This document shows positions 1-64,000 of a DNA stretch of 64,000 bases, one piece after another. A program made the position numbers and the translations under genes. How positions within the stretch are numbered: the first letter of the stretch is position 1; every line of letters begins with the position of its first letter. The notes under the pieces are model-generated. The model saw nothing but the letters and a program-made list of their open reading frames with translations, was not told where the DNA came from and did not search any database. The stretch covers positions 1 to 64,000 of the forward strand of contig NZ_VDDD01000004.1 in NCBI RefSeq assembly GCF_006151785.1, written 5' to 3'. The DNA is from Paracoccus marcusii (GTDB taxonomy: Bacteria > Pseudomonadota > Alphaproteobacteria > Rhodobacterales > Rhodobacteraceae).

Positions 1-1746
1 GTTCAGCGCCCGGCGCCGCTCGCCCGCCGCATAGATGCCCGCGGGGCGGTCGGGGCCCGTCCCCTGCGCCAGATCGGCGGCGGGCACCGGGGTCAGGCCC
101 TGGGCCTCGGCGGGACGCCCGAACCCGTCCAGCACGGCCTCGGGCGTCCAAAAGGGTTGAGTCAGGTCCTCGGTCGCAGCCTCGGAGGGTGACAGGCGGG
201 CGGTAGCGACAAGGCGCTCCATCATCTGCGGGAACAGGCCCGACAGCGGCAGGTTCGACCATTCGGCATTGGCCGTCACATGGACCAGCACGACCTGCCC
301 CTGGCCAAGCCGGTCGCGGGTGATCAGCGGCGTGTTGTCGGACAGCGACGCGATCGTGCGCCCCGCCAGATCGGGCGCGGGCTGGGCCATCAGCTGCGCG
401 CGGACGGACACATCATCCGGCACGGGCAGGCCCGCAAAGGGACCGTCATCGGGGAACGGCGCGAGCCCGCGCGGGTCGCCCCAGGACAGCGCACCGCCGA
501 TGTCGCGCCCGCCTTGGCGCAGCGCCACGGGCAGCAGCGGTTCTTCGGCCAGGCGGTCGTAACCGGCCATGCGCGGCCCCGCAAAGCGGATCAGCAGCCC
601 ACCTTCGGCCACCCATTGAGTCAGGTCCAGCGTCTCGGCCAGCTGCACCTGATCTGCCAGCACGATCACGTCGGGCGCGGTGTCCAGGACATCGCCCAAG
701 GCGCCTTCGACCAAGTCGGTCGTGGGGGCCAGCGCCTGGCGCAGGTAGTGGGTTTGGGCCAACAGCTGCTGGCCTTCGGCCAGCGGATCGCCAACCAGGG
801 CCACCTTGCGGCGGCGCACGCGGTCATCCGCCAGAACGACCGCGCCGGCATGGGTCTCGGCCTCGATCTGAAAGCGAGTGATCCGGTTGCGCAGTTCGGG
901 CGGCAGGTCGATGGCCACGGGGCGGACGGTCAACCCGTCGGCATCCGTCGCGTCGCCGGGCGTGAGGCTGGCCAGCGCACGCTCGATCCCCTGCGGATCG
1001 GGGCCGATGGCCTGGATCGCCGGGGCGGCATCATCGACCGAGGTCAGCGTCAGCGACGGCGTGTCGCCCGCAGCCAGCGCCAGCGTCCGCAGCGGACGCG
1101 CGGGCGGCACGACCGTCACCGTGCCGCGATCCGCCAGGGCCGCCAGCCAAGCCGCGCGGTTCGGATGATCGGTCCCGTCCGCGATCCACAGCGTCGACAG
1201 CGACCCCTCCGGCGCATCGGCCAGCGTGGCGCCCGGATCGTCGGGCAGACGCGTCGACCAGGGTTGCGGCTGCGCCGCGCGCAGGCCGGACAGCAGGGCA
1301 TCGGCGGGCTGGAACGCCAGTGCGCCCTGACCCCGTCCGTCGGCCATCAGCAATGCCGCGGGCCGACCCGCGGCGGCGGCATCCGTCAGGGCGGTTTCGA
1401 CGCGTGTCTGGCGGGCCGCCCAATCGGGCGCGGCGGCAAAGCCTGCATCCATCACGATCAGCAATGGCCCGTCGGCCGCGGGCTGCACCACGGGGCGCCA
1501 GACGGGCCCCGCAAAGGCCAGGATCGCCGCCGCCACCGCCGCCAAACGGATCAGCAGCAGCCACCATGGCGTGCGGCTGGCGATGGGCGCGCGATCGACA
1601 AGCCCTGCCAACAGGGCGACGCCCGGAAAGATCACCCGCCGCGGCGCGGGCGGCATGGCGCGCAGGATCACCCACAAGACCGGCAGCGCGATCAGCGCGC
1701 CCAGCAGCCATGGCGCGGCGAAACCCAAGGGCCCCAGCAGCAGCAT
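1..1746 (-). CDS. BatA/DUF4159-type membrane protein, 3' end outside window
   Basis: The frame is open from ATG at 1746 to the left edge (582 codons, no stop), so the C-terminus is missing. The start shares one base with the DUF58 stop (TGATG at 1748-1744), which supports this start and an operon. The N-terminus has two hydrophobic segments (about residues 9-28 and 60-80) as in BatA-like proteins. A soluble region then resembles a von Willebrand/glutamine-amidotransferase-like fold, with no catalytic triad that I can point to. In this family the DUF4159 domain sits at the C-terminus and would lie beyond base 1. It follows a MoxR ATPase and a DUF58 protein, the usual trio. The family role is unknown; a link to envelope stress or metal-cofactor maturation is only inferred from MoxR partners. 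Confidence 0.8.
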   Translation of the reverse strand, partial: MLLLGPLGFAAPWLLGALIALPVLWVILRAMPPAPRRVIFPGVALLAGLVDRAPIASRTPWWLLLIRLAAVAAAILAFAGPVWRPVVQPAADGPLLIVMDAGFAAAPDWAARQTRVETALTDAAAAGRPAALLMADGRGQGALAFQPADALLSGLRAAQPQPWSTRLPDDPGATLADAPEGSLSTLWIADGTDHPNRAAWLAALADRGTVTVVPPARPLRTLALAAGDTPSLTLTSVDDAAPAIQAIGPDPQGIERALASLTPGDATDADGLTVRPVAIDLPPELRNRITRFQIEAETHAGAVVLADDRVRRRKVALVGDPLAEGQQLLAQTHYLRQALAPTTDLVEGALGDVLDTAPDVIVLADQVQLAETLDLTQWVAEGGLLIRFAGPRMAGYDRLAEEPLLPVALRQGGRDIGGALSWGDPRGLAPFPDDGPFAGLPVPDDVSVRAQLMAQPAPDLAGRTIASLSDNTPLITRDRLGQGQVVLVHVTANAEWSNLPLSGLFPQMMERLVATARLSPSEAATEDLTQPFWTPEAVLDGFGRPAEAQGLTPVPAADLAQGTGPDRPAGIYAAGERRRALN

Positions 1747-2605
1747 CAGCGCGCCCCCTGCCCCAGTGCCTGCCACAGCCAGTTCAGCGCCTGTGCGGGG
1801 TCGGCGTCCGTCAGATGCGTGCCGAACTGCCAGCCTGCCCGCCGCGCCTGCCCCTCCAGCCAGGCCTGTCGTTCGGCCAGCCGGGCCAGATAGGCCGCGC
1901 GCAGCCCGCCGGCATCGCGGCTGTCATGCCGCAGGCTGCCAGAGCGGAACTCGACCGCGCCGTCATAGGGGAAATGCGCCTCGTGCGGGTCCAGGATCTG
2001 GAACAGCAGGCCCGACAGGCCCAGGCCCGCCGCCTGCCCCAGCAGGTCCGCAACCCAGCCCGGATCGGTCAGGAAATCCGACAGGATCACCACCCGCAGG
2101 TTCGGTCGCAGGGCGTGGGCCGGGGCGGCATCCTCGGCGGCGGTACCCGTGGCCAGCTGTTCTGCCAGGCGGTCGGCCTGGATGCGGCCGGCCCGTGCGG
2201 GTTGGCCCAGCAGCCCGACCTTTTCCCCCCCGCGCAGCATCAGCATGCCAAGCGCCAGCGTCAGGATCTGACCGCGTTCGGCCTTGGTCGGGCGGTCGGG
2301 CCCGCCGGTGAAATCCATGCCGGGCGCGCGCGACAGCCACAGGGCGGCGGATTGCGCCGTCTGCGCCTCGCGGTCGCGCACGAACTGGCTGTCCGACCGG
2401 CCGGACCGCCGCCAGTCGATGCTGCGCGCCCCGTCGCCCGCGCCCGCGGGGCGGTACTGCCAGAAATCCTCTCCGGGACCGGCGCGGCGCAGGCCATGGG
2501 CGCCCGGGGCTACCATCGCGGCCAGCCGTTCGGCCGACAGGATCAGGCCGGGCAGATGCCCGGCGACCCCTTCGGCCCGCGCGCGCAGATCGGTGGGCGT
2601 CACGC

Positions 2606-2609
<4 letters not shown>
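1746..2609 (-). CDS. DUF58 domain-containing protein
   Basis: A 287-residue soluble protein of the DUF58 family. The family signature is clear at residues 49-70, with F-W-Q-Y-R-P, G-D-G-A-R-S-I-D-W and a following R-S-D. DUF58 proteins are almost always encoded beside MoxR AAA+ ATPases and are thought to be their adaptor or substrate. Here the gene overlaps the moxR stop by four bases (ATGA at 2606-2609), and its own stop overlaps the next gene by one base. There is no signal peptide and no strong membrane segment, so it should be cytoplasmic. The molecular function is not established. Confidence 0.88.
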
Positions 2610-3613
<1,004 letters not shown>

Positions 3614-3676
3614 GACATTGCCCCCGCGCTGGTTTAAGGAAAGCATAGGCAGTCCAGACACAGGCGACCAGATCGA

Positions 3677-4222
3677 ATGGCGGAAAACGGTGACAAAAGC
3701 GTGAACCCCGACGGGCTGGCCCAGGCCGCGGCGATCGCGGCCAAGGACGGGCCTGCGCCCGTGCATCTGTGGAACCCGCCCTATTGCGGAGAGATGGACC
3801 TGACCGTCTGCGCGGACGGCACCTGGCTGCACGAAGGCACGCCCATCGGACGCCCCGCGATGGTGCGACTGTTCGCCAGCATCCTGAAGCGTGAGGGCGA
3901 CCGATTTTACCTGGTCTCTCCGGTCGAGAAGATCGGCATCCGGGTCGAGGATGCGCCCTTTCTGGTCACCGATGCCGACATCGCTCAGGACGCGATCACC
4001 TTCGTCACCAACATGGGCGAACGGGTGACGGCGGGCCCGGATCACGCAATCATCATCCGCGGCACGGCCGAGGTTCCGCGGCCCTATGTCCATGTGCGCG
4101 GCGGGCTGGAGGCGCTGATCGACCGCAAGACCTTCTACCGTCTGGCGGCCGCGGCCGATCCCGGGCCCGACGGGCGCGCGGCGGTGCGGTCCGGCGGACA
4201 GTCCTTCGCGCTGGAGCCCTGA
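3677..4222 (+). CDS. DUF1285 domain-containing protein
   Basis: A 181-residue cytoplasmic protein that matches the DUF1285 family in length and character: a W-N-P-P-Y-C-G motif near residue 32, a 'dGtW-h-GtPI-R' strand, and a long beta-rich body. The biochemical function is unknown. The stop codon directly abuts the ATG of the next gene (TGA-ATG at 4220-4225), so the two should be translated together. The start lies 63 bp from the divergent moxR start, and moxR neighbourhood is common for this family in the Rhodobacteraceae. Confidence 0.85.
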   Translation: MAENGDKSVNPDGLAQAAAIAAKDGPAPVHLWNPPYCGEMDLTVCADGTWLHEGTPIGRPAMVRLFASILKREGDRFYLVSPVEKIGIRVEDAPFLVTDADIAQDAITFVTNMGERVTAGPDHAIIIRGTAEVPRPYVHVRGGLEALIDRKTFYRLAAAADPGPDGRAAVRSGGQSFALEP

Positions 4223-4981
4223 ATGCCGCAGTTCGCAGCCAATCTGACGACGCTGTTCACCGAACTGCAGATGATCGACCGCTTTGCCGCCGCGGCCGAG
4301 GCCGGGTTCACCGGGGTCGAGATCCTGTTCCCCTATGACATCGCGGCGCAGGACCTCTATCGCGCGTCGGTCAAGACGGCGCTGCCGATCGTGCTTATCA
4401 ACGCGCCGCCGCCGAACTGGGCCGGCGGGCCACGCGGGTTTGCCGCCGTTCCGGGGCTGGAGGATCGCTTTCGTCGCGATTTCGAACGCAGCCTGCGCGT
4501 GGCGCAGGCGCTGCGCGCGCGTCACATCCACATCATGGCCGGTCGCGCCGAGGGTGCTCAGGCGCTGGAGACCCTTGTCGCGAACCTGTCCTGGGCCGCG
4601 GACCGCGCCCCCCATGCCAGCCTGACGATCGAACCCGTGAACGACACCGACATGCCGGGCTATTTTCTGACCGATTACGGCATGGCCATCGACGTCATCG
4701 ACCGCATCGCCGCGCCGAACCTTGGGCTGCAGCTGGACACCTATCATGCGCAGGTCATCACGGGCGACATGCAGGCCTGCTGGCGCAAGGTCGCCCCGCT
4801 GGTGCGCCACATCCAGATCGCGGGCCATCCCGGCCGGAACGAGCCTGACGTCGGCACCCTGGATTATCCCGCCCTGTTCGCGGAGTTGGACGACTGGGGG
4901 TACCGTGGCTGGGTATCGGCGGAATACGCCCCCGTCCGAACCACCCAGTCCGGATTGGGCTGGCTGCACGCCGCCGGTTGA
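4223..4981 (+). CDS. hyi: hydroxypyruvate isomerase-like TIM-barrel protein
   Basis: A 252-residue protein of the xylose isomerase-like TIM-barrel superfamily, closest to Hyi/OtnI. Those enzymes interconvert hydroxypyruvate and tartronate semialdehyde, or 2-oxotetronate isomers. Visible features are the N-terminal N-L-T-T-L-F-T-E, a glutamate in T-I-E-P-V-N that would bind metal or act as catalytic base, D-T-Y-H-A-Q, and H-I-Q-I-A-G-H-P-G-R near the C-terminus. ATG follows directly on the DUF1285 stop. No glyoxylate carboligase or tartronate reductase gene is nearby, so the true substrate is uncertain. Confidence 0.82.
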   Translation: MPQFAANLTTLFTELQMIDRFAAAAEAGFTGVEILFPYDIAAQDLYRASVKTALPIVLINAPPPNWAGGPRGFAAVPGLEDRFRRDFERSLRVAQALRARHIHIMAGRAEGAQALETLVANLSWAADRAPHASLTIEPVNDTDMPGYFLTDYGMAIDVIDRIAAPNLGLQLDTYHAQVITGDMQACWRKVAPLVRHIQIAGHPGRNEPDVGTLDYPALFAELDDWGYRGWVSAEYAPVRTTQSGLGWLHAAG

Positions 4982-5019
4982 ACCCGCGCAACATCCGGTC
5001 GGATTTTCCTGTGCAACAG

Positions 5020-5045
5020 GGAACTTGCGCGCAGCGTGGTCCGTT
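5020..5045 (+). promoter_or_regulatory. EcfG-type (general stress) promoter candidate
   Basis: GGAAC at 5020-5024, a 17-base spacer, and CGTT at 5042-5045 exactly fit the alphaproteobacterial EcfG consensus. The element points at the 24-aa peptide gene, whose ATG is 69 bp downstream of the -10. A short perfect hairpin (5069-5084) lies in the untranslated leader. It is one of four such elements in the window. Confidence 0.6.
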
Positions 5046-5113
5046 TGCTGACAGATGCGTCGCCGTGTCGCGCCCCCGGGCGCGGCAGACGCCGAAAGCA
5101 AAGGGAAAATGCC

Positions 5114-5188
5114 ATGAACTCGATCATCTACATTGTCGGCCTGGTTGTCGTCGTCCTGTTCGTCCTGTCGTTCCTCGGCCTGCGTTGA
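5114..5188 (+). CDS. 24-residue single-span membrane peptide
   Basis: A tiny open frame ATG 5114 to TGA 5188. After Met-Asn-Ser comes an unbroken hydrophobic stretch rich in Ile, Val and Leu, ending in Phe-Leu-Gly-Leu-Arg, so the product is essentially one transmembrane helix with a positive C-terminus. A clear Shine-Dalgarno (AAGGGA) lies about 7 bases upstream. The gene is 11 bp before the glycine-zipper gene and both sit behind an EcfG-like promoter. I know of no named family, but tiny envelope peptides are frequent among alphaproteobacterial stress genes. Its job is unknown; it could be a regulator or partner of the next protein. Confidence 0.65.
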   Translation: MNSIIYIVGLVVVVLFVLSFLGLR

Positions 5189-5199
5189 GGGTTAACAGC

Positions 5200-6324
5200 A
5201 TGAACGAAAACCTCGAAGCAGCCGGCACCGGCTCGCGCCCCCATGTCGACTGGGCATCCATCCTTGCCGGTGCGGCCATCGCCGCGGGCGCCTCGGTCGT
5301 CTTCACGGGCTTCACGGCTGCCATCGGTCTTGGTTCCGTCTCGGCAGAGCCGGGCGAAGGTTTGGGGACGTTCGCCCTGATCCTGGTCGGCCTGTTCGCC
5401 TTCGCGTCCATGGTGGCCGTCTATGGTCTGGGTGGATACGTGTCGGGGCGGATGCGCCGTCGCACCCATTCCGGTGAGGACCAAACGGATGCACGTGACG
5501 GCATCCATGGCCTGACCGTTTGGGCAATCGGCATGATCCTGACGGGCATCCTGGCCGCAGGCGCGGTCTCCAGCGGCGTTCGCGCGGCCGGCAATGCGGC
5601 TTCGACCGCGGTCGAGGCCGCAGGTTCCGCCGTGGGTGGTGCCGTTCAGGGCGCCGGCCAGCTGGCCGGCGGCGTCGTCGGTGGCGTTGGCCAAATCGCT
5701 GGCGGTGCCGTCAGTGGCGTCGGTCAGCTCGCCAGCGGTGCGATTTCGGGCGCCGGTGAGGCCGCTGGTGGTCAGGACATGGGCGGCAATCCGCTGGACT
5801 ATGTGACCGACCGTCTGCTGCGCAGCGAGGCTGCGGCACCGGATCAGTTCTCGAACGAGGCGATCCGCAACGAGGTCACCGGCATCCTGGGCACCGTGCT
5901 GCGCACGGGCGAGGTGGCCGATGACGATCTGGACTATCTGCGCGACGCGCTTGCTGCCCGTACCGACCTGACCCCGGCCCAGATCGACGCCCGCGTCGAG
6001 GAAGCCGTGACCCAAGTCCAGGACCTGCGTGCCGAAGCCGAAGCCCGCATCGAAGAAGCGCGGACCCAGGCTGAGGAAGCCGTGGCCGCTGCCGAACAGC
6101 GCGCCCAGGAACTGCAGGCGCAGGCCGAACAGCAGCTGCAGGAGGCACAGGATGCCGCCATCGCCGCTGCCGAATCCGCCCGCCGCGGTGCGGTGTGGAG
6201 CGCGCTGTTCCTGGCCGTGTCGTCGCTGGTCTCTGGTCTGGCCGCCTGGATGGGCGCCATCAAGGGCGGTTCGGACCGCGATGCCGGTCGCGTCTGGGGC
6301 GGCCTGTCGCGTCGCCGCACCTGA
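5200..6324 (+). CDS. glycine-zipper and coiled-coil membrane protein
   Basis: A 374-residue protein of unusual build. Two membrane helices (about 18-46 and 56-80) are followed by a third (about 102-124). Next comes a glycine-zipper region (about 129-190) made of imperfect 11-12 residue repeats of the type V-G-Q-(I/L)-A-(G/S)-G-A. A long Ala/Glu/Gln coiled coil spans about 262-328, and a last helix sits at about 330-352 before an Arg-rich tail. ATG 5200 was chosen because everything upstream in frame is non-coding leader and the 24-aa gene. It resembles uncharacterised 'PhnA-like' membrane proteins of Rhizobiales, without clear enzymatic features. Glycine zippers suggest oligomerisation in the membrane. 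The EcfG-like promoter suggests a stress-induced envelope role, which is inference. Confidence 0.75.
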   Translation: MNENLEAAGTGSRPHVDWASILAGAAIAAGASVVFTGFTAAIGLGSVSAEPGEGLGTFALILVGLFAFASMVAVYGLGGYVSGRMRRRTHSGEDQTDARDGIHGLTVWAIGMILTGILAAGAVSSGVRAAGNAASTAVEAAGSAVGGAVQGAGQLAGGVVGGVGQIAGGAVSGVGQLASGAISGAGEAAGGQDMGGNPLDYVTDRLLRSEAAAPDQFSNEAIRNEVTGILGTVLRTGEVADDDLDYLRDALAARTDLTPAQIDARVEEAVTQVQDLRAEAEARIEEARTQAEEAVAAAEQRAQELQAQAEQQLQEAQDAAIAAAESARRGAVWSALFLAVSSLVSGLAAWMGAIKGGSDRDAGRVWGGLSRRRT

Positions 6325-6365
6325 CGGGACGTCTCCGTCCGACGCGACGGAACTGTGACAAGCAT

Positions 6366-6391
6366 GGCCCCCGACCCCCGTGTCGGGGGCC
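6366..6391 (+). terminator. stem-loop after glycine-zipper gene
   Basis: A perfect 10-bp inverted repeat (6366-6375 and 6382-6391) with a 6-base loop, 41 bp after the stop. No U-run follows, so it is either a weak terminator or an mRNA-stabilising hairpin. Confidence 0.5.
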
Positions 6392-6399
6392 ACACGCAT

Positions 6400-6428
6400 T
6401 TGCGGGCTGGCATTCGCGGCCCTTATCG
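6400..6428 (+). promoter_or_regulatory. sigma-70-type promoter of typA
   Basis: TTGCGG at 6400-6405, a 17-base spacer and TTATCG at 6423-6428, about 37 bp before the typA start. The -35 is good and the -10 moderate. Confidence 0.4.
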
Positions 6429-6465
6429 GCTAGGGCAGCCGCGAAACCTACAGATTAAGGCCGTC

Positions 6466-8286
6466 ATGGATATCCGCAACATCGCCATCATCGCTCACGT
6501 CGACCACGGCAAAACCACCCTGGTGGACCAGCTGCTGCGTCAGTCGGGCTCCTTCCGCGACAACCAGGCCGTCGCGGAACGCGCGATGGACAGCAACGAC
6601 ATCGAACGTGAACGCGGCATCACCATTCTGGCCAAGGCAACCTCGGTCGAATGGAAGGGCACCCGCATCAACATCGTCGACACGCCCGGCCACGCCGATT
6701 TCGGCGGCGAGGTCGAACGCATCCTATCGATGGTGGACGGCGTCTGCCTGCTGGTCGACGCGGCGGAAGGCCCGATGCCCCAGACCAAGTTCGTGACCTC
6801 CAAGGCACTGGCCCTAGGCCTGCGCCCGATCGTCGTGCTGAACAAGGTCGACAAGCCCGCAGCCGAGCCCGACGAGACGCTGAACGATGTGTTCGACCTG
6901 TTCGCCAACCTGGGCGCCAGCGACGAGCAGCTGGACTTTCCGCATGTCTATGCCTCGGGCATCGGCGGTTGGGCCGACGCGACGCTGGACGGCGAGCGCA
7001 AGAACATGGACGCGCTGTTCGACCTGATCCTGAAGCACGTGCAGCCGCCCAAGCAGATCACCCGCGCGGACGAGCCGTTCCAGATGCTGGCGACCACGCT
7101 TGGCGCCGACGCCTTCCTGGGCCGTCTGCTGACCGGTCGCGTCGAGGCGGGCACCGCCAGGGCCGGCGACACGCTGAAGGCGCTGTCGCGCGACGGCGAG
7201 CGGCTGGAGCAGTTCCGCATCAGCAAGATCATGGCGTTCCGCGGCCTGACCCAGACCCCGATCGACGTGGCCGAGGCCGGTGACATCGTGACGATCGCGG
7301 GCATGGCCAAGGCCACCGTGGCCGACACGCTGTGCCACCCGGACGTGATGGAGGCCCTGCCCTCGCAGCCGATCGATCCCCCGACCATCAGCGTCACCTT
7401 CGGCATCAACGACAGCCCGCTGGCCGGCAAGGACGGCAAGAAGGTCCAGAGCCGCGTGATCCGCGAGCGCCTGATGAAGGAAGCCGAGATCAACGTCGCC
7501 ATCAAGGTCGAGGACACCCCCGGGGGCGAGGCCTTCGTTGTCTCGGGTCGCGGCGAACTGCAGATGGGCGTCCTGATCGAGAACATGCGCCGCGAAGGGT
7601 TCGAGCTGTCGATCAGCCGCCCGCGCGTGATCTACAAGGAAGAGGACGGCCAGCGCCTGGAGCCGATCGAGGAAGTCATCATCGACGTCGATGATGAATA
7701 CACCGGCGTGGTGATCGAGAAGCTGACCGGCGACCGCAAGGGCGACCTGGTCGAGATGCGTCCCGCCGGCGTCGGCAAGACGCGCATCGTGGCCCATGTC
7801 CCGTCGCGTGGCCTGATCGGCTATCAGGGCGAGTTCATGACCGATACGCGCGGCAACGGCGTGCTGAACCGCATCTTCCACGGTTGGGCGCCGCACAAGG
7901 GCGCCATCCAGGGCCGTCGCCAGGGCGTGCTGATCAGCATGGAGAACGGCGTGTCCGTGTCCTATGCGCTTTGGAAACTGGAAGATCGCGGCAAGTTCTT
8001 TATCGGCGCCCAGGAAGAGCTGTATCAGGGCATGATCATCGGCGAACACAGCCGGGACAACGACCTTGAGGTGAACCCGCTGAAGGGCAAGCAGCTGACC
8101 AACGTCCGTGCCTCCGGCACCGACGAGGCCGTCCGCCTGACGCCCCCGGTCCGCCAGTCGCTGGAAGAGGCGATCGCCTATATCAACGACGACGAACTGG
8201 TCGAGGTCACGCCGAAGAACATCCGCCTGCGCAAGCGGCACCTGGATCCGCACGAACGCAAGCGCGTCGCACGGTCCGGCGCCTGA
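6466..8286 (+). CDS. typA: translational GTPase TypA/BipA
   Basis: A 606-residue ribosome-associated GTPase of the elongation-factor superfamily, involved in ribosome assembly and in growth under cold or other stress. G1 is A-H-V-D-H-G-K-T-T near residue 8. The switch region contains E-R-E-R-G-I-T-I, G3 is [11 protein letters not shown], and G4 is N-K-V-D. The C-terminal BipA-specific part, with [10 protein letters not shown], is intact. ATG 6466 has AAGG about 6 bases upstream and gives the family N-terminus M-D-I-R-N-I-A-I. A strong hairpin follows the gene. Confidence 0.97.
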
Positions 8287-8315
8287 TACGCATCCACCGC
8301 GAGGTTGCTGAAATC

Positions 8316-8349
8316 ACAGGTCCGCGTGCCCCCCGGCACGCGGACCTGT
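8316..8349 (+). terminator. terminator hairpin of typA
   Basis: A perfect 15-bp stem (8316-8330 with 8335-8349) and a CCCC loop, 30 bp after the typA stop and followed by CCATTT. It is very stable, but the U-run is short. Confidence 0.7.
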
Positions 8350-8360
8350 CCATTTAGATA

Positions 8361-8376
8361 TGTCGCCAAGGCGACA
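8361..8376. promoter_or_regulatory. 16-bp palindrome, possible operator
   Basis: TGTCGCC-AA-GGCGACA is a perfect 7-bp dyad in the AT-richer gap between typA and the TetR gene. It is well placed to be the operator of the TetR repressor, but nothing in the sequence proves binding. The rest of 8377-8543 has no gene that I can support. Confidence 0.4.
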
Positions 8377-8543
8377 CTTCGTGCTATGATTGTATTATCC
8401 GAATTGCGCACCCGTTTAAGATGCACAAATTTGGTTGCTACACTGATTCCACGGCTGCTTTTCTGGGGCATTCTGGCCCTAAATCACATTCAAGTCATCT
8501 GTTTTCGTTTGGCCCACCCCGCAACGGATCGGATTGCATCGTG

Positions 8544-9188
8544 ATGAAACACCTGTCGGAACGCCGTGACCCCAGGGGTCTGCACGACCGCGCCATCAGT
8601 GCCGCGATGACGCTTGTCTTGGACCAACGCCGCCAGCCCCCCACGATTGCCGATATCGCCGAAGCCGTCGGCGAACCCGTCGAACGGGTCCGTGCCTTGT
8701 TCGCCGATGAACGCACCCTGCTGGTGGCCAGTGTCGAACAGGCGCTGGTCGTGCTGATCGACAGCTGCACCCGCGCGGTGGTCCGCGTCGATCCCGACGA
8801 CCCCGTCGCGCAGTTCCTGAGCCTGGGCGACACCTATCTGGATTGGGCCTGCCGCTATCCCGCGCAGTTCAGGCTGCTGCAGGACTGCGATCTGACCAAC
8901 GCGCGGCACGAACCCATCCTGCGCCGCTATACCGACAGCATCGCCGATCTGACGCTGCGCATGCTGGCACGGGCCCGCGATACCGGTCGCCTGCACCCGC
9001 GCGAGGATATCGCGATGCTGGCCCTGTCCGCGCGCTGCTATGTGGTGGGGCTTGCGCGGCTGGTTCTGGACGGTCGCCTGAAGGATTGGACCGAGGAACG
9101 CGATTCCCTGACCACCGCCAAGCATCTTACCCATGATTTCGTGCATCGGATGGCGCGCAGCAGCCAACCCCATATGGCCGGCATGTGA
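8544..9188 (+). CDS. TetR/AcrR family transcriptional regulator
   Basis: A 214-residue regulator. The N-terminal helix-turn-helix region (about residues 13-50) has the TetR pattern D-R-A-I-S-A-A-M ... P-T-I-A-D-I-A-E-A-V-G. The remainder resembles TetR C-terminal ligand domains of the WHG type (L-D-W-A-C-R-Y-P-A-Q-F-R-L-L). ATG 8544 gives a normal TetR N-terminus; GTG 8541 is an adjacent alternative, and the frame is open back to 8421 without a family match. The neighbours (typA, ahcY) are housekeeping genes, so the target may be its own promoter or a distant gene. The effector is unknown. Confidence 0.85.
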   Translation: MKHLSERRDPRGLHDRAISAAMTLVLDQRRQPPTIADIAEAVGEPVERVRALFADERTLLVASVEQALVVLIDSCTRAVVRVDPDDPVAQFLSLGDTYLDWACRYPAQFRLLQDCDLTNARHEPILRRYTDSIADLTLRMLARARDTGRLHPREDIAMLALSARCYVVGLARLVLDGRLKDWTEERDSLTTAKHLTHDFVHRMARSSQPHMAGM

Positions 9189-9263
9189 CGGATTAGCCCC
9201 TTTCGGACCCATGGTGCTTGCGGTATCCCGGTTGCAACCTGTGAATGACCGAAGAGAGCAGCC

Positions 9264-10649
9264 GTGACCGATTACATCATCAAGGACATTGCGCTGGCCG
9301 AATACGGCCGCAAGGAACTGGACATCGCCGAGACGGAAATGCCCGGCCTGATGGCGCTGCGTTCCGAATACGGCGAGGCCAAGCCGCTGGCGGGTGCCCG
9401 GATCGTCGGCAGCCTGCACATGACCATCCAGACCGCCGTCCTGATCGAGACGCTGACCCATCTGGGCGCGGATGTCCGCTGGGCGTCCTGCAACATCTAT
9501 TCGACCCAGGATCACGCCGCTGCCGCCATCGCCGCCGCGGGCGTTCCGGTCTTTGCCATCAAGGGGCAGAGCCTGGCCGAGCATTGGGATTACCTTGATC
9601 GCTCGTTCCAGTTCCCCGAGGGCCCGAACCTGATCCTGGATGATGGCGGCGATGCGACGCTGTACATCCTGCTGGGTGCCCGCGCCGAGGCCGGCGAGGA
9701 CGTGATCCCCGTGCCGCAGTCGGACGAAGAAACCGTCATCAAGGCGCAGATCGCCAAGCGTCTGGCGCAGTCGCCCGGCTGGTTCACCAAGATGCGCGAC
9801 CAGATCGTCGGCGTGTCCGAGGAGACGACAACCGGCGTCCACCGCCTGTACGATCTGCAGAAGAACGGCCAGCTGCCCTTCCCCGCGATCAACGTGAACG
9901 ACAGCGTGACCAAGTCGAAATTCGACAACAAGTACGGCTGCAAGGAATCGCTGGTCGACGGCATCCGCCGTGCCACCGACGTGATGATGGCGGGCAAGGT
10001 TGCCGTCGTCTGCGGCTATGGCGACGTGGGCAAGGGCTCGGCCGCCAGCCTTCAGGGCGCCGGCGCCCGCGTGAAGGTGACCGAGGTCGATCCGATCTGC
10101 GCGCTGCAGGCCGCGATGGACGGGTTCGAGGTCGTGACCCTGGAGGATGTGGCCGACAGCGCCGACATCTTCATCACGACCACCGGCAACCGCGACGTGA
10201 TCCGGTTGGAGCACATGCGTGCCATGAAGGACATGGCGATCGTCGGCAACATCGGCCATTTCGACAACGAGATCCAGGTCGCGGCGCTGCGCAACCACAA
10301 ATGGACCAATATCAAGGACCAGGTGGACATGATCGAGATGCCTTCGGGCAATCGCATCATCCTGCTGTCGCAGGGGCGCCTGCTGAACCTGGGCAATGCC
10401 ACGGGCCACCCGTCCTTCGTGATGTCGGCAAGCTTCACCAACCAGGTGCTGGCGCAGATCGAACTGTGGACCAAGGGCGACGACTACAAGCCCGGCGTCT
10501 ACATCCTGCCCAAGGCGCTGGACGAAAAGGTCGCGCGGCTGCACCTGGACAAGATCGGTGCGAAACTGTCCGTGCTGTCGTCCGAACAGGCCGCCTATAT
10601 CGGCGTGACGCCCGAGGGCCCCTTCAAATCCGACCATTACCGGTATTGA
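9264..10649 (+). CDS. ahcY: adenosylhomocysteinase
   Basis: S-adenosylhomocysteine hydrolase of 461 residues, which splits SAH to adenosine and homocysteine in the methyl cycle. The GTG start gives the family N-terminus M-T-D-Y-I-I-K-D-I. The NAD-binding motif [10 protein letters not shown] is present, as are the substrate-site segments [10 protein letters not shown] and G-H-P-S-F-V-M-S. The C-terminus ends in the diagnostic K-S-D-H-Y-R-Y. It lies 4 bp before metK, so SAM synthesis and SAH removal are co-transcribed. I looked for SAM-II, SAH and SAM/SAH riboswitch cores in the 75 bp upstream and found none. Confidence 0.97.
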
Positions 10650-10653
10650 TGTC

Positions 10654-11832
10654 ATGACAGAATATTCGACCTTCACCTCGGAATCCGTGTCCGAGGGCCA
10701 TCCCGACAAGATCGCCGACCAGATTTCGGACGCGATCTTGGACGCCATCCTGGCCGAGGACGCGCGCGCCCGCGTTGCGTGCGAGACCATGGTCAAGACC
10801 GGCGTCGCCATCATCTCGGGAGAGATCACCACCAGTGCCTGGGTGGATCTGGAATCCATCGTGCGCGGGGTGATCACCGACATCGGCTATAATTCGTCGG
10901 ATGTGGGGTTTGACGGGGCGACCTGTTCGGTGATCAACATCATCGGCAAGCAGTCCCCCGAGATCAACCAGGGCGTCGACCGCGAGAGCCTTGAGGAGCA
11001 GGGCGCAGGCGACCAGGGGCTGATGTTCGGCTATGCCAGCGACGAGACCGACGTGCTGATGCCCGCCGCGATCACCTATGCCCATCGTCTGGTCGAACGC
11101 CAGGCGGCGGTGCGGCGCGACGGCACCCTGCCCTGGCTGCGCCCAGATGCCAAATCGCAGCTGACGCTGCGCTATGACGCCGACGGCCGCCCCGAGGGGA
11201 TCGACGCGGTCGTGCTGTCCACCCAGCACAACCCCGAGATCAGCCTGGCCGACCTGCGCGAGGCGGTGATCGAGGAGATCATCCGCCCGGTCCTGCCTGC
11301 GGAATGGCTGTCGGATGCGACCAAGTTCTTCATCAACCCCACCGGCAAGTTCGTCATCGGCGGTCCCGTCGGCGATTGCGGCTTGACCGGGCGCAAGATC
11401 ATCGTCGACAGCTATGGCGGCATGGCCCGTCATGGCGGTGGTGCGTTCTCGGGCAAGGATCCGTCCAAGGTCGACCGCTCGGCGGCCTATGCCGGCCGTT
11501 GGGTTGCCAAGAACATCGTGGCGGCCGGTCTTGCCAAGCGCTGCGAGATCCAGGTCAGCTATGCGATCGGCGTGGCCGAGCCCACCTCGATCAGCCTGAA
11601 CTGCTTCGGGACCGAAACCGTGCCGGTCGACCGGATCGTCGCGGCTGTGCGCGAGGTGTTCGACCTGCGCCCGTTCGCGATCATCCGCGAACTGGACCTG
11701 CTGCATCCGATCTATCGCCCGACGGCCAGCTATGGTCATTTCGGTCGCGAACCCTATGCGTTGAACGGGGCGACCGCGTTCAGCTGGGAACGCACCGACA
11801 AGGCGGAAGCGCTGAAAGCGGCGCTGAGCTGA
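10654..11832 (+). CDS. metK: S-adenosylmethionine synthetase
   Basis: Methionine adenosyltransferase of 392 residues, making SAM from methionine and ATP. Family motifs are G-H-P-D-K-I-A-D-Q near residue 15, [12 protein letters not shown], and the phosphate-binding loop G-G-G-A-F-S-G-K-D. Length is normal. It follows ahcY by 4 bp and is closed by a strong terminator. There is no room for a separate riboswitch leader, in contrast to Rhodobacterales in which metK carries its own SAM/SAH-responsive leader. Confidence 0.97.
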
Positions 11833-11838
11833 ATGACG

Positions 11839-11865
11839 AAGGCCGCCCTACCGGGCGGCCTTTTT
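11839..11865. terminator. bidirectional terminator metK / COQ10-type gene
   Basis: An 8-bp GC stem (11841-11848 with 11853-11860), TACC loop and TTTTT on the plus strand, with an AA-rich flank on the other side. It serves metK and possibly the convergent gene. Confidence 0.85.
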
Positions 11866-11870
11866 CCTTG

Positions 11871-12329
11871 TCATCCATACAGCTTGCGGGCTCGATCCTC
11901 GAAAGCACGGACGATGCGGGACATCGCCTCGTGGAAGACGACGCCGATCAGGCGTTGCAGGATCGCGTTCTTGAATTCGAAATCGACGAAGAACTCGACC
12001 TGACAGCCCCCTTCCGGGCGATCCTTGAAGGACCAGCCGCTGCGCATGTACTTGAACGGGCCGTCCAGATATTCCGTGTCGATCTTCCAGACGCCGCCCT
12101 GCTCGGGCCACAGGACGACCCGGCTTCCAAAGCGTTCGCGAAAGACTTTGAAACTGATGACCAGATCGGCGGCGATCTCCTCCGCGCCGTCGGGGCGGGT
12201 GGTGCGCGTCCGGATGCGGGCCGCGCTGTTCCAAGGCAGGAACTGGGGATAGCTTTCGATATCGGCCACCAGATCGTACATCTGGCGGGCACTGTAGGGA
12301 AGGTTGCGGCTGTCGCGGTGGTTCGGCAC
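11871..12329 (-). CDS. COQ10/RatA-type START domain protein
   Basis: A 152-residue polyketide-cyclase/START-fold protein. Alphaproteobacterial members are orthologues of COQ10, which binds ubiquinone and supports its delivery or biosynthesis; gammaproteobacterial RatA is the paralogous comparison. Typical stretches are M-Y-D-L-V-A-D-I-E-S-Y-P-Q-F-L-P-W near the N-terminus and the C-terminal helix F-E-D-R-A-R-K-L-Y-G. The gene converges on metK across a shared terminator and diverges from a 59-residue membrane protein gene. Confidence 0.88.
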   Translation of the reverse strand: MPNHRDSRNLPYSARQMYDLVADIESYPQFLPWNSAARIRTRTTRPDGAEEIAADLVISFKVFRERFGSRVVLWPEQGGVWKIDTEYLDGPFKYMRSGWSFKDRPEGGCQVEFFVDFEFKNAILQRLIGVVFHEAMSRIVRAFEDRARKLYG

Positions 12330-12400
12330 GGGCTATCGCTCTTGAGTTTCGTCGCGGCGTCTGTTTCGATTCGGCACCGATTTAACAGGCAGGACGCGCG

Positions 12401-12580
12401 ATGAACATGATATGGCTGCTGCGTGCGGCAAAATGGGCGCGCAACCCTCCCAGTGCCAAGATGGTCAAGCTGGTGATCGCCGTGATCGCGATCGGGCTTG
12501 CGCTGCTGGCGCTGGAAAAGCTGGGCTGGTGGCCGGACTGGGCCACGCAGGACCAACGACCGCACCGCCTGCCCCGCTGA
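12401..12580 (+). CDS. 59-residue membrane protein of unknown function
   Basis: ATG 12401 to TGA 12580. The product has a basic N-terminal segment with several tryptophans, one clear transmembrane helix (about residues 22-39, rich in Val, Ile, Ala and Leu), and a short polar tail after G-W-W-P-D-W. It reads away from the COQ10-type gene across 71 bp. The translation start lacks a strong Shine-Dalgarno (GGACG 6 bases upstream). Coding character is good: G/C-rich third positions throughout and a hydrophobic core that ends cleanly. I know no function. Confidence 0.6.
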   Translation: MNMIWLLRAAKWARNPPSAKMVKLVIAVIAIGLALLALEKLGWWPDWATQDQRPHRLPR

Positions 12581-12583
12581 CGG

Positions 12584-12688
12584 TCAGTCGCGATCGCGAA
12601 TGGCGACCGGACGTGGCTTGGGCGCACCCAAGGCCAAGGTGATGGCGAAAGCGGTCAGAAGGCCCGCGAAAGTCAGGATCAGGGTCAT
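12584..12688 (-). CDS. 34-residue membrane peptide downstream of ypfJ
   Basis: ATG 12688 to TGA 12584. The peptide has one hydrophobic helix (about residues 2-21) and a basic/acidic tail ending R-D-R-D. A textbook Shine-Dalgarno (GGAGG) sits 5 bases before the chosen ATG; another ATG lies one codon upstream at 12691. It starts 29 bp after the ypfJ stop on the same strand, so it is probably the last gene of that transcript. Its 3' end lies 3 bp from the end of the convergent 59-residue gene. Function unknown. Confidence 0.55.
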   Translation of the reverse strand: MTLILTFAGLLTAFAITLALGAPKPRPVAIRDRD

Positions 12689-12717
12689 CATTTCCTCCGG
12701 TCTGTTTGGTGTCGGGA

Positions 12718-13554
12718 TCACAGGGCCCCGGCACCGAACGTGTCACATTGTCTCATGTCGCCCGAGTCGAACCCGCGCATCAGCCATTCCTGACGCTGCG
12801 CCGCGCTGCCGTGGGTGAAGCTGTCGGGCATGGGGGTCCGGCCCGCACTGGCCTGGATCACGTCATCGCCGACGGCCTCTGCTGCGCGCATCGCCTCGTC
12901 CAGATCGCCAACGTCCAGGGTGCCGAAACGTTCCTGCGCCTGGCGTGCCCAGATGCCGGCATAGCAGTCGGCCTGCAGTTCGGTCGCGACGGACAACTGG
13001 TTGGCCTGCGTTTCCGAAAGACCCGGCTGCTGCGCGGCGCCAAGGGTGCCGGTCAGGTTCTGGACGTGATGCCCCACCTCGTGCGCGATGACATAGGCTG
13101 CGGCGAAATCTCCCCCCGCGCCCATGCGATCCGCCATCATGTCGAAGAAGTCGGTGTCCAGATAGACGCGCTGATCGCCGGGGCAGTAGAACGGACCCAT
13201 GGCCGACGACGCACCACCGCAGGCCGATTGCACCACGCCGCTGAACAGGACCAGGGTCGGGTCTTGATAGGCGACGCCAGCCTGCTGCTGCAGCACGGGT
13301 TGCCAGACCTCTTCGGTGTCGGCCAGAACCACGCTGACGAATTCGCCCCATTCCTGGTCGCGCTGGCTCAGTTCGGTGGACTGCCCGCCGCCCTGATCCA
13401 GGCCCTGGACCAGCGGCGTCACGTCGATCCCGAAGAAATAGCCGACCGCCAGCACCACCAGCGTGCCCGCCACGCCCAATCCGCCGACCCCGGCGCGGCC
13501 CATGCCCCGCCGATCCTCGACATTTCCGCTGCCCCGTCGTCCGCGCCACTGCAT
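12718..13554 (-). CDS. ypfJ: YpfJ-type neutral zinc metallopeptidase
   Basis: A 278-residue membrane-anchored metallopeptidase of the YpfJ/KPN_02809 family. One N-terminal transmembrane helix (about 23-43) is followed by a catalytic domain facing the periplasm. The zinc motif H-E-V-G-H is at residues 158-162, with the glutamate of T-E-L-Q-A-D-C (about 192) as likely third ligand. Conserved cysteines (112, 124 and 197) suggest disulphides. The substrate is unknown. It sits behind an exact EcfG-like promoter and ahead of a 34-residue membrane peptide, which suggests stress-induced envelope proteolysis; this is inference. Confidence 0.9.
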   Translation of the reverse strand: MQWRGRRGSGNVEDRRGMGRAGVGGLGVAGTLVVLAVGYFFGIDVTPLVQGLDQGGGQSTELSQRDQEWGEFVSVVLADTEEVWQPVLQQQAGVAYQDPTLVLFSGVVQSACGGASSAMGPFYCPGDQRVYLDTDFFDMMADRMGAGGDFAAAYVIAHEVGHHVQNLTGTLGAAQQPGLSETQANQLSVATELQADCYAGIWARQAQERFGTLDVGDLDEAMRAAEAVGDDVIQASAGRTPMPDSFTHGSAAQRQEWLMRGFDSGDMRQCDTFGAGAL

Positions 13555-13584
13555 GCCCTGGTCCCCCTGCTGGCTGTCGCCCCG

Positions 13585-13609
13585 AACGCCCCGCCCCGCC
13601 GGGGGTTCC
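13585..13609 (-). promoter_or_regulatory. EcfG-type (general stress) promoter of ypfJ
   Basis: Read on the minus strand, GGAAC (13609-13605), a 16-base spacer and CGTT (13588-13585) match the consensus exactly. The -10 ends 31 bp before the ypfJ ATG, a normal promoter distance. Confidence 0.6.
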
Positions 13610-13701
13610 CGCCAAGCATCACAGCGCCGCGACGGGCGTGCAAGGCGCTTGACGCGACGGCCCTGCGGGGGGATGCACGGGGCACGGACAAAGGGGCGGA
13701 C

Positions 13702-14280
13702 ATGCTGCGCAGGCTATACGACTGGACCATGGGGCTGGCGTCGCATCGCCACGCGAACGCGTCGCTGTTCACGGTCAGCTTCATCGAAAGTTCGGTCTTT
13801 CCGATCCCGCCCGACGTGCTGATGATCCCGATGGTGCTGGCGCAGCGGGCGCGGGCCTGGGCCATTGCCTTCATCGCCACGGCGGGGTCGGTTCTGGGCG
13901 CGCTGCTGGGATACGCGATCGGCGCGGTCCTGATGGACAGCGTCGGCATGTGGGTTCTGACCATGTACGGCAAGGAGGCCGCGTTCGACGACCTGGCCGC
14001 GCGCTTTGCCGAGTTTGGCGGTTGGGCCGTGCTGGTCGCGGCGCTGACGCCCTTTCCCTTCAAGGTCATCACCATCTTTTCCGGCGCCGTGGGCTTTTCG
14101 TTGCCCCTGTTCGTGCTGACCAGCATTATCGGCCGCGCAGGGCGGTTCTATGTCGTGGCCGGGCTGCTGTGGCGGTTCGGGCCGCCGATTCGCGATTTCA
14201 TCGAACGTCGGCTTGGGCTGATGTTCTCCATCTTCATGGCCTGCCTGATAGGCGGCTTTGCGACGGTGAGGTACCTGTGA
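13702..14280 (+). CDS. YqaA-like SNARE-associated/DedA-family membrane protein
   Basis: A 192-residue polytopic inner-membrane protein of the DedA/VTT superfamily, YqaA subgroup. The diagnostic E-S-S-V-F-P-I-P-P-D-V-L motif lies near residue 30. The second re-entrant-loop motif has L-T-P-F-P-F-K-V-I-T-I-F-S-G with a buried lysine. About four to five membrane segments are visible. Related proteins move or flip membrane phospholipids. ATG 13702 follows AAGGGGCGG. Its stop overlaps the GTG of the DsbB-like gene by four bases, so the two are coupled. Confidence 0.85.
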   Translation: MLRRLYDWTMGLASHRHANASLFTVSFIESSVFPIPPDVLMIPMVLAQRARAWAIAFIATAGSVLGALLGYAIGAVLMDSVGMWVLTMYGKEAAFDDLAARFAEFGGWAVLVAALTPFPFKVITIFSGAVGFSLPLFVLTSIIGRAGRFYVVAGLLWRFGPPIRDFIERRLGLMFSIFMACLIGGFATVRYL

Positions 14281-14744
14281 CGGGCATCAGGCTTTCCCTT
14301 CTGGCGGGCGCGGGGTCCGCGCTGCTGCTGATCGCGGCGCTTGGCTTCCAGGCGGCGGGCTATGCCCCGTGCGAGCTGTGCATCCTGCAGCGCTGGCCGC
14401 ATGTGGCGGCGGCTGGCATCGCGGCGCTGATCTGGCTGACCGGCCGGGTGCGGGCGCTGGCGGTTCTGGGGATGATCGCGGCGGGTGCGGCGATGGGGCT
14501 TGCGATCTATCACGTCGGGGTCGAGATGACGTGGTGGGCCGGACCGGCGCATTGTTCGGGCGGCGTGGGCGATCTGTCGCGGATGACCACGCAGGACCTG
14601 ATGGCCCGCCTGCAATCCGCCCCCGTGGTCCGCTGCGACGAGATCGCGTGGCAGTTCATGGGCGTGTCGATGGCGGGCTGGAACGCGATCCTGTCGGCGG
14701 GTCTGGCGGGCCTGTGGGCAGTGGCCGCGCGCAAGGGCGCCTGA
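14277..14744 (+). CDS. DsbB-like disulfide bond formation protein
   Basis: A 155-residue membrane protein with the DsbB layout: a short N-terminal helix, then a first periplasmic loop carrying C32-E-L-C35 followed by I-L-Q-R. Two central helices come next, then a second loop with C93 and C120, and a final helix. These cysteine pairs pass electrons from DsbA-type oxidases to quinone. The GTG start at 14277 overlaps the upstream stop (GTGA) and gives a normal N-terminus. No dsbA is in the window. Confidence 0.85.
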   Translation: MTGIRLSLLAGAGSALLLIAALGFQAAGYAPCELCILQRWPHVAAAGIAALIWLTGRVRALAVLGMIAAGAAMGLAIYHVGVEMTWWAGPAHCSGGVGDLSRMTTQDLMARLQSAPVVRCDEIAWQFMGVSMAGWNAILSAGLAGLWAVAARKGA

Positions 14745-14789
14745 GACCCCCGCAAGGCGTGATTTCCTGACCTTGGAGGCGGGGCGCGA

Positions 14790-14818
14790 TTGCCCCCTGC
14801 GGCAGGCTCGGCTATACC
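14790..14818 (+). promoter_or_regulatory. sigma-70-type promoter of gyrA
   Basis: TTGCCC at 14790-14795, a 17-base spacer and TATACC at 14813-14818, 30 bp before the gyrA start. Spacing is ideal. Confidence 0.6.
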
Positions 14819-14847
14819 GAACCCCAACTAGATGTTGAGGAATACCC

Positions 14848-17625
<2,778 letters not shown>

Positions 17626-17633
17626 CATCATCG

Positions 17634-17664
17634 ACCCGACCCCGGCCGCCGGGGTCGGGTTTTT
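17634..17664 (+). terminator. rho-independent terminator of gyrA
   Basis: A perfect 12-bp GC-rich stem (17634-17645 with 17649-17660), 3-base loop and TTTTT. Confidence 0.9.
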
Positions 17665-17684
17665 CCGATCCGCAGGGGCGTCAT

Positions 17685-18773
17685 TTGGACCATTCGAACG
17701 AGACCGTGCTGAGAGAGCGCCTGCAGACGGGGTTTCTGGGGCTGATCGCATTCTCGCTGCTGATGTTCATGCTGGTACAGGCCAAGTTCATCCTGATCTC
17801 TCTGGCGATCGCGATCATCCTGTTCTCGCTGACGTCGGATGCGATTCATGCCATCTCGACCCGGCTTCGGGTGCCGAACTGGTTGGCGACCACGCTGGCG
17901 CTGATCGGGATCGCGCTTGGGCTGCTGTGGGTGTCGACCACCATCGTCGCGCAGGTGAACGAGGTGGTGTTCCTGGCGATCAGCTATGCCGAACGGGCGC
18001 AGGCCGCCCTGCCCGCCCTGACCGAGCGTCTTGGCCCCGAGGCACAGGAACGCATCATCACGGCGCTGACCAACTTCAACATCACCGGCTGGATCCGGTC
18101 GTTGGCGGGACAGGCCTCCGGGCTGCTGTCGGGCAGCGTGCTGGTGATCCTGTTCGTCGGATTCATGTTCGCCGAACAGGTGTGGTTCCCGCTGAAGATC
18201 GAGCGTCTGGCCAATGACGCCGACCACGCGCGCCAGATCCGCCGCATCATCGCGTCGATCATGCACCGCGTGAACCGCTATCTGGTGGTCAAGACCGGGG
18301 TCAGCGCGGTCACGGCCTCGATCGTCTGGCTGATCTTCTGGACGATGGGGCTGGAGCTGGCTACCGCAGTGGCCCTTCTGACCTTCGTCCTGAACTTCAT
18401 CCCGTCGGTCGGGTCGATCATCGCGACGCTGATCGCGGTCCTTCTGGCCTTCGTGCTGACCGGCGATCCGACGGCCACGGTGATCGTGGGCGTGCTGTGC
18501 GCGGTCACGCAGTTCCTGATCGGGAACATCATCGATCCGATGCTGCTGGGCCAGACGCTGCGGCTGTCCAGTTTCGGCATCATTCTGTCGCTTGCCTTCT
18601 GGGGGGCGATCTGGGGGGTGCCGGGGATGTTCCTGGCGGTTCCGATCATGGTCGCGCTGATGATCATCTGCGCCCATATCCCCTGGCTGCGGGGCGTTGC
18701 CGTGATGCTGTCGCGCGAAGGGTTGCCCGACGACGGTGACAACGACGTCCAATCCGACCGGATTGTGGCCTGA
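17685..18773 (+). CDS. AI-2E family transporter
   Basis: A 362-residue polytopic protein of the AI-2E (YdiK/TqsA/PerM) family. There are about eight membrane helices, a soluble loop after the second or third, and the family-typical C-terminal motif N-F-I-P-S-V-G-S-I-I-A followed by Q-F-L-I-G-N-I-I-D-P. Members export small molecules or act as ion antiporters; the substrate cannot be read from sequence. The TTG start at 17685 has AGGGG 6 bases upstream. The next in-frame ATG is inside the first helix, so TTG is preferred. The gene lies just after the gyrA terminator and is probably separately transcribed. Confidence 0.87.
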   Translation: MDHSNETVLRERLQTGFLGLIAFSLLMFMLVQAKFILISLAIAIILFSLTSDAIHAISTRLRVPNWLATTLALIGIALGLLWVSTTIVAQVNEVVFLAISYAERAQAALPALTERLGPEAQERIITALTNFNITGWIRSLAGQASGLLSGSVLVILFVGFMFAEQVWFPLKIERLANDADHARQIRRIIASIMHRVNRYLVVKTGVSAVTASIVWLIFWTMGLELATAVALLTFVLNFIPSVGSIIATLIAVLLAFVLTGDPTATVIVGVLCAVTQFLIGNIIDPMLLGQTLRLSSFGIILSLAFWGAIWGVPGMFLAVPIMVALMIICAHIPWLRGVAVMLSREGLPDDGDNDVQSDRIVA

Positions 18774-18815
18774 TCCGGGGCATGCGGCGCCTAGCCCCAT
18801 GCCCCGGAGGGTTGA

Positions 18816-21278
18816 TCAGCGGCTGTCACCGTCGTCCGGCAGGCCCGGCGCCTCATCGGCGTCATCGCGGGTCAGTTCGGGGCTGACGGTCGTGGGTGCC
18901 GTCAGGGCACCAGGCTGCGCGCTCCGCGACGCGGGCCCGTGCGACTGACCGGGCAGCGCCTCGGGGTTGCGCAACCAGATGTCGCGTTGGGCGAAGGGGA
19001 TCTCGATTCCCTCTGCGCCAAAGCGCTGGACGATGGAGTGCAGCAGGTCCGACGTCACGCCCAGCCCCGTGCCGACATCCGCCAGGATCGCCCGGATCTC
19101 GAAGTTCAGGGCATCTGCCCCAAGGCCCCGGAACAGGATCGCCGGTGCCGGGTCGATGGAAACCAACGGGTGATCCTCGACGATCTCGCGCAGGACATTC
19201 TCGACCTTCTTCGTGTCGCTGCCGTACGCAACGCCGACGGGGATGATGATCCGGCCGACCTTGTTGTGACGCGTCCAGTTGGTCACCGGCTGGCTGATCA
19301 GGTCGCTGTTCGGGACGATCACCTCGGTCTTGTCGAAGGTCTCGACCAGCGTGGCGCGGACCGAGATCTTCTTGACGATGCCCTGCTGGCCGCCAGCGCT
19401 GATCCAGTCGCCGACGCTGACCGGACGCTCGATCAGCAGGATGATCCCGCTGACGAAGTTAGACACGATGTTCTGCAGGCCGAAACCGATACCGACCGAC
19501 AGCGCACCCGCGACGATCGCAAAGGACGACATGTCGATCCCGGCCGAGGTGATGGCCAACAGCGCCGCTAGGAAGATCCCGACATAGCCCAGACCCGACA
19601 CCACGGCATTCTGTCCGCCCGCATCCAGCCGCGTCTTGGGCAGGATCGAGGTGCGCAGCATCCCCTGTACCCCGCGCGTCAGCGCATAGCCGATGGCGAA
19701 GATGATCAGGAAGGTCAGGATCGCGCCCGGCGACAGGTTCACCCCGCCCAGGCTGATGCCTTGGCGGAACCGGACCCAGTATTCGGCAAGCTCGGCGCCG
19801 GACGACCCCCAGATGATCAGAAAGATCGGGATCGACGCCAGGACCAGGCCGAACCCGGTCAGCAGCGGGGCCAGCCCCTCGCGTGCGCCTTCGGCCCCGC
19901 GCTGCATCATGTTGAACAGGTCGGCGGTGAAGTCCTGCAGCAGGATCAGCAGCCCCACCAGCGCCAGCGAGAACAGCCACGGCCAGACCAGAAGGTTGCC
20001 CAGGTTGACGAAACCGGCCGCTGTCAGCAGCACTGCGATCGGCGCGATGATGCGCGTCAGACGCCCCGCCCAGGCCGCGATCCAGTGGCGATAGGACAGG
20101 TCCTGCGTCACGGCATCGCGCGTCAGCCGCCGCAGGATGTTGCCAAGCCGGAACATCGCCAGCGCGGCCAGCACGATCAGCACCAGGTGCCAGACGCCGG
20201 CCGAGGCCTCTCCGAACTGGACGGGGACGCGGCCGACCTGCGCCTCGCCCTGTTCATATAGGCCCGACAGCGGCAGCATGGCGCGTGACAGGATGTGGTG
20301 GATGGCCATCAGCAGGGCCAGCGTCTGGACCATGCGACCTGCTGAGACGCGAGCCTCCTCGGTCATCTGCAGCGAGGTATAGGCGATGGCGGTGCGCGGG
20401 AACAGCGCACGGGCCATCCAGATCCCGCCGAACAGGATCACCGCTGCCACCGGCAGGGCATTCAGGAACGGCGTCGTCCAGGGTCCGGGCAGACCGGTGG
20501 CCTGGATGGCGCTGATGCCCAGATAGACACCTGCCATCGGCACGGCGATCTGGCCCAGGGACACGACGAAGGCCAGCACGGCCTTGGAATATTCGGACGC
20601 CCGGCTGGACAGGCGGGTGGGCAGCGCCACGATCCATGCCCGGCCATAGGTCAGGATCAGCAGCGCCGCGATCAGGTAGCCCGCCACATAGGGCAGCCGG
20701 GGACGCAGGTCGGCCCAGATTTCGGGCGTCGCGTTCTGGCCCGACACCTCTCCTCCGACACCCTCCAGCAGCGCAAGGCCGTCCGTCGCCGCCGCGGCCC
20801 ACGATGCGGGCAGCACCGGAGACGGCGTCTGCTTGGCCAGTTCCAGCGCCTGACGTTGCCGCACGATCTCGTCGATCTGGCCGATGATGGAGTTGGCGCG
20901 GCTGGTGGCCTCGGTCGCGGCGATGCGGGGGGCCTGGGCGGTGGACAGCTGCTGGTTCAGCTCGGTCCGCCGGTTGGCGACCTCCTCGTCCTCGGTCGCA
21001 CCTTCTGCGGGCGCGGGGCCAAGGGCCTCGATCTGGTTGCGCAGGGTGGCGATGCGGTCGCCGTTGGCGTTCTGACCCTCCTGCAGCCGATCCCGCCAGT
21101 CGACGATCCGCGCCCGCGTGCGGGCCAGCTCCTCGTTGGTGGCCTGGGGGTTCGCGGTCAGCGACTCGGCGCGTTCGGCGACCTGGTTCCAGGTGTCATA
21201 GTTTACGGATTGGGCGATGGCGGGCGCGGCTGTCAGGGCCAGCAGCGCCACCAGGAACGTTGCAATCAGATGTCGCAT
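18816..21278 (-). CDS. MscS family mechanosensitive channel with DUF3772 N-terminus
   Basis: An 820-residue inner-membrane channel. A signal peptide (residues 1-22, ending A-I-A-Q) leads to a helical periplasmic DUF3772 region (about 25-200). About ten membrane helices follow, then the MscS pore helix with A-G-A-L-S-V-G-I-G-F-G-L-Q-N-I-V-S-N-F-V-S-G and the cytoplasmic beta and alpha/beta domains. The tail after the last domain is low-complexity and probably disordered. ATG 21278 was chosen because it begins the signal peptide, with AAAGG upstream. It starts 8 bp after the cysK stop, so the two are co-transcribed. It should release solutes on hypo-osmotic shock. Confidence 0.9.
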   Translation of the reverse strand: MRHLIATFLVALLALTAAPAIAQSVNYDTWNQVAERAESLTANPQATNEELARTRARIVDWRDRLQEGQNANGDRIATLRNQIEALGPAPAEGATEDEEVANRRTELNQQLSTAQAPRIAATEATSRANSIIGQIDEIVRQRQALELAKQTPSPVLPASWAAAATDGLALLEGVGGEVSGQNATPEIWADLRPRLPYVAGYLIAALLILTYGRAWIVALPTRLSSRASEYSKAVLAFVVSLGQIAVPMAGVYLGISAIQATGLPGPWTTPFLNALPVAAVILFGGIWMARALFPRTAIAYTSLQMTEEARVSAGRMVQTLALLMAIHHILSRAMLPLSGLYEQGEAQVGRVPVQFGEASAGVWHLVLIVLAALAMFRLGNILRRLTRDAVTQDLSYRHWIAAWAGRLTRIIAPIAVLLTAAGFVNLGNLLVWPWLFSLALVGLLILLQDFTADLFNMMQRGAEGAREGLAPLLTGFGLVLASIPIFLIIWGSSGAELAEYWVRFRQGISLGGVNLSPGAILTFLIIFAIGYALTRGVQGMLRTSILPKTRLDAGGQNAVVSGLGYVGIFLAALLAITSAGIDMSSFAIVAGALSVGIGFGLQNIVSNFVSGIILLIERPVSVGDWISAGGQQGIVKKISVRATLVETFDKTEVIVPNSDLISQPVTNWTRHNKVGRIIIPVGVAYGSDTKKVENVLREIVEDHPLVSIDPAPAILFRGLGADALNFEIRAILADVGTGLGVTSDLLHSIVQRFGAEGIEIPFAQRDIWLRNPEALPGQSHGPASRSAQPGALTAPTTVSPELTRDDADEAPGLPDDGDSR

Positions 21279-21286
21279 GAAACCTT

Positions 21287-22318
21287 TCAGTCTTCGTATA
21301 CCTGCGGCAGATCCGGCGCCGGACGGGTCAGCCATTCCGGTACGGGAAGGCCCTTGGCGCGCAGAAAGTCGGGGTTGAACAGCTTTGTCTGATAGCGGGT
21401 TCCGTAATCGCACAGGATGGTGACGATCGTATGGCCTGGCCCCATCTCGCGCGCCATGCGGATGGCGCCCGCGATGTTGATGCCGGACGATCCGCCCAGG
21501 CACAGCCCCTCGTCCTTCAGCAGGTCGAAGACGATGGGCAGCGCTTCCTCGTCGGGGATGCGCCAGCTGTAATCGGGGGTGAACCCCTCCAGGTTGGCCG
21601 TGATGCGGCCCTGGCCGATGCCTTCGGTGATCGAACTGCCGGGGCTGTCGAACTCTCCGGTGGTGTAGAACGAATGCAGGGCCGCGCCTTCGGGATCGGC
21701 AAGGCCGATCTTGACGCCCTTGGGCTGCAGCGCGTCGGCCACGCCCGCCAGCGTGCCGCCGGAGCCCACCGCGCAGATGAACCCGTCGACCTTGCCGTCG
21801 GTCTGCTTCCAGATCTCGGGTCCGGTCGTCTCGACATGGGCCTGGCGGTTGGCCACGTTGTCGAACTGGTTGGCCCAGATGGCCCCGTTCGGCTCGGTGC
21901 GCGCCAGCGCCTCGGCCAGACGGCCGGAATATCGGACATAGTTGTTGGGGTTCTTGTAGGGGGCGGCCGGAACCTCGACCAGGGTCGCGCCGGCCAGCCG
22001 CAGCATGTCCTTCTTTTCCTGGCTTTGGGTCTCGGGGATGACGATCACCGACTTGAACCCCATCGATGCGCCGACCAGGGCCAGGCCGATGCCGGTATTG
22101 CCTGCCGTCCCCTCGACGATGGTGCCGCCGGGGCGCAGCGCGCCGCGCGCGACCGCATCCTTGATGATGTACAGCGCCGCGCGGTCCTTGACCGACTGGC
22201 CGGGGTTCATGAATTCGGCCTTGCCGAGGATCTCGCAGCCGGTCTCCTCGCTGGCGCGGTTCAGGCGGATCAACGGGGTGTTGCCGATCGCGTCGGCCAG
22301 ATCAGAATAGATTCGCAT
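21287..22318 (-). CDS. cysK: cysteine synthase A-type enzyme
   Basis: A PLP enzyme of 343 residues that makes cysteine from O-acetylserine and sulfide. The PLP lysine is in N-P-G-Q-S-V-K-D-R-A near residue 45, the substrate loop is T-A-G-N-T-G-I-G, and the phosphate-binding loop is G-S-G-G-T-L-A. This is the longer form usual in Rhodobacteraceae. ATG 22318 has AAGGG 9 bases upstream; an ATG 13 codons earlier is a less likely start. In Rhodobacter, cysK and trgB are both tellurite-resistance determinants, and here they are adjacent. mscS follows in the same operon. Confidence 0.93.
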   Translation of the reverse strand: MRIYSDLADAIGNTPLIRLNRASEETGCEILGKAEFMNPGQSVKDRAALYIIKDAVARGALRPGGTIVEGTAGNTGIGLALVGASMGFKSVIVIPETQSQEKKDMLRLAGATLVEVPAAPYKNPNNYVRYSGRLAEALARTEPNGAIWANQFDNVANRQAHVETTGPEIWKQTDGKVDGFICAVGSGGTLAGVADALQPKGVKIGLADPEGAALHSFYTTGEFDSPGSSITEGIGQGRITANLEGFTPDYSWRIPDEEALPIVFDLLKDEGLCLGGSSGINIAGAIRMAREMGPGHTIVTILCDYGTRYQTKLFNPDFLRAKGLPVPEWLTRPAPDLPQVYED

Positions 22319-22360
22319 GGCGATCGACCCTTTGTTCACAGGTGCAGGACTTTCCATTTA

Positions 22361-22388
22361 CCTATACGCCCCCGGGTTGGAGGGGCAA
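22361..22388 (-). promoter_or_regulatory. sigma-70-type promoter of cysK
   Basis: On the minus strand, TTGCCC (22388-22383), a 16-base spacer and TATAGG (22366-22361), 42 bp before the cysK ATG and within the 84-bp gap after trgB. It allows cysK-mscS expression independent of trgB. Confidence 0.55.
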
Positions 22389-22402
22389 CCCCGCCCTGCC
22401 CC

Positions 22403-23464
22403 TCAGACCTGCGCCCGCAGCCGGTCCCGCCGCGCGTCCAGCCACAGGGACAGGGTGGCCAGCGGCCCATTGGCGATCTGTCCCGCATCCACCAGCGCGG
22501 ACAGCGTTTCGCGGTCCATCAGGTGGCCGCGAATATCCTCCGCCTCTGAATCCAGCCCGTGGACACCGGCGCAGCCGTCCGGCAAGTCCGCGATGCCGAC
22601 ATAGTGATACAGAAACTCGCACAGCGCGCCGGGGCTGGGATAGGTGTTGAAGGCCGGGATCAGCCGCGTGACTTGCAGCCCCGCTTCCTCCTGCGCCTCG
22701 CGCAGGATCGCGGCCTCGGGGGTCTCACCGGCGTCCACGCGACCGGCGACCGGCTCCAGCAGCCATGGCTGCGGATCGCCGCGAAGGGCGGGGGCCATGC
22801 GGAACTGCTCGATCACCAGAACGCGGTCGCGGACCGGGTCCCAAGGCAGCATGACGGCAGCATCGCCCGACAGGAACGCCTCGCGGGTCATGGGGGCGGT
22901 CTCGCCGCCCTGATGCAGGGCATGGGTCAGCACCTGCCGCTCGACCCCGAAGAACCCCAGGAACGGCTGACTGCGCTGCTGAACGCGCAACGCATCGGCC
23001 AGACGCTGCGGGACGATTCCCTGCCCCGACGGCGCCGATGCGCGGGCGCGCAGCCGGCTGCCCGCCCAGATTCCCATCATCGGCAGCCGCCATGCCAACA
23101 GGTCCGCCTCCGTCCCGCTGGGTGCCTGCAGGATCTGGACCGCGATTTCGGCGGCGATCGCGTCACGGTCGACGATCGGCGCGTGATCCGGGGCGGGTCC
23201 GGGTCCGATGCCCATGACCTGCATCCTGCCCACCTCCTGCACCGTCAGGCCCATCACCGCGGCATAGCGATCCAGCTGCGGCGTCGGCTGTATGGCCAAC
23301 CCCGGGACCGACCCCGGCGCAGGCAGCAGCGCGGGCCAGCCGTCAAGCACGACCCCCGCCCGGTGGCCGCCGGTCAGGACACCCGGTACCTCGACGGGCG
23401 TTCCGTCAAGGCCCAGCACCGCGCGCAGCTGCGGCTGCGCCAATGCGCCGACGACGACGATCAA
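22403..23464 (-). CDS. trgB: TrgB-like protein: cyclotransferase-type domain fused to NUDIX
   Basis: A 353-residue two-domain protein. The N-terminal ~120 residues (V-V-G-A-L-A ... L-D-R-Y) resemble a gamma-glutamylcyclotransferase/AIG2-like fold. The C-terminal half is an ADP-ribose pyrophosphatase-like NUDIX domain, with the box G-x5-E-x7-R-E-x2-E-E-x-G at residues 241-262. This is the architecture of TrgB, a tellurite-resistance protein of Rhodobacter sphaeroides, and its neighbour here is cysK, also linked to tellurite. The TTG start overlaps the upstream stop (TTGA). The trgA gene is not present here. The resistance role is inferred from synteny. Confidence 0.75.
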   Translation of the reverse strand: MIVVVGALAQPQLRAVLGLDGTPVEVPGVLTGGHRAGVVLDGWPALLPAPGSVPGLAIQPTPQLDRYAAVMGLTVQEVGRMQVMGIGPGPAPDHAPIVDRDAIAAEIAVQILQAPSGTEADLLAWRLPMMGIWAGSRLRARASAPSGQGIVPQRLADALRVQQRSQPFLGFFGVERQVLTHALHQGGETAPMTREAFLSGDAAVMLPWDPVRDRVLVIEQFRMAPALRGDPQPWLLEPVAGRVDAGETPEAAILREAQEEAGLQVTRLIPAFNTYPSPGALCEFLYHYVGIADLPDGCAGVHGLDSEAEDIRGHLMDRETLSALVDAGQIANGPLATLSLWLDARRDRLRAQV

Positions 23465-24318
23465 AGCTGCTGTCCCTGACCGCGAAGCGCCGCGGCCATG
23501 CCCATGTCATACGAGGTCTGTCCGAAAACCCGGTCGAACCCCGCAAACAGCAGCTGCGACAGCGCCTGCCCCTCGGCCGATGCGGCGTGCTGGGCATAAT
23601 CCGCAAGTTCGGCGTCGCTCAGCGGGCCATAGGCCAGCATCAGGAAACCCTGCAGCCAGACCGTCGCCTCCGCCTCGATCTGGTCGCGCTGCGCCCAAGC
23701 ATCGGCCATCAGCTGCTGTTGATCCGGGGCCATGTCGAACCCGCCCCCTTCGGCATAGCCGCGGGAAAAGGCGATGGCCGCGTTCAGGCCACCCGCGACA
23801 TTGGGTGCGATCAGGTCTGCTCCGTCGATCAACTGGACGATCTGTTCCGCACGCGGATCACCGTTGCGCAGGGCGCGGGCAAAGTCCGCCCGTGCCTGAT
23901 CCTCGACCCCCTCCTCCAGCAGGGCGCGCCGCGCGGACCCCTCCAGGCGGATGACCCGCTGGCCCAGGCCGGACCCGTGAAAGGCCAGTGCCCGATCCAC
24001 CAGCTGCGGGTCCATGCGCGCGGCGGCGTCGCGGACGCCCGCCCGGAACAGCGCCTCCATCCGCGGGGTGTCGTGGATTCGCGCGACGACACGGGCCCAC
24101 GGCAGGCCGCCCCCGGCGATCAGCCCCTCGCCCTCCATCCGGGCGGCCTCGGTCACGGCCTCCTCCTGCAGGATCGGCATCAGTGCGGCCAGGTCCAGGG
24201 TGCGCCACATGCGGTCGGCCGGGTCCTGCTGCATCTGCACCAGATGGATGTCCGCAGGCGGCGGCACCGCCGGAACGGGAGGTGCCAGAACGGCAAGCAA
24301 TCCCAGAATGGTCAGCAT
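23461..24318 (-). CDS. DUF2059 family secreted protein
   Basis: A 285-residue protein with a signal peptide (about residues 1-20, M-L-T-I-L-G-L-L-A-V-L). An alpha-helical body follows with the DUF2059 character (F-L-M-L-A-Y-G-P-L-S-D-A-E-L-A-D-Y-A near the C-terminus). ATG 24318 has AAAGG 8 bases upstream; GTG 24327 is in frame but too close to that site. It is first in the run DUF2059-trgB-cysK-mscS and overlaps trgB by four bases. The function of the family is unknown; a periplasmic location is expected. Confidence 0.75.
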   Translation of the reverse strand: MLTILGLLAVLAPPVPAVPPPADIHLVQMQQDPADRMWRTLDLAALMPILQEEAVTEAARMEGEGLIAGGGLPWARVVARIHDTPRMEALFRAGVRDAAARMDPQLVDRALAFHGSGLGQRVIRLEGSARRALLEEGVEDQARADFARALRNGDPRAEQIVQLIDGADLIAPNVAGGLNAAIAFSRGYAEGGGFDMAPDQQQLMADAWAQRDQIEAEATVWLQGFLMLAYGPLSDAELADYAQHAASAEGQALSQLLFAGFDRVFGQTSYDMGMAAALRGQGQQL

Positions 24319-24426
24319 GTCCCGCACCTTTCGCGAAAAATTTCGACGGTCGGGATTTTTTCGTCCAAACCCTCTTGCGCTTCAACCCCCACCCCTCTAA
24401 TTCCGCGTCACCACACCAAGAAGCGC

Positions 24427-24516
24427 GGAGAGGTGCCGGAGTGGTCGAACGGGGCGGTCTCGAAAACCGTTGAGCCTGCAAGGGTTCCGTGGGTTCGAAT
24501 CCCACCCTCTCCGCCA
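24427..24516 (+). tRNA. tRNA-Ser (anticodon CGA)
   Basis: A 90-nt serine tRNA with a long variable arm. The acceptor stem is GGAGAGG/CCTCTCC, discriminator G, encoded CCA. The anticodon loop CTCGAAA gives CGA (reads UCG), and the T-loop is TTCGAAT. Confidence 0.95.
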
Positions 24517-24540
24517 TTTTCCATCAGTTCAGTTCCGATG

Positions 24541-24585
24541 GCCAATGTGGCATTTTTCAACAGAATAGTGCCAATGTCCCATTTT
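24541..24585 (+). repeat. pair of 16-bp imperfect direct repeats between tRNA genes
   Basis: GCCAATGT-GG-CATTTT (24541-24556) and GCCAATGT-CC-CATTTT (24570-24585) match at 14 of 16 positions. They lie in an unusually AT-rich 103-bp gap between tRNA-Ser and tRNA-Val. No gene is recognised in this gap. Confidence 0.5.
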
Positions 24586-24619
24586 AGGGCCATGCTGTCG
24601 TGATGTCCGAATTGATGCA

Positions 24620-24694
24620 TGGTGGCCCGTGAGAGATTCGAACTCCCGACCGGCCCGGTGTAAACGGGACGCTCTACCACTGAGCTAACGGGCC
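24620..24694 (-). tRNA. tRNA-Val (anticodon TAC)
   Basis: A 75-nt tRNA on the minus strand. The acceptor is GGCCCGT/ACGGGCC, discriminator A, and CCA is encoded. The anticodon loop TTTACAC gives TAC, and the T-loop TTCGAAT is standard. Confidence 0.94.
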
Positions 24695-24743
24695 ACGCTC
24701 GCCGCGCATAAAACCGATTTGGGTACCGCTTGGCAAGGGCGGA

Positions 24744-25286
24744 TCAGACATCATCCACGTGGCGCATGACGGTTTCTGCACCGTTGCGGATCACGTGGAT
24801 GCCGCCTTGGTGAATCACCCCATGGGCCAGATGAGCGGGGGCTTGGCCCAACGCAAGGCATCGCAGCATGCGCAGGGTGATGCCATGGGTCACGACCAGC
24901 GTGGGGCCGGTCAGGTCCATCAGGAATGCCCGGCACCGTACCTCCAGTGCGGCGAACCCTTCGCCGCCCGGGCAGCAGTCGTACCACGCTAATTCGCCAC
25001 CGCGGAACAGGTCGGGATGGCGGCCGCGAAGATCACGCTCCAGGTGCCCCGCAAATTCACCCACGCAGATTTCGGACAGGCGCGCATCATGCCGGAACCT
25101 GTCGCCAAACACGATCCGCGCCGTCTGGTCGGCCCGTCCAAGCGGGCTGGAGACGCGAAAGCCGTCGATCCCGCGCGTCAGATGCGCCAGCCATCCGGCC
25201 TGACGTATCCCGCGGTCGGACAAGGGGGAATCCCCGCGGCCCTGCAGGCGGCCTTCGACGTTCCAGAGCGTCTCGCCATGGCGCAT
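24744..25286 (-). CDS. histidine phosphatase family protein
   Basis: A 180-residue phosphatase of the phosphoglycerate mutase-like superfamily. The catalytic R-H-G-E lies at residues 2-5 from the ATG at 25286, and the second histidine is in V-V-T-H-G-I-T-L. Homologues normally have 4-6 residues before the first strand. Here those (L-P-D-L-Y-L) are readable upstream, but no ATG, GTG or TTG precedes them before the CCA end of tRNA-Gly, 18 bases away. The annotated start therefore either loses part of the first strand or is non-canonical (a CTG is available). The substrate is unknown; a small-molecule phosphatase is likely. Confidence 0.8.
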   Translation of the reverse strand: MRHGETLWNVEGRLQGRGDSPLSDRGIRQAGWLAHLTRGIDGFRVSSPLGRADQTARIVFGDRFRHDARLSEICVGEFAGHLERDLRGRHPDLFRGGELAWYDCCPGGEGFAALEVRCRAFLMDLTGPTLVVTHGITLRMLRCLALGQAPAHLAHGVIHQGGIHVIRNGAETVMRHVDDV

Positions 25287-25304
25287 CAGATACAGATCGG
25301 GAAG

Positions 25305-25378
25305 TGGAGCGGGTGAAGGGAATCGAACCCTCGTCGTAAGCTTGGGAAGCTTCTGCTCTACCATTGAGCTACACCCGC
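25305..25378 (-). tRNA. tRNA-Gly (anticodon CCC)
   Basis: A 74-nt tRNA on the minus strand with acceptor GCGGGTG and an encoded CCA. The anticodon loop TTCCCAA gives CCC (reads GGG), and the T-arm matches known tRNA-Gly(CCC). Its 3' end nearly touches the histidine phosphatase gene on the same strand. Confidence 0.94.
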
Positions 25379-25420
25379 ATCGTTCGTCCGGATAGCGGCT
25401 GGCCGCAGTCCCGTCAAGCC

Positions 25421-25840
25421 TCAGCGCAGGCCCATGTCAGCCAAGGCGGCAGCGATGGCGGGGGGCAAGGCCTCCTCCAGCGCGCGGCCTGCGGGCAGGT
25501 CCGGTGGCGCATCCGCAGCGGCCAGATAACGCCAGCCTTGGAACGGACGGCGCGGAACGGCCGCAACCCGAACCAGGTCGCGGTCCAGCACGATGCCGCA
25601 GCGCTGGATACCGTCGGCACCCTCGACCCGTTCCAGGGTCAGGATGCGCTGGCGGGCCATCATGACGCCCTTGAAGACCCAGAAGATCGACCCGCCTTCC
25701 AGCAGCTCCGCCTCGCGCTTGGGCCACATGCGCGTGACGTGACGCGCCGGGCCGGACCCGAACCGGGTCTGCCACGCAGCCAGCTCATCGGGGCCTTCGG
25801 CACCCACGCACAGTTTCATCAGGTGAAGGCTTGTCGTCAT
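25421..25840 (-). CDS. DUF1489 family protein
   Basis: A 139-residue cytoplasmic protein of the DUF1489 family, largely confined to Alphaproteobacteria. Typical features are the N-terminal L-H-L-M-K-L-C-V-G, the T-R-M-W-P-K-R block, and a central G-S-I-F-W-V-F-K-G. ATG 25840 has AGG 8 bases upstream. A GTG three codons earlier is an alternative. The gene lies between tRNA-Gly and the trigger-factor terminator and appears to be monocistronic. Function unknown. Confidence 0.87.
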   Translation of the reverse strand: MTTSLHLMKLCVGAEGPDELAAWQTRFGSGPARHVTRMWPKREAELLEGGSIFWVFKGVMMARQRILTLERVEGADGIQRCGIVLDRDLVRVAAVPRRPFQGWRYLAAADAPPDLPAGRALEEALPPAIAAALADMGLR

Positions 25841-25886
25841 GGCGATCACCTAGTCGCGCCCGACCCGTCCATCAAGCCCCGAACGC

Positions 25887-25914
25887 AAAAGGGCCGCATC
25901 CGAAGATGCGGCCC
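25887..25914 (-). terminator. rho-independent terminator of tig
   Basis: A perfect 10-bp stem (25891-25900 with 25905-25914) with a 4-base loop. On the minus strand it is followed by TTTT (25890-25887). Confidence 0.88.
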
Positions 25915-25936
25915 CTGCGCGGTCAGTGGACCGAAA

Positions 25937-27271
25937 TCACAGCTCGTCCAGCGCCTCGACGGCCTTTTCCAGCTCTGCCTTGGTCACGGTCTTCTCTTCG
26001 ACCTTGGCCTTTTCGGCGATCAGGTCGACGACCTTGTCCTCGAAGATCGGCGCGCGCAGCTGCTGCTGGGCGGCCTGGTTCTGCTGGATGAACTCGAAGA
26101 ACTGACGCTCCTGGCCCGGATACTGACGGGCGGCGCGCAGCACGGCCTGGGTCATCTCCTGGTCGGTCACAGTGACCTCGGCCTTCTGGCCGATCTCGGC
26201 CAGCAGCAGGCCAAGACGCACGCGGCGCTCGGCCAGGGTCTTGTGCTCTTCGGTCGGCTCGATGGCATCGTGGTTGTGGCCCTTAACCTCGGGGTTCTCT
26301 TCGTGCCACAGCTGGTGCGCGATCTGGGCGGCCTCGGCCTCGACCAGCGACTTGGGCAGGTCGAACTTGACCGCCGCATCCAGCTGGTCCAGCAGCGAAC
26401 GCTTCATGATGGCGCGGGCGGCGCCGGCGTATTCCGCCTCCAGACGCTCGGTGATCTGCTTCTTCAGACCGTCCAGGTCGTCGGCGCCGAACTTCTTGGC
26501 CAGCTCGTCGTCGATCTCGGCCTCTTTCGGGGCCTTGACCGCCTTGACCGTGCATTCGAAGGTGGCGTCCTTGCCGGCCAGGTGCGGTGCGCCGTATTCC
26601 TCGGGGAACTTCACCTCGACCTTGACCTCGTCACCGGCCTTCACACCGACCAGCTGGTCCTCGAAGCCGGGGATGAAGCTGTTTGAACCCAGGACCAGCG
26701 GATAGTCCTCGGCCGCGCCGCCCTCAAAGGCCTCGCCGTCGACGAAACCCTTGAAGTCGATGGTGACCTGGTCACCGTCCTTGGCTTTGGAGCCTTTCTT
26801 GCGGTCCTCGAAGGACTGCGACGACTTGGCCAGGTTCTCCAGCGCCTCGGTGACGGCCGCGTCTTCGGCGGGCACGGTCAGCTTTTCCAGCGACAGCGCG
26901 GTCAGGTCGACCTCGGGGATCGCGGGCAGCGTCTCGTAGGTCACGTTGACCACGACGTCGTTGCCCTCTTTCCAGGTTTCGCCGTTCTCCATCTCGACCT
27001 TGGGCTGGGCGGCGGGGCGGTCGCCCGACTTCTCCAGGTGGTCCTTCAGCGCGCCGTCGATGGCGTCCTGCATGGCCTCGCCCAGGATGCGCGGGCCGAA
27101 CTGCTTCTTCAGCATCGCCATGGGCACCTTGCCCTTGCGAAAGCCCTTCATCTCGACTTCCGGCTGAGCTTCTTTCAGCTTGGCGTCGACGGCTTTGGCC
27201 AGGTCTGCTGCGGGCAGCGTGAACTGATACCCGCGCTGAAGACCGTCGTTCTGCGTTTCCTTGACCTGCAT
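25937..27271 (-). CDS. tig: trigger factor
   Basis: Ribosome-bound chaperone and peptidyl-prolyl isomerase of 444 residues. The N-terminal ribosome-binding domain contains G-F-R-K-G-K-V-P near residue 42. The FKBP-like domain follows (about 155-240, with [11 protein letters not shown] and G-F-E-D-Q-L-V-G), and the C-terminal helical chaperone domain fills the rest. The second of two adjacent ATGs (27271) is chosen because GAGG is 6 bases upstream and it gives the family start M-Q-V. It is monocistronic, with its own promoter and terminator. Confidence 0.96.
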
Positions 27272-27325
27272 CATCGTCCTCATAGAAAGAAGGGCCACCG
27301 ATCCGGCGGCCTGAAAATTTGAGCC

Positions 27326-27354
27326 GTTCTAGTCGCCGTGCCGCTGGCCTGCAA
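27326..27354 (-). promoter_or_regulatory. sigma-70-type promoter of tig
   Basis: On the minus strand, TTGCAG (27354-27349), a 17-base spacer and TAGAAC (27331-27326), 54 bp before the tig ATG. Confidence 0.5.
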
Positions 27355-27427
27355 GCAGATTGCGGTCACCCGGCGCTGGAACATCCCCGCCGCCGCGCTA
27401 TGCTGCGTCCAACCGACAGGAGTCCCC

Positions 27428-28489
27428 ATGACCGCCACCGACATGCAAGAACCGCGCCTGACATCCCTGACCCATGGCGGCGGCTGCGGCTGCAAGATCG
27501 CGCCGGGCGTCCTGTCGAACCTGCTGCGGGGCAGCGCCGCCCTGCCCGTCCCGCCCGAACTGCTGGTGGGGATCGAGACGTCGGACGATGCGGCCGTCTA
27601 CAAGCTGAACGACCGGCAGGCGCTGGTGGCGACGACCGACTTCTTCATGCCCGTGGTGGACGATCCGCATGATTTCGGTCGCATCGCGGCGACCAACGCC
27701 ATCAGCGACGTCTATGCGATGGGCGCGACACCCATCTTGGCGCTGGCGGTGGTGGGCATGCCGATCAACGCGATCTCTCATGCGACGATCGCGGCGATCC
27801 TGGATGGCGGCGCTTCGATCTGTCGCGAGGCGGGCATCCCCATCGCCGGCGGCCACACCATCGATTCGGTCGAGCCGATCTATGGCTTGGTGGCCTTGGG
27901 CCTGATCGACCCTGCCCTGCTGAAGCGCAATGCCGAGGCACAGCCGGGCGACCTGTTGGTGCTGGGCAAGCCCTTGGGCGTGGGCGTCATGTCGGCCGCG
28001 CTGAAGAAGGGTCAACTTGACGACGAAGGCTATGCCCGCATGATCGAGGTCACGACCAAGCTGAACCGCCCCGGTCCGGACCTCGCCGCCATCGAGGGCG
28101 TGCATGCGATGACCGATGTCACCGGCTTTGGTCTGGGGGGGCACGGGTTGGAGATGGCGCGCGGATCGGGCTGCGATCTGATGATCGACTGGTCCGCCGT
28201 GCCGCGTCTGCCGGGCATCGACGCGCTGATCGCGGCGGGCCATGTCACCGGCGCCTCGGGCCGCAACTGGGCCAGCTACGGCGAGGGCGTGGCCCTGCCG
28301 CAGGGCTTCGGCGATGCCGAACGCGCGCTGCTGACCGATCCGCAGACCAGCGGCGGGCTGATGGTCGCCTGCGCGCCGGACGCGCTGGAGGCGGTGCAGG
28401 CGGCCTTTGCGCGCCACGGTTTCGCGGATGCCGACGTCATCGGCGAGGTCGGCCCGCACAGCGACGCGCCGCGCGTCATTCTGCGCTAG
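27428..28489 (+). CDS. selD: selenide, water dikinase
   Basis: Selenophosphate synthetase of 353 residues, making selenophosphate from selenide and ATP for selenocysteine or selenouridine. The active-site loop is H-G-G-G-C-G-C-K with Cys20 and Lys23, so this is the cysteine form with no UGA codon. A-T-T-D-F-F is the metal-binding strand, and G-G-H-T-I-D and T-D-V-T-G-F-G-L-G-G-H-G are conserved. ATG 27428 follows CAGGAG. No selA, selB or selU lies in the window. Its TAG overlaps the TAG of the convergent PAP2 gene in one CTAG. Confidence 0.95.
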   Translation: MTATDMQEPRLTSLTHGGGCGCKIAPGVLSNLLRGSAALPVPPELLVGIETSDDAAVYKLNDRQALVATTDFFMPVVDDPHDFGRIAATNAISDVYAMGATPILALAVVGMPINAISHATIAAILDGGASICREAGIPIAGGHTIDSVEPIYGLVALGLIDPALLKRNAEAQPGDLLVLGKPLGVGVMSAALKKGQLDDEGYARMIEVTTKLNRPGPDLAAIEGVHAMTDVTGFGLGGHGLEMARGSGCDLMIDWSAVPRLPGIDALIAAGHVTGASGRNWASYGEGVALPQGFGDAERALLTDPQTSGGLMVACAPDALEAVQAAFARHGFADADVIGEVGPHSDAPRVILR

Positions 28490-28983
28490 AAGCGCAGGCC
28501 GAAGCTGATCGCGGCCCCTTCGGAGCCGATGCCAAAGCTGGCCGCGCCGAAGCTGATCCCGATCAGCGCACCGGCCAGCGCCTGATCGGCCGTATGTTCG
28601 CCGGCCTGCACACGGCTGAAAGCGGTCAGCCCCGCGGCGCCATAGGCGGCGGCGCCCAAAGCGGGATCGTCCTCCCAGCACTTGCCGGCCAGATCCGCGG
28701 CCCCGAACCCCGCGGCGGCGGAATGCCCCGACGGGAAACCCCGCCCCTCTCCGGTCGGACGGGTGCCCAGGGGCGATCCGTCGAACACCGCCTTGAGGCC
28801 CAGCACCACCGCCGCCTGCAGGGCACCGCGCACGGCGAAATCCTCCAGCCGATCCTGATCGGCCGCGCAGACGGCTGCCGCCAGCGGCAGCGCATATTTC
28901 ATCGTGGTCCCGAACCGTTCCAGCCCGTCAGCACCCGCAGGCAAGGCCAGCATGCAGGTCAGCCCGACAATCGCCGCGCGCAT
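28486..28983 (-). CDS. PAP2-family phosphatase-like protein
   Basis: A 165-residue protein with an N-terminal signal peptide (about 1-18). PAP2 acid-phosphatase motifs are visible: a lysine followed by T-R-P, then F-P-S-G-H-S, and S-R-V-x5-H-x3-D. These are the three catalytic segments. Hydrophobic stretches between them fit a small membrane-associated enzyme acting on lipid or isoprenoid phosphates. ATG 28983 is 4 bp after the cytochrome c stop, giving a two-gene operon. It ends in a CTAG shared with selD. Confidence 0.8.
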   Translation of the reverse strand: MRAAIVGLTCMLALPAGADGLERFGTTMKYALPLAAAVCAADQDRLEDFAVRGALQAAVVLGLKAVFDGSPLGTRPTGEGRGFPSGHSAAAGFGAADLAGKCWEDDPALGAAAYGAAGLTAFSRVQAGEHTADQALAGALIGISFGAASFGIGSEGAAISFGLRF

Positions 28984-28987
28984 GGCT

Positions 28988-29395
28988 TTAGCGCTGCAGG
29001 GTCTGGAGGTAATCCGCCAGCGCGACCAACCGCGCCGGCGTGGCGACGCGCTGTCCCGAGCCGTCGTCATACATGACGACCGGCCCCTCGCGCAGGACCT
29101 CAAAGATCGGCATGTGCGATTCGCTGCGTCCCATCGTGTATCCGACTAGCTGGCCCATCACGCGGGTCTTGGGGAACACGCCCCCATCCTGTGCGGCCAG
29201 CATGGTCAAGTCCGCGGGCGCGGGCACCATGCCCACGGCGGCGGGCCCGTTACCCCGTCCGCCCGGCCCGTGACAGCTTGCGCAGTAATCCGCGTAATCG
29301 CGCGCCGCGCCCGTCGGTTGCGCCTCGGGCGCGCAGGCGGCGACCAGCCCCGCCAGCGCCAATCCCGCCACCCCTGCCATCATCACTGCCCGCAT
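28988..29395 (-). CDS. c-type cytochrome lipoprotein
   Basis: A 135-residue exported cytochrome c. The signal sequence ends in a lipobox L-V-A-A-C21, so the protein is probably lipid-anchored. The haem site is C38-A-S-C41-H42, and M95 in S-H-M-P-I-F is a good candidate for the sixth ligand. The fold resembles small class I cytochromes of electron-transfer chains. No oxidase or dehydrogenase gene is close, so its partner is unknown. It precedes a PAP2-like gene by 4 bp. Confidence 0.85.
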   Translation of the reverse strand: MRAVMMAGVAGLALAGLVAACAPEAQPTGAARDYADYCASCHGPGGRGNGPAAVGMVPAPADLTMLAAQDGGVFPKTRVMGQLVGYTMGRSESHMPIFEVLREGPVVMYDDGSGQRVATPARLVALADYLQTLQR

Positions 29396-29459
29396 CGTCC
29401 GTGCCCCCGTCGGTTGTCGTTTTGTCCAGCATGCACCCGCGCGCGGGGCGGTGCAACGA

Positions 29460-30125
29460 TCAGGCGGCGGTCAGGCGCACCACACGGTCCATCCGTGCGG
29501 CCAGGGCATGGTTGTGCGTGGCGATCAGCGCCGACAGGCCGGTATCGCGCACCAGACCCATCAGCACGTCAAAGACCCTGTCCGACGTCTCGGGGTCTAG
29601 GTTGCCCGTGGGTTCGTCCGCCAGCAGCAACGCGGGCTGGTTCGCCAGCGCCCGGCAAAAGGCCACGCGCTGCTGCTCTCCGCCCGACATCTGCGCGGGG
29701 CGGTGATCCGCGCGATGCGCCAGGCCGACGCGGTTCAGCAGGTCGGCGGCCCGGGCCTGCGCGTCACGGGGGGCTGTGCCATTGGCAAGCTGCGGCAGGA
29801 CGATGTTCTCGGCCGCGCTGAATTCGGGCAGCAGGTGGTGGAACTGATAGACAAAGCCCAGCTCCTGCCGCCGCGCCTCGGTCCGCGTGCGGTCCGGCAG
29901 GCCGGTCATGTCGCGGCCGGCCAACCACACCCGCCCCGTATCGGGCGTGTCCAGCAGCCCCGCGATGTGCAGCAACGTCGATTTCCCCGCCCCCGACGGG
30001 GCGACCAGCGCCACGACTTCTCCGCGCGCGACGGTCAGGTCCAGCCCGTCCAGCACCGTCACAGGCGCGGGACCGTCCTTGGCATATGTCTTGCCCACGC
30101 CCTCCAGCCGCAACACGTCACTCAT
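29460..30125 (-). CDS. lolD: lipoprotein-releasing ABC transporter ATP-binding protein LolD
   Basis: The ATPase of the Lol system, 221 residues, which powers release of lipoproteins from the inner membrane. Walker A is A-P-S-G-A-G-K-S-T, with Ala for the usual Gly at the first position. The Q-loop is F-V-Y-Q-F-H-H-L-L, the signature M-S-G-G-E-Q-Q-R-V, and Walker [13 protein letters not shown]. Its start overlaps the permease stop by 8 bases (30118-30125), so the genes are tightly coupled. Confidence 0.94.
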
Positions 30126-31413
30126 AGCGCAGGGCCTCCACCGGGTTCATGCGCGCGGCGCGGCGCGCGGGAAAGATCGTCACGACGAAGGACAGCGTCA
30201 GCGACAGCGCCACCGCGCGGAAGATGTCCCAGGCCCGCAGGTCGGCGGGCAGACGATAGATGCCGCGCACCTCGGGCTGCCACGCGCCGCCCCCGGTCAG
30301 CGCGTTCAGGGCCGCCATGATGTTGTCCACGTTCAGCGCCAGCGCCACGCCCAGGATCACCCCCGCGATCGTGCCGATGATGCCGGTGAAGGCCCCGCAC
30401 AGGAAGAAGACGCGCAGGATCGACCCTTCGGTCAGGCCCATCGTGCGCAGGATGCCGATGTCGCGGCCCTTGTTCTTGACCAGCATGATCAGCCCGCTGG
30501 TGATGTTCATCGACGCGATCAGGACCAGCACCGACAGGATCACGAACATCACGTCGTCCTCCATGTCCAGCGCGGACAGGAACGACCCGGAACTGTCGCG
30601 CCAGGACCAGGTCTGCGCGCCCTCTCCGGCGGCGCGCATCAGGGGCAGCGTCCAGTCGTCCACGCGTTCGGGGTCGTCGACGAAGACCTCGATCTCGTCC
30701 GCGACACCCTCTCGGTTGAAATAGGACTGCGCCTCGGCAAGGGGCATGTAGACCCGCGTGCGGTCGATGTCATAGCGCCCGGCGCTGAAGATATAGGTCA
30801 CCTCATAGGCGTTCACCCGCGGGGTCGTGCCCATTGCGGTGCGCGCGCCCTCCGGCGCGATCAGGCGGATGCGGTCGCCCACCCCCACGCCCAATTCGCG
30901 CGCGATGCCCGACCCGATGGCGATGCCCTGATCGAACCGCGCAAGGTCACCCTCGGACGTGGCGGGGTCGACGATCCGGGGCATCGCCTCCAGGTCGGCC
31001 CGCGTCACGCCGAAGACCTCGGCCACATTGGAGGAGTCGTTGGCGCTGGCCATCACCTGACCCTTGATGATCGCCGCGGTGCGGGTGACGCCCGGAACCT
31101 CGGCCAGCCGCGCGGCCATGGCCTCATAGTCGGCGATCCGACCGGGTACGACATAGACGTCGTCGGTGAACTCGTTGGTGATGGTCTGCGGCGCCATGTA
31201 GACGGTCGTGTGCGCGTTCGCGCCCAGGATCGTGTCCACGAACTCGGCCCGGAAGCCCGCGCGGACGGCCAGCGTGGCGATCAGCGCCATGACGCCCATG
31301 GCGATGCCGATCAGGCTGATCCAGGTCATGACGCTGACGCCGCCCTCGGCGCGCCGCGCCCGCAGGTACCGCCAGGCGATCATGAATTCGAAACGCGAAA
31401 AGCCTATCGCCAT
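30118..31413 (-). CDS. lipoprotein-releasing ABC transporter permease (LolC/LolE type, LolF-like)
   Basis: A 431-residue permease with the LolC/E layout: an N-terminal membrane helix (about 28-50), a large periplasmic domain, and three C-terminal helices ending in P-V-E-A-L-R-Y-E. Only one permease gene stands beside lolD, with no second copy in the window. This fits the LolF arrangement, in which a single hybrid permease acts as a dimer. ATG 31413 follows GGGGC. The frame stays open upstream antisense to radA, which is not coding for this protein. Confidence 0.92.
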
Positions 31414-31548
31414 GGTCCAAGCCCCTGAATTTCCGCCCGGACCCTGCCCCCGCCGACCCCGAAATTCAACCCGACAAAGGCGTGAATGCCTTGCATTCGT
31501 GCTAATACCCACCTTGCGACGCCCGTCCCCCGGTGCGACATGAGGGGC

Positions 31549-32913
<1,365 letters not shown>

Positions 32914-32955
32914 ACCGCCTGATACTGAACGACAACCGGCGCAAGGGGCGGTTTT

Positions 32956-33549
32956 ATGGACGGATTTACGATCATTGATGCGGTGGTGGCGGCTGTCATC
33001 ATCCTGTCGGCCATCCTGGCGTGGTCGCGCGGTTTCGTGCGCGAATCGCTGGCGATCCTGGGCTGGATCGGGGCGGCCGTACTGGCCTTCCTGTTCGCGC
33101 CGACGGTGCGGCCAATGGTGGCGCAGCTGCCGGTGCTGGACCGCTTCATGGGCGACAGCTGCGAGCTGGCGACGATCGCGGGCTTTGCCGTCGTCTTCGC
33201 GCTGGCGCTGGTGATCTTCTCGATCATCACGCCGCTATTCTCCTCGGTCGTACAACGCTCGGCCCTGGGTGGCGTGGACCAGGGGATGGGTTTCCTGTTC
33301 GGCGTGGCGCGCGGCATCCTGCTGGTCGCGATCGCCTTCATCGTCTATGACCGCGTGATGACCACGCAGGACGTCCCGATGGTCGAGAATTCGCGGTCTG
33401 CCCAGGTCTTCGAGCGCATGCGCGGCCAGATGGACGACCAGATCCCCACCGACGCGCCGGGCTGGATCGTGACCCGCTATGAACAGATGGTCATGGGCTG
33501 CACCGCCACCGGCACCCCCGTCACGACCGAAGCGCCCGCCGCGAACTGA
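32956..33549 (+). CDS. cvpA: CvpA family membrane protein
   Basis: A 197-residue inner-membrane protein of the CvpA family. There are about four helices, the N-terminus D-G-F-T-I-I-D-A-V-V is typical, and G-F-V-R-E-S-L is the conserved loop. The C-terminal ~60 residues are soluble and acidic. CvpA has been tied to colicin V production and to envelope stress tolerance, and it is typically encoded upstream of purF, as here (131 bp away). Transcription may continue into purF. Confidence 0.9.
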   Translation: MDGFTIIDAVVAAVIILSAILAWSRGFVRESLAILGWIGAAVLAFLFAPTVRPMVAQLPVLDRFMGDSCELATIAGFAVVFALALVIFSIITPLFSSVVQRSALGGVDQGMGFLFGVARGILLVAIAFIVYDRVMTTQDVPMVENSRSAQVFERMRGQMDDQIPTDAPGWIVTRYEQMVMGCTATGTPVTTEAPAAN

Positions 33550-33578
33550 TCCGCCATGACAGGCAGATGACGAAAAAG

Positions 33579-33602
33579 CGCCCCTGCGGAACCGCGGGGG
33601 CG
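33579..33602 (+). terminator. weak hairpin between cvpA and purF
   Basis: An 11-bp stem with one mismatch (33579-33589 with 33592-33602) and a very short loop, followed by TGACTTTG rather than a U-run. It is probably an attenuating hairpin or a weak terminator. Confidence 0.35.
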
Positions 33603-33679
33603 TGACTTTGTCGGCCGTCGGCACTACATGTCCCCCGACAGCACGACGACATCAGCCCCCACAGATCGAGGCCCGCGCG

Positions 33680-35170
33680 ATGCAACCTTTCCTGGCCCAT
33701 CCGTTCGATTCGGACCGTCTGCACGAGGAGTGCGGCATCTTTGGCGCGATCGGCGTAGTCGATGCCTCGAACTTCGTGGCCCTGGGGCTGCACGCGCTGC
33801 AGCACCGCGGACAGGAAGCGGGCGGCATCGTCGCCCACCATCCCGACTTCGGCTTCAACAGCGCCCACCGGTTCGGCTATGTCCGTGACAATTTCACGAA
33901 GCCCGACCTGATGGCGACGCTGCCGGGACAGCTGGCCATCGGCCATGTCCGCTATTCCACCGCCGGGACCAAGGCAAACACCGCAATCCGCGACGTGCAG
34001 CCGTTCTTCGGCGAATTCCACATGGGCGGCTGCGCGATCGCGCATAACGGCAATATCACCAATGCCGCTGCCCTGCGCCGCGAACTGATCGAGCGCGGCT
34101 CGATCTTCCAGTCGTCGTCGGACAGCGAATGCATCATCCACCTGATGGCCCGGTCGATCCAGCGCAACATCCCCGAGCGGATGAAGGACGCACTGCGCCG
34201 GGTCGAGGGCGCGTTCAGCGTCATCGCCATGACCCGCACCAAGCTGATCGGCGTCCGCGACGCCTTGGGCGTGCGTCCGCTGGTGCTGGGCCGCGTGGGT
34301 GAGGATGGGTACGTCCTGGCGTCAGAGACCTGCGCGCTGGACATCATCGGCGCCGAATTCCTGCGCGAGATCGAGCCCGGAGAGATGGTTGTCATCTCCA
34401 AGGGCCAGATCGAATCGTCGCGGCCCTTCGGCCCGTCGACCGGGCGCTTTTGCATCTTCGAACACGTGTATTTCTCGCGCCCCGATTCGATCATTGGCGG
34501 GCGGTCGGTCTATGAGACCCGCCGCCAGATCGGCGTGGAACTGGCCCGCGAGGCACCGGTCGAGGCCGATCTGGTCTGCCCGGTTCCCGACAGCGGCACG
34601 CCCGCGGCGATCGGCTTTGCGCAAGAATCGGGCATTCCCTATGGCATGGGGATCATCCGCAACCAGTACATGGGCCGCACCTTCATCGAGCCCACCGACC
34701 AGATCCGCAATATGGGCGTCCGGTTGAAGCTGAACGTGAACCGGGCACTGATCCGCGGCAAGCGGGTCGTGCTGGTCGACGACAGCGTGGTCCGCGGCAC
34801 CACCAGCCGGAAGATAAAGGACATGATCCTCGATGCGGGCGCGGCCGAGGTGCATTTCCGGATCGCGTCGCCCCCGACGGCCTGGCCGTGCTTCTATGGC
34901 GTGGACACGCCAGACCGCGACAAGCTGCTGGCGGCGAACATGTCGCCGGAACAGATGCGCGAATGGATCGGCGTCGACAGCCTGTCCTTCGTGTCGCTGG
35001 ACGGGCTGTACCGCGCGGCGGGCGAGGCTGCGGGCCGCGACCCGCAGGCGCCTCGCTATTGCGACGCCTGTTTTTCGGGCGACTATCCGGTGGCGCCCTT
35101 CGATCAGCTGGAGCGCGGCTTCCGCATGAAGGTCGGATCCGAGACCGCGGTCAAGCAAGCCGCCGAGTAG
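33680..35170 (+). CDS. purF: amidophosphoribosyltransferase
   Basis: First enzyme of purine synthesis, 496 residues, moving ammonia from glutamine to PRPP. The N-terminal glutaminase nucleophile is the Cys of E-E-C18-G-I-F-G, preceded by a 17-residue propeptide that the family removes. The PRPP site is V-L-V-D-D-S-V-V-R-G-T-T, and cysteines near the C-terminus (Y-C-D-A-C-F-S-G-D-Y) fit an iron-sulfur-binding type. ATG 33680 follows GAGG by 8 bases. purK and purE lie nearby on the other strand. Confidence 0.96.
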   Translation: MQPFLAHPFDSDRLHEECGIFGAIGVVDASNFVALGLHALQHRGQEAGGIVAHHPDFGFNSAHRFGYVRDNFTKPDLMATLPGQLAIGHVRYSTAGTKANTAIRDVQPFFGEFHMGGCAIAHNGNITNAAALRRELIERGSIFQSSSDSECIIHLMARSIQRNIPERMKDALRRVEGAFSVIAMTRTKLIGVRDALGVRPLVLGRVGEDGYVLASETCALDIIGAEFLREIEPGEMVVISKGQIESSRPFGPSTGRFCIFEHVYFSRPDSIIGGRSVYETRRQIGVELAREAPVEADLVCPVPDSGTPAAIGFAQESGIPYGMGIIRNQYMGRTFIEPTDQIRNMGVRLKLNVNRALIRGKRVVLVDDSVVRGTTSRKIKDMILDAGAAEVHFRIASPPTAWPCFYGVDTPDRDKLLAANMSPEQMREWIGVDSLSFVSLDGLYRAAGEAAGRDPQAPRYCDACFSGDYPVAPFDQLERGFRMKVGSETAVKQAAE

Positions 35171-35186
35171 TTGCGTCCCGCGACGG

Positions 35187-35206
35187 CCGGGGGGCCAGCC
35201 CCCCGG
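35187..35206. terminator. hairpin between convergent purF and NUDIX genes
   Basis: A perfect 9-bp GC stem (35187-35195 with 35198-35206) with a 2-base loop, centred in the 57-bp gap. There is no U-run on either side. Confidence 0.5.
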
Positions 35207-35227
35207 ACCCCCCGCCGTGGTTCCGCA

Positions 35228-35662
35228 TCAGCCGACGATCCGCTCCAGCGGGTCGTATCGTGCCGTGCCATCTCCCCAGATCGCATCGCCCAGCATATCG
35301 GGCTTGTGCCTAAGCGTGGTCAGTTCGGCACGGGTGACCCATCGCGCACGGTTCACGACGCCTTCGGGATCGGTCAGCGTCAACACGTCGGGCCCTGTCA
35401 GCGTGGCGCGGAAATGCACCTCGACCTGGTGAAACCGCCGGGAGGGGTCGTGGAATTCGTTCACCAGGAAGGGATCACCGACGGCGATGCTCAGGCCCGT
35501 CTCCTCCAAAACCTCGCGCGCCAGATTGTCGGGCAGCGAGGCTTGCGGTTCGACCCCGCCGCCCGGCAGGCACCACAGGTCGGACTGCTGCCCCGGATAG
35601 GCATTCACCACCAGCACGCGATCGCGATGCAGGATCGCGGCACGCACCGCCAGTCGGATCAT
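35228..35662 (-). CDS. NUDIX hydrolase
   Basis: A 144-residue single-domain NUDIX hydrolase. The NUDIX box G-G-x-V-E-P ... L-A-R-E-V-L-E-E-T-G-L is at about residues 34-57. It probably cleaves a nucleoside diphosphate derivative; the exact substrate is not readable. Its ATG overlaps the purK stop (ATGA at 35659-35662). It is the last gene of purE-purK-NUDIX, so a role in nucleotide clean-up is plausible. Confidence 0.88.
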   Translation of the reverse strand: MIRLAVRAAILHRDRVLVVNAYPGQQSDLWCLPGGGVEPQASLPDNLAREVLEETGLSIAVGDPFLVNEFHDPSRRFHQVEVHFRATLTGPDVLTLTDPEGVVNRARWVTRAELTTLRHKPDMLGDAIWGDGTARYDPLERIVG

Positions 35663-36693
35663 CCGGCGATCCGGTTCACATGGCCCATCTTGCGGCCCGG
35701 CCGCGCCTGCCCCTTGCCATAGAGGTGAACCTGCGTCCGCGGCTGTGCCAGCAGCGCGGGCACACGGTCCATGTCGTCGCCGATCAGGTTCTCCATCACC
35801 ACGTCCACATGACGCTTGCCGTCGCCCAAGGGCAGTCCTGCCACGGCGCGGATATGCTGTTCGAACTGATCGACCGCGCAGCCGGCCTGCGTCCAGTGGC
35901 CGGAATTGTGCACGCGGGGCGCGATCTCGTTCACGATCAGTCCCTCCGGGGTCACGAACAGCTCGACCCCCAGCACGCCGACATAATCCAGCGCGTTGGC
36001 GATGCGCGCGGCGATCAGCACCGCGTCGGTGGTCACCCGCCCGGGCAGGCCGCAGGGCACCGTGGTGGTGCGCAGGATGCCGCCCTCATGGACGTTCAGG
36101 CCCGGATCGAAGGCCGCCACCTGGCCATCGGTGCCGCGTGCGATGATCACGCTGATCTCGGCAGTGAAGTTCACGAACCCCTCCAGGACCGACGGTGCGC
36201 CGGTCCAGTCGGCCGGACCCTCTCCGATGCGCACCTGCCCCTTGCCGTCATAGCCCATGCGCCGGGTCTTGAGGATCGACGGGCGACCGATCCGCGCGAT
36301 GGCGTCGTCCAGCGCGCCCTGATCCGGCACGTCGGCAAAGGGCGCGACGGTCAGGCCGATGTCGGTCAGGAAGGTCTTTTCGGTCAACCGGTCCTGCGAC
36401 ACGGCCAGCGCGCGCCGCGCCGGGCGGATGGGGCGCAGACTTTCCAGCAGATCCAGTGCGCTGGTCGGCACATTCTCGAATTCATAGGTGATGACGTCGA
36501 CGCTGTCCGCAAAGGCCCGCAGCGCGGCCTCGTCCTCATAGGGAGCGGTCGTCACGCGCCAGGCGACGTCACCCGCAGGGGCGGCGCCCGGTTCGAAGAT
36601 GTGACAGCGCAGGCCAAGGCGGCTTGCGGCCGCCGACAGCATCCGGCCCAGCTGGCCGCCGCCCAGGATCCCGATGGTGCGGACCTCAGTCAT
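35659..36693 (-). CDS. purK: 5-(carboxyamino)imidazole ribonucleotide synthase
   Basis: ATP-grasp enzyme of 344 residues that carboxylates AIR to N5-CAIR, step six of purine synthesis. N-terminal [12 protein letters not shown], the [15 protein letters not shown] loop, and the [13 protein letters not shown] metal/substrate motif are all intact. Its start overlaps the purE stop by 8 bases, and its own stop overlaps the NUDIX gene. Confidence 0.96.
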
Positions 36694-37171
36694 CGACGGG
36701 CTCCTCGGGTATCGAGGCCGACAGCGCCATGCGCCAGTCGTCCAGCCGCTGCGCCAGCGCCGGGTCGTTCAGCGCCAGGATGCCCGCGGCCATCAGCCCC
36801 GCATTGGCGGCACCCGCCGCTCCGATCGCCATCGTGGCGACCGGATAGCCCTTGGGCATCTGCACGATCGAATACAGCGAATCGACACCGGACAGCGCCT
36901 TGGTCTGAATCGGCACCCCGATCACCGGGACGCGGGTCTTGGACGCCATCATGCCGGGCAGATGGGCCGCGCCCCCTGCCCCCGCAATGATCACGTGCAA
37001 ACCACGCCCGACCGCCGACTTGCCATAGTCCCACAGCCGGTCCGGGGTGCGGTGCGCGCTGACGATGCGGGTGTGATAGGGCACGCCCAGTTCGTCCAGG
37101 ATCTGTGCCGCCTCGCGCATGGTCGGCCAGTCGGACTGGCTGCCCATGATGATTCCCACCGCTTCGGTCAT
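36686..37171 (-). CDS. purE: N5-carboxyaminoimidazole ribonucleotide mutase
   Basis: A 161-residue class I PurE, converting N5-CAIR to CAIR. The active-site motif G-S-Q-S-D-W-P is at about residues 10-16, with S-A-H-R-T-P and [10 protein letters not shown] following. It leads the purE-purK-NUDIX operon from a promoter just downstream of the DUF465 gene. Confidence 0.96.
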
Positions 37172-37202
37172 CTATCGTCCCCGTATTGTGCGCCGCGTGC
37201 CT

Positions 37203-37231
37203 GTCCTAGCGCGGGTCCGCGCGGGTCGCAA
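37203..37231 (-). promoter_or_regulatory. sigma-70-type promoter of purE
   Basis: On the minus strand, TTGCGA (37231-37226), a 17-base spacer and TAGGAC (37208-37203). It starts directly after the DUF465 stop, 31 bp before the purE ATG. Confidence 0.5.
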
Positions 37232-37447
37232 TCAGGCGATGATGTCGGGGGTCAGCTCATCCTCCAGTCGGGCGATGCGATCCTTCAGCGACAGTTTCTG
37301 CTTCTTCAGCCGCTGCAAGGCGACGGAGGCGGTCAGCTGGCCCTGAAGGGCGGCGATGGCCTCGTCCAGGTCGCGATGCTCGCAGCGCAGGGCCGCAAGA
37401 CGGGCGCGGCTGATCTCGTCGTGGTTCATCGAATGCTGCATGTTCAT
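37232..37447 (-). CDS. YdcH family (DUF465) protein
   Basis: A 71-residue helical protein of the YdcH/DUF465 family. Two charged helices are linked around residue 45, with the typical L-K-K-Q-K-L-S-L-K-D-R-I-A-R-L-E-D-E ending. ATG 37447 is chosen; ATG 37441 is two codons later, and the frame is open far upstream without similarity. Function unknown; a small coiled-coil cytoplasmic protein. Confidence 0.82.
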   Translation of the reverse strand: MNMQHSMNHDEISRARLAALRCEHRDLDEAIAALQGQLTASVALQRLKKQKLSLKDRIARLEDELTPDIIA

Positions 37448-37569
37448 CGGGCGGGCTCTTGGGAAATGCCGTGGTTCCGACTTATAGCGCGTCGCGCGGC
37501 ATCTGTTAAGCTGGCATCGACAAACCACACGGCTCACGCCATCGTGAGGGTGTGTCCCGGAGGGTTGCC

Positions 37570-38001
37570 ATGTCGCGGCTTGCCACCATCCTTGCGCTGA
37601 TGATCGCCGGCCCCGCCGCGGGCCAGTCCGATGGCGATGTCACCTGGAACACGGGGCGCCTGCCCGACGGGCCCGGCCACGCTGCCGAGATCGCCTATGA
37701 GGGACGCAGGCTCAGCTATGTCTGCCGGCCCGGCGATGCGGGACGTCTGGTGATCGACGGGATGGGACAGACCGATGATCCGATCGTCGTCCTGGTCGAC
37801 GGACAGCGGATCGCCGTGCCGTCCGACATGACGAACGGCGTCCATTCGATCGCCGCCGATCCCGGATCGCAGCTGTTGTCGGCGCTGACCGGGGGGCGGC
37901 AGGTCACCCTGCTGGCCGGGCCGGTGACCCTCAGCCTGCCGTTGGAGGGGTCTCGGCGCGCGATCGGACAGGCGATGGAGGCCTGCGACCTTCGGCCCTG
38001 A
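37570..38001 (+). CDS. secreted protein of unknown function
   Basis: A 143-residue protein starting at ATG 37570 behind a strong GGAGGG Shine-Dalgarno. A signal peptide (residues 1-18, ending A-A-G-Q) is followed by a beta-rich domain containing two cysteines (Y-V-C-R-P and E-A-C-D-L at the C-terminus) that could form a disulphide. I recognise no family. It is read in the same direction as hsp20, which has its own heat-shock-type promoter just downstream. Confidence 0.65.
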   Translation: MSRLATILALMIAGPAAGQSDGDVTWNTGRLPDGPGHAAEIAYEGRRLSYVCRPGDAGRLVIDGMGQTDDPIVVLVDGQRIAVPSDMTNGVHSIAADPGSQLLSALTGGRQVTLLAGPVTLSLPLEGSRRAIGQAMEACDLRP

Positions 38002-38011
38002 CAGCGCGGAT

Positions 38012-38040
38012 CTTGCAAAACGATGCCGTCCTTTCCATAT
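38012..38040 (+). promoter_or_regulatory. sigma-32 (RpoH)-type promoter of hsp20
   Basis: CTTGCAA at 38012-38018, a 14-base spacer and TTCCATAT at 38033-38040 closely match the heat-shock consensus. It lies 69 bp upstream of the hsp20 ATG. Confidence 0.65.
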
Positions 38041-38108
38041 CTTGCGCAGGACGGAGGCCGCCGCAACGGGGCCCAGGACCTGCAGTCGCTGCAACGCAAA
38101 GGGCTGAG

Positions 38109-38537
38109 ATGACGAAGATTTCCTTAGGGGCGCATCCCTATCTGCTGGGGTTCGACCAGCTTGAACGCCTGGTGGAGCGGGCCTCCAAGGGGGCCGAGGG
38201 CTATCCGCCCTATAACATCGAACACCTGCCGCCCGATGCCTTCCGCATCACCTTGGCCGTCGCCGGCTTTGCCGAGGACGACCTGGCCATCACGACCGAG
38301 GACCGCCAGCTGGTGATCCGCGGCCGGCAACCCGAACCGGACGACGCCCGCGTCTATCTGCATCGCGGCATCGCCGCCCGTGCCTTTCAGCGCAGCTTCG
38401 TGCTGGCCGACGGGGTAGAGGTGACGTCCGCCGCGATGGAAAACGGGCTTCTGCATATCGACCTGCGCCGGGTGAACCCGCAGCAGGTCGTCAAGACCAT
38501 TCCGATCAGCCGCAAGCAAGGGGATCATCATGGATAG
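38109..38537 (+). CDS. Hsp20/alpha-crystallin small heat-shock protein
   Basis: A 142-residue IbpA-type holdase chaperone. The alpha-crystallin domain covers about residues 37-125, with Y-P-P-Y-N-I-E before it. The conserved A-V-A-G-F strand, the G-R-Q loop and the G-I-A-x-R-x-F-x-R-S-F-x-L motif are present. ATG 38109 follows AAAGGG. It has a clear sigma-32-type promoter, and rpoH itself lies about 12.6 kb away in this window. It overlaps the DUF1150 gene by 8 bases. Confidence 0.93.
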   Translation: MTKISLGAHPYLLGFDQLERLVERASKGAEGYPPYNIEHLPPDAFRITLAVAGFAEDDLAITTEDRQLVIRGRQPEPDDARVYLHRGIAARAFQRSFVLADGVEVTSAAMENGLLHIDLRRVNPQQVVKTIPISRKQGDHHG

Positions 38538-38757
38538 CAAATTCGATTTCGGAGGCGGTACGTCCGCCCAGACCGTCTACATCCGGCAGGTCGCCGCTGC
38601 GACCCTGCCCCGCGACGTCCAAGACCAACTGCCCGGCGTTCAGACCCTGTACGCCGTCCACGACACCGATGGTGAACGGCTGGCCCTGGTCCAGGACCGC
38701 GCCCTGGCCTTCACCTTGGCGCGCGAGAACGAGCTGCGGCCCGTCAGCGTCCATTAG
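38530..38757 (+). CDS. DUF1150 family protein
   Basis: A 75-residue protein of the DUF1150 family, which in Alphaproteobacteria usually follows an hsp20 gene, as here. It shows the typical Y-I-R-Q-V, L-Y-A-V-H-D-T-D-G-E and A-F-T-L-A-R-E-N-E blocks. Its start overlaps the hsp20 end by 8 bases, so it should be heat-induced. Its stop overlaps the stop of the convergent gene (38754-38757). Function unknown. Confidence 0.88.
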   Translation: MDSKFDFGGGTSAQTVYIRQVAAATLPRDVQDQLPGVQTLYAVHDTDGERLALVQDRALAFTLARENELRPVSVH

Positions 38758-39554
38758 GCATAGCGCATAAACGCGAAAGCCCGCCCATCGGGCGACCAGC
38801 AGGGCACGTTCAGCGTGCCCTGCCCACCGAACAGGTCGCACAGCTTGCGCCGTTCCGTCCCGTCCGGCGCCATGATCCACAGGGATACGTCCCGGTCGCG
38901 CGGATGTTCCAGCGTTTCGGGCGCATAGGCCAGATAGACGACATGGCGCCCGCAGGGCGACGGATGCGGGAACCAGTTCACCGAATCGTCGCGAAAGACC
39001 GGCGCGGCGTCCAATCCATCGACGCGCATCTTCCAGATCTGCGCATGACCGGTCGCGTCGCTGTTGAACCAGATCCAAGTGCCACACGCACTGAAATCGG
39101 GACCGTCGTGATGGGCGACGTCCTGGGTCAGCACCCGTTCGCCGCTGCCATCCACGGCGCAGGTGGCGATCCGTACCACGCGGTCGCCCCGCGCGCAGGC
39201 ATAGACCAGCCGGTCGCCGTGCGCGCCGTGCCACCAGCTTGGGCGCTGCGCGCCCACCGGTTGGGTGGCTTCGCCGTCCCAGACATGCATCCCGGCCCCG
39301 GTCCCGTCATGCGCGGAAAAGATCACCCGCCCGTCGGGCAGAAAGCCGTGGTCGTTGTTGCACCGTTCGGCGCAGCCGGTCTGCAGCAGCTGCAGGCCGT
39401 CGGCATCGGCGCGCCACAGGCGCCCCTCTCCGTTCACAAGAAACCAGCCGTCAGGGTGCCAGTTCGGCGCCTCGATCAGCATCGGGGTGCGCAGGATCAC
39501 GCGGGACTGCCCGGTGGCGACATCCCAGACCTCCAGGGACGACCGCCAGCTCAT
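38754..39554 (-). CDS. TolB-like beta-propeller protein
   Basis: A 266-residue protein without a signal peptide, made of repeated beta-strand units of the TolB/WD40-like type (S-P-D-G-R-A-F-A, P-D-G-R-V-I-F-S-A-H-D, S-P-C-G-R-H-V-V). It resembles the PD40-repeat propellers found in TolB and oligogalacturonate lyase-type proteins. No catalytic residues can be assigned. Its ATG overlaps the stop of the MFS exporter gene (39551-39554), so the two share a transcript and perhaps a pathway. Confidence 0.72.
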   Translation of the reverse strand: MSWRSSLEVWDVATGQSRVILRTPMLIEAPNWHPDGWFLVNGEGRLWRADADGLQLLQTGCAERCNNDHGFLPDGRVIFSAHDGTGAGMHVWDGEATQPVGAQRPSWWHGAHGDRLVYACARGDRVVRIATCAVDGSGERVLTQDVAHHDGPDFSACGTWIWFNSDATGHAQIWKMRVDGLDAAPVFRDDSVNWFPHPSPCGRHVVYLAYAPETLEHPRDRDVSLWIMAPDGTERRKLCDLFGGQGTLNVPCWSPDGRAFAFMRYA

Positions 39555-40978
39555 GGCGTCACCGCCCGGCGGTCACCGCGCCATTGGCGCAGCGCCAGTA
39601 CCGTCAGGATCGCCGCAAAGACGCAGATCTGATAGGACAGCGCGTGGCCGGTGGCCGCGGCATGGTCCTGATCAACGCGCAGGCGGACAAAGAACAGGCT
39701 GCTGACGATGGCGATGCCGATGGCCGCGCCGATCTGCTGGAACGCCTGCATCCCCCCCGTCGCGGCCCCCGCGATGCGCCCCGGCACGTCACGCAGCACC
39801 AGTTGGAACAGCGGAGAGATCGCCAGACCCATCCCCAGGCCGTTCATCGCCAAAGGCCCGACCAGCGTACCGGGGCCAAGATCGGCAGGCGGGTGGGCCG
39901 CCGCGTGGCGCAACCAGATCATCCCGGCCAGCATGACCGCCGCGCCCAGGGCGACCCGCCCCACCAGCGCCCGCGTCCCGAACCGCCCCGTGACATAGCT
40001 GCCCAGCATGATGCCCAATGGGAACGGCGCCGTGGCGATGCCCGACTCCAGCGGCGTCAGGCCAAAGCCGGTCTGGAAATAGATGGCCAGGACCAGAAAC
40101 ATTCCCGGAATGGCCGAGAAATGCAGCATCACCACGGTCACCCCGGACAGAAAGCCCCGATCCCGCAGCAGCACCATCGGCAGCAGCTGTTCCCGGCCCT
40201 CCGCCTCCAGTGCGTGCTGGCGTCGCAGGAACAGCGCCCCGACGGGGATCGCCGCAACCAGCGTGACCAGCGTCCACCACGGCCAGCCCAGCAGCGGTCC
40301 CTCGATCATCGGCAGGACGACCAGTGTGATGGCCAGACCGAACAGGCCCACGCCCCACCAGTCGATCGCCATGTCGCGCGACGATTCCAGCCGCGGGATC
40401 AGCCAGAACCCCGCCAATACGACAAGCAACCCCACCGGCAGGTTGACCAGGAAGATGGGCCGCCATTCAAGCCCATAGAGGTTCCCGCTGATCAGCACGC
40501 CGCCCAGCAGCGGCCCCGTGACCGCGCCCAGGCTGATGACCACGCCCGCCAGCGCGAATGCCTTGGCCTTCTGTTCGGGGGGAAAGATCACGTGCATGAT
40601 CGCCATGACCTGCGGCACCATCATCGCCCCACCGATGCCCTGCAGCGCACGCGCGCCGATCAAAACGTTGATATCGGGCGCCAGCCCGCACAGGACGGAT
40701 GCCAGCGTGAACAGCCCCACGCCCGACAGGAACAGCCGCTTGCGTCCCAGCTTGTCCCCGAAGCGTCCGCAGGGCAGCAGGCCCACCGCAAAGGCCAGCA
40801 CATAGGCCGCCGATATCCATTCGATCTGCGTCTCGCTGGCGCCAAGATCGGTGCGGATCGAGGGCAGCGCGACGTTGACGATGCTGACATCGATCAGGTT
40901 CATGAAATTGCCCATCAGCAACAGCACGGTTGCGGCCCAGGGGTTGACGCCCTTGGGCGGGCTGGCGGAATGGGGCAT
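39551..40978 (-). CDS. DHA2 family MFS drug exporter
   Basis: A 475-residue multidrug exporter of the 14-helix DHA2 (EmrB/QacA) family. The motif A-type loop is G-R-F-G-D-K-L-G-R-K-R, with N-L-I-D-V-S-I-V-N-V-A-L-P in helix 1 and P-L-L-G-G-V-L in the antiporter motif. ATG 40978 has GGAG 8 bases upstream; the frame is open further upstream without similarity. It is coupled by ATGA to the beta-propeller gene. The substrate is unknown, and no local regulator gene is present. Confidence 0.9.
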   Translation of the reverse strand: MPHSASPPKGVNPWAATVLLLMGNFMNLIDVSIVNVALPSIRTDLGASETQIEWISAAYVLAFAVGLLPCGRFGDKLGRKRLFLSGVGLFTLASVLCGLAPDINVLIGARALQGIGGAMMVPQVMAIMHVIFPPEQKAKAFALAGVVISLGAVTGPLLGGVLISGNLYGLEWRPIFLVNLPVGLLVVLAGFWLIPRLESSRDMAIDWWGVGLFGLAITLVVLPMIEGPLLGWPWWTLVTLVAAIPVGALFLRRQHALEAEGREQLLPMVLLRDRGFLSGVTVVMLHFSAIPGMFLVLAIYFQTGFGLTPLESGIATAPFPLGIMLGSYVTGRFGTRALVGRVALGAAVMLAGMIWLRHAAAHPPADLGPGTLVGPLAMNGLGMGLAISPLFQLVLRDVPGRIAGAATGGMQAFQQIGAAIGIAIVSSLFFVRLRVDQDHAAATGHALSYQICVFAAILTVLALRQWRGDRRAVTP

Positions 40979-41040
40979 CGGGCAACTCCGTTGACGGTCA
41001 GCGCGGAACCATCCGCAGGCGCGCAAGGTTCCGGACGCCA

Positions 41041-41069
41041 AACGGCCCCGGTGTCGCACCGGGGCCGTT
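41041..41069 (-). terminator. terminator of sat-cysC
   Basis: A perfect 13-bp stem (41041-41053 with 41057-41069) and 3-base loop, 20 bp after the stop on the minus strand. The U-run is only two or three bases. Confidence 0.7.
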
Positions 41070-41088
41070 CGTATCACTGCGGCAGGGA

Positions 41089-42798
41089 TCAGGACAGGCC
41101 GATCAGGCCCATGCTCTCCAGCTTCAGCAGCACCTGATGCGCGGCGCTGTCCACGTCGATGTCGGTCGTGTCGACGCGCAGTTCGGGGTTGGCCGGTTCT
41201 TCATAGGGATCTGAAATCCCGGTGAACTCCTTGATCTTGCCCTCCCGCGCCAGCTTGTAGAGGCCCTTGCGGTCGCGGCGTTCGCACTCCTCCAGGGGTG
41301 TGGCGACATGGACCTCGACGAAGGCGCCGCCGGCCTCGACCATCTCGCGCACGGCGCGGCGCGTCGCGGTATAGGGTGCGATCGGCGCACAGATCGCGAT
41401 GCCGCCGTTCTTGGTGATCTCGGAGGCGACATAGCCGATGCGCTTGATGTTGATGTCGCGATGCTCCTTGCTGAACCCCAGCTCCGACGACAGGTGCTTG
41501 CGGACCACGTCACCGTCCAGCAGCGACACGGGACGACCGCCCATCTCCATCAGCTTGACCATCAGCGCGTTGGCGACCGTCGACTTGCCCGACCCCGACA
41601 GGCCGGTGAAGAACACGGTGAAGCCTTGGTTGGCGCGCGGGGGCGAGGTGCGGCGCAGCTGCTGCACGACCTCGGGAAAGCTGAACCATTCCGGGATGTC
41701 CAGACCCTCGCGCAGGCGCCGGCGCAGTTCGGTGCCGCTGATGTCCAGGACGGTGCTGCCCTCGGGGATCTCGTTCGCGGGGAAATACTGCGCCTTTTCC
41801 TGCACATAGACCATGTGCTTGAAGTCGACCATCTCGACGCCGATTTCCGACTGGTGGGCCTTGAACAGCTCCTGCGCGTCATAGGGGCCATAGAAGTTCT
41901 GGCCCTGGCTGTTCTTGCCGGGTCCGGCATGGTCGCGGCCGACGATGAAGTGGGTTACGCCGTGGTTGGCCCGGATCAGGCCGTGCCATACAGCCTCGCG
42001 CGGGCCGGCCATGCGCATCGCCAGGTTCAGCAGCGACAGGCTGGTGGTGGCCGCCGGATACTTGTCCAGCACCGCCTCGTAGCAGCGGACGCGGGTGAAG
42101 TGGTCGACATCGCCCGGCTTGGTCATGCCGACGACCGGATGGATCAGCAGGTTCGCCTGAGCCTCGCGGGCGGCACGGAAGGTCAGCTCCTGGTGCGCGC
42201 GGTGCAGCGGGTTGCGGGTCTGGAACGCGACGACGCGGCTCCAGCCGAGCTTCTTGAACATGGTGCGCAGTTCGTTGGGCGTGTTGCGGCGGGCGCGGAA
42301 ATCGTAATGCGTCGGTGCCTGCAGGCCCTTGACCGGGCCGCCCAGATAGACCGGGCCCGCGACATTGTGCAGATAGTTCACCGCCGGATGCGCCAAGTCG
42401 TCGGCGCCGAACACCTTCTCGGCCTCCAGCGCCTTGTTCGGCACCCATTTGTCGGTCAGCGACATGATCGCCAGGATCACGCCCTCCTGGTCGCGCAGGG
42501 CGATGTCGGTGCCCGGCTCCAGCCCTTCGGCGAACTTTTCGGACACGTCCAGCGTGATGGGCATCGGCCACAGCGCGCCCGAGGTCAGGCGCATGTCGCT
42601 GACGACGCCGTCATAGTCGGCTTGGGTCAGAAAGCCCTTCAGCGGGTTGAAGCCGCCGTTCATCAGAAGCTCCAGATCGCAGATCTGGCGCGGCGTCAGG
42701 TCCCAGCTGGGCATCCGCCCGGCATCGTCCTTGAGCGCGGCGGCCGACGCCTCGGAGACATAGAGTTCGGGAATGGGGGCATACTTGGGCAGGGTCAT
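41089..42798 (-). CDS. sat: bifunctional sulfate adenylyltransferase/adenylylsulfate kinase
   Basis: A 569-residue fusion that activates sulfate to APS and then PAPS. The ATP-sulfurylase part (about 1-385) has Q-T-R-N-P-L-H-R-A-H at 193-202 and G-R-D-H-A-G-P-G-K at 287-295. The APS-kinase part (about 392-569) has its P-loop G-L-S-G-S-G-K-S at 399-406 and the F-S-K-E-H-R-D motif. ATG 42798 gives the family start M-T-L-P-K-Y; a GTG two codons upstream (42804) is the alternative. No cysH, cysI or transporter gene lies here. It is monocistronic, with a good promoter and terminator. Confidence 0.95.
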   Translation of the reverse strand: MTLPKYAPIPELYVSEASAAALKDDAGRMPSWDLTPRQICDLELLMNGGFNPLKGFLTQADYDGVVSDMRLTSGALWPMPITLDVSEKFAEGLEPGTDIALRDQEGVILAIMSLTDKWVPNKALEAEKVFGADDLAHPAVNYLHNVAGPVYLGGPVKGLQAPTHYDFRARRNTPNELRTMFKKLGWSRVVAFQTRNPLHRAHQELTFRAAREAQANLLIHPVVGMTKPGDVDHFTRVRCYEAVLDKYPAATTSLSLLNLAMRMAGPREAVWHGLIRANHGVTHFIVGRDHAGPGKNSQGQNFYGPYDAQELFKAHQSEIGVEMVDFKHMVYVQEKAQYFPANEIPEGSTVLDISGTELRRRLREGLDIPEWFSFPEVVQQLRRTSPPRANQGFTVFFTGLSGSGKSTVANALMVKLMEMGGRPVSLLDGDVVRKHLSSELGFSKEHRDINIKRIGYVASEITKNGGIAICAPIAPYTATRRAVREMVEAGGAFVEVHVATPLEECERRDRKGLYKLAREGKIKEFTGISDPYEEPANPELRVDTTDIDVDSAAHQVLLKLESMGLIGLS

Positions 42799-42869
42799 GG
42801 TCACGACTCGTGGGTTGCGCAGAAACGGATCAACACGCGACCCTGCGGGGATCGCGCGACTCGAAGCGA

Positions 42870-42898
42870 CGCATAGCCCCCATTAAAGCGATATTCAA
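42870..42898 (-). promoter_or_regulatory. sigma-70-type promoter of sat-cysC
   Basis: On the minus strand, TTGAAT (42898-42893), a 17-base spacer and TATGCG (42875-42870), about 70 bp before the start. Confidence 0.55.
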
Positions 42899-42935
42899 GT
42901 CTGGGAAAACGCTTTTCGCTTCGGGCGTGCCGCGG

Positions 42936-42960
42936 GGAACCCGACCACACGCGTCACGTT
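42936..42960 (+). promoter_or_regulatory. EcfG-type (general stress) promoter candidate
   Basis: GGAAC at 42936-42940, a 16-base spacer and CGTT at 42957-42960 match the consensus exactly. The next start codon is about 30 bp downstream. Confidence 0.6.
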
Positions 42961-42992
42961 GGGTCCGCGAACCGCAACGACAGGAGCGCATG

Positions 42993-43532
42993 ATGACCGA
43001 CCAGACCACAGCAAGCCAGGAAGAGCAGCGCGCCTTGTCCCAGGATGAACTGGAGCTGGCGAACCAGACCCGACAACCGGCCTTGGGCCGTTTGTCCGAC
43101 AAGGAATTGTCCGATCTGGTGGGGCTGCTGCGTGTCCGTCGCAACCGCGCGCGCGACATTGCAGCCCGCCAAGGGCGCGAGGCGCGCGGAAAGGCCGGGC
43201 CCAAGGGCACAAACCCTGCGGCCGGCAACGCAGGCACGCGCAGCAAGGCCGAGTTCCTGACCGTCGCCTTGGACCGGGCGACGGCAGAACGCGAACGGCG
43301 CGAAGGCGATGCCGATCCCAGCCAGAAGGATCTGGCCCAGAAAGTTGCCGCACTGAAGGACGACGCCATCAACGCGATGATGGAGACCGGTGGACCGCTG
43401 CACCCGAACGACCCCGATGCCGATCCCGGCAAGGCCGGGCTGGCAGAGACGCAGCGTGACGCCGCACCGTCGGGTGCCTTGGATCACGCGGGTGAGTTGC
43501 CGGCCCGCGAACGCTCGCGCGAGCGCGGCTGA
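42993..43532 (+). CDS. charged helical protein of unknown function
   Basis: A 179-residue soluble, highly charged protein. The central part (about 35-75) reads L-S-D-K-E-L-S-D-L-V-G-L-L-R-x-R-R-N-R-A-R-D and then a Gly/Lys/Arg-rich linker. The C-terminal half is acidic and likely disordered. ATG 42993 has GGAG 6 bases upstream; ATG 42990 directly before it is equally in frame. I recognise no named family. An exact EcfG-like promoter 33 bp upstream suggests a stress-response role. Its 3' end lies 4 bp from the convergent trxB end, with a small hairpin (43533-43551) across the junction. Confidence 0.7.
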   Translation: MTDQTTASQEEQRALSQDELELANQTRQPALGRLSDKELSDLVGLLRVRRNRARDIAARQGREARGKAGPKGTNPAAGNAGTRSKAEFLTVALDRATAERERREGDADPSQKDLAQKVAALKDDAINAMMETGGPLHPNDPDADPGKAGLAETQRDAAPSGALDHAGELPARERSRERG

Positions 43533-43536
43533 GCCG

Positions 43537-44520
43537 TCAGTAGATGACGGCAACCCGCTGCTCAGGCTCCAGCTCGACCTCGCCCTGAGCCTCGAGGAAA
43601 TGTGCGGCATCCAGCGCGGCCATGCATCCCATGCCCGCGCTGGTTACAGCCTGACGATAGATGTGATCGGTCAGGTCGCCCGCCGCGAACACGCCCGGGA
43701 TCGAAGTGCGCGTGCTGCCCGCCTCGACCTTGACGTAACCGCCGTTGTGCAGTTCCAGCTGATCCTTGACCAGTTCGCTGGCAGGTGCATGACCGATTGC
43801 CACGAACACGCCGTCAGCCTTGATCGTCTGCGTCGTTCCATCGACAAGGTTGCGCAGCGTGGCGCCGCTGACGCCGACCGGCGTCTCGGTGCCGGTGACC
43901 TCTGCCAGTTCGCTGTTCCAGATCACCTCGACCTTGGGGTGGGCGAACAGGCGGTTCTGCAGGATCTTCTCGGCCCGCAGGCTGTCGCGGCGGTGCACCA
44001 GCGTCACCTTGCTGGCGAATTTGGTCAGGAACAGCGCCTCCTCGACCGCGGTGTTCCCGCCGCCGATCACCACGACCTCGCGATTGCGATAGAAGAACCC
44101 GTCACAGGTGGCACAGGCACTGACGCCGAAACCCTTGAACTTCTCCTCGGACGGCAGGCCAAGCCAGCGCGCCTGCGCCCCCGTGGCAAGGATCACCGCG
44201 TCTGCGGTGACCACCCGACCGCTGTCGCACGTCGCCGTGAAGGGACGCTTCTGCAGGTCCAGCGCGGTCACGAGATCGGTAACGATCTCGGCACCCATCG
44301 CACGAGCGTGGGTCTCCATCTTGACCATCAGGTCGGGGCCCTGGATCTCGGTGTCGCCGGGCCAGTTCTCGACTTCGGTGGTGATGGTCAGCTGCCCGCC
44401 GGGCTGCATCCCCTGGATCAGCATCGGCCCCAGCATGGCGCGGGAGGCGTAGACGGCGGCGGTGTATCCCGCCGGGCCCGATCCCACGATCAAAAGTTTC
44501 ACATGGCTGCGTTCGGTCAT
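43537..44520 (-). CDS. trxB: thioredoxin reductase
   Basis: NADPH-dependent flavoprotein of 327 residues that reduces thioredoxin. The FAD site G-S-G-P-A-G-Y-T-A is at residues 13-21, the redox pair C136-A-T-C139-D is intact, and the NADPH site is [10 protein letters not shown]. The C-terminal [11 protein letters not shown] motif is present. ATG 44520 follows GGGG; the longer frame upstream is leader. It diverges from an Lrp-family regulator across 156 bp that contain an inverted repeat. Confidence 0.96.
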
Positions 44521-44543
44521 CTTGCGCCCCTTTCGCGGTTTGT

Positions 44544-44564
44544 GCATGAGGTAGTCCCTCATGC
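44544..44564. promoter_or_regulatory. 21-bp inverted repeat between trxB and lrp
   Basis: GCATGAGG-TAGTC-CCTCATGC, a perfect 8-bp dyad, 24 bp before the trxB start and 113 bp before lrp. It could be a regulator site or a leader hairpin of trxB. Confidence 0.4.
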
Positions 44565-44676
44565 GCCGGACTGCAACGCATCCCCGCCACGGACCGACGT
44601 CGATAAGATTGTTGCGCCGGACGGGGCGGCATTGTAGTTTCCGGCAACGCCAAGACCTGACAGAAGAAAGACAACT

Positions 44677-45177
44677 ATGGCCGGCGCCAAACTGGACGAC
44701 ATCGACCGCAAGATCCTGGCCGAACTTCAGGCCGACGGGCGCATGACCAATGTCGAACTGGCCCGCCGGGTGGGCATCTCGGCGCCGCCCTGCCTGCGCC
44801 GCGTCCGCACGCTGGAGGAGCTGGGCTATATCCGCGGATACCATGCCGACATCGACGCCCGCGAACTGGGATTCGAGGTGCAGGTGTTTGCCATGGTGCG
44901 CCTGGCGTCGCAATCCGAACGCGACCTGTCGGCCTTCGAGGCGCTGGTTCAGGAATGGCCGCTGGTCCGCGAATGCCACATGCTGAACGGAGAGATCGAT
45001 TTCATCCTGAAATGCATCTCTCCGGACCTGTCGACCTTCCAGCGCTTCCTGACCAACAGCCTGACCGCCGCGCCGAACGTGGCATCGGTCAAGACGTCGC
45101 TGGTGATCCGGGGCGCCAAGGACGAACCCGCCGTCCCCTTCGAGATCGTCGAGGAACGCGTCCGCGAAGCAGGCTGA
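44677..45177 (+). CDS. Lrp/AsnC family transcriptional regulator
   Basis: A 166-residue regulator. The N-terminal winged helix (about 5-60) reads [19 protein letters not shown] and includes the recognition helix [13 protein letters not shown] ligand-binding domain follows (about 65-145). It probably senses an amino acid, which one is unknown. It diverges from trxB, as is common for this Lrp subgroup in Rhodobacteraceae. A likely promoter is TTGCGC-N17-TAGTTT about 45 bp upstream. The next gene begins 3 bp downstream. Confidence 0.92.
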
Positions 45178-45180
45178 TCC

Positions 45181-46206
45181 TTGCGCAGGCTGGCCCGCCT
45201 GACGCTGCTGATCTGGTCGCTGGCGACGGTCGCGGTGACGGGCTGGATGCTGTCGCAGAACCCCTTCGCCGCACCGCTTGTCGATCGCGGCCTGGATCAG
45301 GCCCGTGCGGCCCTGATGCGCGCCGTGACCGACCGCGCGACCCCGGACTGGCTGATTCCCCGCCTGACCGCCGCGCTGGATGCAGGCGACCGCCAGCAGG
45401 TGCAGATGCTGATGGATCTGGCCCGCGATCAGGGCACGCCGCTGCCACCCGACCTGCGCGCCCGTGCCGACGCCGCGCTGGCGGTTGGCATGCTGGACAC
45501 GCTGTCCGATTGCGGCACCTGCATGCGCGACGTGACCGCCTGTCCCAGCCTGTCCCTGATCGCCGCCTGCACCCTGCCGTTCGAGCTGTCTCCTGCAGGC
45601 GATGCCGCGGCGCTGATCCGGCAGGGCGGCACCTGGGCTGCCGGAGGCGACCCCGACGGCATCGAGGCTGCGCTGGCGACCCTAGGCCTTGCCGCGACCG
45701 CCGGAACCTTGGTCACGGCGGGCAGCAGTCTGTCGATCAAGGGTGCCGCCACCACGCTGCGCGTCGCGCGTCGCGCCGATGCGTTGTCACCCGGCATGAC
45801 ACGCGCGCTGTCAGCCGCGGCGCGCAGCTCCGCGCCCGCCCGGGCCCTGTCCGGCATCGCCGGTGATCTGCGGACGATCGGGCGACAGGCTTCGGTTCCC
45901 GAACTGCTGCCGATCCTGCGGCTGGCCGACGATCCGGACGACCTGCGCCGCCTGGCGCGTCTGTCAGAAGCCGCGGGGCCGGACACGACCCGTGTGCTGA
46001 CAGTGCTGGGCAAATCCGACAGCCTGCGCCTGATGCGGCGCCTGGCCGACGCCGCCATGGCCGCAGCCGCCCTGATCACGTTGGTCCTGGGACAGATGGC
46101 GGCGTTGCTGGGCGCCGGGGTTCAGATGGCCCTGCGCCGCGGCCTGCGCCCGGCCCCTGCGCGGCGGATACCGCCGCCCCTGCGTTCAGTTGCGTTCGGC
46201 GGCTAG
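45181..46206 (+). CDS. membrane protein of unknown function
   Basis: A 341-residue protein. The TTG start, 3 bp after the Lrp stop, gives an N-terminal membrane anchor (about 6-23). A helical soluble region follows, with a four-cysteine group (C111, C114, C121, C130). An Ala/Gly-rich hydrophobic stretch lies at about 160-180, and there is a last helix pair near 285-315. I recognise no family. The cysteines could form disulphides if that region is periplasmic. Its 3' end overlaps the convergent pgeF end by 21 bases. TTG is used because no ATG precedes the anchor. Confidence 0.68.
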
Positions 46207-46956
46207 CGAGATGGCGCTGATCAGCCGACCGTAATCGGCCTGGCCTTCATGCGTGGACCGGCGATAGCTGAAGAAGCGGTCGGGGTCGGAATAGGTGCAG
46301 TGCCGCGACCATTCCGCCTGCACGCCAGCCGCGCGCAGCCGTGACAGCCCGAACGCGGGAAGGTCGAACATCGGCCGACCATTCGGACCGCCGGAAAAGA
46401 ACCGGTCATTGGCAGTATCGTCGGCCAGAAACTCATCCATGAATTCGGGACTGACCTCATAGGCGCGCTGGCTGATCGTGGGGCCGATCACCGCGCGGAT
46501 GTCGGTCGCACCCAGATCGCGCATGGCGGCCACCGTCGCCTCGATCACGCCGGCGATGGCGCCGCGCCACCCGGCGTGACAGGCGCCGACGACGCCAGCC
46601 GCGGAATCGGCCAGCAGCACGGGCTGGCAATCGGCGGTCAGCACGGCCAAGGCCACGTCGCGCCGGGCGGTGACCAGCCCGTCGGCCTTGATGTCCTTGA
46701 CCACATCGACATCGTGATCGTCCGTCAAGGTGACCACGTCCGCCGAATGGATCTGCTTGACGGTGGCCAGCGGCAGGCCCATCGCGCCCGCAACGCGGGC
46801 ACGGTTGACCAGCACCATCTCGCTTTGGTCCGAAGAGCGGCGCCCACAGTTCAGACCGGCGAACAGCCCGGAGGATGCCCCACCCTTTCGCGTGAAGAAT
46901 CCGTGCCTTACGTCGGAAAGCAACGGGTGGGTCAGGATCTCAAGCGTGGTCTGCAT
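46186..46956 (-). CDS. pgeF: peptidoglycan editing factor PgeF (laccase domain)
   Basis: A 256-residue protein of the PgeF/YlmD multicopper-oxidase-like family. The key motif is C-H-A-G-W-R-G, and the zinc/copper histidines lie in K-Q-I-H-S-A-D and A-D-C-Q-P-V. PgeF removes wrongly incorporated amino acids from peptidoglycan precursors; some members act as purine nucleoside phosphorylases. ATG 46956 lies inside the end of midA (17-base overlap). It is the last gene of lgt-midA-pgeF. Confidence 0.9.
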   Translation of the reverse strand: MQTTLEILTHPLLSDVRHGFFTRKGGASSGLFAGLNCGRRSSDQSEMVLVNRARVAGAMGLPLATVKQIHSADVVTLTDDHDVDVVKDIKADGLVTARRDVALAVLTADCQPVLLADSAAGVVGACHAGWRGAIAGVIEATVAAMRDLGATDIRAVIGPTISQRAYEVSPEFMDEFLADDTANDRFFSGGPNGRPMFDLPAFGLSRLRAAGVQAEWSRHCTYSDPDRFFSYRRSTHEGQADYGRLISAISLAAERN

Positions 46957-47998
46957 GGGCCTCCAGCGCGACAAATCCGGGGACGGGCGGCGCGCCCTTG
47001 GGCCAGATCGCGATTACCTTGAACAAGTGACCCATTTCGTCGGGGTGGGTCAAGCGCCGAAGCGCGGCCATCGCGCCCCCGTCGCCCGCGGCGGCAAGCC
47101 GGGCGGCCCGTGCCTCGGCCCCCAGGGCGCGCAGCCAATCGCCCTGCCGAACAGGACGCGACGCCACCGCCCCGCCCCGGATGGCCGCGGCGGCCAAGGG
47201 CGCGAAATCAACATGCGTAGTCAGGTCCGCCTGCCCCGGATGCGCCAGCGGATCTTCGGGGGCATGGTTGCGCAGGGCCTGGAACGTGTCGCCGAACCCG
47301 TTCCACCCGCCATAATCGATCAGGATCGCGCAGCCGCCGTGATTCGCGATGTGGCGGGCCGCGGCCTCGACAAAGGCCGCGCCTTCGGGACATTCCTCGA
47401 CGATGTCGCCCACGGACCCCGTCCGGGCCAGCGGCACGACGGGGCCAAGCCCCATGTGCAGACCGTTTTCCGACAGCCCGACCAGACGCTCTCTCCAGCC
47501 ATCGTCGGTTCGCTGGTACTGACGGATCGGGAGGGCGTCGATGAACTCGTTCCCGATCAGGAACAGTGGTTTGGATCCTATATCCTCGATCCGGTCGAGA
47601 TGCGTGACGGGTCCAAGACGATCGCGCTGAACGCCGCGCAGATGCGGCGAGGCCTCGATCAGGGCGACGTCGGCGGCCTGGTGCAGGCCGGGCACCTGCC
47701 GCATCGCGCGCAGCATGTCGGCCATCAGCGTCCCGCGACCCGGTCCCGGCTCTACCAAGGCGAACGGGGCCGGGGCACCCTGGTCCAGCCAGGTCTGCGC
47801 CAGCGCAAGGCCGCACAGTTCGCCGAACATCTGGTGGATCTCCGGCGCGGTCGTGAAATCACCCGCGGTGCCGAAGGGATCGCGCGTCGCGTAATAGCCG
47901 TGACGACTGTCCATCAGGCAGACCTGCATGTACTCGGCCAGGCTGATCGGCCCCGTCGCGCGGATGCGCGCCGCGATGATCGCGGCCAGGGGCGTCAT
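46940..47998 (-). CDS. MidA/NDUFAF7-type SAM-dependent methyltransferase
   Basis: A 352-residue class I methyltransferase of the MidA (DUF185) family. The N-terminal G-P-I-S-L-A-E-Y-M and H-G-Y-Y blocks are diagnostic, and the SAM site is [11 protein letters not shown]. The mitochondrial homologue NDUFAF7 methylates an arginine in a complex I subunit, so a role in NADH dehydrogenase assembly is likely but not shown for bacteria. It overlaps lgt by four bases and pgeF by 17. Confidence 0.9.
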
Positions 47999-48876
47999 GC
48001 GGCGACGGGCGGGCGGCGCCGCGCATAAGCCACCAGCGCCAGCCCGATCAGGACCATCGGCAGCGACAGTGTCTGCCCCATCGTCAGACCGATCACAGGG
48101 CCGCCCAGGACGTGGCCAAGCGGGTTGTCCGGCGTGATGAACTGGGCATCGGCAACGCGAAACAGTTCGACGAACATGCGCGCAAGCCCATAGCCGGCAA
48201 GGAAAACCCCGAACGCAAGGCCCGGGCGGCGCAGCCCCCCGGCGCGGACCAGGACCAGCAGGATCAGCCCCAGCAGCAGGCCCTCAAGTCCCGCCTCGTA
48301 CAGCTGGCTGGGGTGGCGGGCGCATGGTCCGACGATGCCGGGACAGGTCTGCGCCGCCTCGCCGGGAAAGACCACGCCCCAAGGCAGGTCGGTGGGGCGG
48401 CCCCACAGTTCGGCGTTGATGAAGTTGGCAATGCGCCCGAAGAAGATGCCGATCGGTGCCACGACGGCCATCGCGTCGGCCAGCCGCAGGACAGGCACGC
48501 CCTGGCTTCGCGACCAGGCCCAGGTCGCGACGATCACGCCGGCAAAGCCGCCGTGAAAGCTCATCCCGCCCTGCCAGACCTGCAGGATCTGCCCGGGGTT
48601 CGACAGATAGTAGACGGGCTCGTAGAACAGCACGAACCCCAGACGCCCGCCCAGGATCACCCCCAGGATGACCCAGGTCAGCAGGTCGTCGACCCGGTCG
48701 GGCGCGGTGGGCGGCGTGCCGCCCCACAGCGCGGGACGGCGCATCATCGCGACGATCAGCCGCCAACCCAGGATCAGGCCGGCCAGATAGGCCAGCGCAT
48801 ACCAGCGCAGCGAGAACGAGAACCCGCCCAGGGTGATCGTGAAGATTTCGGGGGCGATGTCGGGAAACGGGATCAT
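47995..48876 (-). CDS. lgt: prolipoprotein diacylglyceryl transferase
   Basis: A 293-residue inner-membrane enzyme that attaches diacylglycerol to the lipobox cysteine of pre-lipoproteins. There are about seven helices. The Lgt signature [14 protein letters not shown] is present, and the catalytic-loop R-H-P-S-Q-L-Y-E is intact. ATG 48876 follows GAGG. It leads lgt-midA-pgeF. LolD and its permease, acting later in the same pathway, are also in this window. Confidence 0.95.
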
Positions 48877-48904
48877 GGAACCTCGGGTCTGCGATTTGCC
48901 GCGC

Positions 48905-48932
48905 ACGCTAGTCGCAAAAGCCGCACTGTCAA
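48905..48932 (-). promoter_or_regulatory. sigma-70-type promoter of lgt
   Basis: On the minus strand, TTGACA (48932-48927, perfect -35), a 16-base spacer and TAGCGT (48910-48905), 29 bp before the lgt ATG. It is back to back with the ubiK promoter. Confidence 0.6.
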
Positions 48933-48934
48933 CA

Positions 48935-48963
48935 TTGAACCCTGGACCGCACCGGACCATATA
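48935..48963 (+). promoter_or_regulatory. sigma-70-type promoter of ubiK
   Basis: TTGAAC at 48935-48940, a 17-base spacer and CATATA at 48958-48963, 33 bp before the ubiK ATG. Its -35 is 2 bp from the -35 of the lgt promoter, so the two may compete. Confidence 0.55.
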
Positions 48964-48995
48964 GGACGCAACGCAAGACAGAAGGGCACCGCCAG

Positions 48996-49253
48996 ATGAC
49001 CACCCAGAACCGTTTCTTCGACGACATGTCCAAGCTGATGACCAACGCGATGGGCGTGGCCCAGGGCGCCCGCAGCGAGGCCGAGACGGCCATGAAGGGC
49101 TGGATCGACCGCTGGCTGGCCGACCGCGACTTTGTCACCCGCGAGGAGTTCGAGGCCGTGCGCGAGATGGCGATCAAGGCCCGCACCGAGAATGCCGAAC
49201 TCAAGGCGCGGCTGGACGCCCTGTCCGCGGGTGCCGACAAGCCTCAGGGCTGA
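48996..49253 (+). CDS. ubiK: UbiK/BMFP family accessory factor
   Basis: An 85-residue protein. An amphipathic N-terminal half ([15 protein letters not shown]) is followed by a C-terminal coiled coil (residues ~50-78), as in UbiK, which binds lipids and helps the ubiquinone-synthesis complex. In E. coli it works with UbiJ. No other ubi gene is in the window except the COQ10-type protein. Its end overlaps the end of the convergent DUF6476-like gene by 10 bases. Confidence 0.85.
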
Positions 49254-49555
49254 AGCGCCGTTTGTCCCCTCAGCGTTCCCGCGCGGTCATAGACCAGCAC
49301 CCGGTCGTCCGTCGTCAGCACGACGATCCGATCGGTCGCAAAGGTCACCGCGCGGGTTTGCGCATCCTGGGGCAGCGTGATCGCATCGGGCAGTTCGGGC
49401 AACACGGGCTGGTTCAGCCGCACCCACAGCAGCGCCACGACCGCGATCATCCCCACCCCCATGACCAGCGTCAGCCCCGTCACCAGCGTCTTTAGAAAGC
49501 GCAGTTCCGGGACGGCTTTCGCCGCCACCTTCCAATCGGTATCATCCTGCGCCAT
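49244..49555 (-). CDS. small membrane protein, DUF6476-like
   Basis: A 103-residue protein. A short cytoplasmic N-terminus is followed by one membrane helix (about 22-45) and a beta-rich periplasmic domain (A-V-T-F-A-T-D-R-I-V-V-L-T-T-D-D-R-V-L-V-Y-D). It fits the DUF6476 family of Rhodobacteraceae, function unknown. Its ATG (49555-49553) overlaps the ATG of the divergent rluD-like gene in a single CATG. AAAGG lies 6 bases upstream, inside the other gene. Confidence 0.75.
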   Translation of the reverse strand: MAQDDTDWKVAAKAVPELRFLKTLVTGLTLVMGVGMIAVVALLWVRLNQPVLPELPDAITLPQDAQTRAVTFATDRIVVLTTDDRVLVYDRAGTLRGQTALQP

Positions 49556-50576
49556 GTCGATCCTTTCCGTGACCATTCCGGCCAACCCGCCCGACCGACT
49601 TGATAAGGCGCTTGCCATGGCGGTGCCAGACAATGCGGCCCTGTCGCGGTCGCGTCTGGCGCGGCTGATCGCCGACGGTGCGGTAACCGGTCCGGATGGC
49701 CCCGCACGCGACGTCAAGGCGCGCGTCGCCGAGGGTCAGGAATACCGCATCACCCTGGCCCCGCCCGAGCCTGTCGAGACGCGGGCCGAGGCCATTCCGC
49801 TGGTCATCGCGCATGAGGATGATGACCTGATCGTGATCGACAAGCCCGCCGGGATGGTCGTCCATCCCGCGCCGGGCAGCCCTTCCGGCACGCTGGTCAA
49901 CGCGCTGCTGGCGCATTGCGGCGATTCGCTGTCGGGCATCGGGGGCGAAAAGCGCCCCGGCATCGTGCACCGCATCGACAAGGACACGTCGGGCCTGCTG
50001 GTCGTCGCCAAGTCGGACCGCGCGCATCACGGCCTTGCCACCCAGTTCGAGGCGCATACCGCCAACCGGCGCTATCTTGCGCTGGCGCATGGGGCGATCG
50101 ACGCGGCCGATCCGCGTCTGCGTGGCACGCCAGGCGTCTCGTTCGAGGAAGGGCTGGTGCTGCGGATCGCCACGCACCTGTCGCGCCACCCGACCGACCG
50201 CCAACGTCAGGCGGTCTTTGCCGACAAGGGCCGTCACGCCGTGACCCGCGCGCGGCTGCTGGAACGGTTCGGCACGCCGCCTTCCGCCATGCTGGTGGAG
50301 TGCCGGCTGGAAACGGGGCGCACTCACCAGATCCGGGTGCACATGGCCCATTGCGGCCTGGGGCTGATCGGCGATCCGGTCTATGGCGGGTCGCGACGCG
50401 CCTCTGCCAAGGCGCTTGGCACCGCCGCGGCAGCGGTCCAGGGGTTTTCCCGACAGGCGTTGCACGCCGCGCATCTGGGGTTCGTCCATCCGGTCACCGG
50501 GGTCGAGATGGGGTTCGACAGTCCTCTGCCAGACGACATGCAGGAGCTTCTGGACGCCCTTCGCACCGCCCCTTGA
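49554..50576 (+). CDS. RluA family pseudouridine synthase (RluD-like)
   Basis: A 340-residue enzyme with an N-terminal S4-like RNA-binding domain (about 15-75) and an RluA catalytic domain. The catalytic aspartate is in H-R-I-D-K-D-T-S-G-L, and L-E-T-G-R-T-H-Q-I-R-V-H is diagnostic. It modifies uridines in large-subunit rRNA; RluD-type is likely given its position before rpoH, as in Rhodobacter. The ATG at 49554 shares bases with the opposite gene's start and has no clear Shine-Dalgarno, so a slightly later GTG (49572) is possible. Confidence 0.9.
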   Translation: MSILSVTIPANPPDRLDKALAMAVPDNAALSRSRLARLIADGAVTGPDGPARDVKARVAEGQEYRITLAPPEPVETRAEAIPLVIAHEDDDLIVIDKPAGMVVHPAPGSPSGTLVNALLAHCGDSLSGIGGEKRPGIVHRIDKDTSGLLVVAKSDRAHHGLATQFEAHTANRRYLALAHGAIDAADPRLRGTPGVSFEEGLVLRIATHLSRHPTDRQRQAVFADKGRHAVTRARLLERFGTPPSAMLVECRLETGRTHQIRVHMAHCGLGLIGDPVYGGSRRASAKALGTAAAAVQGFSRQALHAAHLGFVHPVTGVEMGFDSPLPDDMQELLDALRTAP

Positions 50577-50633
50577 CGAAAGCGTGAGCCGACCACACAT
50601 GACACTGCCCGCGCGGATGCGGCATTCTGTCCC

Positions 50634-50659
50634 GGAACCGGGCTGTTCGACGCTGCGTT
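50634..50659 (+). promoter_or_regulatory. EcfG-type (general stress) promoter of rpoH
   Basis: GGAAC at 50634-50638, a 17-base spacer and CGTT at 50656-50659, ending 27 bp before the rpoH ATG. It is an exact consensus match in the 110-bp gap between the rluD-like gene and rpoH. Confidence 0.62.
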
Positions 50660-50686
50660 AACCGGTCTCTGCGAAAGGCGAACATC

Positions 50687-51595
50687 ATGGCGACTTATGG
50701 AAATCTTCCCGCCCCAAGCCCGGAACAGGGTCTGAACCGCTATCTGCAGGAGATCCGCAAGTTTCCGCTGCTGGAACCCGAACAGGAATACATGCTGGCC
50801 AAGGCATGGGCCGATCACGAAGACAGCGACGCCGCGCATCAGCTGGTCACCAGTCACCTGCGTCTGGCCGCCAAGATCGCGATGGGATATCGCGGCTATG
50901 GCCTGCCGCAGGCAGAGGTGATCAGCGAGGCGAATGTCGGCCTGATGCAGGCGGTCAAGCGGTTTGACCCGGAACGCGGCTTCCGCCTTGCCACCTATGC
51001 GATGTGGTGGATCCGTGCATCGATCCAGGAATACATCCTGCGGTCTTGGTCCCTGGTCAAGATGGGCACCACAAGCGCGCAGAAGAAGTTGTTCTTCAAC
51101 CTCCGCAAGGCCAAATCCAAGATCGGTGCTCTGGAGGAAGGCGATCTTCGTCCCGAGAACGTCGCCCAGATTGCCACCGAACTGAACGTCACCGAAAAAG
51201 AGGTCGTCGACATGAACCGCCGGCTTTCCGGTGGTGACGCCTCATTGAATGCGCAGGTCGGGTCGGGCGATGGCGAATCGTCGGCACAATGGCAGGACTG
51301 GCTGGAGGACACGAACGCCAACCAGGCCGAAGCCTATGCGGAATCCGAGGAACTGGACACACGGCGGCAGATGCTGATCGACGCGATGGACGCGCTCAAC
51401 GAGCGTGAGAAGGACATCCTGATGGAGCGTCGTCTGCGCGACGATCCGATGACACTGGAGGATCTGTCCAGCCGCTACAGCGTGTCGCGTGAACGCATTC
51501 GCCAGATCGAGGTGCGCGCGTTCGAGAAGCTGCAGGAACGGATGCGCACCTTGGCCCGTGACAAGGGCATGCGGATCGCCGATACGGTCGAGTGA
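50687..51595 (+). CDS. rpoH: RNA polymerase heat-shock sigma factor RpoH
   Basis: A 302-residue sigma-32. Region 2 (about 50-120) includes the core-binding and -10 reading segment T-Y-A-M-W-W-I-R-A-S-I-Q. The RpoH box A-Q-K-K-L-F-F-N-L-R is at 131-140, the diagnostic FtsH/DnaK control site. Region 4 ends in the helix S-R-E-R-I-R-Q-I-E-V-R-A. By its RpoH box and length it resembles the classic heat-shock RpoHI rather than the RpoHII type. An EcfG-like promoter lies directly upstream, linking heat shock to a general stress input. A predicted target, hsp20, is in the same window. Confidence 0.95.
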   Translation: MATYGNLPAPSPEQGLNRYLQEIRKFPLLEPEQEYMLAKAWADHEDSDAAHQLVTSHLRLAAKIAMGYRGYGLPQAEVISEANVGLMQAVKRFDPERGFRLATYAMWWIRASIQEYILRSWSLVKMGTTSAQKKLFFNLRKAKSKIGALEEGDLRPENVAQIATELNVTEKEVVDMNRRLSGGDASLNAQVGSGDGESSAQWQDWLEDTNANQAEAYAESEELDTRRQMLIDAMDALNEREKDILMERRLRDDPMTLEDLSSRYSVSRERIRQIEVRAFEKLQERMRTLARDKGMRIADTVE

Positions 51596-51606
51596 CCCGC
51601 GCCGCA

Positions 51607-51634
51607 TTGACGCAACGCGGCGCGTCGCTATGGT
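51607..51634 (+). promoter_or_regulatory. sigma-70-type promoter of the 344-residue protein gene
   Basis: TTGACG at 51607-51612, a 16-base spacer and TATGGT at 51629-51634, 29 bp before the ATG. The -35 lies in the loop of an 8-bp dyad (51598-51605 with 51617-51624) that may also act as an rpoH 3' hairpin. Confidence 0.5.
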
Positions 51635-51663
51635 CTGGGCATCCTGCAGGACGACCCTAGACC

Positions 51664-52698
51664 ATGCCCGCCCCCGTGACTGCCCTGACTGAATTCCAGC
51701 GCCTTGAGGCGCAGGGCTCGTGGCGCGAGACGCCCGAATCACGGCTGCGCGAGGTCATCGTCTCCGTGGGCGCCGCGACGCTGACGATGATGGACCCGAA
51801 ATCGGACCGGCCTCTGTCGCACTGGTCGCTGCCGGCGGTGACGCGGATCAATCCGGGTCAACTGCCCGCAATCTATACTCCGAACGGTCAGGCACCTGAC
51901 GAGACCGTCGAGATCGACGATCCGCTGATGATCGAGGGGATCGAACGCGTCCAACGGGCCATCGCCATCCACCGTGCCGTGCCGGGCCGCTTGCGGGGCG
52001 TCGTCACGGTGCTGGGCGCTGTCACCATGCTGGCTGCCCTGACATTCTGGCTGCCCGACGCGCTGATCCGTCATGCGGCCCGGATCGCTCCCCCCGCGCA
52101 GGCGCGAACAATCGGCTTGGCCGTGCTGGCCGATCTGGAGCACAGCGCCGGTGCCGTCTGCCGTCGGCGGTCGGGCCAGCAGGTGCTGGACTGGATCGCA
52201 CCCCAGCTGATCGGCGATCAGGCGCTGGTGCAGGTCGTGCCCGCGCCACTGAACGGAGCGCGTCGTCTGCCGGGTGATCTTTACGTGCTGGGCAACGACC
52301 TGCTGGCCACCACCCCCGGGCCCGAAGCCTCTGCCGGTCACCTGATTGCCGCCCGTCTGGCGGTCGAGGACAAGCAGGCGACGCTGGATGCGCTGCGGCA
52401 TGCGGGGCTGATGAACGCACTGCGTCTGATGACGCTCGGGACGCTGTCGCGCGACGCGATGCAGGGCTATGGAGAGACGCTGCTGTCGCAGTCTTTGCCC
52501 CGGCCCGACCTGGCCGCCCTGCCCCCGGCCTTTGCGGAACGCGGGCTGTCGACCGAACCCTATGCGCGCAGCATCGATCCGACCGGCGCCGCCGTCCTGC
52601 CGCTGATCGAGGCCGACCCCATCCGTCAGGGAACCACGCCTGCCCGCCTGCTGACCGACGAACAGTGGCTGGCGCTGCAGCAGATCTGCGCGGGCTGA
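51664..52698 (+). CDS. single-span membrane protein of unknown function
   Basis: A 344-residue protein. The first ~105 residues are soluble (a PH-like or beta-rich domain is possible). One clear membrane helix lies at about 111-130, and a C-terminal soluble part of ~210 residues contains D-L-Y-V-L-G-N-D-L-L-A. I recognise no domain and no signal peptide. It has its own promoter and converges on nadK with only 8 bp between the ends. Good coding character supports the call, but no function can be given. Confidence 0.68.
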   Translation: MPAPVTALTEFQRLEAQGSWRETPESRLREVIVSVGAATLTMMDPKSDRPLSHWSLPAVTRINPGQLPAIYTPNGQAPDETVEIDDPLMIEGIERVQRAIAIHRAVPGRLRGVVTVLGAVTMLAALTFWLPDALIRHAARIAPPAQARTIGLAVLADLEHSAGAVCRRRSGQQVLDWIAPQLIGDQALVQVVPAPLNGARRLPGDLYVLGNDLLATTPGPEASAGHLIAARLAVEDKQATLDALRHAGLMNALRLMTLGTLSRDAMQGYGETLLSQSLPRPDLAALPPAFAERGLSTEPYARSIDPTGAAVLPLIEADPIRQGTTPARLLTDEQWLALQQICAG

Positions 52699-52706
52699 CG
52701 CCCCCT

Positions 52707-53468
52707 TTAGACGAACTGTTCGCGCAGCAGGCGTTCATCCAAGCCGTGGCCCGGATCGAACAGCAGGCGGTGACGGATGTCGTCGGCGCTGCGGATTTCG
52801 ACTTGCGTCACGTGGCGGACAGAGCGGCTGTCGGCATCGGCCATGACGGGGCGGCGGTCGGCGTTCAGCACCTCGATCACCACGGATGCGCCCTTGGGCA
52901 GCAGCGCGCCCCGCCAACGGCGCGGACGGAAAGGCGCGATGGCGGTCAGGGCCAGCACCTCCGACCCGATCGGCAGGATCGGCCCGTGCGCGGAGTAGTT
53001 ATAGGCCGTGGATCCCGCCGGGGTGGAGACCAGCGCACCGTCGCAGACCAGCTCCTCCATCCGCAACCGCCCGTCGACATGGATGCGCAGCTTGGCGGCC
53101 TGCGGCCCCTCGCGCAGCAGGCTGACCTCGTTGATCGCCAGGGCCTCGGTGCAGGTGCCGTCGGCACAGGTGGCGCGCATGCGCAGCGGGTTGATGACCG
53201 TCTCCTCGGCCAAGGCAAGGCGGTCGGTCAGGTCGTCCTCGGCATAGGCGTTCATCAGGAACCCCACCGTGCCACGGTTCATGCCATAGACCGGCAGCCC
53301 CCGACCCTGCGTCGCGTGCAGGGTCTGCAGCATGAACCCGTCCCCGCCCAGGGCCACCACGACGTCGGCCTCCGCCAGCGGGGCCTGGCCATAGCGCGCC
53401 GTCAGCACGGACAGGGCCGCCCGGGCGGTCTCGGCGTGGCTTGCGGTGAAATGCACGTTGCGCGTCAT
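52707..53468 (-). CDS. NAD kinase
   Basis: A 253-residue NAD kinase, making NADP from NAD and ATP. The G-G-D-G motif is at residues 41-44, N-R-G-T-V-G-F-L and T-P-A-G-S-T-A-Y-N are conserved, and the length is that of the short alphaproteobacterial form. ATG 53468 has AGGA about 7 bases upstream. The gene faces glyA divergently across 179 bp. Confidence 0.93.
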
Positions 53469-53592
53469 CGGCCGTCCTGTCCCCTGATGGACCCGCACCA
53501 TCACGCGCGACAGACATGATGACAAGCGCATTCCGCAGCGCGTCGCAACGGGCGGGATGCGGGTCGTTTTGTCACTTTCGGCATGCGCGACG

Positions 53593-53610
53593 TTGCGTTA
53601 AAAGACGCAA
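53593..53610. promoter_or_regulatory. inverted repeat before glyA
   Basis: TTGCGT-TAAAAG-ACGCAA, a 6-bp dyad 38 bp before the glyA ATG. It could be a leader hairpin or operator; there is no further support. Confidence 0.25.
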
Positions 53611-53647
53611 ACTCAAGCCGCCCCAGCCCAAAAAGGACGAAAGACCG

Positions 53648-54943
53648 ATGAACGCACCGACCCGCGACAACGGCTTCTTCACCGAAACCCTGGCCAGCCG
53701 TGACCCCGACATTGCCAAGGCGATCACCCAGGAACTGGGCCGCCAGCGCGACGAGATCGAGCTGATCGCCTCCGAGAACATCGTCAGCCGCGCCGTGATG
53801 GAGGCTCAGGGGTCCGTCCTGACCAACAAGTATGCCGAGGGCTATCCGGGCAAGCGCTATTACGGCGGCTGCCAGTATGTCGACATCGCCGAGAACCTGG
53901 CGATCGAGCGCGCCAAGCAGCTGTTCGGCTGCGAATACGCCAACGTCCAGCCCAACAGCGGCAGCCAGATGAACCAGGCCGTGTTCCTGGCGCTGCTGCA
54001 GCCGGGCGACACCTTCATGGGCCTGGACCTGAATTCGGGCGGTCACCTGACCCACGGATCGCCGGTCAACATGTCAGGCAAGTGGTTCAACGTCGTCAGC
54101 TATGGCGTGCGTGCGCAGGACCATCAGCTGGACATGGACGCGATTGCCGAAAGCGCCCGCCAGCACAAGCCCAAGCTGATCATCGCGGGCGGCACGGCCT
54201 ACAGCCGCAGCTGGGACTGGGCCGCCTTCCGCGCCATCGCGGATGAGGTCGGCGCCTATCTGATGGTCGACATGGCCCACATCGCGGGCCTGGTCGCGGG
54301 CGGCGCGCATGCCTCCCCTGTCCCGCATGCCCATGTCGTCACCTCGACCACGCACAAGTCGCTGCGCGGTCCCCGCGGCGGCCTGATCCTGACCAACGAC
54401 GCGGACATCGCCAAGAAGATCAACAGCGCCGTGTTCCCCGGCCTGCAGGGTGGCCCGCTGATGCACGTGATCGCCGCCAAGGCGGTGGCCTTTGGCGAAG
54501 CGCTGCGCCCCGAGTTCAAGACCTATGCGGCGCAGGTCGTCAAGAACGCCGCCGCCATGGCGGACGAGCTGATGAAGGGCGGCATCGACATCGTGTCGGG
54601 CGGCACCGACAACCACCTGTGCCTGGCCGACCTGCGCCCCAAGGGCGTGACCGGCAAGGCGACCGAGGCCGCCTTGGGCCGTGCGCATATCACCTGCAAC
54701 AAGAACGGCGTGCCGTTCGACCCTGAAAAGCCGTTCGTGACCTCGGGCATCCGTCTTGGCGCGCCCGCAGGCACCACCCGCGGCTTTGCCGAGCCCGAGT
54801 TCCGCCAGATCGCCCGCTGGATCGTCGAGGTCGTCGACGGCCTGGCCGCCAATGGCGAGGAGGGCAATGCCGCGGTCGAGGACAAGGTCCGCGCCGAGGT
54901 CAGCCAGCTCTGCGCCCGCTTCCCGCTGTACCAGGGCATGTGA
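53648..54943 (+). CDS. glyA: serine hydroxymethyltransferase
   Basis: PLP enzyme of 431 residues that turns serine and tetrahydrofolate into glycine and methylene-THF, feeding purine and methyl metabolism. The PLP lysine is in [27 protein letters not shown] and the SHMT loop S-G-G-H-L-T-H-G are intact. ATG 53648 follows AAGGA. A strong terminator closes it. Confidence 0.97.
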
Positions 54944-54968
54944 TCGCCCGACATCGGTGACCTGTACG

Positions 54969-54998
54969 CCCCGCCGCGCCCCCGCGCGGCGGGGTTTT
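54969..54998 (+). terminator. rho-independent terminator of glyA
   Basis: A perfect 11-bp GC stem (54969-54979 with 54984-54994), CCCC loop and TTTT, 25 bp after the stop. Confidence 0.9.
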
Positions 54999-55068
54999 CC
55001 GTTTGTGCCATTTGCGCATCCTGCAGTTTCGCGTCATGGTTTGCGCGGACATTTAGGGATGAGGACAG

Positions 55069-56325
55069 ATGACACCACCCAATCGCCCCCAAGCCGAACC
55101 GCGCTGGAGCCTGGTCGGCCCAGGCTTGGTCGTGGCCGCCACCGGCGTCGGCGCGGCCGACCTGATCGCCACGACCGTCGCGGGCAGCAAATACGGCTAT
55201 GCCCTGCTGTGGGCCGTCGTTGCGGGCTGCATCATGAAGATCGTGCTGGTCGAGGGTGCGGGCCGCTACAGCCTGGCCACCGGCAACACCATCTTCGAAG
55301 GATGGAGCACGCTTGGCAAATGGACCAGCTGGTATTTCGGCCCCTACATCGTGATCTGGGGCTTTGTCTATGGCGCGGCGGCAATGGCCGGGACGGGACT
55401 GGCGCTGACCTCGCTGATGCCGTTCCTTGGCGTTCCGGCCTGGGGCATCCTGTCGGGCCTGTTGGGCCTGGCGCTGGTCTGGTCGGGCCGCTACGACCTG
55501 TTCGAACGGGTGCTGACCGCGATGGTCATCCTGATGTTCATCGCCATGGTCCTGGCGGCCGCAGCCACCCTGCCCAACCTTGGCGAGGTCTTGACTGGCC
55601 TTGCCCCGATGATCCCGGATGGCGCGATGATCAACGTCCTGTCCGTCGCGGGCGGGGTCGGCGGCACGATCACTCTGGCGGCCTATGGCTACTGGCTGCG
55701 CGAGAAGGGCTGGGACAGCCCGCGCTTCATGTCGGTCATGCGCATCGACAACGCGGTCGCCTATCTGGTGACCGGCCTGTTCGTCGTGGCGACGCTGATC
55801 GTTGGGGCGGAACTGCTCTACTCAGCGGGCATCGCCATCGGCGGCGGTGATCAGGGCATGGTCGACCTGTCCCGCGTCCTGGGTGAACGCTATGGACCCT
55901 GGCTCAGCAAGCTGTTCCTGATCGGGTTCTTCGCGGCATCGTTCAGCTCGCTGATCGGGGTGTGGAACGGGGTCAGCCTGATGTTTGCGGACTTCATGGG
56001 TCATGTGCAGGGCAAGCCGCACGCCCATCCCGACCGCCTAGCGGGCGGGCGCTACTATCGCGCCTACATCGTCTGGCTGACCATCCCGCCCATGGCGATG
56101 CTGTTCCTGGGCCAGCCGGTGCTGCTGATCCTGGCCTATGGCGTGCTGGGCGCGCTGTTCATGCCGTTCATGTCGGTCACGCTGCTGTGGATCCTGAACA
56201 CCGACCGCGTACCCGCCGAATGGCGCAACAAGCCGCTGACCAACATCCTGCTGGTGCTGTGCACGCTGGCCTTTGCCGCACTGGCGGTCGATCAGCTGCG
56301 CAGCTCCATCATGCGGCTGTTCTAG
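55069..56325 (+). CDS. Nramp-related transporter lacking the canonical metal motif
   Basis: A 418-residue membrane protein with about eleven helices and overall Nramp (LeuT-fold) similarity: G-P-G-L in helix 1, an E-G-A-G-R-Y-S-L-A-T-G segment, and the typical helix-6 position. The metal-binding D-P-G-N of helix 1 is replaced by G-V-G-A-A-D (residues 26-31). The helix-6 M-P-H is absent; that region reads A-G-G-V-G-G-T-I-T-L at about 194-203. It therefore belongs to the divergent Nramp-related group, and Mn/Fe transport should not be assumed. ATG 55069 follows GAGG. Its TAG overlaps the TAG of the convergent liuC. Confidence 0.85.
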   Translation: MTPPNRPQAEPRWSLVGPGLVVAATGVGAADLIATTVAGSKYGYALLWAVVAGCIMKIVLVEGAGRYSLATGNTIFEGWSTLGKWTSWYFGPYIVIWGFVYGAAAMAGTGLALTSLMPFLGVPAWGILSGLLGLALVWSGRYDLFERVLTAMVILMFIAMVLAAAATLPNLGEVLTGLAPMIPDGAMINVLSVAGGVGGTITLAAYGYWLREKGWDSPRFMSVMRIDNAVAYLVTGLFVVATLIVGAELLYSAGIAIGGGDQGMVDLSRVLGERYGPWLSKLFLIGFFAASFSSLIGVWNGVSLMFADFMGHVQGKPHAHPDRLAGGRYYRAYIVWLTIPPMAMLFLGQPVLLILAYGVLGALFMPFMSVTLLWILNTDRVPAEWRNKPLTNILLVLCTLAFAALAVDQLRSSIMRLF

Positions 56326-57104
56326 GACTGCCAGGCGGGCTTGCGCCTGTCGAAGAAGGCCGAGATCCCCTCGGGGGCTTCGGCGCCTTGCCAGACAGCG
56401 ACCAGGCGGTCGATGCTGTCCTCGATGACGGCGGCGTCGATGCGCGGACCAAGCGCGCGGCACTGCGCCTTGGCCGCCGCGACCGCCCCCGGTGCCGCCT
56501 GCAGGAAGGGGGCCACGTCGGCCTCCACCGCCGCATCCAGATCCGCCGCTGCGACCCGGCGCGACACCAGGTTCAGGTCCACGGCCTCCCCGGCATCGAA
56601 CAGACGGGCCGAAAAGAACACCCGCCGCGCCGCGGGCTCGCCCATGCGGGCCAGCACATAGGGGCCGATCGTCGCGGGTATCAGGCCCAGCCTGACCTCG
56701 GTTAGCCCGAACCGCGCCGTGTCGGCGGCCACGACGATGTCGCTGACCGCCATCATGCCCACGCCCCCACCAAAGGCATTGCCCTGAACCCGTGCGATCA
56801 GCGGCTTGGGCAGCAGGTTCAGCGCCGAGAGCATCCCGGCCAGCGCTTGCGCCCCCTCGCGCCGCGTGGCGTCATCCGCGGCCATCTGCTCGCGCATCCA
56901 GCCCAGATCGCCGCCCGCGCAGAAGCTGCCGCCCTCGGCCGCCAGGATCACGACGCGCACGGCCGGGTCCGCACCCAGATCGGCGGCGGCCTGGGTCAGC
57001 TCGTCCATCATCGGGCGGGACAGGGCGTTGTGCTTTTCCGCACGCGTCAGCCACAGGGTCGCCACGCCACGGTCGTCGCGGTCGATGCGGATGGTCTCAA
57101 GCAT
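56322..57104 (-). CDS. liuC: enoyl-CoA hydratase, probable methylglutaconyl-CoA hydratase
   Basis: A 260-residue crotonase-fold enzyme. The oxyanion-hole motifs are S-F-C-A-G-G-D-L and G-N-A-F-G-G-G-V-G, and E-V-R-L-G-L-I-P-A holds a catalytic glutamate. Position at the end of the leucine operon, after mvaB, points to hydration of 3-methylglutaconyl-CoA to HMG-CoA. It overlaps the mvaB end by 8 bases and shares a CTAG stop with the convergent Nramp-like gene. Confidence 0.88.
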   Translation of the reverse strand: MLETIRIDRDDRGVATLWLTRAEKHNALSRPMMDELTQAAADLGADPAVRVVILAAEGGSFCAGGDLGWMREQMAADDATRREGAQALAGMLSALNLLPKPLIARVQGNAFGGGVGMMAVSDIVVAADTARFGLTEVRLGLIPATIGPYVLARMGEPAARRVFFSARLFDAGEAVDLNLVSRRVAAADLDAAVEADVAPFLQAAPGAVAAAKAQCRALGPRIDAAVIEDSIDRLVAVWQGAEAPEGISAFFDRRKPAWQS

Positions 57105-57960
57105 CGGGGGTCTCCCTCAGGGCGCGGGCCATGGCGGCGGCGCGGGTGATGATGTCCATGTCCAGCCCATGCGCGAAACCGCGCCTGTCCAGATGGCGGG
57201 CCAGCGCCTCTGTCGCGACATTGCCTGCCGCACCCGGTGCATAGGGGCAACCGCCCAGGCCGCCGACCGCGGCGTCGAAGACCCGCAACCCGCGCTCCAG
57301 GCTGACATCCACATTCTGCAGCGCCCGCCCGGCAGTATCGTGGTAATGCCCTGCCAGACGGTCGGCGGGCAGCTCCTCCAGCACGGCGGCCAGCATGGCG
57401 TCGATGGTTTCGGGGCGGCCCTGCCCGATCGTGTCGCCCAGGCTGATCTGCTGACAGCCCATGTCACGCAGGGCGGCGGCCACGCGGGCTACGGCGGCCG
57501 GCGCCACCGGCCCGTCGAACGGGCAGTCGGTCACCACGCTCACATAGCCGCGCAGCGCCACGCCATCAGCCTGCGCGTGCGCCGCGACAGGCGCCATGCG
57601 TGCCAAGCTGTCGGCGATGCTGGCGTTTAGGTTCGCCCGGCTGAATCCCTCCGAGGCGCTGGCAAAGACCGCGACCGTGTCGGCCCGCGCCGCCCGCGCC
57701 GCCTGATAGCCGCGCAGGTTCGGCGTCAGCACCGCATAGCGCGTGCCGGGGCGGCGGGTGATGCCCGCCATGACCTCGGCCCCGTCCGCCATCTGGGGCA
57801 CCCAGGCTGCGGGGACGAAACTGGTGACCTCGATATCCGCAAAGCCCGCCTGACTCAGCAGGTCGACCAGGGCGATCTTGTCGGCGGTGGGGATCAGCCG
57901 CTTCTCGTTCTGCAAGCCGTCGCGGGGGCCCATCTCGAATATCTGGACGCGCTCAGCCAT
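57097..57960 (-). CDS. mvaB: hydroxymethylglutaryl-CoA lyase
   Basis: A 287-residue TIM-barrel lyase that splits HMG-CoA to acetyl-CoA and acetoacetate, the last step of leucine breakdown. The start motif is M-G-P-R-D-G-L-Q-N-E, with S-L-G-D-T-I-G, the metal-binding H-Y-H-D-T, and the signature cysteine in G-G-L-G-G-C-P-Y-A. It overlaps mccA and liuC by 8 bases each. Confidence 0.94.
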   Translation of the reverse strand: MAERVQIFEMGPRDGLQNEKRLIPTADKIALVDLLSQAGFADIEVTSFVPAAWVPQMADGAEVMAGITRRPGTRYAVLTPNLRGYQAARAARADTVAVFASASEGFSRANLNASIADSLARMAPVAAHAQADGVALRGYVSVVTDCPFDGPVAPAAVARVAAALRDMGCQQISLGDTIGQGRPETIDAMLAAVLEELPADRLAGHYHDTAGRALQNVDVSLERGLRVFDAAVGGLGGCPYAPGAAGNVATEALARHLDRRGFAHGLDMDIITRAAAMARALRETPDA

Positions 57961-59878
57961 CGACTGGCTCCAGCCGGATCAGCGGTGCCCCGGCCTCGAC
58001 TTGGTCGCCGGCCCGGGCCAGAACCTCGGCCACCACGCCATCGGCGGCGGCGGTCAGGCTGTGCTCCATCTTCATGGCCTCCAGCACGGCCAGCCGGTCG
58101 CCCGCCGAAACGGCCTGTCCGGCCGTCACATGCACCGCCTTGACCAGCCCCGGCATGGGTGACCGCGTCACCCCGTCCCCCGCCCCGTCGGCCGCTTTGC
58201 GCGCCAGCGGGTCCAGTGGCGTCAGGTGCACGACGCGGCCGCCAAAGACTCCGACGCCTGCCGGATGGGTCACTACGCGGTGGCGGCAGGGCTGCCCGTC
58301 CACCCACCAGCGCCCCGACTGCCAGCGCACCTCATGCGCGCGGTCCAGCATGACCCGCGCCGCACCCGGCCCGGTCACCTCCAGCACCGCCTGACCGCCC
58401 TCCCATGCGATGGTGCGGCGCAGCGGCTGCCACAGGGTCGCGCCGCCGCGAATGTCGGGATCGGCCAGCCCCGCTAGCCCGATGACGCCCAGAACCAGGG
58501 CGGCGCGATCCTCGGCCCCGCCGTCCAGCAGCGACGGCAGGTCGCGGGCGATCAGGCCGGTGTCGACCTCACCGCGTTTGAACCCGGCATGACGGGTCAG
58601 CGCGATCAGAAAGTCCAGGTTCGTGACCGAACCCGCGACCTCGGTATCGACCAGCGCCTGTTCCAGCGCGCGCAGCGCGATGGCGCGCGTGGCGCCATGT
58701 GTCACGACCTTGGCGATCATCGGGTCGTACCACGGGCTGATCGCGTCGCCAGAACGCACACCGGTCTCGATCCGGGCGTGATCGGCAAAGCCCAGATGCG
58801 CCAGTCGCCCGGTCGCGGGCAGGAACCCGGCAGGCACGTCCTCGGCGTAAAGCCGCGCCTCGAAGGCGTGGCCGGTCAGGGCAATGTCCTCCTGCCGCGC
58901 GGGCAGAGCTTCTCCGCTGGCCACGCGCAGCTGCCATTCGACCAGATCGATGCCGGTCACGGCCTCGGTCACCGGATGCTCGACCTGCAGGCGGGTGTTC
59001 ATCTCCATGAACCAGAACCCGTCGGGCCGCAGCCCGTCCGCGCCGTCCACGATGAACTCGATCGTGCCCGCCCCGGCATAGCCGATGGCCTCGGCCGCGC
59101 GCACCGCCGCACCGCCCATCGCGGCCCGCATCGCGGGCGTCATGCCGGGGGCCGGGGCCTCCTCGATGACCTTCTGGTGGCGGCGCTGCAGACTGCAGTC
59201 GCGTTCATAAAGATGCACGGCGCGGGCGCCGTCGCCGAACACCTGCACCTCGATATGGCGCGGCTGCAGGATGTATTTCTCGATCAGCACGGCGGGGTTG
59301 CCGAAGGCGCCCTGCGCCTCGGACCGGGCGCTTTCCAGCGCATCGGCAAAGGCCGAGGGGTCGTCCACGCGCCGCATGCCCTTGCCACCGCCACCCGCCA
59401 CGGCCTTGATCAGCACCGGATAGCCGATCCGCGCGGCCTCGGCGGCCAGATGGTCCGGGTCCTGCTCCGCGCCGTGATAGCCGGGCACGACCGGCACGCC
59501 CGCCTTCTCCATCAGCGCCTTGGCCGCGTCCTTGAGGCCCATCGCCCGGATCGCCGCCGCCGACGGCCCGATGAAGACCAGCCCCGCCGCCACCACCGCG
59601 TCGACGAAGTCGGGGTTCTCGGACAGGAAGCCATAGCCCGGATGGATCGCCTGCGCGCCGGTGGCCTGGGCCGCCGCGATGACCCTGTCGCCCCGCAGAT
59701 AGCTGTCGGCGGGCGCAGGCCCGCCCAGATGCACGGCCTCATCGGCCATCTGGACATGGCGCGCATCGCGGTCGGCGTCGGAATAGACCGCGACCGTCGC
59801 CACGCCCAAGCGGCGGCAGGTGTCGATGACGCGGCAGGCGATCTCGCCCCGGTTGGCGATCAGGATCTTGTCGAACAT
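57953..59878 (-). CDS. mccA: methylcrotonoyl-CoA carboxylase biotin-carrying subunit alpha
   Basis: A 641-residue biotin-dependent carboxylase subunit. Biotin carboxylase fills about 1-450, with I-A-N-R-G-E-I-A-C-R at the start and the G-G-G-G-K-G-M-R ATP-grasp loop. A linker and the C-terminal biotinyl domain follow, with E-A-M-K603-M-E-H, K603 being the biotin site. It works with mccB, which lies 10 bp upstream. Together they carboxylate 3-methylcrotonyl-CoA from leucine. Confidence 0.95.
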   Translation of the reverse strand: MFDKILIANRGEIACRVIDTCRRLGVATVAVYSDADRDARHVQMADEAVHLGGPAPADSYLRGDRVIAAAQATGAQAIHPGYGFLSENPDFVDAVVAAGLVFIGPSAAAIRAMGLKDAAKALMEKAGVPVVPGYHGAEQDPDHLAAEAARIGYPVLIKAVAGGGGKGMRRVDDPSAFADALESARSEAQGAFGNPAVLIEKYILQPRHIEVQVFGDGARAVHLYERDCSLQRRHQKVIEEAPAPGMTPAMRAAMGGAAVRAAEAIGYAGAGTIEFIVDGADGLRPDGFWFMEMNTRLQVEHPVTEAVTGIDLVEWQLRVASGEALPARQEDIALTGHAFEARLYAEDVPAGFLPATGRLAHLGFADHARIETGVRSGDAISPWYDPMIAKVVTHGATRAIALRALEQALVDTEVAGSVTNLDFLIALTRHAGFKRGEVDTGLIARDLPSLLDGGAEDRAALVLGVIGLAGLADPDIRGGATLWQPLRRTIAWEGGQAVLEVTGPGAARVMLDRAHEVRWQSGRWWVDGQPCRHRVVTHPAGVGVFGGRVVHLTPLDPLARKAADGAGDGVTRSPMPGLVKAVHVTAGQAVSAGDRLAVLEAMKMEHSLTAAADGVVAEVLARAGDQVEAGAPLIRLEPVDG

Positions 59879-59888
59879 GTCGTGCCCC

Positions 59889-61493
59889 TCACATGCGGAA
59901 CAGGCCGAACCGCGTCGGCTGGATGGGTGCGTTCAGGCTGGCGCGCAGTGACAGGGCCAGGATGTCACGCGATTGGCGCGGATCGATGATCCCGTCGTCC
60001 CACAGCCTCGCGGAGGCATAGAGGGGATGGGACTGGCGCTCGAACATCTCGACCGTGGGGCGCTTGAACTCGGCCTCGTCCTCGGGCGACCACTGGCCGC
60101 CGGCACGTTCGATCCCGTCGCGGCGGACGGTGGCCAGGACGCCCGCGGCCTGTTCGCCGCCCATCACGCTGATGCGGCTGTTGGGCCAGGTCCACAGGAA
60201 GCGCGGGGAATAGGCCCGCCCCGCCATGCCGTAATTGCCCGCGCCAAAGCTGCCGCCGACCAGCATGGTGATCTTGGGCACATTGGTGGTGGCGACCGCT
60301 GTAACCATCTTGGCGCCGTGGCGGGCGATGCCCTCGTTCTCGTATTTGCGGCCGACCATGAAGCCGGTGATGTTCTGCAGGAACACCAGCGGAATGTTGC
60401 GGGTGCTGCACAGTTCGATAAAATGCGCGCCCTTCTGTGCCGCCTCTGAAAACAGCACGCCGTTGTTGGCGATGATGCCCACCGGGCAGCCGTCGACATG
60501 GGCAAAGCCCGTGACCAGCGTCTCGCCGAAGCGGGCCTTGAACTCGTCAAAGCGGCTGCCGTCGACGATGCGGGCGATGACCTCGCGGATGTCATAGGGG
60601 GTGCGCAGGTCTGCCGGCACCACGCCCAGGATCTCCTCGGGGTCATAGGCGGGCGGTTCCGGGGACTGCCAGACGACGGTGTCGGGACGGCGGCGGTTCA
60701 GGTTGGCGATGGCGCGGCGGGCCTGGGCCAGCGCGTGGGCGTCGTCCTCGGCCAGGTAATCGGCCACGCCGGACAGGCGGGTGTGCACGTCGCCGCCGCC
60801 CAGATCCTCGGACGTGACCACCTCGCCGGTGGCTGCCTTGACCAGCGGCGGACCGGCCAGAAAGATCGTCCCCTGGCCGCGCACGATGATCGTCACGTCG
60901 GACATGGCGGGAACATAGGCGCCGCCCGCGGTGCAGGACCCCATGACGACGGCGATCTGCGGGATGCCCTTGGCGCTCATCCGGGCCTGGTTGAAGAAGA
61001 TGCGGCCGAAATGGTCGCGGTCGGGAAACACCTCGTCCTGGTTGGGCAGGTTCGCGCCGCCGCTGTCGACCAGATAGACGCAGGGCAGCCCGCATTCCTC
61101 TGCGATCTCCTGGGCGCGCAGGTGCTTCTTGACCGTCATCGGATAATAGGTGCCGCCCTTGACCGTCGCGTCATTGGCCACGACCATCACGTCCTGGCCA
61201 TGCACCCGCCCGACCCCGGCGATGACCCCCGCACAGGGCGCGGCCCCGTCGTACAGGCCATGTGCAGCCAGCGCGCCGATCTCCAGGAACGGGCTGCCGG
61301 GGTCCAGAAGGTTCGCCACCCGTTCGCGCGGGGGCATCTTGCCGCGGCTGACGTGACGCTCCAGGGCCTTGGGGCCACCGCCGGCGATGGCAGCCTCCGC
61401 AGCCTCGCGGGCGGTCTCCAGCAAGGCCAGATGCGCGGTGCGGTTGGCGCGGAACCCCTCGGACGAAGGCAGCGCGGTCGAGGTCAGTTTCAT
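59889..61493 (-). CDS. mccB: methylcrotonoyl-CoA carboxylase carboxyltransferase subunit beta
   Basis: A 534-residue carboxyltransferase with the two crotonase-like halves of MccB. Family-typical stretches are [24 protein letters not shown] and [12 protein letters not shown]. Length matches MccB better than propionyl-CoA carboxylase beta, and the partner mccA follows. Its start overlaps the AMP-ligase stop (ATGA). Confidence 0.95.
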
Positions 61494-63037
61494 CGTGTGG
61501 TCTCCTCGGCCAGGTCCAGATCGCGCAGCGCGCGACGCATGACCTTGCCGGTCACGGTCATGGGCAGGGCATCCAGAAAGGCGATCTCTCGGGGATAGGA
61601 ATGGACGGCCGACCGGCTGCGGGCATGGGCCTGCAGGTCGGCGGCAAGGTCGGGCGACGGTTCATGGCCGGGCCGCAGCACGACATAGGCCTTGACGATT
61701 TCGGTGCGCAGCGCACAGGGCTTGCCGACCACGGCGACCTGCGCCACGGCGGGATGGCGCAGCAGGCAGTCCTCGACCTCGGACGGCCCGATGCGGTACC
61801 CGGCCGAGGTGATGACGTCGTCGTCGCGTCCGACGAACTGGACATGGCCGTCCCGGATGACGCCCCGGTCGCCGGTCACCAGCCAGTCGCCGCGGAACTT
61901 GGCTGCGGTGGCCTGCGGGTTCCGCCAGTATTCCAGCATCATGCTGCCGGCCCCGCGGCGGATGGCGATGTCGCCCTCTGCATCGGTGGGCCGGCCCTGC
62001 GCGTCGATCACCGCCAAGTCAAACCCGGGCACCGCGCGCCCGATGGCGCCGGGACGGGCCGGAAACATCACGCCGCTGCCCGATGCGACCATGTTGCATT
62101 CGGTCTGGCCATAGAATTCGTTGATCTGCAGGCCGAATGCCTCCCGGCCCCAGTCCAGCATGGGGGCGCCAAGCTTCTCTCCGCCCGATGCGACGCTGCG
62201 CAGGCCGGGCAGGCGAACCCCCGCGACCTTGAGCATCCTCAGCGCGGTGGGCGGCAGAAACACGTTGCGGATGCCGCAGTCGCGGATCAGGCCCGCGACG
62301 GCATGTGGATCGAACTTGGCCATCGGGGTGGCGACCACGGGCACGCCAAGCGCAAGCCCCGGCATCGCCACGTCGAACAGACCGCCGATCCAGGCCCAGT
62401 CCGCGGGCGTCCAGATGACGTCGCCCGGCTGGCCCAGCAGGTCGTGGCTCATCTCGACCCCCGGCAGGTGACCGGTCAGCATGCGATGCCCGTGCAACGC
62501 GCCCTTGGGCGTGCCTGTCGTCCCCGAGGTATAGATGATCACCGCCGGGTCTTCCGGCCCGGTGTCGCGCGTGGCGAAGGGCCCGGCATCGGGCAGGCCG
62601 TCCTCGGGGACGATCACCCGCAGATGGGGGAACGGGGCCAGCATCCGGCGCCCTTGGGTGTCGGTGATGACGGTCGAGATACCTGCATCGCGCAGACGCA
62701 GGTCCAGCGCATCCGGGCCGAACAGCTTGAACAGCGGGACAGAGATCGCGGCCGATTTCCACACCGCCAGATGCGCGGCCGCCGTCCAGGACGATTGCGT
62801 GCACAGGATGCCGATCCGGTCGCCGCGATCGGCACCAAGCGCGTGGGCCAGCGCATCGGTCATTGCCGCCAGCGTGGCGAAGGTCACCGGGTGCGGGGCG
62901 CCGTCATGGTCGATGATCGCCACCCGGTCCGCGGCATGGGCCAGGCACTGCTCGGCCATGTTCAGCCGCGCGGGGTACTGCCAGCGGAAATCCCGGCACA
63001 GCCGCGCGTGGTCCGCGTGATGCAGCAGGCGTGCCAT
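61490..63037 (-). CDS. AMP-forming acyl-CoA synthetase in the leucine operon
   Basis: A 515-residue adenylate-forming ligase. The P-loop [10 protein letters not shown] is at 170-179, the hinge region [20 protein letters not shown] is typical, and the catalytic lysine is K498 in T-G-K. It resembles medium/short-chain acyl-CoA or acetoacetyl-CoA synthetases. Its place between ivd and mccB suggests that it activates a leucine-derived acid (for example isovalerate or acetoacetate); this is inference. It overlaps mccB by four bases and lies 1 bp after the DUF1311 gene. Confidence 0.88.
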
Positions 63038-63038
63038 C

Positions 63039-63527
63039 TCAGGGGCCTTCGCGCAGATAGCCGTCCAGCTGGTTCGCCTGACGCGCGGTCAGGGTCAGCG
63101 CGCATTGCGCGGCCGCGGGCCCCGCGCCGGTGCCGCCGCCCCATCGCGTCGCCTCGTATTCGCAGGCCGCGTCGCGGAAGGCGATCCAGGCGCGCTGCAT
63201 GTCACGCAGGGCACCCGCCTGACGCGGACCCGCGGCGTCCAAGCTGTCCAGTTCCGCATCGCCAGCCTCGGCCCGCGTCATCACCTCGCCATAGGCGGTG
63301 TTCAGGCGATCGTCCCACCAGTCGCGTTCGGCGCCCAGGCAGAACCCCATGCCGACCGTGCTGGACCCGCCCTCGCCCTCCATGCAGGCATTCGCGGCCA
63401 GGCCCGCGCAGCTGTCGGGCGCCGCATCGCTGTCAAGGCAGGCCAGCACCGGCGCGGGATCAAAGGACGGCGCGTCCTGCGCCATCGCCGGGGCGGCCAT
63501 CAGCGCCAACACGACCAGGATGCGCAT
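63039..63527 (-). CDS. LprI/DUF1311-type secreted protein
   Basis: A 162-residue exported protein. The signal peptide (about 1-16, ending A-M-A-Q) is followed by a cysteine-rich domain (A-C-M-E ... G-F-C-L-G-A-E ... A-A-C-E-Y-E) with the DUF1311 block W-I-A-F-R-D-A-A-C. LprI of mycobacteria inhibits lysozyme; other members are uncharacterised. Its ATG shares a base with the ivd stop (TGATG) and it ends 1 bp before the ligase gene, so it is embedded in the leucine operon, an odd place for a periplasmic protein. Confidence 0.8.
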   Translation of the reverse strand: MRILVVLALMAAPAMAQDAPSFDPAPVLACLDSDAAPDSCAGLAANACMEGEGGSSTVGMGFCLGAERDWWDDRLNTAYGEVMTRAEAGDAELDSLDAAGPRQAGALRDMQRAWIAFRDAACEYEATRWGGGTGAGPAAAQCALTLTARQANQLDGYLREGP

Positions 63528-64000
63528 CAGACCAGCCCCATCAGTTCGCGCCCGATCAGCATGCGGCGGATCTCGCTGGTGCCGGCCCCGATCTCCATCA
63601 GCTTGGCGTCGCGGAACAGGCGGCTGACGACGCTGTCGGACAGGAACCCGGCCCCGCCAAGCGCCTGCACGGCCTGATGCGCCTGCACCATCGCCTGTTC
63701 GCTGGCATACAGAACCGCACCCGCCGCGTCCTGCCGCGTGACCTTGCCCGCGTCGCAGGCCCGCGCGACCTCGTAGACATAGGCGCGGGCGGTGTTCAGC
63801 GCGACATACATGTCGGCGATCTTGCCCTGCATCAGCTGGAACGACCCCACCGGCTGACCGAACTGCTTGCGTTCCGCCACATAGGGCAGGACCTGATCCA
63901 GGCAGGCCGCCATGATACCGGTGCCGATGCCGGCCAGAACCACCCTCTCGTAGTCCAGGCCCGACATCAGCACCCGAACGCCCCGGCCCTCCTCGCCCAG
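63527..64000 (-). CDS. ivd: acyl-CoA dehydrogenase, probable isovaleryl-CoA dehydrogenase, 5' end outside window
   Basis: The C-terminal 157 residues of an acyl-CoA dehydrogenase; the frame is open through base 64000. Visible are Y-E-R-V-V-L-A, R-K-Q-F-G-Q-P-V-G-S-F-Q-L, the Q-A-L-G-G-A-G-F motif and I-G-A-G-T-S-E-I-R-R. Position at the head of the mcc operon and sequence type point to isovaleryl-CoA dehydrogenase, which oxidises isovaleryl-CoA to 3-methylcrotonyl-CoA with electrons going to ETF. The FAD-binding and catalytic N-terminal parts are not in view. Confidence 0.88.
   Translation of the reverse strand: MGEEGRGVRVLMSGLDYERVVLAGIGTGIMAACLDQVLPYVAERKQFGQPVGSFQLMQGKIADMYVALNTARAYVYEVARACDAGKVTRQDAAGAVLYASEQAMVQAHQAVQALGGAGFLSDSVVSRLFRDAKLMEIGAGTSEIRRMLIGRELMGLV

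Follow-up and report, generated by a model that had tools for sequence, protein, structure and literature searches.

The stretch of Paracoccus marcusii DNA analyzed here, 64 kb in length and referred to below as the window, contains the gene rpoH, preceded in the same orientation by a gene encoding a pseudouridine synthase of the RluD type. Between these two genes lies the sequence GGAACCGGGCTGTTCGACGCTGCGTT, a copy of the bipartite motif GGAAC-N17-CGTT that was read directly from the window. Seventeen nucleotides separate the two conserved parts, and the rpoH start codon follows 27 nt past CGTT. Both position and start codon agree with the original prediction, which had interpreted this motif as an EcfG-type general-stress promoter. 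The RpoH product is 94% identical to its counterparts in Paracoccus gahaiensis and P. indicus. In the following, GGAAC-N16/N17-CGTT is called the strict motif; all copies in the window are included in Table 1.

Table 1. Positions of the predicted rpoH promoter, its neighboring genes, and the other strict motif copies in the window.
Feature	Position	Strand	Basis or remark
RluD-type pseudouridine synthase gene (PF00849), 5′ of and co-directional with rpoH	49554..50576	+	Pfam
GGAAC-N17-CGTT upstream of rpoH, whole element	50634..50659	+	window read directly
–35 element GGAAC, predicted EcfG-type promoter of rpoH	50634..50638	+	sequence; in 65/65 genus loci
–10 element CGTT, predicted EcfG-type promoter of rpoH	50656..50659	+	sequence; same 65 genus loci
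rpoH, 302 aa, rpoH1 type (ATG at 50687)	50687..51595	+	profile scores; sole heat-shock σ factor gene found in the genome
GGAAC-N16-CGTT 5′ of gene for 179-180 aa protein without Pfam match	42936..42960	+	start 42990 or 42993, end 43532
GGAAC-N16-CGTT 5′ of ypfJ (Zn_peptidase PF04228, 12718-13554, minus)	13585..13609	-	sequence, Pfam
Fifth strict match, within ypfJ coding region	12910..12934	-	probably chance
GGAAC-N17-CGTT	5020..5045	+	68 nt to 24-codon ORF (5114-5188); 154 nt to gene predicted at 5200

The RpoH protein scored 371.8 bits against the profile TIGR02392 (cut-off 323.1) and 412.4 bits against NF005143 (cut-off 241), and with 294.2 bits it remained below the cut-off of 315 for the rpoH2 model NF005693. 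The latter model was exceeded in none of 71 genomes of the genus, compared with 91 of 120 genomes of the family. Within the P. marcusii genome, the sole other match to RpoH at an E value of 1e-4 is 33% identical and belongs to a 707-residue frame, which we regard as RpoD because of its size. At 29 loci read from the class, the identity to RpoH was 62-78%, and further copies in the same genomes showed 41-59%. Based on model scores and identities rather than on a tree, we therefore assign Paracoccus rpoH to the rpoH1 group.

The strict motif occurs five times in the window, twice with N17 (5020 and 50634) and three times with N16 (12910, 13585, and 42936). Four identical elements, all of them intergenic, had been predicted. 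All four cited sites do exist at the positions given, but the total is five, and the additional match sits in the coding region of ypfJ; moreover, the sites have the nine motif bases in common and differ in their spacers. Upstream of the protein without Pfam match, the motif is kept in four of four orthologues found in 17 stretches (three strict, one GGTT). In case of ypfJ, 30 genus loci showed the strict motif in 9, C/GGTT in 11, and any base before GTT in 21 cases, so this copy is moderately kept once any base may precede GTT. For the neighbors of the 5020 site, no match was found in the stretches retrieved for the conservation check. The 24-codon ORF following this site on the forward strand encodes a hydrophobic product, possibly a stress-induced membrane peptide. 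Dinucleotide shuffles of the window contained a mean of 0.47 (N17) and 0.33 (N16) strict matches; two or more N17 matches, as seen in the window, were reached in 12 of 100 shuffles, whereas three or more N16 matches appeared in 0 of 100. Because of these counts, we consider the excess in the window real but modest, suggestive yet short of conclusive.

Genome-wide (3.67 Mb on 297 contigs), 68 strict matches compare with 36 for the backward pattern, which served as control. Rather than showing equal density in coding DNA, an outcome that had been named as an argument against the promoter reading, the motif is biased toward upstream positions: 37 of the 68 matches, but only 3 of the 36 controls, have a predicted start in the same orientation no more than 150 bp downstream (Fisher p = 2e-6). 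Non-coding positions account for 44 of 68 motif and 15 of 36 control matches (Fisher p = 0.04); since starts and coding regions were predicted with a simple gene caller, which leaves these 15 control matches outside genes, the comparison with the control is to be trusted, not the absolute coding fractions. A Pfam scan covered 19 of the 37 candidate targets, with rpoH profiled separately. These 19 were chosen by eye as likely informative and are therefore not a random sample, and the stress-type functions among them should not be taken as a complete tally: two CsbD, two DUF892, Fe/Mn superoxide dismutase, DUF2188, entericidin, CAP, transglycosylase-associated protein, LysM, cold-shock domains, PRC barrel, DUF533, glutathione transferase, DUF883, PAP2, ABM, the neutral zinc metallopeptidase YpfJ, and one protein without match. 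The entericidin, PRC, and ABM matches are barely above their cut-offs.

At the rpoH locus itself, the strict motif is present in all 65 upstream regions read from the genus, the window included. These regions were obtained by searching 71 genus genomes for RpoH, of which five gave no match at an E value of 1e-80 and one (G063) only a partial match, and no two regions are identical over 150 nt. The motif lies 15-60 nt before the rpoH start in 62 loci and at 61, 63, and 72 nt in the others, with a spacer of N17 in 47 and N16 in 18 cases. Seven Paracoccus loci from another collection also carry it, at a distance of 27-42 nt; one of these (L046) is the same region as L203 of the 65. In an alignment of the 65 loci on the motif itself, the nine motif bases are fixed, while the flanking columns mostly carry less than 0.5 bits. 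The neighboring columns with the highest values are the G before CGTT (1.61 bits), the C after GGAAC (1.39 bits), and the C before GGAAC (0.81 bits), with all others at or below 0.56 bits. For the 47 N17 loci, the mean pairwise identity amounts to 41% within the spacer, 33% in the 20 nt on the 5′ side, and 38% in the 18 nt on the 3′ side.

These data bear on the explanation that the rpoH site is a chance match or a conserved element of some other kind, such as an operator or an RNA structure. The shuffled windows with two N17 matches would be compatible with chance, and in the P. marcusii genome the site contains GAAC-N6-GTTC, which resembles a short palindrome. Nevertheless, the nine bases are retained at all 65 loci although the spacers have diverged, so that we reject a chance origin. 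The reading as a palindromic operator was likewise rejected: the inner palindrome is not general among the genus loci. Altogether, this explanation seems hardly credible to us. Some of the constraint on the motif could be on coding, since in 28 of 64 genomes it reaches into the 3′ end of the pseudouridine synthase gene that precedes rpoH (one of the 65 loci gave no tblastn match to this gene). In these 28 genomes (loci L219-L257), a single stretch of DNA thus constitutes both the putative promoter element and pseudouridine synthase coding sequence.

The genome was also searched for ecfG, nepR, and phyR, as had been proposed together with the original prediction. All three are present, the first as an EcfG-like σ factor gene, and they form one cluster with a gene encoding an HWE-type kinase. 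A single NepR match above cut-off (PF18557, 49.9 bits; cut-off 25.7) was found at C230:19888-19989, adjoining the best region-4 σ match of the genome (C230:19359-19517), and a PhyR-like match is located divergently from nepR at C230:20394. On the corresponding stretch L187, the gene order is kinase (596 aa), σ factor (188 aa), nepR, and divergent phyR (267 aa). PhyR reached 353.2 bits with model NF006623 (cut-off 240) and the σ factor 336.2 bits with NF009198 (cut-off 270), a model whose name is not EcfG. Among proteins of known structure, the chains closest in sequence to the phyR product are response regulators (9by5, 3n0r, and 4g97, among others), and for the σ gene the closest is the σ factor 5uxx. 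The kinase (L187:2463-4253, minus strand) matched HisKA_2 (77.9 bits) and HWE_HK (31.6 bits), while its score of 233.5 bits against the PhyK model is far below the cut-off of 750; it may represent a diverged PhyK-like sensor. Of 71 genus genomes, 70 contain NepR, whereas it exceeds the cut-off in just 52 of 120 family genomes. The general-stress system is thus almost universal in the genus but scattered among the surrounding family members, where repeated loss or divergence of the switch may have taken place.

Upstream of nepR, we identified GGAAC-N16/17-[ACGT]GTT in all 31 loci sampled (22 GGTT, 6 CGTT, 3 TGTT), located 75-84 nt ahead of where the NepR match begins. This sample consists of 30 genus loci plus that of P. 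marcusii, out of 70 genomes with a NepR match. The P. marcusii nepR site ends in GGTT and is therefore missed in the strict count of 68. For EcfG, a consensus of GAAC-N16,17-C/GGTT has been published, together with the statement that EcfG usually controls the ecfG/nepR and phyR units (PMC4814048); the element ahead of nepR fits both statements. The rpoH element likewise combines a GAAC –35 region, a spacer of 16 or 17 nt, and a –10 region of the C/GGTT type, in a genome that carries the cognate genes and in which the motif is enriched upstream of genes.

As an alternative, another ECF σ factor with a GGAAC-type –35 preference could read the rpoH site in place of EcfG. Twelve region-4 σ matches exist in the genome, some of which are probably other ECF factors, and a –35 sequence of this type is used, for example, by RpoE of E. 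coli (PMC8103513). We regard this as quite improbable, because the –10 region and the spacer fit the EcfG consensus (PMC4814048) and the same type of element precedes nepR in every locus of the sample. Our favored interpretation, to which we assign a probability of about 0.9, is that the element functions as the promoter from which RNA polymerase containing EcfG, the ECF15-type general-stress σ factor, transcribes rpoH. The original prediction is thus supported by the ecfG-like/nepR/phyR cluster, by the bias of the motif toward regions upstream of starts, and by its genus-wide conservation at rpoH; the relay from rpoH to heat-shock genes that it also proposed is an inference.

We compared the genus with 73 other rpoH loci, mostly named as Rhodobacterales and including one identical pair (L114 and L115). 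None of these 73 outgroup loci carries the strict motif 15-60 nt before rpoH. A single one (L054, from a Tabrizicola MAG) has it at 63 nt, which is inside the Paracoccus range (21-72 nt), and three more show strict matches farther upstream, at 132-164 nt. If any base is allowed before GTT within 15-80 nt, one more outgroup locus joins (L053, GGAAC-N16-AGTT at 40 nt). In 16 further family regions (of 20; the start was unlocated in four), no strict motif was detected within 300 nt before rpoH, and one of them (L298) contains GGAAC-N16-AGTT at 42 nt. Given L054, L053, and L298, the rpoH element may occasionally occur outside the genus as well. In both AGTT cases, however, it falls inside a CTTGAA-plus-palindrome sequence, so that these two may be coincidental. 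Across the class, 52 genomes had a match, and 29 loci besides that of P. marcusii were read from them: the strict motif was found in none of the 29 within 250 nt, and two loci gave loose matches.

Six other genera of the family possess NepR together with a single match to the rpoH2 model, which lies below the cut-off. We considered if a single rpoH and a general-stress system are sufficient for such a promoter, and rejected this idea: the two of six genera that were read, represented by G079 and G163, have no strict motif, so that single rpoH and NepR do not suffice there. G163 contains GGAAC-N16-AGTT at 42 nt, and G079 at best a loose match at 173 nt.

The upstream regions of the relatives differ from those of Paracoccus in another respect. 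CTTGAA, stated to be the –35 sequence of RpoH1-dependent promoters in S. meliloti (PMC4843759), is found within 150 nt before rpoH in only 1 of 65 genus loci, compared with 44 of 73 outgroup loci. A σ32-like expression gave 0 of 65 versus 27 of 73 over the same distance. A crude σ70-like expression also matched none of the 65 genus loci, but with just 8 of 73 outgroup loci this test is weak. In Paracoccus, the predicted EcfG-type element takes the place of the heat-shock-type CTTGAA sequence seen in most of the relatives read. Directly 5′ of rpoH, 58 of 78 loci have a homologue of the upstream gene (7 of 7 named Paracoccus, 51 of 71 others; two of the 80 rpoH loci were too short for this comparison). 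This common neighbor points to an in situ change of the promoter sequence rather than a relocation of rpoH.

Two further sequence features were observed in the relatives. An inverted repeat of the type ATGTTAAG...TAAACAT is located ~20-55 nt before rpoH in many of them (e.g., L076, L095, and L113); a regular expression for this repeat matched 23 of 73 outgroup and 0 of 65 genus loci, and it could be an operator or an RNA hairpin. A palindrome of the type ACCGATCGGT overlaps or closely follows CTTGAA in the outgroup loci L064, L075, L099, and L105, where it looks like a repressor operator over a heat-shock-type promoter.

If EcfG acts at this locus in P. marcusii as proposed, stress would lead to phosphorylated PhyR, which would remove NepR from EcfG. 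Free EcfG would then bind GGAAC-N16/17-CGTT and increase transcription of rpoH, presumably starting a few bases past CGTT, and RpoH would in turn transcribe chaperone and protease genes. Basal amounts of RpoH could derive from read-through from the upstream gene.

How much RpoH depends on this promoter is a separate question. The EcfG promoter might act as a booster only, with most RpoH originating from read-through or from a promoter of the housekeeping or heat-shock type within the upstream gene, and with heat control exerted mainly at the post-transcriptional level. This is a variant of the EcfG-promoter explanation and not an exclusive alternative. The upstream gene is co-directional and in the genus comes as close as 19 nt to rpoH, and a heat-shock response should not require a preceding stress signal. 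Elsewhere, RpoH is controlled largely at the level of translation and stability. The near-absence of CTTGAA and the absence of σ32-like matches in the 150 nt before rpoH argue against such a limited role, as does, more weakly, the σ70-like expression. We consider it a serious possibility, though one we would not bet on. A far-reaching version of the EcfG-promoter explanation would be that the general stress response captured the heat-shock regulator at the base of Paracoccus. It combines several assumptions: the heat-shock-type promoter of rpoH was lost; RpoHII was lost or never held; EcfG is the main transcriptional input to the single RpoH; the heat-shock capacity of the genus depends on PhyR/NepR/EcfG; and the basal supply comes via read-through from the pseudouridine synthase gene only. 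As a joint claim, we put this forward tentatively, with somewhat more doubt than belief.

What the comparisons do support is a predicted promoter element of the sole rpoH that is genus-wide and nearly lineage-specific. In Paracoccus, heat-shock control thus appears to be subordinate to the general stress response, unlike in nearly all relatives examined. In the open-licence literature, we found no description of Paracoccus rpoH being controlled by EcfG, nor a paper whose title or abstract indicated a start-site map for Paracoccus; a regulatory-network paper includes P. denitrificans (PMC4344238). A survey of rpoH promoters, whose promoter analysis is restricted to Rhizobiales, places rpoH1 under σ70 plus σ32 and rpoH2 under σ24, with mostly σ70/σ32 promoter signals for rpoH1, and its main text does not mention Paracoccus (PMC4843759). 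By the pattern of σ70/σ32-type signals near the start, it is the promoter of Paracoccus rpoH, not the protein, that departs from the Rhizobiales rpoH1 genes. If true, the genus as a whole would be an exception, in another order, to the Rhizobiales division between rpoH1 and rpoH2 promoters (PMC4843759), and would offer a clear example from nature of a central stress regulator whose promoter has been replaced. Paracoccus is also a genus that is readily handled in the laboratory.

Control of rpoH-type genes by ECF σ factors has been described in other systems. In the related R. sphaeroides, the heat-shock-type σ gene rpoHII is controlled by RpoE-ChrR (PMC5830050), but there both the ECF factor and the rpoH gene are different ones, the rpoH2 model being above cut-off in none of the 71 genus genomes. 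R. sphaeroides possesses the same general-stress cluster, and its phyR mutant is described as having no heat phenotype (PMC5830050), which counts against a relay from EcfG to the heat-shock genes; the proposed arrangement in Paracoccus suggests that this PhyR-independent heat survival should not be carried over to that genus. In E. coli, an ECF σ factor recognizing a GGAAC-type –35 region, RpoE, also transcribes rpoH, from the promoter P3 (PMC8103513). However, RpoE serves the envelope-stress response and P3 is the third of the rpoH promoters, whereas EcfG is a general-stress factor governed by the PhyR/NepR partner switch. A general-stress ECF σ factor acting on a heat-shock-type σ gene is found in rhizobia, where rpoH2 is transcribed through RpoE2 in S. 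meliloti and through EcfG1 in R. etli (PMC6180224, PMC3892343). Control of this kind is thus known for rpoH2; in Paracoccus, the element precedes the sole, rpoH1-type gene, in front of which the CTTGAA common in relatives is almost always missing, whereas the rhizobial target is a second gene, rpoH2.
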